The position numbers and the translations under genes were made by a program. DNA of 34,209 nucleotides from contig JAKQNP010000018.1 in the NCBI GenBank assembly GCA_029565675.1, positions 1 to 34,209 on the forward strand. Direction: 5' to 3'. The notes beneath the pieces were generated by a model. It was not told the origin of the DNA and made no database searches. It saw nothing but the letters and a program-made list of their open reading frames with translations. Positions 1 through 34,209 of the stretch are shown here, in pieces; positions within the stretch are counted from its first letter, which is position 1, and each line of letters opens with the position of its first letter. The DNA is from a bacterium. Lineage in GTDB: Bacteria; Zhuqueibacterota; Zhuqueibacteria; Residuimicrobiales; Oceaniaggregativiventaceae.

Positions 1-140
1 TACGTCCGCGCCTTGGCCAGGCCAGACAATGCCAACGTCTGCGTGATCGCCGCCGTCAACGTCGTCTTGCCGTGATCCACATGGCCTATCGTGCCTATAT
101 TCACATGCGGCTTTGTGCGTGCAAACTTTTCTTTCGCCAT
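1..140 (-). CDS. tuf: Elongation factor Tu, N-terminal fragment (runs off the window)
   Basis: This is the first 46 codons of EF-Tu, the GTPase that delivers aminoacyl-tRNA to the ribosome in the cytoplasm. The visible protein starts [20 protein letters not shown] and continues into the G1 P-loop GHVDHGKT followed by [11 protein letters not shown], the invariant N-terminus of the family. The ATG (complement of 138-140) is preceded by a strong Shine-Dalgarno GGAGG about 8 bases upstream. The rest of the gene lies outside the left edge. It follows four tRNA genes on the same strand, as in the tRNA-tufB operon of enterobacteria, so it is probably co-transcribed with them from the promoter at 655-682. 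Confidence 0.97.
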
Positions 141-186
141 TTTAAATACCTCCGGACTGTTTTTTGGTCCAGCGAATGAATTGACG

Positions 187-259
<73 letters not shown>

Positions 260-282
260 CTGTGCGCTGAATTGGTGCCGCG

Positions 283-355
283 AGCGGGAGACGGGACTCG
301 AACCCGCGACTGACAGCTTGGAAGGCTGTTACTCTACCAACTGAGTTACTCCCGC
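283..355 (-). tRNA. tRNA-Gly(TCC)
   Basis: The acceptor arms GCGGGAG/CTCCCGC lie at 349-355 and 284-290 with a T discriminator at 283. The anticodon stem ACAGC/GCTGT encloses the loop CTTCCAA, giving anticodon TCC. The TpsiC arm reads GGGTTCGAGTCCC. CCA is not encoded. It is third in the four-tRNA cluster. Confidence 0.97.
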
Positions 356-460
356 AAAGTGCAATCACGGTTTCTAAACAAAAAAATATCGGCTCAGTTC
401 TCGCGCCAAATCCCGTCCGAGTCCGATATTTTGCTTCACATCTCAAACAACTTCTCTTCG

Positions 461-543
461 TGGGGAGAGGAGGATTCGAACCTCCGAAGGCATCCGCCGA
501 CAGATTTACAGTCTGTTCCCTTTGGCCTCTCGGGCATCTCCCC
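461..543 (-). tRNA. tRNA-Tyr(GTA)
   Basis: This is an 83-nt class II tRNA with a long variable arm. The acceptor arms GGGGAGA/TCTCCCC lie at 537-543 and 462-468 with an A discriminator at 461. The anticodon stem-loop CAGACTGTAAATCTG gives GTA. The anticodon loop and D-loop are nearly those of E. coli tRNA-Tyr. It is second in the cluster, 8 nt downstream of tRNA-Thr(TGT). The 105-nt spacer to tRNA-Gly (356-460) has no feature I recognise. Confidence 0.97.
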
Positions 544-551
544 ATGTAAAG

Positions 552-624
552 AGCCACCAGCAGGAATCGAACCCGCGACAGCCTCATTACAAGTGAGGTG
601 CTCTACCTACTGAGCTATGGTGGC
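552..624 (-). tRNA. tRNA-Thr(TGT)
   Basis: The acceptor arms GCCACCA/TGGTGGC lie at 618-624 and 553-559 with a T discriminator at 552. The anticodon stem CCTCA/TGAGG encloses the loop CTTGTAA, giving anticodon TGT. The TpsiC arm contains GGGTTCGATTCC. It is the first tRNA of the Thr-Tyr-Gly-Thr-tuf array and lies about 30 nt downstream of the predicted -10 box. Confidence 0.97.
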
Positions 625-654
625 ATAAGCCATCCAGCCTAATGAGAGCCTTTA

Positions 655-682
655 AAGATAATAATTTCTGTTAAAAAGTCAA
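655..682 (-). promoter_or_regulatory. Promoter of the tRNA-tuf operon
   Basis: On the minus strand the -35 box TTGACT (677-682) and -10 box TATCTT (655-660) are separated by 16 bp in an AT-rich stretch between the cysS stop codon and the first tRNA. The boxes match sigma70 at 5/6 and 4/6. The position fits a start point near 648, just before tRNA-Thr(TGT). Confidence 0.72.
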
Positions 683-703
683 GTAAAAATTTAGCCAAGT
701 GAT

Positions 704-2140
704 TTATATTTTCTCAAATCGCCATAAAGTGCTCTCTTTGCCATCCTCCAACACCACTCCTCGGCTCTGCAATTCATCGCGCACCCAATCGGACCGCGAC
801 CAGTTGCGCTCGTGCCGAAACGAGTTGCGCAGTTCGATCAACAGCTCGATAAACGGCGCCGCGCTCATGCCCCTCTCCGTCGCAGTCAAAGGCAAACCCA
901 ATACGGTGCCGGCCAAAGTCTCCAGCAACTCTTTTGCCTGCCGCAGAACCGAGACCGAAGCCGGTTCTTCGCTGTCGAGCAGTTTGTTGATCTCCCGCGA
1001 AAAATCGAACAACACCCCGATTGCCAATGAGGTGTTCAGATCGTCATCCATGGCCTCGATAAAACGCTGTCTGAATTGCGCCAGCCATTCGATCGGCGCA
1101 TCGCCACTCTCTTTTACAGAATGGGCAAGGCGATCCTCTAATTTCTGCCGCGTGCCGCGCAACCGTTCCAGCCCCTGCGCCGCAGCCGACACAGCCGCAT
1201 CGGTAAAGTCGACCGGGCTGCGATAATGGGTTTGCAGGATAAAAAAACGCAGCTGTTCGCCGGTAAATTTGTTCAGCGCTTCACTGATGGTGGTAAAATT
1301 GCCGAGCGATTTGCTCATTTTTACGCCATCGACCAATACCATGTTGTTGTGTATCCAGTATTTGGCAAAGGGCTTGCCGGTGGCCGCTTCGCTCTGCGCA
1401 ATCTCACAATCGTGATGCGGAAACTTGTTCTCCATGCCGCCGCCATGAATGTCGATGGTTTCGCCGAGATATTTCATCGCCATGGTCGAACATTCGATGT
1501 GCCAGCCAGGAAAACCCCTGCCCCACGGGCTGTTCCACTGCATCAGATGTTCGGGTTCAGCTTTTTTCCACAGGGCAAAATCGGCTGGATGGCGTTTTTC
1601 CGGATTGACCTCCAACCGGGCACCGGCTTGCTGATCATCGATGCGCCGGCCCGACAGTTTACCATAAGCAGGCCATTTCTCGACATCAAAATAGACCGAA
1701 CCGTTGACCACATAGGCAAAACCGCGTTCGAGCAGATTTTCCACCAGTTCGATCTGCTCCGGTACATGTGCGGCCGCATGCGGCGAAATATCGGGCCGCA
1801 AAACGTGCAGCGCATCCATTGCGCGAAAGTAAGCGGCGGTATAGCGCTCGACCAATTCCATAGGCTCGATCTTTTCGCGCTCTGCACCCCGCAAAATGCG
1901 GTCTTCGCCGCTGTCGAGAAGATGGCCGACGTCGGTGATGTTCTGGACATACCGCACCCGGTAACCGCTGAACCGCAAATAGCGATTGAGGATATCAAAG
2001 GCGATGTAGCTCTTGGCATGTCCGATATGCGGATAATCGTAAACAGTCGGACCACAGACATACATATGAACCCGGCCGGGTTCAATGGGCACGAATTTTT
2101 CCTTGTTTCGCGACAGGCTGTTGTAAAGAGTGAGAGCCAT
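704..2140 (-). CDS. cysS: Cysteinyl-tRNA synthetase
   Basis: This is a class I aminoacyl-tRNA synthetase that charges tRNA-Cys with cysteine using ATP. The 478-residue length is normal for the family. The HIGH signature is PHIGH at residues 37-41, directly after the MYVCGPTVYDY block that contains a zinc-ligand cysteine (C29). A second zinc-site segment (GWHIECSTMA, then FPHHDCEIAQSE) lies near residues 205-245, and the KMSKS loop (VKMSKSLGNF) near 267. The C-terminal helical anticodon-binding part is present and ends RGVVLEDGKESTLWRF. The ATG is preceded by AAGGTG. It lies 58 nt after ispF and about 80 nt before the tRNA cluster, as the last protein gene of the minus-strand operon. Confidence 0.97.
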   Translation of the reverse strand: MALTLYNSLSRNKEKFVPIEPGRVHMYVCGPTVYDYPHIGHAKSYIAFDILNRYLRFSGYRVRYVQNITDVGHLLDSGEDRILRGAEREKIEPMELVERYTAAYFRAMDALHVLRPDISPHAAAHVPEQIELVENLLERGFAYVVNGSVYFDVEKWPAYGKLSGRRIDDQQAGARLEVNPEKRHPADFALWKKAEPEHLMQWNSPWGRGFPGWHIECSTMAMKYLGETIDIHGGGMENKFPHHDCEIAQSEAATGKPFAKYWIHNNMVLVDGVKMSKSLGNFTTISEALNKFTGEQLRFFILQTHYRSPVDFTDAAVSAAAQGLERLRGTRQKLEDRLAHSVKESGDAPIEWLAQFRQRFIEAMDDDLNTSLAIGVLFDFSREINKLLDSEEPASVSVLRQAKELLETLAGTVLGLPLTATERGMSAAPFIELLIELRNSFRHERNWSRSDWVRDELQSRGVVLEDGKESTLWRFEKI

Positions 2141-2198
2141 GATTCACCTTCTCCGTCTCGCGCTTGAACGCAATACTCTTTCGCAAAAAATTGATGGG

Positions 2199-2669
2199 CT
2201 ATTGATCGATCAACACCACCGCCATCGCTGCTGCGCCTTCTCCGCGGCCGACCGCATCCATCCGCTCGCTGGTGGTGGCCTTAACCGAAACCGAATCAAC
2301 CGGCAAACAGACCGCATCGGCGATATTCTGGCGCATCTGTGCGATATAGGGCGCGATTTTGGGGCGCTGCAGCACCACGGTGCTGTCGATATTGCACGGC
2401 CTCCAGCCGGCCTCAGCCAACTTTTCCACCACCCGGCGCAACAACTCGATGCTCGATGCCCCGCGGTAGGCGGCTTCACTGTCCGGGAAATGGACTCCGA
2501 TATCGCCCAAAGCCGCTGCTCCCAGCAAGGCATCGCTGATGGCATGGCACAGCACATCGGCATCGCTGTGCCCCAAAAGTCCGAATTCACCCGCTATCTC
2601 GACGCCGCCGAGGATCAGTTTTCGCCCGGGTACCAGGCGATGAACATCATATCCCTGACCGATGCGCAT
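2199..2669 (-). CDS. ispF: 2-C-methyl-D-erythritol 2,4-cyclodiphosphate synthase
   Basis: This MEP-pathway enzyme cyclises CDP-methylerythritol 2-phosphate to MEcPP with loss of CMP. The 156-residue protein begins [12 protein letters not shown], so the metal ligands D8 and H10 are in place. The third ligand lies in [13 protein letters not shown], followed by the family motif [13 protein letters not shown] and HFPDS. The C-terminus contains [16 protein letters not shown], the usual CMP-binding end. The reading frame is open for 27 codons upstream, but family alignment and length favour this ATG, which lies inside the end of ispD. The two genes overlap by 23 bp, which suggests translational coupling. 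Confidence 0.96.
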
Positions 2670-3369
2670 CCTTCTTCTCCTGCAGCAGCCACCATTCAGC
2701 GATCGCCAAATCGGCACGCGTGGTGATTTTGATGTTCTGTTCTTCACCATCGACGATTGCGACCCGCACGCCGAGTTCTTCGACCAGAGCGGAGTCGTCC
2801 GTCGCAGACAGATTGCGGGCTTTGGCCTGTTCGTAGGCAGCGCGCAAAATATCGATGCGAAAACCCTGCGGTGTTTGAACGGCGACCAGGTTTTGCCGCA
2901 TCAATGTTCTGTGCACCCATCCATCGCCAATCTCCTTGACCGTTTCGCGCACCGGCAGTCCAGGTACAGCGGCACCATTGATCCGCGCGCTTTCGATCAC
3001 CCGGTCGATCAACTGTGCAGAAACCAGAGGTCGCACACCGTCGTGCACCAAAACCAGTCCGCCGTCCTGGGAAAGAGCGTGCAATCCGTTTTGCACAGAT
3101 GTCTGTCGCTCTTCTCCACCGACGACGATTGCCAATGGTTTATGCATTCCCCATTGCCGGCGGATCTGTTGCTCCCTGGCAGCGTGTTCTTCTTTGGGCA
3201 GCACCACAACCAGCGCATGCACGCGCGGATGGCGATCGAACGCCTGCAGTGTGTGCTTCAGGATGGCTTCTCCATCCAGGAGCAGAAATTGTTTGCGCGT
3301 CGAACCGCCCATGCGTTGACCGGACCCGCCGGCCACAATCAAAGCGGAACAACCACTCGGATCATCCAT
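2647..3369 (-). CDS. ispD: 2-C-methyl-D-erythritol 4-phosphate cytidylyltransferase
   Basis: This enzyme transfers CMP from CTP to methylerythritol 4-phosphate, the third step of the MEP pathway. The 240-residue form starts [20 protein letters not shown], with the nucleotide-binding glycine loop AGGSGQRMG and the catalytic lysine in RKQFLLLDG. Downstream are [10 protein letters not shown], the VQTPQGFR motif and [12 protein letters not shown], all standard for IspD. The frame is open 17 codons further upstream, but the family normally begins just before the glycine loop. It overlaps ispF by 23 bp. The protein end (residues after about 230) is basic and ends HRSGI. The 203-nt gap to queA holds only an open stretch in the queA frame, reported as a finding. 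Confidence 0.96.
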
Positions 3370-3572
3370 GATGGTTTCTCGAATGACAGGTCGAGCTGTG
3401 GCGCAACAGAGGCCAGACATTCCCCCGATTCACCTCCGGCTCGAATCGCCGGCCAGGAGGGCTCTGGCGGAGCGGTGCGCAGCTCAGCAGTTGCGTAAAT
3501 CTGCAGAAAATCGGGCACCGTCGGTGTGACCTTGCTTTTCTCTGGCGCAATAAGAACGTTGCGATCCGCCTT

Positions 3573-4601
3573 CTAGATGATCAACATTGCATCGCCATAG
3601 CCGAGAAATTGGTATTTCTCGCGCACCGCTTTGCGATACGCCTTAAAGACAAAGTCCCGCGGTGCAAAAGCGCAAATCAGCATCAGCAAGGTCGAGTTTG
3701 GCGCATGGAAATTGGTGATCAGGCGATCGACGATTTTAAAATCATATGGCGGGTAGATAAATTTATCTGTCCAGCCGCAACCAGCCTTGGCCCAGCCTTC
3801 CGATGTCACGCTGGTTTCGAGGGCGCGAACCACACTGGTGCCTACGGCCATGACTTTCTTTTTGCTCTTTTTGGTTGCGTTGATGGCAGTGGCGGCATCT
3901 TCCGAAATTTCATAATATTCGGAGTCCATTTTGTGCCGGCTGAGATCTTCGACCATGACCGAGCGAAAGGCTCCCAAACCGAGATGAAGCACGATCGGCA
4001 CAATGCGGACTCCTTTTTGCTCGATTTTTTTCAACATTTTTTTGCTGAAATGGAGGCCGGCAGTAGGTGCGGCAACCGCCCCGCGATGTTTGGCATAGAC
4101 GGTTTGATAGCGATCCTTATCCTCATTTTCTGGCAGCCTTTTGATATAAGGCGGCAACGGGGATTTGCCAATTTTATCCACGATCTCATAAAAATCACCC
4201 GAATAATGAAAGCGCACCACCCGGCCGCCGGAAACGGTGTTGTCGATCACATCACAGGCCAACTCCCGGCCGATCGAAAGGCGGTTGCCCACCCTTACCT
4301 TGCGCGCGGGTTTGACCTGCACTTCCCATAGTCCGCGTTCCAGTTCGCGCAATAAAAAAACCTCGACGCGGGCATCGGTCTTATCTTTGGTTCCTTCCAA
4401 ACGGGCAGGGAAAACCTTGGTCTCATTGATCACCAGGCAATCCCCTGCTTCCAAATAATCGATGATGTCGGAAAAAATTCCTTCAGCGATAGACTGTTCC
4501 GCGCGATTCAGTATCATCAAACGACACTTTTCGCGTTCAGCAGATGGGTGTTGGGCAATCAGCTTTTCTGTCAGAGTATACTTGAAATCGGAAAGCTTCA
4601 T
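3573..4601 (-). CDS. queA: S-adenosylmethionine:tRNA ribosyltransferase-isomerase
   Basis: QueA transfers and isomerises the ribosyl group of S-adenosylmethionine onto 7-aminomethyl-7-deazaguanine in tRNA, giving epoxyqueuosine. The 342-residue protein starts MKLSDFKYTLTEKLIAQHP and carries the family blocks LVINETKVFPARL, HRGAVAAPTAGLHFS, VLHLGLGAFRSV, the VGTSVVRALET motif and the ending FHAPNSTLLMLICAF...YGDAMLII. Length and both ends are typical. A strong AGGAGG Shine-Dalgarno precedes the ATG. It lies 112 nt downstream of ruvB, in the common yebC-ruvCAB-queA order. The in-frame sequence stays open after the TAG stop (see findings), but the family end is already complete at the stop. Confidence 0.97.
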   Translation of the reverse strand: MKLSDFKYTLTEKLIAQHPSAEREKCRLMILNRAEQSIAEGIFSDIIDYLEAGDCLVINETKVFPARLEGTKDKTDARVEVFLLRELERGLWEVQVKPARKVRVGNRLSIGRELACDVIDNTVSGGRVVRFHYSGDFYEIVDKIGKSPLPPYIKRLPENEDKDRYQTVYAKHRGAVAAPTAGLHFSKKMLKKIEQKGVRIVPIVLHLGLGAFRSVMVEDLSRHKMDSEYYEISEDAATAINATKKSKKKVMAVGTSVVRALETSVTSEGWAKAGCGWTDKFIYPPYDFKIVDRLITNFHAPNSTLLMLICAFAPRDFVFKAYRKAVREKYQFLGYGDAMLII

Positions 4602-4713
4602 CGCGCTTTTTCCTCCTGTCGATGGGATGATCTATTTTCATGGCCAAGAAGGACAGATACCTTTGGTCGGTTCGCCCCTCAAAAAAGATCCAGTTAAGTG
4701 CTGCGCCGCATTC

Positions 4714-5742
4714 TCAAGAAAAAAGCTGTCCTTGCCGCGGATCGTTGCGGCGGCGGCTAAAGTGGCGATAAGCCAAATCGGTTGCCACTCGACCTCGCGG
4801 GGTTCTGCTGAGAAAACCGTTCTGGATCAGATATGGCTCATACAGCTCTTCGATCGTATCGCTCTCTTCACCTATTGCCACAGCCAGGGTGTTCAGCCCT
4901 ACCGGGCCGCCGCTGAATTTATCGATAACCGAAAGGACTATGCGCTTGTCCATCTCATCCAGACCCAGTTCATCCACGTCCAGTCGATGCAGCGCCTGAC
5001 AGGCGGCTTCCTGTGATATTGTTTTTTGCCCATCGATCTGGGCAAAATCGCGCACCCGGCGCAACAAGCGGTTGGCAATTCGCGGTGTTCCGCGCGACCG
5101 TTTGGCGAGCTCCAAAGCGGCCTCGCGCTGGATGTCATAACCCAATATTCGAGCTGACCGCAACACGATTCGTTGCAGGTCAGCCGGATCGTAATAATCC
5201 ATGCGGAAAGAAACGCCGAAACGCGCCCGCAACGGCGAGGTGATGAGACCGGCTCGCGTGGTGGCGCCGACCAATGTAAAATGAGGAAGGTTCAGCTGAA
5301 TCGTTCGAGCGTTGGCACCCTTGTCGATGATGATGTCGAGCTTGAAATCCTCCATTGCCGGATACAGATACTCTTCTATCGAACGATTCAACCGGTGGAT
5401 CTCGTCGATAAACAGAACATCTCGCTCGCCCAAATTGGTCAACAATCCCGCCAAATCGCCCGGCCGTTCCAGAGCAGGGCCTGATGTGTAGCGGATATGG
5501 CTGCCGAGTTCATTGGCAATAATGGTGGCCAGGGTCGTTTTGCCCAGCCCTGGCGGTCCGTGGAAAAGAACGTGATCAAGCGGTTCACCGCGTTCCAGAG
5601 TCGCCTGAATGAAAACACGCAAATTGCCGCGCAGCTTTTCCTGTCCGACAAAATCCTCCAGCCGGGCCGGCCGCAACGTCTGGTCAAGTTCGTTTTCACC
5701 GTTCAGCGGTTCTGGAACCGTCAATCGCTCATTTGTATCCAC
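4714..5742 (-). CDS. ruvB: Holliday junction branch migration ATPase RuvB
   Basis: RuvB is the hexameric AAA+ motor that drives Holliday-junction branch migration together with RuvA. The 342-residue protein has [14 protein letters not shown] at the N-terminus, Walker [12 protein letters not shown] near residue 65, Walker [10 protein letters not shown] near 112, the sensor 1 block VGATTRAG and a C-terminal winged helix ending near [16 protein letters not shown]. The start codon appears to be GTG (complement of 5740-5742); an ATG 10 nt further in is out of frame. The Shine-Dalgarno is weak. Start choice is therefore the only uncertain point. It lies 29 nt downstream of ruvA. Confidence 0.96.
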
Positions 5743-5771
5743 TTGACTGCCTGTAAATAGATGTCAGTCGC

Positions 5772-6368
5772 CTATTTTCGCAACGCAACCTGAATGAGTC
5801 TCGCCACGTCAGGCTCAGCCGCAAATTCAGCAAGAGCCGCATCCACTGCGCGTTGTGCTTCAGCCTGACTGTATCCCAGCGCCAGCATGGCGCTGAGAGC
5901 TTCGTCGACAACCGTCGTTGCTTTTCTTGTTGTCTGCGCCGACCAATCCGGCGACCCTTGCAGGCGGTTTGCGGCTTTGTCCTTCAGGTCGATCAGCAAC
6001 CGCTGCGCTGTTTTTTTGCCCAATCCATGGATCCGGGTCAACTCCGCTTCACGGCCCTCGGCGATGGCGCGATAAAGATGGTCCACCGGCGCAGATGAAA
6101 GGATGGTCATCGCCAACTTGGGACCGATGCCGGTTACCAACAACAGATCGGTAAACAGCTCGCGTTCGGCAAAAGTTGCAAATCCAAACAGGGCCAGCGT
6201 GGATTCGCGGACATAGAGATAGGTTCGGATGACCGTCTCGGCACCAACATCCGCCAGGGTGGCAAAGGTTGTGGCAGGAATCTGCAAAAAATAACCGACT
6301 CCATTCACATCCAGTATTAAGGATTGCGGTGTTTTTTCCACCACTTTGCCGTGCAAAAAGGCAAGCAT
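5772..6368 (-). CDS. ruvA: Holliday junction DNA helicase subunit RuvA
   Basis: RuvA is the tetrameric junction-binding protein that loads RuvB on Holliday junctions. The chosen 198-residue form starts MLAFLHGKVVEKTPQSLILD, the normal OB-fold beginning. The frame is open 24 codons upstream but that segment resembles nothing in RuvA and runs into the end of ruvC. A helix-hairpin-helix pair follows (LLVTGIGPKLAMTILS and RIHGLGKKTAQRLLIDLKDK). The C-terminal domain III (EALSAMLALGYSQAEAQRAV) contacts RuvB. It sits 29 nt after ruvC. Confidence 0.96.
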   Translation of the reverse strand: MLAFLHGKVVEKTPQSLILDVNGVGYFLQIPATTFATLADVGAETVIRTYLYVRESTLALFGFATFAERELFTDLLLVTGIGPKLAMTILSSAPVDHLYRAIAEGREAELTRIHGLGKKTAQRLLIDLKDKAANRLQGSPDWSAQTTRKATTVVDEALSAMLALGYSQAEAQRAVDAALAEFAAEPDVARLIQVALRK

Positions 6369-6397
6369 AACACGAAATCCCGACTTGGCAATTGAGG

Positions 6398-6889
6398 TCA
6401 CTTGCTGGATTTGTCTGGCCGAAAGCGCAGCCCATGGCACAACGCGATAGCCAATGCATCGGAGATATCCAATGGCGCAGGAGCCTTGTCGAGATGCAAA
6501 ACCGCCATAACCATCCTGCGCACCTGTTCCTTGGATGCTGCACCGTTGCCGGTCAACGCTTGTTTGATCTCTCTCGCTGCGTAGGTGTATAGGGGGCGAT
6601 CACAGTTGAGCGCCGCCACCAAAGCTGCCCCGCGCGCCTGCCCCAACTGCAGCATGGATTTGATGTTCTGGCCATAAAAAACATCTTCAAAAACCACCTG
6701 ATCAGGAGAATATCGACCGATTAGAGCGACTGTTTCGCTATAAATCGTTTTCAGACGATCAAAAAAAGAATCAGCCGCGGAAAATGACAAAACGCCGGAA
6801 GCAATATGAAACCATTGGTCCCCGTCTTGCCGGCCGATAATTCCGTAACCGGTCACACGGCTGCCCGGATCTACACCCAAAAGAATCAT
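6398..6889 (-). CDS. ruvC: Crossover junction endodeoxyribonuclease RuvC
   Basis: RuvC is the RNase H-fold resolvase that cleaves Holliday junctions. The 163-residue protein starts MILLGVDPGSRVTGYGII, placing the first catalytic aspartate at D7. The second acidic site is VVFEDVFYGQN near residue 66 and the C-terminal acidic pair is in LDISDALAIALCHG. The length is slightly below the E. coli enzyme but complete. It begins only 5 nt after the yebC stop codon, so the two are surely co-transcribed. Confidence 0.96.
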   Translation of the reverse strand: MILLGVDPGSRVTGYGIIGRQDGDQWFHIASGVLSFSAADSFFDRLKTIYSETVALIGRYSPDQVVFEDVFYGQNIKSMLQLGQARGAALVAALNCDRPLYTYAAREIKQALTGNGAASKEQVRRMVMAVLHLDKAPAPLDISDALAIALCHGLRFRPDKSSK

Positions 6890-6894
6890 AACCC

Positions 6895-7641
6895 TCAGCC
6901 GAGTTCTTCGATCAGCGAATCATCGATATCAAAGTTGGAATAGACATTTTGCAGATCATCGTGCTCTTCCAGCACATCCATCAGCTTGAGCATGCTTTCT
7001 GCTTGTTTGCCCTCCAGTTTGATGGTGGAGTTGGGCTGCATGGCCACCTCAGCTGAATCATATTCGATATTTTTCTCTTCTAGTGCGCTTTTCACCGCTT
7101 CCAAATCGTTCGGTGCGCAGGTCAGGGTAAAATAATCGTTATCCATCTGGATGTCATCGACTCCAGCCTCGAGAGTCGCCTCCATCAGATTGTCCTCTGA
7201 AATGCCGGCCGCCGGCACGGTGATGATCCCTTTTTTGTTGAACATCCACGCGACACTGCCACTTTCCCCAAGACTGCCGCCATACCGGCTGAGCATATGT
7301 CGCATCTCGGCGACGGTGCGGTTTTTGTTGTCGGTCAGTGTTTCGATATAGAGCGCTGCGCCACCTGGACCATACCCTTCGTAGACGATTTCTTCATAGA
7401 CCACCCCCGGCAACTCACCCGTTCCGCGTTTGACGGCACGGTCGATATTGGTTGCCGGCATATTCGCGGCTTTGGCCGCCAGAACGGCCGTGCGCAAACG
7501 CGGATTGGACTCTTCATCCCCGCCGCCGTTGCGCGCCGCTATGGTTATTTCCTTGATCAGACGCGTAAAGACTCGACCGCGTGCTGCATCAGTCTTTTCT
7601 TTTTTGCGCTTGATCGTGCTCCATTTGCTGTGTCCTGACAT
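6895..7641 (-). CDS. yebC: YebC/TACO1 family protein
   Basis: This belongs to the YebC/PmpR/TACO1 family. Family members have been described as DNA-binding regulators and, for the TACO1/YebC branch, as factors that help translation of difficult sequences; which applies here cannot be told. The 248-residue protein starts MSGHSKWSTIKRKKEKTDAA and carries the conserved KEITIAARNGGGDEESNPRLR, NMPATNIDRAVKRG, YEGYGPGG and ENRTVAEMRH-like blocks. A strong GGGAGG Shine-Dalgarno lies 4 nt before the ATG. It is the first gene of the ruvCAB-queA-ispDF-cysS operon and is preceded by a roughly 385-nt noncoding, hairpin-rich stretch. Confidence 0.96.
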   Translation of the reverse strand: MSGHSKWSTIKRKKEKTDAARGRVFTRLIKEITIAARNGGGDEESNPRLRTAVLAAKAANMPATNIDRAVKRGTGELPGVVYEEIVYEGYGPGGAALYIETLTDNKNRTVAEMRHMLSRYGGSLGESGSVAWMFNKKGIITVPAAGISEDNLMEATLEAGVDDIQMDNDYFTLTCAPNDLEAVKSALEEKNIEYDSAEVAMQPNSTIKLEGKQAESMLKLMDVLEEHDDLQNVYSNFDIDDSLIEELG

Positions 7642-8027
7642 AGTGCCTCCCGAATATATCCTTTTTTTAAACCGCTTTTTCAGCGATCAGACTCAGTTGC
7701 GATGTTGCCTACCGAAACACAATGAACCTTTCCCCCACCGCTTTATTTTGGCGTGCAGTATACGGCATTTACGGAAATGGCGATTGAATGGAATGCCATT
7801 CCAGCATTCCATGCTCTCTAGTTTCAGCATTGAACATCGAATCCCTCGGTCTGGGGTTCAGGAGTGCACCACAAGCGTCTGCAGTTGCCGAACAACAGCC
7901 GTTCCAGCTGTTGAACCGAACAGCGAATTCAGCAAACAGACATCAACTGTATGGATCGGCTCAACCGGAAATTGGGCGATCCGGTTGGCACAGAATTTTC
8001 CAATTTATAATGCTAAATTTAAATATA
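7642..8027 (-). other. Long noncoding region upstream of yebC with nested hairpins
   Basis: No gene is recognised in these 386 nt. Four inverted repeats are visible: a perfect 9-bp stem ATGGAATGC at 7788-7796/7804-7812 with a 7-nt loop, a 7-bp stem CAACAGC at 7893-7899/7907-7913, an enclosing 6-bp stem CAGTTG/CAACTG at 7882-7887/7944-7949, and a 7-bp stem CAACCGG at 7962-7968/7981-7987. It lies between the terminator of the upstream SPOR gene and the yebC start. It could be the 5' leader of the yebC operon or a separate RNA. I do not recognise a known RNA family. Confidence 0.4.
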
Positions 8028-8030
8028 ATA

Positions 8031-8064
8031 AAAAAAAAGCCCGATTCCAAATAAAAAATCGGGT
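8031..8064 (-). terminator. Rho-independent terminator of the SPOR lipoprotein gene
   Basis: Arms GCCCGATT (8039-8046) and AATCGGGT (8057-8064) form an 8-bp stem (one G-T pair). On the minus strand the stem is followed by an unbroken run of eight T (8031-8038). It lies about 20 nt past the stop codon at 8085. Confidence 0.85.
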
Positions 8065-8084
8065 TTGACATCGGCAGGCTGCAT

Positions 8085-8636
8085 TTAGGGAGCAGTGCGG
8101 CTGGAAGATTCGCTCTCGGTCTGGCTGTCGAGCTGCGGACGGATCAGGGTGCGCACAACCCAGGCATCGACAAATCCACGATTGATCGCCTCGGCCATTT
8201 CTTTTTCCGCATCTGAACGTCGGAGAAAGTTGCCGACACGAACTTTATAGTAGGGATTATCAAAGGTCATATAGACCGGCCAGTCCAACTGCATCAACGC
8301 ATCGGTTCGGACGGCGCGCGCTTCTTGTTCATCCCTGGTCGAAATGAGTTGAATCCGAAACCCGCTGATCTCTTGTTGCGCGTTGGTAGCCGACGAAGAA
8401 TCGCCGGCTTTCAGAAAGGAATGCAGATCAAAAGCCGGTGACAAACCGGGCTGATCAGGCTTTTCGAGCGCATATTCACCAAGTTTCGCTGGATCAAATG
8501 TTTCGTCAAATTCCGTCCCGGACGATCCCCTTGCCGGTGGTTGACCCACCTCGGCAGGACGGTCAGCCTGGTTGCCGGCACAGGACCACAGGATCAAAAC
8601 CACCGTCAGCAAAAGCCATCCACAATTGTGTCGCAT
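8085..8636 (-). CDS. SPOR-domain lipoprotein
   Basis: This is a 183-residue exported protein. The N-terminus MRHNCGWLLLTVVLILWSCAG is a lipoprotein signal peptide with the probable lipidated cysteine at residue 19; tryptophan at the -2 position is atypical. A low-complexity linker follows, and residues about 88-165 form a SPOR domain (GFRIQLISTRDEQEARAV, WPVYMTFDNPYYKVRVGNF, RRSDAEKEMAEAINRG). SPOR domains bind denuded peptidoglycan glycans, so a role at the cell wall or division site is likely; this is family knowledge, not shown here. It is a single-gene unit between a predicted promoter (8694-8722) and a terminator. Confidence 0.88.
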   Translation of the reverse strand: MRHNCGWLLLTVVLILWSCAGNQADRPAEVGQPPARGSSGTEFDETFDPAKLGEYALEKPDQPGLSPAFDLHSFLKAGDSSSATNAQQEISGFRIQLISTRDEQEARAVRTDALMQLDWPVYMTFDNPYYKVRVGNFLRRSDAEKEMAEAINRGFVDAWVVRTLIRPQLDSQTESESSSRTAP

Positions 8637-8693
8637 AGTTGTCCTCGATTGACAAATTCACATCCCGAAAGATCTTCATCATCAATTCGCTAA

Positions 8694-8722
8694 AAAATAA
8701 CAAACCTGATCGCCAAAATCAA
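8694..8722 (-). promoter_or_regulatory. Candidate promoter of the SPOR lipoprotein gene
   Basis: The minus strand shows TTGATT (8717-8722) and TATTTT (8694-8699) separated by 17 bp, about 58 nt upstream of the ATG at 8636. The matches are moderate (4/6 each). Confidence 0.45.
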
Positions 8723-8852
8723 TAGCTTTCCGCAGCCCAACCCGGTCTCCCCCGCAGTTTCGGCGCATGCTCCTGTTTGATGATCAGAAAATCCCGCGTC
8801 TTTCTCCCGAGGAAAAAATCGCTCATTTTGATCCGACAGTCCGCTTATTTGG

Positions 8853-8881
8853 TTGAATTATTGCTTCAGAAATCATAACTT
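8853..8881 (+). promoter_or_regulatory. Candidate promoter of the dehydrogenase gene
   Basis: TTGAAT (8853-8858) and TAACTT (8876-8881) are spaced by 17 bp. They lie about 120 nt upstream of the ATG at 9003, in a 366-nt gene-free stretch (8637-9002) between divergent genes. The -10 match is weak. No other element is evident in that stretch. Confidence 0.4.
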
Positions 8882-9002
8882 GGCATGGCCCACTTTTGCC
8901 CGGCGGAACGATCGGCAAGGGCGGAGCTGCGATCGCTGTCGCCGATTCTTTTCTGATGCGCCCTATCTCGGTCGCCAACCATTACGATGCGGAGGATCAC
9001 CT

Positions 9003-10088
9003 ATGCCGATTACCATCGATCATGCTCGCTTGCTCGATTTTGTGCAAGCCGTTTTTGCCAGTTATGAACTCGATCCTGGCGATGCGCACCTCTGTGCCGA
9101 TAACCTCGTGGCAGCGGACATGCGCGGCATCCCTTCACACGGCGTCGCCCGCCTTAAACGCTACACAGACGGCATCGCTGACGGTCTGATTTTTCCAATG
9201 AATCGCCCGCTGATCGTCACCCAGAGCGTCTCCTCGGCAGCAGTCGATGGTCAGGCTGGATTGGGACAGATTGTCGCCGCTTTTGCCACCCGTTTGGCGA
9301 TCGAAAAAGCGCAACAAACGGGTGTCGGGGTGGTTACAGTGCGCAACAGCAACCACTATGGCATCGCCGGCTATTATGCACAGATGATGCTCGATCAGGG
9401 TTTGTTGGGCGTATCGATGACCAATTCGGCGCCGCTGGTGGTACCCACCTTTGGCAAAGAGATGGTGATCGGCACCAATCCCATCAGCCTGGCGGCGCCG
9501 GCGCGCCGGCATCGGCCGTTTTTTCTCGATATGGCCACATCCGTCGTTCCCCGCGGCAAACTGGAGGTCTATAACCGCGAAAACAAATCCCTGCCCACCG
9601 GCTGGGCAGTAGGTACCGACGGCAAGGAGTGCACCGATGCATCCGTGGTGCTCGACAACATGACCAAACGCGCCGGCGGCGGCATTCTGCCGCTCGGCGG
9701 TGAGGGAGAACTCTACAGCGGCTACAAAGGCTATGGACTGGCCGTGCTGGTGGATATCCTCAGCGGCGTGCTCTCCGGCGGCAGTTATACCGACCGAGTC
9801 TATGCGAAAAAAGACGGCAAGAACCTGCCGCCGGACGTGGGACACTTTTTCATGGCCCTCAAAATCGAGGCTTTTATCCCGCGCGACGTTTTTCTGGATA
9901 AAATGGACGATCTGATCGATTCTTTGACCCAATCAGCCAAAGCAGAGGGACAAAATCGCATCTATATCCACGGCGAAAAGGAATACGAACGCTTCGAGCG
10001 CTATAAAAAGGAAGGCATTCCCCTGCAGGAGAAAGTCTATGCCACGCTGAAAGAAATCGCCCGCGACCGCGGCCTGGCCTTTGAGTGA
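9003..10088 (+). CDS. LDH2/MDH2-type NAD(P)-dependent oxidoreductase (malate/lactate dehydrogenase-like)
   Basis: This 361-residue protein belongs to the LDH2/MDH2 oxidoreductase family, whose members reduce or oxidise 2-keto/2-hydroxy acids and related substrates (malate, ureidoglycolate, sulfolactate, delta1-piperideine-2-carboxylate). The exact substrate cannot be read from the sequence. Family blocks are ADMRGIPSHGVARL near residue 40, VRNSNHYGIAGYYA near 115 with the catalytic-site histidine, GTNPISLAAPA, FFLDMATSVVPRGKLEVY and GYKGYGLAVLVDILSGVLSGG. The frame is open 50 codons further upstream, but ATG at 9003 has a GGAGG Shine-Dalgarno and begins exactly where the family does. A charged C-terminal tail (EKEYERFERYKKEGIPL) completes the normal length. 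It stands alone, 100 nt before the patatin gene. Confidence 0.92.
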   Translation: MPITIDHARLLDFVQAVFASYELDPGDAHLCADNLVAADMRGIPSHGVARLKRYTDGIADGLIFPMNRPLIVTQSVSSAAVDGQAGLGQIVAAFATRLAIEKAQQTGVGVVTVRNSNHYGIAGYYAQMMLDQGLLGVSMTNSAPLVVPTFGKEMVIGTNPISLAAPARRHRPFFLDMATSVVPRGKLEVYNRENKSLPTGWAVGTDGKECTDASVVLDNMTKRAGGGILPLGGEGELYSGYKGYGLAVLVDILSGVLSGGSYTDRVYAKKDGKNLPPDVGHFFMALKIEAFIPRDVFLDKMDDLIDSLTQSAKAEGQNRIYIHGEKEYERFERYKKEGIPLQEKVYATLKEIARDRGLAFE

Positions 10089-10188
10089 TCCCGCTGTGAT
10101 CTGCAGTTGTGCGCGAATGGAATCCGGGTTCGAACAGAAATGCGTTCCCGGCAAAAATCGAACACGATGCATTTTAAGCGGTACTTAG

Positions 10189-12663
10189 ATGAGCACGAAA
10201 AACATGACCCTCTCTTTCCGATTGAAAAATCGCATTCGGGGATCGCGACTCGAGATTCACTGCATTCTTTTATTTTTTCTCCTATCGGCTCAGCTCTTTG
10301 CTCTGGAATCAGAGCAGGAAAACCGTCCGACAGTCGGACTCGTCCTGTCAGGCGGCGGAGCCAAGGGGTTCGCCCACGTCGGGGTGATCAAAACGCTCGA
10401 TTCCCTGCAAATTCCGATCGACTATATCGCCGGCACCAGCATGGGCGGTATCATCGGCGCACTCCATGCAGTCGGTTATTCCGGAGTGGAATTGGAAAAA
10501 ATCGCCCATCAGACCGATTGGCTGGAGATATTTTCCGATATGCCGTCCCGCCGCACTATGCCCTTTTTGCAAAAAAGGGACGTCGGTCGATATCAGGTCG
10601 AGTTCGGCCTGCAAGGCCTGCTGCCGCAGCCGCGCAGCGGTCTGATTTTTGGCCAAAAAATCGCTCTGCTCTTCAACAGCCTCACCTTTCCGTTCGAACG
10701 CACGAACCGCTTCGATGACCTGCCGATCCCTTTCCGCTGCGTTGCCGTGGATCTGGTCACCGGCAATGAGGTGGTGCTCGACTCTGGCTCTCTGGCGCTG
10801 GCCATGCGCGCCACCATGTCCATTCCCACCGTATTCAGTCCGGTGGAATGGGGTGACTCGCTCCTGGTGGACGGCGGACTGCTGAACAATCTGCCCGTCG
10901 ACGTGATCAAAGCGATGGGTGCTGACATCGTCATCGCTGTGGACGTCGCTTCAGACCTCAAACCGCGGGAAAAGCTCAACAGCGGTTTCGTCGTGCTGCA
11001 GCAGACTTTAGCCATTTTCGACCGTATTCGATGGGCGCAAAACCGCGACCAGAGCGATCTTTACATTCATCCTGATCTTGCCGATTTCACGGTTGCGGAT
11101 TTTAACGCCGAAAAAATTGAGCGAATGATGAAGCTCGGTGAAGAGGCGGCACAAAGCAAAATCCCCGAATTGTTGGAATTGCAAAGGCGCCACAACCTCT
11201 ATCGCGCCGAGAGCAAAAATGAACGGCTGCAAATCTCGTCCGCCGCCGTGGTGCAGTCGATCGCCGTCAACGGCAACACCTCTATCCCAGCCGATTTGAT
11301 CCTGCAAAACCTGGCCATCGCACCGGGTGACACCTTTTCCACGGCAGCCCTCAGCGATGCGGTGGCCGCCTTGAAAGCAGGAGGGCAATTTTCTGCAGTC
11401 CATTATGAGCTGACGCCTGTTGATGAAAATGGAATCAAGATTTCGCTGTACGTGCGCGAGGTCGAATCTCCGCAGATTTATGGGATTTCAATTTCGGGCA
11501 ACCAATCCCTTCCGTTCAGTTTCATCTATCGGCTGATCGGCCTCTCTCCCGGCGAACGGTTGAATGTTCAGGAACTCAATGCCCGGCTGATGGAGGTCTA
11601 TGCCCTCGGCTATTTCGAAACCCTGCTCTATGAAATATCGCCGATCGACACCAACCGCATCAACATGCATTTTTTCGTCAAGGAACTGCCGATTCGGCGT
11701 CTGCGAATGGGTATCCGCTACGATGACCACCACAAACTGGTGGGCAGCATCGGCTTGCTCGGCACCAATATTTTTCTGCCCGGTCTTCGCATGGAAAGCG
11801 ATCTGCAGTTCGCCGGGTTGACCCGCATCAGCACACGGATTTCCTATCCCTCGCGATATATGGCCTGGCCGGTATATCCCTATCTCCACTCGCAATTTAA
11901 AGAGTTGCCTACCTATCTCTATGACCTTGGCGGGAATAAAATCGTCCGCTACGGCGATCGTTCGCTTCAGGCAGGCATTGGATTGGCGATCCAGGTGGGC
12001 CGAGGTGTGAACGGAGAGGCTGAAATCCGCCAGGAGTGGATGGATATCAAGACGGCAATCGGTCTTGATGACCCGTCGCTGTTGGGGTTGCGAAAAGCCA
12101 GATTGCGTCAGTTTCATGCACAAGTTGTCTGCGATAACCTCGACGACACCTGGAACCCCCGCGATGGCCTTCTGCTGACTGCGGTGCACGAACAAAGCTG
12201 GAAAAAATTGGGTTCAGACCTCGCCTATCGATTCAGCTCGGCCAGCTTCGACATCTACCGGACCCTGGGGCGGCGCCACACCTGGCACTTTGGGTTGCTG
12301 GTTGGAAACGGCAAAAATCAACCGGTCTACAAGTTTTTCAACCTCGGCCATCCGAGTTATTTTCTCGGCACCGACTACGATCAGCTCCTGGCCAGGAGCG
12401 TCTCCCTGGTGCGCCTTGATTACAAAGTTCGCGTTCGTCCCAACATCTTCATCACGTTGACCGGAAACACCTGTCCAGCGATGACCAGCAGCTTGCGAGG
12501 TTACGAGTACCGATCGCACTGGGTAAACGGCATCGGACTGAGCCTCAAACTGATCTCTCCGGTTGGGCCGATCGATCTCTATGTCGCCCGCGGCGAGGCA
12601 TCGCCTTTTTCTCCCGGGCGCAAACAAAACAAATTCTTCCTGACCATCGGCCATCGCTTTTAA
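10189..12663 (+). CDS. Patatin-like phospholipase fused to POTRA and Omp85-type beta-barrel
   Basis: This 824-residue protein is predicted to be secreted to the outer membrane. A long basic N-region and hydrophobic stretch (residues about 23-38) form the signal sequence. Residues 47-310 are a patatin domain with oxyanion loop GGGAKG (55-60), nucleophile S84 in GTSMG, and catalytic D228 in LLVDGG. Residues about 351-505 look like two POTRA domains (VVQSIAVNGNTSIPADLILQ and PQIYGISISGNQSLPFSFIY). The rest is a beta-rich barrel ending FFLTIGHRF, a terminal-phenylalanine beta-signal. The architecture resembles type Vd (PlpD-like) proteins, in which a lipolytic patatin passenger is linked to a 16-strand barrel. 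A second in-frame ATG at codon 6 is an alternative start, because the Shine-Dalgarno for the first is weak. Confidence 0.9.
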   Translation: MSTKNMTLSFRLKNRIRGSRLEIHCILLFFLLSAQLFALESEQENRPTVGLVLSGGGAKGFAHVGVIKTLDSLQIPIDYIAGTSMGGIIGALHAVGYSGVELEKIAHQTDWLEIFSDMPSRRTMPFLQKRDVGRYQVEFGLQGLLPQPRSGLIFGQKIALLFNSLTFPFERTNRFDDLPIPFRCVAVDLVTGNEVVLDSGSLALAMRATMSIPTVFSPVEWGDSLLVDGGLLNNLPVDVIKAMGADIVIAVDVASDLKPREKLNSGFVVLQQTLAIFDRIRWAQNRDQSDLYIHPDLADFTVADFNAEKIERMMKLGEEAAQSKIPELLELQRRHNLYRAESKNERLQISSAAVVQSIAVNGNTSIPADLILQNLAIAPGDTFSTAALSDAVAALKAGGQFSAVHYELTPVDENGIKISLYVREVESPQIYGISISGNQSLPFSFIYRLIGLSPGERLNVQELNARLMEVYALGYFETLLYEISPIDTNRINMHFFVKELPIRRLRMGIRYDDHHKLVGSIGLLGTNIFLPGLRMESDLQFAGLTRISTRISYPSRYMAWPVYPYLHSQFKELPTYLYDLGGNKIVRYGDRSLQAGIGLAIQVGRGVNGEAEIRQEWMDIKTAIGLDDPSLLGLRKARLRQFHAQVVCDNLDDTWNPRDGLLLTAVHEQSWKKLGSDLAYRFSSASFDIYRTLGRRHTWHFGLLVGNGKNQPVYKFFNLGHPSYFLGTDYDQLLARSVSLVRLDYKVRVRPNIFITLTGNTCPAMTSSLRGYEYRSHWVNGIGLSLKLISPVGPIDLYVARGEASPFSPGRKQNKFFLTIGHRF

Positions 12664-12848
12664 TCGCCAACTCGGAAATGCGGCAAGTTGTTTACGCAAA
12701 CCCGAATTATGACCGTACATTTAGCCAGCACCGCCATGGAACGGCAAATCCGGATCATCGGCTCAACTCTATCCATCGCGCCCTAGCGACAACCCTTTTT
12801 TTATTTGTTGCGGATATCCGGTTCCGTTCGATCACCTGTTGTCAACAC

Positions 12849-12895
12849 CGACTTTCAGCCATCGTTTTGCCTGAAAGTCGATGGGTCGTTTTTTT
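12849..12895 (+). terminator. Probable terminator between patatin gene and the surface-protein cluster
   Basis: Arms CGACTTTCAG (12849-12858) and CTGAAAGTCG (12871-12880) form a perfect 10-bp stem with a 12-nt loop. A run of seven T (12889-12895) follows after 8 nt, a longer distance than ideal. A second, weaker hairpin plus T-run (TCGC/GCGA then T at 12793-12799) lies upstream. The 285-nt gap 12664-12948 holds no gene. Confidence 0.5.
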
Positions 12896-12948
12896 ATTGC
12901 AGTCGGTTAGTGCTTGAAGAGATGCAACTTTTGCCAAAGGGGCACCAA

Positions 12949-13749
12949 ATGAGAAAATTTTTCCTTTCCGATGCCGCTGCTGTAGGTTTTATCTATTTGC
13001 TAATTCCCTATCTGTTGTTGGCGCCGATTGCAAACCTGACGGCTGCACCGATTATTTCGCACCGGCCGGTGAAAATGGCCAAAAAAGCGCAGCCGCTGAA
13101 CATCATCGCCCACATCGCCAGCGACGCAGAAATTGAATCGACGTATCTGCATTTGCGCTACGACGGCCGTTCCACCAAGGGAAAATTGCCGCGCCTGCAG
13201 ACCGCAGGTGATGTCCCCGTGCAGGTCAGGGTGACGGATGATCGGATCGCGCTTTTGAGTGCTGCCGACCGCAGCAGCCGCCAGACCGGCGTGGTCGAAG
13301 GCGGCACAATTGTCTATGTAACCGCTGTGCGCAACGGTTTTTATCGCGTCTATGTTCCAAACGGCGAAAGCGGCTATTTGCCTGCTTCCGGCGTGCAAAT
13401 CCTCTCCAGCGGTCACCGCTTCGGTGCTGCAGTTCCTGCATCCATTACCGCGGCGCAGGAATTTGCTTATCGAATTCAAGTCATCGATCGCAATGGCCAG
13501 AGCGCGGAAACCGAGTGGACCCCTGTGCGTCTGGTCAGCGCCGAAGACATCGCCTTGATGCAAAGCGGCAAAACCCCCTCTGCTGCCCTCACTGCGGCGT
13601 CCCCCAGCGGTGCAGGAACGCCCTTTTACCGCAAGGCGCTGTTTTGGATCTTTCTCGCCGCGACCGCTGGCGGAATCATCTATTTTCTCAGCCAACAAGA
13701 GGAATCCGCCGAGCAATCCGATGTCGATGTCATCGTCGAATGGAATTGA
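12949..13749 (+). CDS. Envelope protein with SH3b domain inside an Ig-like domain and a C-terminal membrane helix
   Basis: I do not recognise a named family. The 266-residue protein has an N-terminal signal or anchor (residues about 12-33). Residues about 35-85 (PLNIIAHIASDAEIESTYLHL) and 155-195 (AAVPASITAAQEFAYRIQVIDRNG) look like the two halves of one Ig/FnIII-like domain of the kind that ends in 'Y.I.A.D..G..A'. Between them, residues 88-153 resemble a bacterial SH3 domain (VQVRVTDDRIALLSAAD, GGTIVYVTAVRNGFYRVYVPNGESGYL). Residues about 230-248 (ALFWIFLAATAGGIIYFL) form a membrane helix followed by an acidic tail. The start has AAAGG upstream; an ATG 9 codons earlier (12922) is possible. 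It leads the cluster with the cohesin lipoprotein (31 nt downstream). Confidence 0.75.
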   Translation: MRKFFLSDAAAVGFIYLLIPYLLLAPIANLTAAPIISHRPVKMAKKAQPLNIIAHIASDAEIESTYLHLRYDGRSTKGKLPRLQTAGDVPVQVRVTDDRIALLSAADRSSRQTGVVEGGTIVYVTAVRNGFYRVYVPNGESGYLPASGVQILSSGHRFGAAVPASITAAQEFAYRIQVIDRNGQSAETEWTPVRLVSAEDIALMQSGKTPSAALTAASPSGAGTPFYRKALFWIFLAATAGGIIYFLSQQEESAEQSDVDVIVEWN

Positions 13750-13780
13750 AAACCGCCAATCCGAGAAGCGAGGATAACCT

Positions 13781-14605
13781 ATGCAAAAGCATCTGTTGAT
13801 TAGTGCATGCCTATTTTTGACAACCCTGGCCTGCCAATCCCTTGCGCCGACCGAACCGCACGGTGGAGATGTGATCACCGTGCAGACCGCACTGGATTTG
13901 ACAGCAGCCGGATTGTCGACCACCGGCCTCTCGAGATTGGCGCTTGAGGTCAGCGCCAGCGACATGGACACCGTGCGCACCGATTTGACCCTCAGCGACG
14001 GATATGCCCGCGCCAGTCTCAAGGTGCCGGCCGGTAAAAACAGAACATTTACTGCCCTGGGTTACCGGCAGAGCGATTTGGTTCTGCGCGGTTCCACCAC
14101 CAAAGATCTGCAAAAGGGCAAAGAAGTCAAGGTCGAAATCGAGTTTGACTATTTGTTGCCCACCGTGATCCTCTCCCCGCCCCGGTTAACCGTCGCCGCC
14201 GACTCGCAGTTTACCCTCTATCTGGCAGCGCGGCAGATGCAAAAATTGGCCGCCTTTGGCGCCCGCCTTACCTTTGATCCAACCCGATTGCGGGTGGAAG
14301 AGTTGGGACGTGAAAACGCGTTTTTAACCTCCCAGGGCGGCAGCATCACCCAGATGCAGTTCAGCCGCAACAATACGCTTGGCCAGGTCGACGTGGTTCT
14401 GGGTGTTTTCCCGGCAGCCAAAGCAGTCAGCGGCACCGGCAATATCGCCCGCGTTGTGTTCAAGGCGCTGCAAAACGGGCCGACCTCCATCGAATTGCAT
14501 CTCGATAAAAACACCCATGCCGACCTGGGGCTGTATGACGACCAGGCGCATGTGATTGAGGTGCTGGCGCTCTCATGCGCAGTTACCGTCACCAGTGCAC
14601 CCTAA
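13781..14605 (+). CDS. Cohesin-domain lipoprotein
   Basis: This 274-residue protein starts with a lipoprotein signal (MQKHLLISACLFLTTLACQS), with the likely lipidated cysteine at residue 18. Residues about 30-123 form a beta-rich domain (ARASLKVPAGKNRTFTALGY, then KGKEVKVEIEFDY). Residues about 126-270 look like a cohesin fold: VILSPPRLTVAADSQFTLYL, AFGARLTFDPTRLRVEEL, the VDVVLGVFP strand and GTGNIARVVFKAL. Cohesins bind dockerins, and the next gene encodes a dockerin-like module, so this may be its surface anchor; that pairing is inference. The ATG is preceded by GAGG. It lies 31 nt after the SH3b protein and 45 nt before the giant protein. Confidence 0.83.
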   Translation: MQKHLLISACLFLTTLACQSLAPTEPHGGDVITVQTALDLTAAGLSTTGLSRLALEVSASDMDTVRTDLTLSDGYARASLKVPAGKNRTFTALGYRQSDLVLRGSTTKDLQKGKEVKVEIEFDYLLPTVILSPPRLTVAADSQFTLYLAARQMQKLAAFGARLTFDPTRLRVEELGRENAFLTSQGGSITQMQFSRNNTLGQVDVVLGVFPAAKAVSGTGNIARVVFKALQNGPTSIELHLDKNTHADLGLYDDQAHVIEVLALSCAVTVTSAP

Positions 14606-14650
14606 TTTCGTCGGAGCAAAAGATTGTTGACCTTATCCAGAGGATCACAG

Positions 14651-17600
14651 ATGAATAAAGTCATTCACTTCGGACTTGCATTGGTACTGGCGCTGAGCGC
14701 TGAATTATCCGCGGCTTATCTGAATGCAATCGGTGCCGCGGATTCGCTCAATATGTGGGTAGCCGGCAACGGATCGACCCTTATCAAGACCAATGACGGC
14801 GGCAAAACGTGGCAACAGATCAAAACAGCCCCCGATAACAGCTATGAAGACATCTATGTCCGCAACGCCCAATCAATTGTCACTGCCGGGATGACCAAAC
14901 ACAACCCCAACGATCCCAATGCCACCCCCTATTCGATCTATTTTTTGGTCAACGAGACCACCGACGACGGTAAAAATTGGACGGAATCGATAGGCGGAGA
15001 TGGCAAGTATGTCTATTGCAAAGCGATTTCCGGAACCTGGAATCAAGAGGAAAACAGGGAAGTTCTGGTCGCCGCCTTGAACGTCGGCAGCCTGGTCTAT
15101 TCCGCAGGCACCAAAGGCGGATTCCAACAATGGACGCCAGCCTATGAAAAGATCGGTCACGCGATCCAGGATGTGCACCTGCTCGGCAACTACGGATGGG
15201 CAGTTGGAGATCGCGGCCTTTTGCTTAAATCCTATGATTATGGTAAAAATTGGTACGCCAAAAAAAGCCAGGTCACCAGTGATGTTGTGGCCCTGCATTT
15301 TGCTGATATCGATCACGGCTGGGCGGTCACTTTTGGCGGCGAAGTGATTTCGACCGTCGATGCGGGCGAAACCTGGAGCGTGCAAAAAATCGATGACGAT
15401 CTGCTGACCGGGGTGCATTTTTGTGATGCGCAGAACGGTATCGTTGTCGGCGCCAACGGCCAGGTCTACCACACCGTCGACGGCGGACAGATCTGGCAGA
15501 AAATTGATCTCAACCTCACCACCTGGGTGGGTTTTTTCGATGTGGTGATGCTGCATCCGGGCAAAGCCTGGGCAGTGGGTCCCGATGATGTGGTGATGCC
15601 GATCTTTTTGGCTGGCAATTCGCTTCCTGCTGTCGATCCGCAAACCATTTCCGCAATTTGGGGACCGCCGGATCAGCTGAATGTCTGGCAAACCTTTACC
15701 GTTCCGCTTACCGCTTCAACTTTTGGCGTCGATGACGCCACCTTTGCCGGCGTGCTGGCCAACGTCAGCAAAATCCGTTTTCGCACCGAGATGATGGATG
15801 GCGCCGACACCGGCAAGCTCGACTCGGTGCGCATCGGCAACCGTTTTTTCAGCGATTTCCGCCTCGGCCAGGACGACTGGGCTGCCGAGGGCGACGGCAC
15901 CATGACCTGGATCAACAGCGGCGGCGCGGACGGCAACGGCTTTATCCAGATCTCTGACTGGGCTTCCGGCGATTGGCATTGGGCTGTGGCTCCCCCGGCC
16001 TGGAGCGGCGACTGGACCGGGCTGATCGGCCAGAATATCACCTTTGCCTATCAAACCGACAACTGGTGCTGCGGCTATACCGGCGCCATCGAAATCAGCA
16101 ACGAACCGATCAACCGGCTGCTGCTGACCACGCCGCGCTGGACCCTGCCGCCCGGATCGAGCGAGCAACTGACCCTCAGACTCTCCAACGCTTTGGCAGA
16201 GAATCTGGCCATTCAGCTCGATTCCTCCAATCCGGCCAGTTTCACCGTCGAGGCGAGTGCAACCATTCCCGCCGGGCAAACCAGCACCAACGTGACCGTT
16301 GCCACACCTTCTGACGCAGTGGACGGCAGCTTTTCGGTGATCACCGCCTCCGCCGCCGGTTTTCCGGCTGCTCGGCTCACGCTGACCATCGACCAGGCTG
16401 CTGCCGAGAATATCATTGCACCGAATGCCACCTATAACGGCACCCTCGCCGGTCAGGTCAGGGTTTATTATGCCGTACCCGTGACAGCCGATGGCAATCT
16501 CAGCGTCACCCTGACACCTACCCAGAGCGCCAATATCCAACTCATGCTCTGCACCCCGGAGAAAATTGAGATCATCAGATCCGACTCCTGGGGAAATCCG
16601 CTGACCTTGAACGTCAACGGCCTCAAACCCGACACCTACTTTATTTCCCTTTGGGGATATTATGCCGGAGACAGCAAAATCGCCTTTTCGTTAAAAACCC
16701 AATTTGCCGTCGCAGCTCTGCAAAACGACGTCGAGCCAAACGACACTTTTACCGCGGCTAAAATTTTGTCTCTAAACAATCAGGTGACAGGACACATCGG
16801 CTACGACGGACGCTGGACAGGCAATCCCGCCGACCTGGTCGATTGGTGGCAAATCACCACGGTCCAGGATGGGGCTTTGACCGTCACCCTCAGCCAGATC
16901 GAGGATGACAATCTGCAGCTCGCCATCTACCGACCGGACGGCAGCACGGAAATGATTCGACAGGATACGTGGGGCGATACCACCAGTCTGACCATCAACA
17001 ACGTCAGAAACGGCACCTTTTTTGTGCGCGTCTATCGATATTCGACCAATTTTACACCGTATACCCTGCAGAATACCTTTGCACCTGCAGCCAGCGACAA
17101 CGATCCGGAACCAAACGACTCTGTCGCGACGGCCTCCGAACTCGTCCTGGCGAAAACAGTCACCGGCCATCTCGGCTATGACGGATACAGAGAATTGCTA
17201 GGCAAGGATACGGTTGACTGGTGGCATTTCACCCTGTCAGAAACCAAAGACCTGAAAATCAAACTCACCCAGAATGCCGCGGCCAACCTGAGAATGCAGT
17301 TATATAAAGCCGACGGCGTCACGGTTGTTCACAACGGCAGCGACACCTGGGGCGCCGGCTACGAAATGAACGTCGCCAATGCCGCTGCGGCGAAATACTA
17401 TCTGCGCATCATGACGTATGGGATTCATGATTCCTACTCGCTCACCATAGGGGCGCCCACCACCGAGCCGCAGACCCTTTCCGCGGACTGGGGACCGCCG
17501 GATCAGATGAACACCTGGCAGACCTTTACCATTCCGCTCACCGCTTCGACTTTTGGCGTTGACGACGCCACGTTTGCCGGCGTGCTGGCAGGTGTCAGCA

Positions 17601-20494
17601 AGATCCGTTTTCGCACCGAGATGCACAACGGATACGATACCGGTAAACTCGACGCCGTGCGAATCGGCAATCGATTTTACAGCGCTTTTCGCTATGGCCA
17701 GGAAGACTGGGCCGCCGAGGGCGACGGCACCATGAGCTGGATCAGCAGCGGCGGACCGGACGACAACGGTTATATCCAGATCGTCGATTGGGGCACAGGC
17801 GACTGGCATTATGCAGCGGCGCCGCCTTCCTGGAGCGGGAACTGGATCGATCTGATCGGCCAAAATATCACCTTTTCCTATCAGACCAACGTTGTCTGTT
17901 GCGGTTATCGCGGCAAAGTCGAAATCAGCAACGAACCGGTCAACCGGCTTTTGCTGACCACCCAGCGTTGGGTCATTCCGCCGGGTGAAAGCGAACAGCT
18001 CACCATCAAAGTGACCGAGCCCCTGGCACAGGATCTCAACGTTTCGCTCAGTTCTTCCAGCACCGCCAACTTTACCATCGCCGCGAGCGCCACCATTCCG
18101 GCCGGACAGACCAGCACCTTCGCCGCCGTGCAGGCAAAATCCGGTGCAGCCGAAGGCGGTTCTTCGGTCATCACCGCCAAGGCCGGCGGCTTTCCGGACG
18201 CGCGCCTCACGCTGACCATCGGCAAAACCGCCGAGCCCGACACCGGCATCGGGGTGCGCATCACCGCCATAGACACGCAAAATTTTCCCGCCATTTCCTG
18301 TTGGGTTACCGCGATCGACAGAAGCGACAACACACCGGTCGATGAGATCACGGCAGTCCAGGTCAGCGTCTCCGAAGACGGTGCGAGCCAGACTGCAACA
18401 ACCGTGAAAAAAACCGGGCCGGGAATGGGCAGCAAAGCTGACATCGTCTTTGTCGTCGATCTCACTCTGGCCACCCAGGATCTGCTGGACAGGTTCGCCG
18501 GCTGGGCCGGCTGCATCGACGAGTGGGCCAGAGACGCGACCGTGGGCATCGACGCCCGCTATGGACTGGTCACCTTTGGCAGCGAAGTGGAAAACACAGC
18601 CGAGTTCAGCAGCGATTTCGCCGAGATCCAGGCCCAAATCAATGGATTGGTTGTTAAATCGAGCCCTGACGGCAAGGCCAATGCCCTGGAAGCGCTGGAA
18701 AAGGCAGCTGAATTTGACTATCGGCCCAATGCCGTCCGCCTGGTGGTTCTGATCACCGACAAGCCCTATTATCAAGCAGGACAGGCCGGTGCCGGGCAAA
18801 CCGACTTGACAACTTATGAGATAGCGCTGAAGCTCTATCTGAAAGAAATCATCCCCATGGTCCTGGCGCCGGATCAACCCGATTTCCGCGGTCTGGTGGA
18901 GGAAGCAGGCGGATTGTTCTTCAAATTGGACATCGATCGATTGTCCACCACCCTCTGTCTGATCGGCCGCATCCTCGGCAGCCAGACCGTCATCACCTAT
19001 GTGAGCAGCGACAAGCAGCCGGATGACGGTGTGCGCAAACTGAAGGTGACCATCACGCACAATGGGCAGACCCATGTCGCCGAAACCCTGTTCGTGGTCG
19101 GATCCGCCCGGGTGGCCGTCACCCCAGCCGATATCATCGGACGCGTCGGCGCCTCCTTTGAAGTCGCAGTCGAGACGACGAGCATGGTCGATCTCGGCAT
19201 GGCGCACTTTTATCTGCAATACGATGCGGCCAAAATCAAGGCCGAACAGATCGTCGAAGGCGATTTTCTCTCCCAGGGCGGGGCATCGACCACCTTTGTG
19301 GCGGATATCGAACCGACCAATTCGCGCATCGACATCACCGCAACCCGCTTCGACAGCCAACAGATCGGCGCCAGCGGCAGCGGCGTCCTGTGCCGAGTCC
19401 GTTTCACGGTGCTCGTCGAGAATTGCGCCAGCACCCTGACCCTGTCGGCCGCGGAACGCGTCTTTAAAAAGCTCAACGATACCGTCATCCCGGTCACAAC
19501 CGCCGGGGCGACCCTTCACCCCATATCCACCGGCGGCCAGTCCGATTTGCTGGGCGATTTCAATGAGGATCTGGATATCGACACCCACGACTTTGCGCTG
19601 CTGGCCACCTACTGGAAACCGGCCAACACCGCCACCGGCGACATCGGCCCGGCGACCGGCACGCCGCCGTTTCTCGCCGTTTCGCCCGACAATGTGGTCA
19701 ATTTTGAAGATCTCTTTGTCTTTACCCGCATGTGGAACTGGTACCATGCCAATCTTTCCGCCTACCCAAACAACGCGCCTCTGCAAAAATCGCCGGTCAT
19801 AACCAGCCAGTGGCAGCTGTTGAACGGCTCGACTGCGGCTGCGACGCTGGAATGCGCCCTGCTGGCGCAAAATGTGCAAGATGCGGCCATGGGGCATCTG
19901 GTGGTGCGCTATCCGGCTGAGGCCTGGAACCTCATCGAGGCCGCACCGGGAGAAGTGCTGGGCGAAGCGCCGGTCTGGCTCGTGGAGCACGACGAAAAAA
20001 CCGGCACCATCGACATCGCCCTGGCGCAGCTGGCAGAAAGCGGCGAAACCACCACCTGGGCAGGCAGCGGCTCGCTCCTGCTTCTCACCCTCGCGCCAAA
20101 GAACTCGGCAACCGGCGAATTGCGTGCCGAAACCATCGATCTGCGCAATCCGGACGGGCAGCCGATAGCGGTGCTGCAAGCGGAGCATCTGTCCCTGGCA
20201 GTCGATTCTCAACCGCTGCAATTCCGCCTCGAGCCCAACTATCCCAACCCCTTCAACAACCGCACAAGGTTGGCGTTCAGCGTGCCGCAGCAGTCGCAGG
20301 TCACCATTCAAATCTTCGATGTGCTGGGCAGACCGGTGAAGGAACTGGTCGATCAGACCTACCAGGCCGGTCAATATTCGGTGGATTGGCAGGGTATGGA
20401 TGCGGAAGGCCGGGCAGTGGGCAGCGGCATCTACTGGATCCGCATGCGAAGCGGGACTTTTGAACAGAGCCGGCGGATTCTGTTGCTGAAGTAG
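14651..20494 (+). CDS. Giant secreted multidomain protein: photosystem II stability-factor-like repeats, duplicated laminin-B-like units, PPC domains, VWA, cohesin, dockerin-like, sorting tail
   Basis: This 1947-residue secreted protein begins with a signal peptide (residues 1-22). Residues 23-320 hold BNR/Ycf48-like repeats (ADSLNMWVAGNGSTLIKTND, GKTW, GWAVGDRGLLLKS). Residues 331-580 and 941-1190 are two copies of a unit whose second part resembles a laminin-B domain (DWAAEGDGTMTWINSGG, GDWHWAVAPPAWSGDW). Between them, residues 586-937 contain three PPC-type domains, two opening with EPND. Residues about 1261-1455 form a VWA-like domain (ADIVFVVD) with a degenerate metal site. A cohesin-like domain (about 1486-1627), dockerin-like module (about 1631-1703, GDFNEDLDIDTHDFALL), second cohesin-like domain (about 1717-1850) and FlgD/Por-type tail (1857-1947, PNYPNPFN...SGIYWIRM) follow. 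ATG at 14651 has AGAGGA upstream. Tail type suggests T9SS-like export. Confidence 0.9.
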   Translation: MNKVIHFGLALVLALSAELSAAYLNAIGAADSLNMWVAGNGSTLIKTNDGGKTWQQIKTAPDNSYEDIYVRNAQSIVTAGMTKHNPNDPNATPYSIYFLVNETTDDGKNWTESIGGDGKYVYCKAISGTWNQEENREVLVAALNVGSLVYSAGTKGGFQQWTPAYEKIGHAIQDVHLLGNYGWAVGDRGLLLKSYDYGKNWYAKKSQVTSDVVALHFADIDHGWAVTFGGEVISTVDAGETWSVQKIDDDLLTGVHFCDAQNGIVVGANGQVYHTVDGGQIWQKIDLNLTTWVGFFDVVMLHPGKAWAVGPDDVVMPIFLAGNSLPAVDPQTISAIWGPPDQLNVWQTFTVPLTASTFGVDDATFAGVLANVSKIRFRTEMMDGADTGKLDSVRIGNRFFSDFRLGQDDWAAEGDGTMTWINSGGADGNGFIQISDWASGDWHWAVAPPAWSGDWTGLIGQNITFAYQTDNWCCGYTGAIEISNEPINRLLLTTPRWTLPPGSSEQLTLRLSNALAENLAIQLDSSNPASFTVEASATIPAGQTSTNVTVATPSDAVDGSFSVITASAAGFPAARLTLTIDQAAAENIIAPNATYNGTLAGQVRVYYAVPVTADGNLSVTLTPTQSANIQLMLCTPEKIEIIRSDSWGNPLTLNVNGLKPDTYFISLWGYYAGDSKIAFSLKTQFAVAALQNDVEPNDTFTAAKILSLNNQVTGHIGYDGRWTGNPADLVDWWQITTVQDGALTVTLSQIEDDNLQLAIYRPDGSTEMIRQDTWGDTTSLTINNVRNGTFFVRVYRYSTNFTPYTLQNTFAPAASDNDPEPNDSVATASELVLAKTVTGHLGYDGYRELLGKDTVDWWHFTLSETKDLKIKLTQNAAANLRMQLYKADGVTVVHNGSDTWGAGYEMNVANAAAAKYYLRIMTYGIHDSYSLTIGAPTTEPQTLSADWGPPDQMNTWQTFTIPLTASTFGVDDATFAGVLAGVSKIRFRTEMHNGYDTGKLDAVRIGNRFYSAFRYGQEDWAAEGDGTMSWISSGGPDDNGYIQIVDWGTGDWHYAAAPPSWSGNWIDLIGQNITFSYQTNVVCCGYRGKVEISNEPVNRLLLTTQRWVIPPGESEQLTIKVTEPLAQDLNVSLSSSSTANFTIAASATIPAGQTSTFAAVQAKSGAAEGGSSVITAKAGGFPDARLTLTIGKTAEPDTGIGVRITAIDTQNFPAISCWVTAIDRSDNTPVDEITAVQVSVSEDGASQTATTVKKTGPGMGSKADIVFVVDLTLATQDLLDRFAGWAGCIDEWARDATVGIDARYGLVTFGSEVENTAEFSSDFAEIQAQINGLVVKSSPDGKANALEALEKAAEFDYRPNAVRLVVLITDKPYYQAGQAGAGQTDLTTYEIALKLYLKEIIPMVLAPDQPDFRGLVEEAGGLFFKLDIDRLSTTLCLIGRILGSQTVITYVSSDKQPDDGVRKLKVTITHNGQTHVAETLFVVGSARVAVTPADIIGRVGASFEVAVETTSMVDLGMAHFYLQYDAAKIKAEQIVEGDFLSQGGASTTFVADIEPTNSRIDITATRFDSQQIGASGSGVLCRVRFTVLVENCASTLTLSAAERVFKKLNDTVIPVTTAGATLHPISTGGQSDLLGDFNEDLDIDTHDFALLATYWKPANTATGDIGPATGTPPFLAVSPDNVVNFEDLFVFTRMWNWYHANLSAYPNNAPLQKSPVITSQWQLLNGSTAAATLECALLAQNVQDAAMGHLVVRYPAEAWNLIEAAPGEVLGEAPVWLVEHDEKTGTIDIALAQLAESGETTTWAGSGSLLLLTLAPKNSATGELRAETIDLRNPDGQPIAVLQAEHLSLAVDSQPLQFRLEPNYPNPFNNRTRLAFSVPQQSQVTIQIFDVLGRPVKELVDQTYQAGQYSVDWQGMDAEGRAVGSGIYWIRMRSGTFEQSRRILLLK
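15641..16390 (+). repeat. Intragenic duplication, copy 1 (laminin-B-like unit)
   Basis: This 750-bp segment of the giant gene recurs at 17471-18220 at a constant offset of 1830 bp at every checkpoint I compared, so no net insertion or deletion separates the copies. In 15661-15720 against 17491-17550 I count 8 mismatches in 60. It encodes the jelly-roll-like strands, the laminin-B-like part and the following beta domain ending LTLTI. Confidence 0.93.
17471..18220 (+). repeat. Intragenic duplication, copy 2 (laminin-B-like unit)
   Basis: This is the second copy of the 750-bp unit at 15641-16390. Both copies keep the CCGY motif, the EISNEP strand and the RLLLTT linker. Differences are mostly silent or conservative. 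The copies are separated by the three PPC-type domains. Confidence 0.93.
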
Positions 20495-20501
20495 ATCATT
20501 C

Positions 20502-20535
20502 GGGTGGTGTCCCGCACGGGACACCACCCTTTTTT
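20502..20535 (+). terminator. Strong rho-independent terminator after the giant gene
   Basis: A perfect 12-bp stem, arm GGGTGGTGTCCC (20502-20513), loop GCAC and the complementary arm (20518-20529), is followed by six T. It starts 7 nt after the stop codon. Its core GTGTCCC/GGGACAC is shared with other intergenic hairpins in this window. Confidence 0.93.
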
Positions 20536-20591
20536 ATTTTCAGAAGAGAAAATGTGCAGAACGGGCGCAACCGCGCGAATGCGGGTCTGCC

Positions 20592-20771
20592 TTATTCATA
20601 GCGAAGTTGATTCCATTGCTGATATTTGGCGACCTGGGGAATGTTTTGCGCCAGGAAAGAGATGATCTTTTTCCATTCGGCAAAATACGCCTGGCCGGTA
20701 TTGCGGCAAACGTGCTGCTGATGAAAATGGAAAAGGTGCGCCAGCGGACCGGTCCTGCGCCTGCACCGCCG
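20592..20771 (-). other. Short open stretch after the dGTPase gene, possible remnant coding sequence
   Basis: Past the dGTPase stop codon a shifted minus-strand frame reads through to TAA at 20592, with protein-like content (LAHLFHFHQQHVCRNTGQAY, then FAEWKKIISFLAQNIPQVAK and WNQLRYE). There is no good start codon or ribosome-binding site of its own. I do not recognise the family. It may be the tail of a decayed gene or chance. Confidence 0.3.
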
Positions 20772-20772
20772 C

Positions 20773-22041
20773 TCAAACCAAATCCACAATCGAGCCAAAA
20801 TCGGGATCAAAAAGTCGCTTATAGGTGCGGATGGCAAAGCCGTCGGTCATGGAAGCGAGATAGTCGCACAACCAGCGCGCCCTTTTTTGCCGGTCGGTTT
20901 CCTGGCGCACCAGTTGCTCATAGGAAGGCGGCAACAATTTTAACGGTGCGTTTGCCTGCTCCAGGTAGTTTTCCGCAAAGGCTGCGAACAGGCGGGTGAG
21001 GATGCGGTCTTCTTTGTACTCGAGTTGGTAGATTTGCGGGGCTTGAAAAACCAGGTCCCACGACAGCTTCTTGTACAATTCGGCTTGCGCCGCGATCTGC
21101 GGATCGATCTCCAGCACATAGCGATAGCGCTGCGTCAAATCATCCATAAACGTCGACCGCTTCGCCAAACGGCAGGCGCGGATAAACACGCCAATATGAA
21201 ACGAGAAGGAGCGGTTGACCCGGCGCGCCCGGATGGCGTGCAGGAGCTGGTTCACGTGTTCGGCGTCACCTGCGCTCAGGTTATGCTCACTTCCCCACCG
21301 CTCGATATTCTCGATGGCCAAAAAACCGGCATTGATGCCGTCCACGATATCGTTGATCGAATAGGCGGTATCATCCGCCCAGTCCATGATCTGGCACTCG
21401 ATGCTGCGAAATTGATCCCGCGTTTTGCCGGGCGGCAATTCCGCCGGGAAATCGCGGCCGGCAAAGACAAAATCGAGACAGCGCTGCTGGTCGTCGTAGA
21501 TGAAATGGTTGACCGGGTGATCGAGAAAGCGAAACAGGGTCTTGTACTTGAGGATGCCGTCGAGAAAGCCGCGGGTGGGGTTCATACCCGATCGGCCCGA
21601 GGTCTCCGAATAGATGGTCTCGGTGAGAATGCGCAAAGTCTGGGCATTGCCCTCAAAGCCGCCATAGTCCTGCATCAGGAGGTTGAGGGTTTTTTCCCCG
21701 GCATGGCCAAAAGGCGGGTGGCCCAGATCATGCGACAGACAGATCGCTTCCACCAGGTCGGCATCGATGAAACGATCCGGACTCAACTCGGCGCTGCTCT
21801 GCTGCAAAAACTGGCAAATCGCGCGGCCGATCTGGGCGACTTCCAGGGAATGGGTCAAACGGGTGCGATAGAAATCATACTCGCCGGACATGAACACCTG
21901 GGTTTTTGCCTGCAAACGGCGAAAGGCAGAGGTATAGAGAATCCGGTCGCGATCTTTTTGGAACGGCGTGCGAATGTCATTCGTGCGCGGCCGATCGATG
22001 CACTCGAAATCGAAATCGCTGTAAAAGGTATTGGTCGGCAT
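20773..22041 (-). CDS. dGTPase-like HD-domain deoxynucleoside triphosphate triphosphohydrolase
   Basis: This is a 422-residue HD-superfamily protein related to Dgt, which removes tripolyphosphate from dGTP or other dNTPs. It shows RTPFQKDRDRILYTSAFRRLQAKTQVF in two overlapping family blocks near the N-terminus, the first metal histidine in RLTHSLEVAQIGRAI, the HD pair in ICLSHDLGHPPFGHAGE and the late aspartate in MDWADDTAYSINDIVDG. The chosen ATG (complement of 22039-22041) follows an AGGA Shine-Dalgarno; the frame is open 21 codons upstream. The end RTYKRLFDPDFGSIVDLV is a little longer than usual. Substrate preference cannot be read from the sequence. Confidence 0.93.
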   Translation of the reverse strand: MPTNTFYSDFDFECIDRPRTNDIRTPFQKDRDRILYTSAFRRLQAKTQVFMSGEYDFYRTRLTHSLEVAQIGRAICQFLQQSSAELSPDRFIDADLVEAICLSHDLGHPPFGHAGEKTLNLLMQDYGGFEGNAQTLRILTETIYSETSGRSGMNPTRGFLDGILKYKTLFRFLDHPVNHFIYDDQQRCLDFVFAGRDFPAELPPGKTRDQFRSIECQIMDWADDTAYSINDIVDGINAGFLAIENIERWGSEHNLSAGDAEHVNQLLHAIRARRVNRSFSFHIGVFIRACRLAKRSTFMDDLTQRYRYVLEIDPQIAAQAELYKKLSWDLVFQAPQIYQLEYKEDRILTRLFAAFAENYLEQANAPLKLLPPSYEQLVRQETDRQKRARWLCDYLASMTDGFAIRTYKRLFDPDFGSIVDLV

Positions 22042-22094
22042 GGGTTCAGGTCCTGCTCGTCGTTTCTGCGCCCGCTTGTCCAGTCCATAAACGA

Positions 22095-22130
22095 AACAGG
22101 GCAACCATCTGTTGTTGATTGCCCTGTTTT
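22095..22130. terminator. Hairpin terminator downstream of the outer-membrane protein gene
   Basis: A perfect 10-bp inverted repeat, arm AACAGGGCAA (22095-22104) and TTGCCCTGTT (22119-22128), lies just past the stop codon of the barrel gene (22139, minus). The T-run is TTTT on the plus side and only TTT on the minus side. Orientation favours termination of the minus-strand barrel transcript. Confidence 0.6.
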
Positions 22131-22138
22131 AGCATTGA

Positions 22139-22858
22139 TCAAAAGGCCAGCGATACACCCAGCCGGTAGTTGAGCAAATCGGTGGTCGATTCGCTCGGAT
22201 GATAGATCACCTTGCCGTTCTCGGTGCGCTCGACATCGCCTTTTTTAAGATAGGCTGCTTTGCCGCCTTTGAGGTAATGAACGCCGAAATCGATGAAAAC
22301 GCTGCTGAGCTTCTTTTCTTCAGTATCATCCAGAGTGATCGAGCGGTTCCAGACATTGACCATGATCCCGCCGCCGCCGCCATAGGAAAACGCCGAATCG
22401 TCATAATTGGTCGAGGTGGCGACATCGTCATCGAATTCAAAATCCTCACTGCGGATGCTCGTGTCGGTCCACAAATAATTTATCCCCACCAGGCCGTCCA
22501 TATAGGGACGCAGAAAACCTTGTTGCGGTTGAATGCGCAAAAGCAGATGCGCCAGCAAGATGTTGTTGCTGGTGGTCACATCGACGGTAACATCGGGAAT
22601 CGTAAGACTGAACGGCTCGTTGCGCGTCTCGCTGCCATAGACCAGAAAGCCGAGTGAACCGCCGACCAGAAACGGTGTCTGGCTGAAATTGTATAAAAAG
22701 TTGGCGTCCAGGCCGAATCCCGGGTTATCGACTTCATCGCCGAATTCACCCTGCGGAACTCCCAGCTGGAAATGGATCCCGGTTTGAAATGCGGCCTGGC
22801 CGAACAAAGGCAGCACCAGCGCAACCAACAGCAGAGCAACAAGATTTACCGATTTCAT
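22139..22858 (-). CDS. Small outer-membrane beta-barrel protein
   Basis: This 239-residue protein has a cleavable signal peptide (MKSVNLVALLLVALVLPLFG, cleavage likely near GQA-A). The mature part alternates short glycine-rich beta strands (FQTGIHFQLGVPQGEFGD, GLDANFLYNF, FLVGGSLGFLVYG) with acidic loops and ends LNYRLGVSLAF. A terminal phenylalanine and alternating hydrophobic pattern suggest an OmpA/OmpW-sized 8-strand barrel. I do not recognise a specific family. AGGAA lies 7 nt before the ATG. It is flanked by a hairpin terminator and a 199-nt gene-free stretch (22859-23057) in which I see no clear feature. Confidence 0.8.
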   Translation of the reverse strand: MKSVNLVALLLVALVLPLFGQAAFQTGIHFQLGVPQGEFGDEVDNPGFGLDANFLYNFSQTPFLVGGSLGFLVYGSETRNEPFSLTIPDVTVDVTTSNNILLAHLLLRIQPQQGFLRPYMDGLVGINYLWTDTSIRSEDFEFDDDVATSTNYDDSAFSYGGGGGIMVNVWNRSITLDDTEEKKLSSVFIDFGVHYLKGGKAAYLKKGDVERTENGKVIYHPSESTTDLLNYRLGVSLAF

Positions 22859-23057
22859 TGAATTGTTCCTTTCGTGTCAAATTTGCCTGTCAGAAAAAGA
22901 TCAGGTATGGCTATCCAAAAATCGCCTTTGGGCTTGCTGGCGAGCCATTCGCTCGTTCGCCCGTTTATTTCACTCTTGACAGCAATACGTTTGCTTGGCG
23001 GTAAAGTTACACCGATTGCAACAAAAAAAACAACATCGCTCGATCTGTTTGCGGCGA

Positions 23058-23435
23058 TCAGCCGATCGGCCAAAAAGCTGCGGCGCTGATGATCAGATAG
23101 GCGACAAAAAGTCCGACAAACATCCAGCCGTGCCAGCGGATGGAAAGCTCTGTTTTTCGCAAGCTGGGCAGGAATTGGAAGATCAGCAAAACCAGAACCG
23201 GCAGCAAGCTGGCAAGGTGATGGGCGAATGCAACGGGCATTTTGAGATTGTACGACATGACCAGGCCGCTCAGGTAGAGCAACAACATGGCAACGCGTGC
23301 GGCTTGCGCCAGCAAGGTTTCTGCCGGCGTAATCCGTTCCTTCGAGCGCCGCAACAGCCGCAGGCTCAGGATCAGAGTGAACAAAAGCGCTGCACCCGCC
23401 AGCAGCGGATGGCCGACCTGCAAGAGTTGGTTCAT
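23058..23435 (-). CDS. Four-helix integral membrane protein coupled to the DUF1611 gene
   Basis: This is a 125-residue protein with four hydrophobic helices (about residues 7-27, 45-65, 70-92 and 98-122). Histidines sit in or next to the first, third and fourth helix (VGHPLLAG, FAHHLASL, IRWHGWMF), a pattern seen in small heme-binding or cytochrome b-like proteins; this is only suggestive. I do not recognise the family. Its ATG overlaps the stop codon of the DUF1611 gene (ATGA, 23432-23435), so translation is very likely coupled, and the two products may act together. The frame is open 12 codons upstream, but those lie inside the previous gene. Confidence 0.75.
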   Translation of the reverse strand: MNQLLQVGHPLLAGAALLFTLILSLRLLRRSKERITPAETLLAQAARVAMLLLYLSGLVMSYNLKMPVAFAHHLASLLPVLVLLIFQFLPSLRKTELSIRWHGWMFVGLFVAYLIISAAAFWPIG

Positions 23436-24526
23436 TTCGCTTTTCCTTTGATTTTTTTGCTCTCGATCCATGGCCGCAAAGCGTCGACCAGGGGAGCCGG
23501 TCCCCAGCGCAGCACGTCGGTGACTGCCAGGTCACAGCGATCCCGGATTTCAGCAAGCGCCTGGCGAGCCTGTTCCTCGGAAAGCCCCATGGTATTCAGG
23601 GCGATGCCGACAACCCGGGCCGGGAAAACCGGGGCGCTGATCTGTTCATACAGCGAAATCAGGTCGCGCAGATCGGCTACCGGCGTATCGACCGTGCCGC
23701 GCATGATTCGGCGGTTCACCTGGTGGCACAGAATCAGCACGTGCGGGGCAAATCCGTGCAGCATGCTGAGGGTCACACCTGAATAGAGGGGGTGGGTGAT
23801 GGCGCCCTGGCCTTCGATCAACAGGATATCGCGATCGCGGTTTTCCAGCACCAACCTTTCGGCCGCACCGGCCACGTAATCGGCGATGACATGGTCCATG
23901 GCGATGCCGCGGCCGGAGATGGCGATGCCCGATTGACCGGTGGCCAGGAACTCGGTGGAATATCCCTGGCGGCGCAATTCCCGTTCGATCTCCAAAGCAG
24001 TGACCTTTTTCCCGCAGTTGCAGTCCGAGCCGACCGTATGGACCCGCAATCCGGCATGCTGAACAGCGCGACAGCCGTTGACGCCGATATCGGCCGGCGG
24101 CAACCGCAAATCGATCAGTTCGGCGCCGCTGGCTTTTGCCCGCGTAACCCAATCCTGACGATCGCACAACAAGCTGTGCATGCCGCTGATGACCGCCAAA
24201 CCGCGATCGATGGCGCTCTCGATCAACGACTCCCATTCTTGCGGAACCAGGCCGCCCGCCGGGGTAATCCCCAACAACAGGGCATCAGCTCCCAGCCGGA
24301 TACCGTCATCCAGAGCTGCAACGATGGGAACACCCTGGCCGCATCCCATGAATTCCCCGGCGTCGCCGCCGGCTTTGGTGCTGTCCAACAAGGCCACCAC
24401 CTGCTCCGGACGGTATCGCAACACGCTGGCCGCCAACTTGGCGGGCGTGGGGTGGGTCTGGCCTTCCGTCAAAATGATGTAGCGCCGGTGCAATCCGGAA
24501 TAGGTCTGATTATCCGTTTGGCTCAT
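23432..24526 (-). CDS. DUF1611 / DgcN-type protein
   Basis: This 364-residue protein belongs to the DUF1611 family. Its characterised branch, DgcN, acetylates D-glutamate ahead of DgcA; the usual partner is not present here, so this role is not assured. The N-terminal Rossmann-like half includes QVVALLDSTKAGG and LLLGITPAGG. The C-terminal half has a P-loop-like segment (VGSDCNCGKKVTA, near residues 165-178), where KK replaces the usual KT/KS, then GQSGIAISGRGIAMDHV and LLIEGQGAITHPLYSGV. ATG at 24526 is chosen because the upstream extension overlaps yitT. A GGCCGT/ACGGCC hairpin (24539-24554) sits in the 37-nt gap to yitT. The stop overlaps the start of the 4-TM gene. Confidence 0.87.
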   Translation of the reverse strand: MSQTDNQTYSGLHRRYIILTEGQTHPTPAKLAASVLRYRPEQVVALLDSTKAGGDAGEFMGCGQGVPIVAALDDGIRLGADALLLGITPAGGLVPQEWESLIESAIDRGLAVISGMHSLLCDRQDWVTRAKASGAELIDLRLPPADIGVNGCRAVQHAGLRVHTVGSDCNCGKKVTALEIERELRRQGYSTEFLATGQSGIAISGRGIAMDHVIADYVAGAAERLVLENRDRDILLIEGQGAITHPLYSGVTLSMLHGFAPHVLILCHQVNRRIMRGTVDTPVADLRDLISLYEQISAPVFPARVVGIALNTMGLSEEQARQALAEIRDRCDLAVTDVLRWGPAPLVDALRPWIESKKIKGKAK

Positions 24527-24563
24527 GCAATTGTCCCTGGCCGTCGAAACGGCCGCTGATCGA

Positions 24564-25523
24564 TTAAAACCGGGGTCTGAATCCTTCACCCAACACTTCG
24601 TGGACATTGTTGACAATGATAAAGGCAGACGGATCAATTTGCTTGACCCGCTGGGTCAAAGTCGAGATCTCCTTGCGGCTGAGCACGGTATAGATGATCT
24701 CTTTGGGCTCCTTCGTATAGAGACCGCGACCTTGCATCACCGTGGCGCTGCGGCTCATGTCGTCGGTGATCAATCGGCTGACTTGCTCCACTTTTGAGGT
24801 GATGACCATGGCGGATTTGGCATAATCAAAACCATCGAGGATCAGATCGATCAACCGGCTCGAGATAATCAGGAGAAAGAACGCATAAAGGGTCAAAGCC
24901 AGAGCCGGTCGGTCGGTGCTGAGCTGCTTCGCATGGATCACCAGGCCTGCCAAAGCGATGACAAAAAAATCAACGGCCATAATCGCCGATCCGGGTTTGA
25001 CGCCCCATCGTTTTTGCGCCACTGCCGCGATGATATCCGATCCCGCCGTCGATCCGCGAAACTTGAAAATAATCCCCAAACCCACGCCCAACAACACCGC
25101 ACCGATCAGCACGGAAAAGAAAAAATCGGTTTGCTGCAAGTTGACAATGGCTGGATTGTCCTGCAACCGCAGGGAATGAAATCCCGGTATCGCGCCGCGC
25201 AACAAATCGATAAAAAATGAATTGGCGGTAAAGCCGACAAACGTCCGTTTGCCAAATGTTTTGCCCAGTTCGCGCACACCCCATATGTACAGCGGCACGT
25301 TCAGCACCCATATGGTCAGGCCCACGGGAATGCGATTGCCCGAAAGATAGTGAACGGCCATCGATAAACCGCTCACCCCGCCCGGCACAACCTTGGCATC
25401 GACCAGAAAGACTCCGATTCCCAATCCCATGAGAAAAGCACCCAGGACGATCGCCAGATAGTCAAGGAAAATTCCCCGCTCGTCAAGGCCCAGCTTTGCA
25501 GCGATTCTTTTTGCGAACCTCAT
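24564..25523 (-). CDS. YitT family membrane protein (DUF161 plus DUF2179)
   Basis: This 319-residue protein has five to six hydrophobic helices in the first two thirds (LAIVLGAFLMGLGIGVFLVD, VLIGAVLLGVGLGIIFKF, ALTLYAFFLLIISS) and a cytosolic C-terminal domain (residues about 235-319: SAMVITSKVEQVSRLI, RGLYTKEPKEIIYTVLSR). That order is the YitT family layout. Conserved VVPGGVSGLSM and FRGSTAGSDIIAA motifs are present. The function of the family is not established; transport has been proposed. A well-spaced promoter lies at 25604-25632. It is the first gene of a likely yitT-DUF1611-4TM operon. Confidence 0.9.
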   Translation of the reverse strand: MRFAKRIAAKLGLDERGIFLDYLAIVLGAFLMGLGIGVFLVDAKVVPGGVSGLSMAVHYLSGNRIPVGLTIWVLNVPLYIWGVRELGKTFGKRTFVGFTANSFFIDLLRGAIPGFHSLRLQDNPAIVNLQQTDFFFSVLIGAVLLGVGLGIIFKFRGSTAGSDIIAAVAQKRWGVKPGSAIMAVDFFVIALAGLVIHAKQLSTDRPALALTLYAFFLLIISSRLIDLILDGFDYAKSAMVITSKVEQVSRLITDDMSRSATVMQGRGLYTKEPKEIIYTVLSRKEISTLTQRVKQIDPSAFIIVNNVHEVLGEGFRPRF

Positions 25524-25603
25524 CCTTCACCTTTTGCTTTCGGGTATCAATACACAATTGGTTTTGTAGGTAATCCGGTGATCTGCGCCGAATCCTGGTA
25601 GGA

Positions 25604-25632
25604 ATGATACAAAAAAAGCGGATCTAATTCAA
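25604..25632 (-). promoter_or_regulatory. Promoter of the yitT-family operon
   Basis: The minus strand has TTGAAT (25627-25632) and TATCAT (25604-25609) with exactly 17 bp between, containing a T-run. The boxes match sigma70 at 4/6 and 5/6. The start codon follows about 75 nt downstream of the expected start point. Confidence 0.62.
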
Positions 25633-25651
25633 GAAAATATGTCGCAATACT

Positions 25652-25677
25652 GTTGTCCGGGCGTCAGCCCGGACAAC
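25652..25677. repeat. Extragenic palindrome (GTCC/GGAC-core family)
   Basis: A perfect 11-bp inverted repeat, arm GTTGTCCGGGC, has the loop GTCA. It lies just upstream of the yitT promoter and has no T-run on either side. Confidence 0.8.
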
Positions 25678-25785
25678 CCTGCACAAAATAAATTGATAAA
25701 AAACGCACTACAGCTGCAATAAATTCGGATCGCTTTGCCACCAAAAGAGCAAAACAGGATCGATGCTATTCAAGCTGGCTGAATT

Positions 25786-25806
25786 GGTGTCCCTCGTTGG
25801 GACACC
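25786..25806. repeat. Extragenic palindrome (GTGTCCC-core)
   Basis: A perfect 8-bp inverted repeat, arm GGTGTCCC, has the loop TCGTT. The arm matches the inner arm of the terminator hairpin at 20502-20529. Confidence 0.75.
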
Positions 25807-25840
25807 GCTGATGTCACATCAGATCAACAGGAAGCCATAT

Positions 25841-25867
25841 CGGATTCGGTGCGCGGCACCGAATCCG
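25841..25867. repeat. Perfect 12-bp inverted repeat in the yitT/lipocalin intergenic region
   Basis: Arm CGGATTCGGTGC, loop GCG, then the exact complement. Its core differs from the GTCCC family. With the two hairpins before it, it makes the 416-nt gene-free stretch 25524-25939 unusually rich in palindromes. It lies about 70 nt past the end of the minus-strand lipocalin gene but lacks a T-run. Confidence 0.75.
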
Positions 25868-25939
25868 GGGCTGCTTGGGGATAACAAAGGGCCGAAGGAA
25901 CCGCCTGCCGATGCAGTTCCCTCGCTTGCTGGTCCTGGG

Positions 25940-26365
25940 TCACTGTTTTTGGATGCGCTGCCAGGTTTCCGTCAGGGTCATTTCAACCGTCTGCAGGCTG
26001 ATATGCCAGACATCGCCCTTGACTTCTGAAGTGAATTCCAGGGTCTGGCCGACTTTGCTCGACACATTCGAAGCGGTATAGTTCTCGCGATAAACAGAGC
26101 CCTTGAGATCGTATTTCCCGACTGCAGCGAAAAAAAGCGAATCCGGATTGTGCGGAAACATCTCGATCACCGCAAAATGATCTTCGGACAGAATTTTGTA
26201 GCAGATGCGGGTATTCTCGTCCTGACTGACCTGCAACTCAGGTCCGCTGTATTTGCCCTGCACCATGCGCCAGGTGCCGCATAAATTCCGCGATTCAGGT
26301 GCCTGGCAGCCCAATGACAGCTGCAACAAAAGAGCAGCTGTAAAAAACAAGGCCTTTTTGTTCAT
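25940..26365 (-). CDS. Lipocalin-like lipoprotein
   Basis: This is a 141-residue lipoprotein. The signal MNKKALFFTAALLLQLSLGC ends in a lipobox with the lipidated cysteine at residue 20. The mature part is a small beta-barrel-like domain beginning LCGTWRMVQGKYSG, a lipocalin-type GxW start, and ending MTLTETWQRIQKQ, as in the lipocalin-like/DUF4488-type proteins. Ligand and role are unknown. The ATG has a very strong AAAGGAGG Shine-Dalgarno; the frame is open 62 codons upstream, but that stretch is the leader and has no protein character. Transcription probably comes from the promoter at 26614-26642 through a roughly 240-nt leader. Confidence 0.83.
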   Translation of the reverse strand: MNKKALFFTAALLLQLSLGCQAPESRNLCGTWRMVQGKYSGPELQVSQDENTRICYKILSEDHFAVIEMFPHNPDSLFFAAVGKYDLKGSVYRENYTASNVSSKVGQTLEFTSEVKGDVWHISLQTVEMTLTETWQRIQKQ

Positions 26366-26610
26366 TTCGCCCTCCTTTCGCGATTCTTTCGACTGCAACT
26401 CGCATCCGGCAGCCAACAGCCTGCGGATGCGAACAAGAATTCCACCGCCCACAAAAGATGGTCGGCCTTTGGCAGTCCCTGACACCTGCAAGATCGATGC
26501 ACCGGGCAATCGGATAGAGGATCGGGTGGTGAGTTGAGGTCCACAGCCCAACAGGGGTCCGGGAAACCGGGCAAGTCGAGTGGATTAGGGATTTCGCGAG
26601 ACGGCCTAAT
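26366..26610 (-). promoter_or_regulatory. Long structured 5' leader upstream of the lipocalin-like gene
   Basis: This 245-nt stretch follows a strong promoter. It has an inverted repeat at its start (ATTAGG/CCTAAT, 26584-26589/26605-26610) and a stable hairpin near the gene (arm CGCATCCG at 26401-26408 pairing with 26424-26431, extended inside by CAG/CTG). The hairpin ends about 36 nt before the ATG. I recognise no named riboswitch or small RNA, and 6S, SRP and tmRNA signatures were not found. Confidence 0.42.
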
Positions 26611-26613
26611 GGT

Positions 26614-26642
26614 AGTCTACACAAAATTACTAAAGATGTCAA
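26614..26642 (-). promoter_or_regulatory. Strong sigma70-type promoter inside the 3' end of the lipoate ligase gene
   Basis: The minus strand carries a perfect -35 TTGACA (26637-26642), a 17-bp spacer and -10 TAGACT (26614-26619). It overlaps the last codons and stop of the lipoate ligase gene and points to the lipocalin-like gene. Confidence 0.72.
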
Positions 26643-27285
26643 GTGAATTGGCGAGAATTCGACCCAGATCGCGTTCGATTTCACTTTCGAACACTGTTTT
26701 GAGCTGCTGCAGGTCGATTGCATAGCCGCTGCGATGCAGCGAAGTCAGAAAATCGCGATGCGGTCGGCCGGCGCGATAGTCCGGTTCCCGCGACGGGTGC
26801 AGCAAGAGGCGGTCGATCCAATCCAATTTCGGATCGACCGACAACGAACCCTGATAAAAAACCAGGCGGCGGGATTTGAACAGCGAACAGCCGAGGATTT
26901 TTCGGTCACCAAGAGCGATATCGCTGATCCCCGCCTGTTGCAGCGAACGAACGGCAAAATTTCTCGCCAACACATCGATGATAAAAGTGTTGATCAGTTC
27001 GAAAATGCGCCGCGGCGCCACATCCGCGGCCGGCCGAAAGGCGAGCGAAAAACACAAGAATCCCGGCATCAGAACCACCGCACCGCCGCCGCCGCGCCTC
27101 TTGACCACCGGCACACCCGCCGCGGCACAGGCGACACCATCCACTTCATTCTCCGCTTGTTGGGCGTTGCCCAACACCACCAGCAGGCGCTCCGGCTGCC
27201 AAACCGACCAGACAAACGGATTGCTTTCCGAAACCTGATGCATCAGATCATCGCGGATCAACGCAGACGGGTTTTCGACTTGCAT
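26617..27285 (-). CDS. Lipoate-protein ligase A family protein
   Basis: This is a 222-residue protein of the biotin/lipoyl ligase catalytic fold, which attaches lipoate or octanoate to lipoyl domains of 2-oxoacid dehydrogenases and GcvH. Diagnostic motifs are PVVKRRGGGGAVVLMPG near residue 60 and SDIALGDRKILGCSLFKSR near 120, with the usual lysine in DRKILG. The C-terminal LplA accessory domain is absent, so it may be an octanoyltransferase (LipM-like) or a two-part ligase; the sequence does not decide. AAAGGA precedes the ATG. A candidate promoter with a palindrome near the start point is at 27322-27350. It is divergent from the isoprenoid isomerase gene. Confidence 0.87.
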   Translation of the reverse strand: MQVENPSALIRDDLMHQVSESNPFVWSVWQPERLLVVLGNAQQAENEVDGVACAAAGVPVVKRRGGGGAVVLMPGFLCFSLAFRPAADVAPRRIFELINTFIIDVLARNFAVRSLQQAGISDIALGDRKILGCSLFKSRRLVFYQGSLSVDPKLDWIDRLLLHPSREPDYRAGRPHRDFLTSLHRSGYAIDLQQLKTVFESEIERDLGRILANSLDIFSNFV

Positions 27286-27321
27286 GCGGTTTTCCTTTCG
27301 TTATCGAACACTCGATGTAAA

Positions 27322-27350
27322 AACATAACAAGCGCAATCTCTCCATGCAA
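27322..27350 (-). promoter_or_regulatory. Candidate promoter of the lipoate ligase gene
   Basis: TTGCAT (27345-27350), a 17-bp spacer and TATGTT (27322-27327) lie on the minus strand, with the ATG about 30 nt past the expected start point. A palindrome ATCGA-N4-TCGAT (27303-27316) covers the start point and could be an operator. Confidence 0.45.
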
Positions 27351-27436
27351 CTCTTTTCCGCAAAAAAAGGCGAACTGCCGACAGCTGCTCGCCAACGACA
27401 AAAGTCCGGCCCGGACAAATCCAGCCAATCTTTCGC

Positions 27437-27465
27437 TTGAAAAAACCTCTAAAAGAGGCTATATT
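27437..27465 (+). promoter_or_regulatory. Promoter of the isomerase gene, with a palindrome in its spacer
   Basis: TTGAAA (27437-27442), 17 bp and TATATT (27460-27465) give a good sigma70 match. The spacer contains CCTCT-AAA-AGAGG (27446-27458), a perfect 5-bp palindrome placed where a repressor would block RNA polymerase. The expected leader to the ATG at 27589 is about 115 nt. Confidence 0.6.
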
Positions 27466-27588
27466 GATTGAAAACCATGCTGCCGGCGATTGTCAGGTTT
27501 TTCGCTTAAAGAGGAGCGCACAACTCTGCCCAGCAATCGCCATGGAATGGGTAGCGTCTCGGCAAGCCGAGCAACCCGTGGAGCCCGC

Positions 27589-28617
27589 ATGACCGATCAA
27601 ACCAACGAGCGCAAGCGTCAGCATATCGACATCATCCTGGCAGACGACCAGTCAGACCGGGACAAGCATTATTTCGATGCGATTCGCTTGAAACACCGCG
27701 CCTTGCCGGAACTCGATCTGGCCAGGATCGACACACAAACGCACATCCTGGGCAAAACCCTCTCCTTTCCCCTGCTGATCTCCGCCATGACCGGCGGCGA
27801 CCATCAACTGCTGCAGCGCATCAACCGCAACCTCGCCCTGGCAGCGGAGAAAGCCGGCGTCGGGTTGGCCGTGGGTTCGCAACGCGTCCTTTTTACCCAA
27901 CCCGCAGCCGCCAAAAGCTTTGCGCTCCGGCAAATTGCACCCACCGCTCTGTTGTTCGCCAATCTGGGTGCCGTGCAGCTCAACAACGGTTTTGGCATAA
28001 ACGAAGCGCGCCAGGTCATAAAAGTTCTGGACGCCGATGCCCTCTGTTTTCACCTGAACCCGCTGCAGGAGGCGATTCAACCCGAGGGCAACACCGACTT
28101 TTCGCAGCTGGCGGAGAAAATCGGCCGGGTGGCGCAAAAACTCGATCGCCCGGTTGTGCTCAAAGAGGTCGGCTGCGGCTTCAGCGAACCGGATGCCGAG
28201 TTGGCGCTGCAGGCCGGAATCCGCTTTATCGACATCGCCGGCGCCGGAGGTCTTTCGTGGAGCCGGATCGAATATCAGCGCCGCTCGCCGAATGCCGATT
28301 GCGACCTTGGCCTGACCTTTCAGGACTGGGGAATACCCACGCCAACTTGCCTCAAACTGCTGCGCCCATACCTCGATCGCCTCACCCTGTTCGCCTCGGG
28401 CGGCATCCGCACAGGCATCGATATGGCCAGGGCGCTCATCCTCGGCGCCTCGCTCTGCGGCATGGCGTCGCCTTTTCTGCGGCCGGCAATGGAATCAGCC
28501 GATGCCGTGCTTGCCGCGATCGAAAAGATCAAACTCGAATTTCGCACCGCGCTGTTCTTGTTGGGTATCGGCAAAGCAGCGGATCTCCATCTCAACGACG
28601 CTTTGTTGCTCGATTGA
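27589..28617 (+). CDS. fni: Type 2 isopentenyl-diphosphate delta-isomerase
   Basis: This 342-residue FMN- and NADPH-dependent enzyme interconverts isopentenyl and dimethylallyl diphosphate. Family blocks include RKRQHIDIIL at the N-terminus, HYFDAIRLKHRALPELDLA, LISAMTGG near residue 65, GVGLAVGSQRVLF, HLNPLQEAIQPEGNTDF near 155, VVLKEVGCGFS, DIAGAGGLSWSRIE and the FMN-phosphate site ASGGIRTGIDMARALILGA. The frame is open 33 codons upstream, but ATG at 27589 has GGAG upstream and matches the family start. Because IspD and IspF are also encoded here, the host makes isoprenoids by the MEP pathway and this enzyme only balances the two C5 units. Confidence 0.95.
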   Translation: MTDQTNERKRQHIDIILADDQSDRDKHYFDAIRLKHRALPELDLARIDTQTHILGKTLSFPLLISAMTGGDHQLLQRINRNLALAAEKAGVGLAVGSQRVLFTQPAAAKSFALRQIAPTALLFANLGAVQLNNGFGINEARQVIKVLDADALCFHLNPLQEAIQPEGNTDFSQLAEKIGRVAQKLDRPVVLKEVGCGFSEPDAELALQAGIRFIDIAGAGGLSWSRIEYQRRSPNADCDLGLTFQDWGIPTPTCLKLLRPYLDRLTLFASGGIRTGIDMARALILGASLCGMASPFLRPAMESADAVLAAIEKIKLEFRTALFLLGIGKAADLHLNDALLLD

Positions 28618-28704
28618 TCAATCCGGGGGATTTACCTCGGACCGGCGCTTATCCCTATGAACAACTGGCGGCAAAAATCAACGAAGCGCTTTGATCTGCA
28701 GTCA

Positions 28705-28734
28705 GTTGTGTCCCGTCTGAGGACGGGACACAAC
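28705..28734. repeat. Extragenic palindrome after the isomerase gene
   Basis: A perfect 13-bp inverted repeat, arm GTTGTGTCCCGTC, has the loop TGAG. It could help terminate the isomerase transcript but has no T-run. The arm shares TGTCCCG with the hairpin at 20502. Confidence 0.85.
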
Positions 28735-28838
28735 CAATTTCCGTGATCAAAACAACATACAAACGATTTTGCTCACCTGGTGTACCAATTTTCTTCAGTG
28801 GGCCAGGCACAGCGATTTCTAACTCAGGACAGGTGCGA

Positions 28839-29738
28839 ATGAAAATGTCAATGGTTTTCCTGGCGGTGGTCCTGTTGACCGTCGCCTGTCGGGATGATCA
28901 ACCCGGCTGGACGCTGGTGGCCGGCGGCTACGAGTTTCCCGAAGGTCCGGCCTGGGACGGTGAAAAGGCCCTCTATGTATCAAATTGTCGGGGCGACTGG
29001 ATAGGCCGCATCGAAGGCGATGTTTCGCAAGTCTTTCTGCGACGCCAGGATCCGGCAACAGGATTTCACACCACCAACGGCTTGACCGTCGGCCGGCAGG
29101 GTTTTATCTATGCGTGCGATTTTGGCATCGGTGCGATCCTTCGCCTTGCGCCGACCGGTGAAAGCGAAATCATTGCCGGCGGTTTTCAGGGCGAGCGGTT
29201 CCGCCGCCCCAATGACCTGGCGTTCGATCCCCAGGGCAATCTCTATTTCAGCGACCCCAATCGCTACGGTGCAGAAGAACCGGACGGAGTGGTCTACCGC
29301 ATCGATCGCCTCGACCGGCAGGTCACACCTGCGGCCACCGGCCTGGATTTTCCCAACGGCCTTGCCTTTTCAGCTGACGGCCGACAGCTCTTTGTCTGCG
29401 AATCGGGCAAGCAGCGCATTCTTGTCTTTGATCTCGGAGACGATGGCGAATTGACCAACCAGCGCGTCTTTGCCGAGCTGCCCGGCGGGGACCCGGACGG
29501 CATCAATTTCGACCTGCAGGGCAACCTATACGTCGCTCATTTCGGCGGCGGTGCGGTCATCGTATTGGCGCCGGACGGTTCGGTTCGCCGCGTTATCCCC
29601 GCACCCGGCAAAAAACCGTCGAACGTCGAGTTCGGCAACAGCGATCGCAAGACCCTCTATGTGACCGAAGTCGAAACCAACAGCGTTTACTCCATCCGGG
29701 TGCCGGTCGCCGGATTACCGCTCTTGCAAGGATTTTGA
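28839..29738 (+). CDS. SMP-30/gluconolactonase-like lipoprotein
   Basis: This 299-residue protein starts with a lipoprotein signal (MKMSMVFLAVVLLTVACRDD, lipidated cysteine 17). The mature part is a six-bladed beta-propeller of the SMP-30/gluconolactonase/LRE type. The metal ligands are recognisable in YEFPEGPAWDG, RRPNDLAFDPQGNLYFSDP and FPNGLAFSADG, and a further aspartate in GGDPDGINFD. These enzymes open sugar or other lactones; the substrate is unknown. ATG at 28839 has AGGACAGG upstream and is chosen over an open extension of 32 codons. The next gene begins one base after its stop codon, so the pair is an operon. Confidence 0.9.
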   Translation: MKMSMVFLAVVLLTVACRDDQPGWTLVAGGYEFPEGPAWDGEKALYVSNCRGDWIGRIEGDVSQVFLRRQDPATGFHTTNGLTVGRQGFIYACDFGIGAILRLAPTGESEIIAGGFQGERFRRPNDLAFDPQGNLYFSDPNRYGAEEPDGVVYRIDRLDRQVTPAATGLDFPNGLAFSADGRQLFVCESGKQRILVFDLGDDGELTNQRVFAELPGGDPDGINFDLQGNLYVAHFGGGAVIVLAPDGSVRRVIPAPGKKPSNVEFGNSDRKTLYVTEVETNSVYSIRVPVAGLPLLQGF

Positions 29739-29739
29739 T

Positions 29740-30498
29740 ATGATTCCCGCTGACTTGTCTGCTCTTCATCTGCTCTTGCTCTTCGGCGCCGGCATAACCG
29801 CCGGTTTTCTCAACGTTATGGCCGGCGGCGGTTCAGCCTTGACCCTGCCGGCGCTGATCTTCATGGGCCTGGACAGCGCCGTGGCCAACGGCACCAACCG
29901 CCTGGCCCTGATCGCCCAGAACGCTTCAGCGGTCGGTTCCTTTCGCCACCACAAGCTGCACGACTTTCCCGCCAGCATCCGTATGGCCGTCTTTACCCTG
30001 CCCGGCGCCATCATCGGCGCACTCGTTGCCGTCCGCGTCGGTGACGAGCTTTTTCACCGTGTGCTCGGTGTGGTGATCATCTTCATCGTCATCTCGCTCT
30101 TTGTCTCGCCGGCAAATAAAAAACGCACCGTCGAAGGGCTTGCCGGCTCGACCTGGCTCTATCCAGCCTTGTTCGCGATCGGTTTCTACAGCGGGTTCAT
30201 CCAGGCCGGGGTGGGATTTCTGCTGATCGCCGCGCTCTACCACCTGGGCAAGATGAACCTGGTGCGCGTCAACATGCACAAGGTCTTTATCATTTTTTTC
30301 AATATGGTGCCCACGCTGCTGGTGTTTGCCCTGAACGGCAAGGTGATGTGGTTCTATGGATTGGTGCTGGCGGCCGGCAATGCTATCGGCGCCTGGTGGG
30401 GTGCGCATGCAGCGGTGCGGGGCGGCGAAAAAATCATCCGCATTTCCATCAGCATTGCTCTCCTGCTCATGGTGGCCAAGCTGTTTGAACTTTTTTAA
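29740..30498 (+). CDS. TauE/SafE family permease
   Basis: This 252-residue integral membrane protein has about eight hydrophobic helices and the family signatures GFLNVMAGGGSALTLPAL in the first helix pair and AVANGTNRLALIAQN. In the second half, GFYSGFIQAGVGFLLIA repeats the same inverted motif (GFxxGxxxxGxG). Members export sulfite, sulfoacetate or other organosulfur or carboxylate anions; the substrate here is unknown. Its start ATG lies at 29740, directly after the TGA of the gluconolactonase-like gene, so the two are translated from one message. It is convergent with the kinase-family gene. Confidence 0.92.
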   Translation: MIPADLSALHLLLLFGAGITAGFLNVMAGGGSALTLPALIFMGLDSAVANGTNRLALIAQNASAVGSFRHHKLHDFPASIRMAVFTLPGAIIGALVAVRVGDELFHRVLGVVIIFIVISLFVSPANKKRTVEGLAGSTWLYPALFAIGFYSGFIQAGVGFLLIAALYHLGKMNLVRVNMHKVFIIFFNMVPTLLVFALNGKVMWFYGLVLAAGNAIGAWWGAHAAVRGGEKIIRISISIALLLMVAKLFELF

Positions 30499-30515
30499 CC
30501 GATCGACAGAGGGAT

Positions 30516-30554
30516 AAAAAAACGGGGCTGCAGCATTCTTTCTGCCTGGCCCCG
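30516..30554 (-). terminator. Rho-independent terminator of the adenosine-specific kinase family gene
   Basis: A stem CGGGGC/GCCCCG (30523-30528/30549-30554), extended inward by TGCAG/CTGC, is followed on the minus strand by seven T (30516-30522). It lies between two convergent genes and ends the gene whose stop codon is at 30603. Confidence 0.85.
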
Positions 30555-30602
30555 ATTGAGATTTGCAGGACAAGCCTTCCGCTTTTGAGCGATCGCCCGA
30601 TG

Positions 30603-31085
30603 CTAAAGTTTGTAGCCGATCCGGCGCAAAAACTCTTTACGCTCCGTCTTTTCTTTCTCGTTCTCCACTCCGAGCGGACTCTCGCCATCGACGACGCCGA
30701 GCACACCGCGGCCTTGCTCGGTCTCGGCGATCACCACCTGTACCGGATTGGCGGTTGCACAGAAAAACCGCACCATCTCCGGCACATCGCGCAAGACGCG
30801 CAGCACATTCAGCGGAAACGCATTGCCGAGGAAAAGGATAAAGACATGTCCGGCGGCAATCTTGAGGGCGTTTTTCTGCGCCAGCTCGACCAACCGGTCA
30901 TCCGTGCCGCTGGTGCGCACCAGCCGCGGTCCCGATGATTCACAAAAAGCCAAACCGAATTTGATGCCGGGGACCGCATTCACCAGCGCCTCATGCACGT
31001 CTTCGACTGTTTTGATGAAATGCGATTGTCCCAGAACCAGATTCAGCTGATCCGGATTGTCGATTTGCACGATTTTGAGTTCCAT
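30603..31085 (-). CDS. Adenosine-specific kinase family protein
   Basis: This 160-residue protein closely resembles the adenosine-specific kinase/PF04008 family known from archaea and some bacteria. The pattern is nearly collinear: IVQIDNPDQLNLVLGQSHFI, TVEDVHEALVNAVPGIKFGL, AFCESSGPRLVR, AAGHVFILFLGNAFPLNVL, FCATANPVQVVIAETEQGRG, VLGVVDGESPLGVE and ERKEFLRRIGYKL. The name comes from structural work on an archaeal member and the physiological role is unclear. The ATG at 31085 is chosen over a GTG two codons upstream because GAGGAG would touch that GTG. It is a single-gene unit with its own terminator. Confidence 0.9.
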   Translation of the reverse strand: MELKIVQIDNPDQLNLVLGQSHFIKTVEDVHEALVNAVPGIKFGLAFCESSGPRLVRTSGTDDRLVELAQKNALKIAAGHVFILFLGNAFPLNVLRVLRDVPEMVRFFCATANPVQVVIAETEQGRGVLGVVDGESPLGVENEKEKTERKEFLRRIGYKL

Positions 31086-31314
31086 TTTCACTCCTCAATC
31101 TGCATAATAGAGTCAAGACCAAATGCGCAAAAAAAATTGCTGAACCTAGCCGTTGCTTACGATCCACCACTCTGCTGAACTTTGCATCCTCAATAAGAAT
31201 CCAGATCAGCGAATGACCGCGAATTTTCGCCCCCCCGATCCTGGTACGTCAATCAATCTGAGCTGCCGCTTGTTTTGCAATCGGACGTCGTCATCGATTC
31301 GTTCTCGCGGCAAA

Positions 31315-31995
31315 TCAATGCAAAAGAGCCAGAAACCGCGGCAGATCTTGCAGACTGTCGAACAGATGATCCGGTTCGTACGCCTGCAGCTGCTCGGCGG
31401 TATAGTGCGCCGCCGCCACTGCCAGTGAGACCGCGCCGTGCGGTTTTGCGCACAGGATGTCCGACGGCGTATCGCCGATGACAATCACTTCATGCGGCTG
31501 CAAGCGTTGACCGGTTCTCGCTTCAAAGCGCTGCACCGCAAACGGCAAGAGCTCATCGCGCCTGGCCGAATCGTCGGCAAAAGCTCCGAAAGGAAAATAG
31601 CGATCCAGTCCGAAATGGGCCAGTTTGATCCGGCCGCTGGGTTCCCAGTTGCCGGTTAAAAGGGCCAAAAGGACGTTGTCCAATTGGCAGAGGTGATCGA
31701 GCAGCTGCTGCACTCCGGGCATGATGCGCTTGTCGCCCTCGGGTTTGGCGATTTCTTCGGGCAACAGTGCAAAATAGCGATCTTTAAAGCTTTCGACCGC
31801 TCCGTTGCAGTTCGAAATACCAAATTTTTCAAAGGCGTCGGTTAGAATCGATATATCGGTGCGGCCGGCCAGCTGCACGCCGCGAAAGGCATCGTCGTGG
31901 CCGAACAATTCGCTAAAGGCGCGGGTCATGGCGCGGAATCCGGCGCCGCCGCTGAGAATCAGGGTGCCGTCAATGTCGAACAAGAGAAGAACCAT
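31315..31995 (-). CDS. HAD-family phosphatase (phosphoglycolate phosphatase-like)
   Basis: This 226-residue protein starts MVLLLFDIDGTLI, with motif I aspartates D7 and D9. Motif II is LLALLTGNWEPSGRIK, with the motif III lysine nearby, and motif IV is VIVIGDTPSDILCA. The cap is the helical C1 type (GFRAMTRAFSELFGHDD). Such enzymes hydrolyse phosphoglycolate or other small phosphates; the substrate is unknown. ATG at 31995 with AAGG 8 nt upstream is preferred over a TTG start at 32019 that lacks a clear ribosome-binding site. It ends 229 nt before the kinase-family start codon; that gap holds nothing recognisable. Confidence 0.9.
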   Translation of the reverse strand: MVLLLFDIDGTLILSGGAGFRAMTRAFSELFGHDDAFRGVQLAGRTDISILTDAFEKFGISNCNGAVESFKDRYFALLPEEIAKPEGDKRIMPGVQQLLDHLCQLDNVLLALLTGNWEPSGRIKLAHFGLDRYFPFGAFADDSARRDELLPFAVQRFEARTGQRLQPHEVIVIGDTPSDILCAKPHGAVSLAVAAAHYTAEQLQAYEPDHLFDSLQDLPRFLALLH

Positions 31996-32081
31996 GTGTG
32001 GGACCTTTGCATCGGCCAACGCAACCAGGATTAACCATGCCGAAGCCGCGCGCCGAGTTGAATTGATTTGAGAATGTCAGT

Positions 32082-33953
32082 CTATTTGTGAATCTTGTAA
32101 TTGGCGGTGCGGATCAGCTCTTCCGGATTCCAGGCGTTGGGCTGCCAGGCGCGCACATAGATCAGCGGATCTTCTTCGCGAAAATCGACCAGCAGAAAGA
32201 GATAGCCTTCATCTGCATAGATTGTCGAAGCATAGCTCTGCCGCATCTCCACTCCGTAGACGCTGTCCTGATTGTTCTTTTCGATAATGTTAAAGGTGCT
32301 GAAATCGAGAGCGATATCCTGATTGGCGGCAAAGATCTGCTTTTGCCGCTCGAGGTATTGCTTCTTGCTCAGGCGCAGATATTCATGGTCCGGTTGCGGT
32401 CCCAGCCTTTCATAGCGCACCGCATCATCCTGTAATTTTCGCCGCTCCAGTTTGCGGCCGATGATGATGATGGCGTCCTCGGCGAACATCAGATCAACAG
32501 TGGGCAAATCGCGCGTCAGGTAGGCAGTGCGGTATTTTTCCAAAAATTTGATGATCTGTTGCCGATTCGCCCAATCTGCGCCTGGTTCAGCCTTCGTCAC
32601 AAAATGCTGATACTGATTCTCACCGACACAAACATTGAGGTCGCAGAGTTTGCCGTCTGCACTGAAATCGAGAGTCAGATATTCGGTGCTCTGTTTGTTG
32701 AGGGATGGATAGCGGTGCTGCACACAGATACGCCGCAGTTCCCAGCCAAACGGCGTCGGCGTCAAGGAAGCAGCGATGTTCTGATCGAGCAGCCGCGGCC
32801 GGTTGTATTGCACATAAGCGGTGAGCTTTTCCGCCAGAAAAGCGTCGTCGCGGTAGGCGCGCCGAAGAACAGCGATATCGCCGGCTGCCACCAGGGCGAG
32901 AAATTCGCGCACCTGCAGGAGGATCACCGGCGCAACCGGCACATCGGTGGAAAAATCAAGTTTGACGTTGAATGAGCCGGCAGGCCTGGCGTGAATTTGG
33001 CCGTTGACCGCGATGCTGGCCGGTGCACCGCCGGGTTGGAGTGGAGCGGAGGGCGGGCGATGCGGTCCTCTCCCTGTTTCGTCCAGGCGGATCTTGTACT
33101 CAACAGGGAATTCGGGTTTGACCACCAGCGGCCACAGGGTGGCGACGGTATGGATTTCGTTGCGCGCTTCGTAGTAGGCGGTTTTGGGCTGCACCTTGAT
33201 TTCGTCCAGGTGCGTGCCGGCGCCCAGCAATTGAAAAACGGCGCGGCCGTCCCGGCTGCAGACCGTTACCTGGCGGCTGCCGTCCCAAAAGGTAAAATCA
33301 AGGGTTGCTGCGGACTGATCGCCATAGAAAATCTCCAGCATCACTTCGCGCTCCTGGTCCGACAGATCTTTGGCGGAGAGGCAACGAAAAGAGAGGCCGG
33401 AAAGGATGCGGTTGATGCGCGAAGGAATTTCGGTGGTATAGTTGATGCCGTTGTGCAGAACGAGTTGGTCGGGCAGCGAGTTGATCAAAATGGCGGCAAA
33501 ATAATAGTATTTCAGCGCCTGAGCCAGATGCAGCTCTTGCGCCAAAAGATCGGCTTTGTCAGCCATTTCGGCGATCAGCTGTTTGCGCTCGGCAAAAATC
33601 AGCTCGACTTGCGATTTTTTCAGATAGGCAAAGACCTCGAAACGATTTCCGGCAAGGGGACGGGTGATTTGTTGGACGTTTTTAAGAGTGGCCAGGGCGT
33701 GGGTCTTGACGATGCCCTCGACCTTTTCCTGATAGTTCTGATCCTGCTCGGCCACAACGCGCTCGAACGAGCTGGACACCTGCACGGCGATCATGCTCGT
33801 CAGATTGGCGACGGCGCGATCCCTAGCTTCGTCGGCGTTTGCGGCAATACCCTCGCCGTAATAAAAGTCGCCTGACCGAATGATCGCTTCTTTATTCTCA
33901 GCTGCCAGTTGGCAACAGCCGAACAACAGCAGTGTCAAAATGACTCTTTGCAT
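32082..33953 (-). CDS. Exported envelope protein with LPP20-like N-terminus and NTF2-like C-terminus
   Basis: This 623-residue protein begins MQRVILTLLLFGCCQLAAEN, an export signal that may be lipidated at C13 or cut after AA18. Residues about 28-135 resemble the LPP20 lipoprotein fold (GDFYYGEGIAANADEARDRA, VSSSFERVV, FEVFAYLKKSQVEL). The middle (about 220-450) is beta-rich and unassigned, with a proline-rich linker near 295-310. Residues about 465-610 look NTF2/SnoaL-like (FLEKYRTAYLTRDLPTVDLM, FAEDAIIIIGRKL, VDFREEDPLIYVRAWQP). I do not know its function. ATG at 33953 has GGAGGAG directly upstream. It is followed 86 nt later by the HAD gene on the same strand. Confidence 0.83.
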   Translation of the reverse strand: MQRVILTLLLFGCCQLAAENKEAIIRSGDFYYGEGIAANADEARDRAVANLTSMIAVQVSSSFERVVAEQDQNYQEKVEGIVKTHALATLKNVQQITRPLAGNRFEVFAYLKKSQVELIFAERKQLIAEMADKADLLAQELHLAQALKYYYFAAILINSLPDQLVLHNGINYTTEIPSRINRILSGLSFRCLSAKDLSDQEREVMLEIFYGDQSAATLDFTFWDGSRQVTVCSRDGRAVFQLLGAGTHLDEIKVQPKTAYYEARNEIHTVATLWPLVVKPEFPVEYKIRLDETGRGPHRPPSAPLQPGGAPASIAVNGQIHARPAGSFNVKLDFSTDVPVAPVILLQVREFLALVAAGDIAVLRRAYRDDAFLAEKLTAYVQYNRPRLLDQNIAASLTPTPFGWELRRICVQHRYPSLNKQSTEYLTLDFSADGKLCDLNVCVGENQYQHFVTKAEPGADWANRQQIIKFLEKYRTAYLTRDLPTVDLMFAEDAIIIIGRKLERRKLQDDAVRYERLGPQPDHEYLRLSKKQYLERQKQIFAANQDIALDFSTFNIIEKNNQDSVYGVEMRQSYASTIYADEGYLFLLVDFREEDPLIYVRAWQPNAWNPEELIRTANYKIHK

Positions 33954-34074
33954 TCCGCTCCTCCGCCAATCGGTCATTTTTGTTGGCTCGCACCAAGATA
34001 TTGAAAAGCGGGATAAAAAGCAAAAATAAAAGCGCTTCGAAGCAAAAAATTGATCTGGTCTGGCTTTAAATCAC

Positions 34075-34104
34075 CATCCCGCAGGGACAAGCCCTGCGGT
34101 GATG
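34075..34104. repeat. Extragenic palindrome, copy A of a tandem pair
   Basis: Outer arm CATC/GATG and inner 8-bp stem CCGCAGGG/CCCTGCGG enclose the loop ACAAG, with a bulged T before GATG. It lies in the 256-nt region upstream of the envelope protein gene. Confidence 0.85.
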
Positions 34105-34138
34105 GGGGTGGTCGGCTTTCGCGGTCTGGCTGACAATC

Positions 34139-34172
34139 ATCGTCCCCCGGGGACAAGCCCCGGGGTGACGAT
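34139..34172. repeat. Extragenic palindrome, copy B of a tandem pair
   Basis: It has the same plan as the copy at 34075-34104: outer arm ATCGTC/GACGAT, inner 8-bp stem CCCCGGGG, loop ACAAG and a bulged T in the same place. Stem bases differ from copy A but stay paired. Confidence 0.85.
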
Positions 34173-34209
34173 CTGCGTTTCGAGATTGTGCATATAAACC
34201 GCCTTCGCG

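Follow-up and report, generated by a model that had tools for sequence, protein, structure and literature searches.

The clostridial cellulosome has anchoring scaffoldins, and its surface anchor bears a cohesin. Cohesins and dockerins are widespread outside cellulosomes as well, where their function is described as not known (PMC5244752). In Archaeoglobus fulgidus, a non-cellulosomal cohesin-dockerin pair binds with high affinity (PMC9705933, citing Voronov-Goldman 2011), and ANME archaea have cohesin/dockerin proteins for which a role at the cell surface or in cell contact has been proposed (PMC9012536, PMC5244752). Candidatus Stygibacter (Cloacimonadota) was reported to have a cellulosome-like system with a cohesin protein carrying a type IX-type C-terminal domain (PMC8542988). 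These accounts come from excerpts of the four papers, and the excerpts contain no description of a lipoprotein-cohesin/VWA-cohesin-dockerin unit. No link of KSB1 with dockerins or type IX secretion was found in the partial literature collection that was searched.

Here we describe a cluster of three genes from a 34,209-nt bacterial sequence (the window, i.e. the whole stretch of DNA analysed), encoding an SH3b protein, a cohesin lipoprotein and a giant protein with a dockerin-like module (Table 1). With moderate confidence, we read the trio as a dedicated, horizontally mobile, non-cellulosomal cohesin-dockerin tether, in which predicted binding of the two partners would hold an adhesin-like giant at the outer surface.

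Layout and products of the cluster

As shown in Table 1, the three frames (the giant counted from its ATG) are adjoining, with gaps of 31 nt (SH3b-lipoprotein) and 45 nt (lipoprotein-giant). A sequence-only reading had placed them less than 50 nt apart and closed the cluster with a strong terminator, and both statements held: the 12-pair stem was the strongest of 6 terminators predicted in the region, a number not above that in shuffled sequences. That reading had also seen no enzyme domain, and none was found in any of the three proteins by Pfam and a further profile search.

Table 1. Features of the three-gene cluster, in positions of the window
Feature	Position	Strand	Basis or description
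SH3b / Ig-like protein, 266 aa	12949..13749	+	N-terminal signal sequence, C-terminal TM helix, conserved C-terminal tail ending W[EN]
Cohesin lipoprotein, 274 aa	13781..14605	+	Lipobox Cys18 (13832-13834), small beta domain, then cohesin
Cohesin domain of lipoprotein, residues 127-271	14159..14593	+	AF2 model compared with solved cohesins
Giant surface protein, 1947 aa	14651..20494	+	Pfam; an orthologue in each order relative with a continuing contig
Variable N-terminal head of giant: Ycf48-like BNR repeats, PPC domains, two Laminin_B-like/sheet repeats	14720..18220	+	Pfam
VWA domain, about residues 1270-1450	18458..19000	+	Pfam VWA_2 26.5 bits, under cut-off 27
Cohesin 1 of giant, residues 1492-1612	19124..19486	+	Pfam over cut-off; AF2 fold match
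Dockerin-like module, residues 1634-1703	19550..19759	+	Canonical loop 1, degenerate loop 2, insert GDIGPAxGTPP, near-invariant FTRMWNW
Cohesin 2 of giant, about residues 1717-1836	19799..20158	+	Beta sandwich modelled with confidence by AF2 (model residues 240-355)
Type IX secretion type A sorting tail, residues 1864-1943	20240..20479	+	PF18962 46.7 bits
Intrinsic terminator	20502-20529	+	12-pair stem, 9 G-C, T-run; stem followed by TTTTTTATTT; closes the cluster

Elsewhere in the window, positions 10189-12663 (+) encode an 824-aa fusion of patatin, POTRA and Omp85 that resembles a type Vd (PlpD-like) autotransported phospholipase. Four clustered tRNA genes (Thr, Gly, Tyr and Thr; 186-624, - strand) were the sole matches of an Rfam search. 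An ORF of 1075 aa antisense to the giant (17300-20527, - strand) is probably a compositional by-product.

The first gene had been described as a TM-anchored SH3b/Ig-like protein. SH3_3 of Pfam scored 27.7 bits in it (cut-off 27) and was matched in 20 of 20 orthologues at E ≤ 0.1; a G within the TM segment and the C-terminal Trp were both invariant in the alignment, and the description stands.

The second product scored 24.1 bits for Cohesin (PF00963), exactly equal to the Pfam cut-off of 24.1, and a sequence search of solved structures with it gave no match. Its Cys18, lying after a hydrophobic stretch, was invariant in 20 orthologues. The AlphaFold2 (AF2) model (pLDDT 82.6) showed a cohesin fold in the second half of the protein, with Z 17.1 to 4uyp (rmsd 2.1, 136 residues aligned) and 16.7 to 2xdh; the rmsd to cohesins was 2.1-2.2 over 128-136 residues, and Foldseek gave TM 0.79 against 2xdh. 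The Pfam score at the cut-off, the invariant cysteine and the modelled fold confirmed the earlier view of a lipoprotein bearing a cohesin-like domain.

The head of the giant contains Laminin_B-like/sheet repeats at about residues 330-580 and 940-1190; the heads of orthologous giants instead carry FG-GAP, PQQ, PKD, extra VWA or CarboxypepD_reg modules. PPC, PSII_BNR, Por_Secre_tail and FlgD_ig were all over the Pfam cut-off in the window protein, and VWA_2 exceeded it in many orthologues. The metal-site motif of the VWA domain (about residue 1287, near 18509) reads DLTLA here vs DVTGS in most order relatives, and is altered also in L053 and L064, which suggests loss of metal binding in the clade of the window protein. 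Cohesin 1 scored 32-37 bits (cut-off 24.1), and in an AF2 model spanning residues 1478-1865 (the cohesin-dockerin-cohesin part) its top structural match was A. fulgidus 2xdh (Z 18.0, rmsd 3.0, 131 residues). For cohesin 2 of the window giant, Pfam gave no Cohesin match; its best Foldseek match was 3l8q, a cohesin dyad. Across lipoprotein and giant, modelling gave cohesin folds at Z 16.7-18, and the cohesin-like domains and FlgD/Por-type tail noted in the giant from the sequence alone were both recovered.

The dockerin assignment fared less evenly. Dockerin_1 (PF00404) scored 12.9-14.8 bits in the window giant, below the cut-off of 22.9, and we therefore call the module dockerin-like. It was matched at E ≤ 1 in 7 of 20 giant orthologues, with a best E of 0.016 and a best-scoring orthologue at 21.4 bits (L061). 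Type I dockerins have two calcium loops of the DxNxDxxxxxxD type and a pair of F-hand helices. In the giant, D159, D163, D167 and D170 of loop 1 (numbering of alignment A4) are invariant or nearly so; loop 2 is degenerate, keeping D203, N207 and D210 and missing its first two acidic ligands. A profile of the region aligned with several solved dockerins over the first repeat only, and AF2 placed helices at model residues 168-175 and 208-227 with pLDDT mostly below 50. By its pattern the dockerin is real; by profile and fold its support is weak. It is nonetheless the best-conserved stretch of the giant: over 14 matched species the dockerin scored 0.70, ahead of 0.60 for the lipoprotein cohesin, 0.55 for cohesin 1 and 0.52 for cohesin 2. 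This ranking fits a dockerin-lipoprotein contact as the constrained one, without proving it.

Distribution, block transfer and pairs in other phyla

The order SH3b-lipoprotein-giant was found in 21 copies from 20 of the 22 genomes of the order, most of them titled candidate division KSB1 at NCBI and some Calditrichota or "bacterium", so the three-gene neighbourhood asked about at the outset is conserved. Of the three outcomes named beforehand as refuting the sequence-only reading, two, missing cohesin or dockerin folds and an unconserved gene neighbourhood, did not occur, with weak support for the dockerin fold. The SH3b gene lay directly upstream of the lipoprotein gene in all 21 copies. The giant lay directly downstream in all 18 copies with a continuing contig; the contig ends in the other 3. 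Lipoprotein identity across these 20 genomes was mostly 31-45%, reaching 71%, and no full-length lipoprotein homologue was found in the other searched genomes of the class. In a sample of the phylum, the cohesin-dockerin-cohesin core of the giant gave E ≤ 1e-29 only within this order, and 1e-16 to 1e-18 elsewhere in the class. Flanks of the trio were unrelated beyond the genus: genes neighbouring it in the window were common to the same genus only, except the patatin-Omp85 gene, which occurred in one family member.

A search of the 22 genomes with the dockerin segment gave one match per genome, inside the giant. Second matches were rare (G001, in a lone paralogue, and G013, in a second trio); G005, with no detected lipoprotein, gave a fragmentary match, and in the genomes lacking a match a contig end cuts the giant short. 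That the lipoprotein might also hold other dockerin proteins is not supported by this search, as each genome has about one dockerin of this subtype, located in the giant.

Second giant-like proteins (VWA-cohesin-dockerin-cohesin-tail) with no lipoprotein or SH3b neighbour were seen in G001 (L157:3892-7446) and apparently, as fragments with masked bases, in G005 (L164:4303-6553). The genome of the window has a separate cluster of a different cohesin class (G000:C62:731613-739846, L046), which includes a 984-aa frame of cohesin-dockerin-cohesin-sorting tail; no cohesin lipoprotein was noted alongside.

G013 (family f2) carries the trio twice. Of the two copies, one is similar to the trios of its congeners, and the other grouped with the genus of the window in all three gene trees (99/99, 100/99 and 100/100). 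Contamination was considered as the source of this odd trio and rejected, because the TonB-receptor gene beside it is 86% identical to that of the congener G009 (and only distantly similar to f1) and the adjacent DNA is collinear with G009. G009 is collinear on both sides and has no trio there: it has about 0.7 kb in the place of 8.0-15.5 kb of L064. From a short match at the right-hand boundary, the insert can be placed at about 7 kb, little longer than the three genes themselves. The empty site and the size of the insert thus imply that the trio travels as a block. Inspection of the insertion revealed no transposase, tRNA or long repeat. These comparisons indicate that the extra trio was acquired as one block from another family and that the unit moves between lineages.

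Beyond the order, the core of the giant was used as the query, the lipoprotein family alignment being too divergent for this; a scan of genome contigs with the single lipoprotein sequence gave no match. A shorter pair, a cohesin lipoprotein adjacent to a VWA-cohesin-dockerin protein, was found in three MAGs of other phyla. In L086 (NCBI title Zixibacteria 4484_93) and L087 (AUK075), a lipoprotein consisting of lipobox and cohesin lies upstream of a 1114-aa VWA-cohesin-dockerin-cohesin-tail protein. In L090, on a contig of 67-70% G+C throughout from a MAG titled Deltaproteobacteria, two cohesin lipoproteins, recognised by the family profile but missed by Pfam, lie upstream of a VWA-cohesin protein of 1013 aa, which terminates at its dockerin, "VNFQDLFVFTRMWNWYRFERQS", and has neither cohesin 2 nor the sorting tail. 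The lipobox cysteine is present in the lipoprotein partners at all three loci. As the L090 giant ends at the dockerin, the shared core comprises the cohesin lipoprotein(s) and the dockerin, and as it has no type IX tail its exporter must differ. The SH3b protein was not found beside the pairs at L086, L087 and L090; by this comparison it is an order-specific add-on.

In the cohesin tree, the lipoprotein cohesins of all these phyla formed one clade (97/97), apart from cohesins 1 and 2 of the giants, and all three classes were distinct from five further cohesins encoded in the genome (96/93). With such short domains and several long branches, the deeper branching is unsure. Small cohesin lipoproteins were also seen in Neomarinimicrobiota MAGs (L162:12368-12931, L163:5445-5978 and L091:5717-6652); those of L162 and L091 lie downstream of giants ending in the same FTRMWNW dockerin plus tail, a different gene order.

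Export, tethering and competing explanations

The tail of the giant scored 43.3 bits for TIGR04183 (cut-off 23). The host genome encodes SprA (E 1.9e-46) and a PorU sortase (892 bits, cut-off 420), and has about 100 sorting-tail matches, most of them over the cut-off. With this machinery, the matches and its own tail over the cut-off, the giant is probably type IX secretion cargo, and the FlgD/Por tail is best read as a type IX export and sorting signal.

In the tether that we favour, the C-terminal tail of the giant would direct it to the type IX secretion system for passage across the outer membrane. We infer that the lipoprotein sits in the outer membrane facing outwards; to our knowledge there is no validated lipoprotein surface-export signal for the host phylum. 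The exposed cohesin of the lipoprotein would bind the dockerin-like module, and this contact would attach the giant to the cell by its constant C-terminal half (VWA-cohesin-dockerin-cohesin). The VWA domain and the N-terminal half, whose modules vary by species (BNR, PPC, PKD, FG-GAP or PQQ), would point outwards and may serve adhesion or contact with a matrix. The SH3b/TM protein would be an order-specific accessory, probably working on the periplasmic side. If the tether is true, it is a lipoprotein-based way to keep type IX cargo on the cell surface.

Because the giant itself bears two cohesins next to its dockerin, pairing in cis or between giants is conceivable. The type IX tail of the giant could also alone serve as the anchor. 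In the main rival, the dockerin-like module docks within its own chain, or does no more than stiffen it; cohesin 1-dockerin-cohesin 2 is then one rigid stalk, with the giant fixed by the type IX sortase through its tail and the lipoprotein cohesin acting elsewhere (e.g. binding another protein or aiding export). We give it a real though minor chance. In its favour, cohesin 1 and the dockerin are in every case neighbours in the chain, separated by a short linker, another protein of the genome shows the cohesin-dockerin-cohesin order, the type IX machinery is present and lone giant-like paralogues exist. However, AF2 packed the dockerin on neither cohesin, at a dockerin confidence (pLDDT below 50) too low to decide, and docking in cis leaves unexplained both why the single partner retained in the different phyla is a cohesin-only lipoprotein and why the L090 giant can be devoid of cohesin 2 and tail.

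Chaining between giants was judged unlikely. Since a single dockerin of the same subtype accompanies one or more cohesins in every version of the giant, the proteins could be linked dockerin-to-cohesin into a self-assembling surface fibre with the cohesin-only lipoprotein as its membrane-bound base, displaying heads and VWA domains repeatedly. The three genes would then be a transferable fibre kit.

Lower still we rank an assembly role inside the cell envelope, with the lipoprotein and the SH3b protein staying within and forming a checkpoint in the export or assembly of the giant. The helical TM segment, glycine-rich core and conserved tail of the SH3b protein are typical of an inner-membrane anchor, and genes for accessory factors often lie upstream of those for their cargo. 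Against such a checkpoint, the shorter pairs of other phyla have no SH3b protein, the cohesin fold is known for binding outside the cell, and the L086 lipoprotein is only a lipid anchor and a cohesin. Chance proximity of common extracellular modules, conceivable in a genome with several other cohesins and about 100 sorting-tail matches, is contradicted by the synteny of 21 copies, the block transfer with an empty site and the orthologous pairs in other phyla.

Comparison with known systems

The trio shares with the clostridial cellulosome the lock-and-key module folds and a cohesin on the surface anchor, but has no cellulase, carbohydrate-binding module (CBM) or multi-cohesin scaffold, and a lipoprotein replaces the cell-wall anchor. 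In a cellulosome, dockerin-bearing carbohydrate enzymes are arrayed on a multi-cohesin scaffoldin with a CBM; in the trio no enzyme or CBM domain was found, and the one dockerin of this subtype in each genome belongs to the giant. The trio is a minimal, conserved and transferable set without enzymes, in which a single anchor and a single client are both obvious. It turns the question of what cohesins and dockerins do outside cellulosomes into a binding experiment with two proteins, and offers a predicted new orthogonal cohesin-dockerin pair.

Stygibacter is, like the hosts of the trio, an uncultured bacterium, and it has a cohesin protein with a type IX-type C-terminal domain, but its system includes dockerin-bearing enzymes and carbohydrate-binding modules, of which the trio has neither (PMC8542988). 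A. fulgidus likewise has cohesin and dockerin with no cellulosome, and its cohesin 2xdh is the closest structural match of cohesin 1; the dockerin of the trio is, by contrast, a divergent subtype, and the excerpt of PMC9705933 describes no lipid-anchored partner, VWA domain, type IX export or order-wide trio. ANME archaea are, like the hosts of the trio, non-cellulosic organisms (PMC9012536, PMC5244752). As far as the excerpts of these papers go, they differ in having large, variable sets with multi-cohesin, scaffoldin-like proteins, whereas the trio is one conserved, dedicated set per genome.
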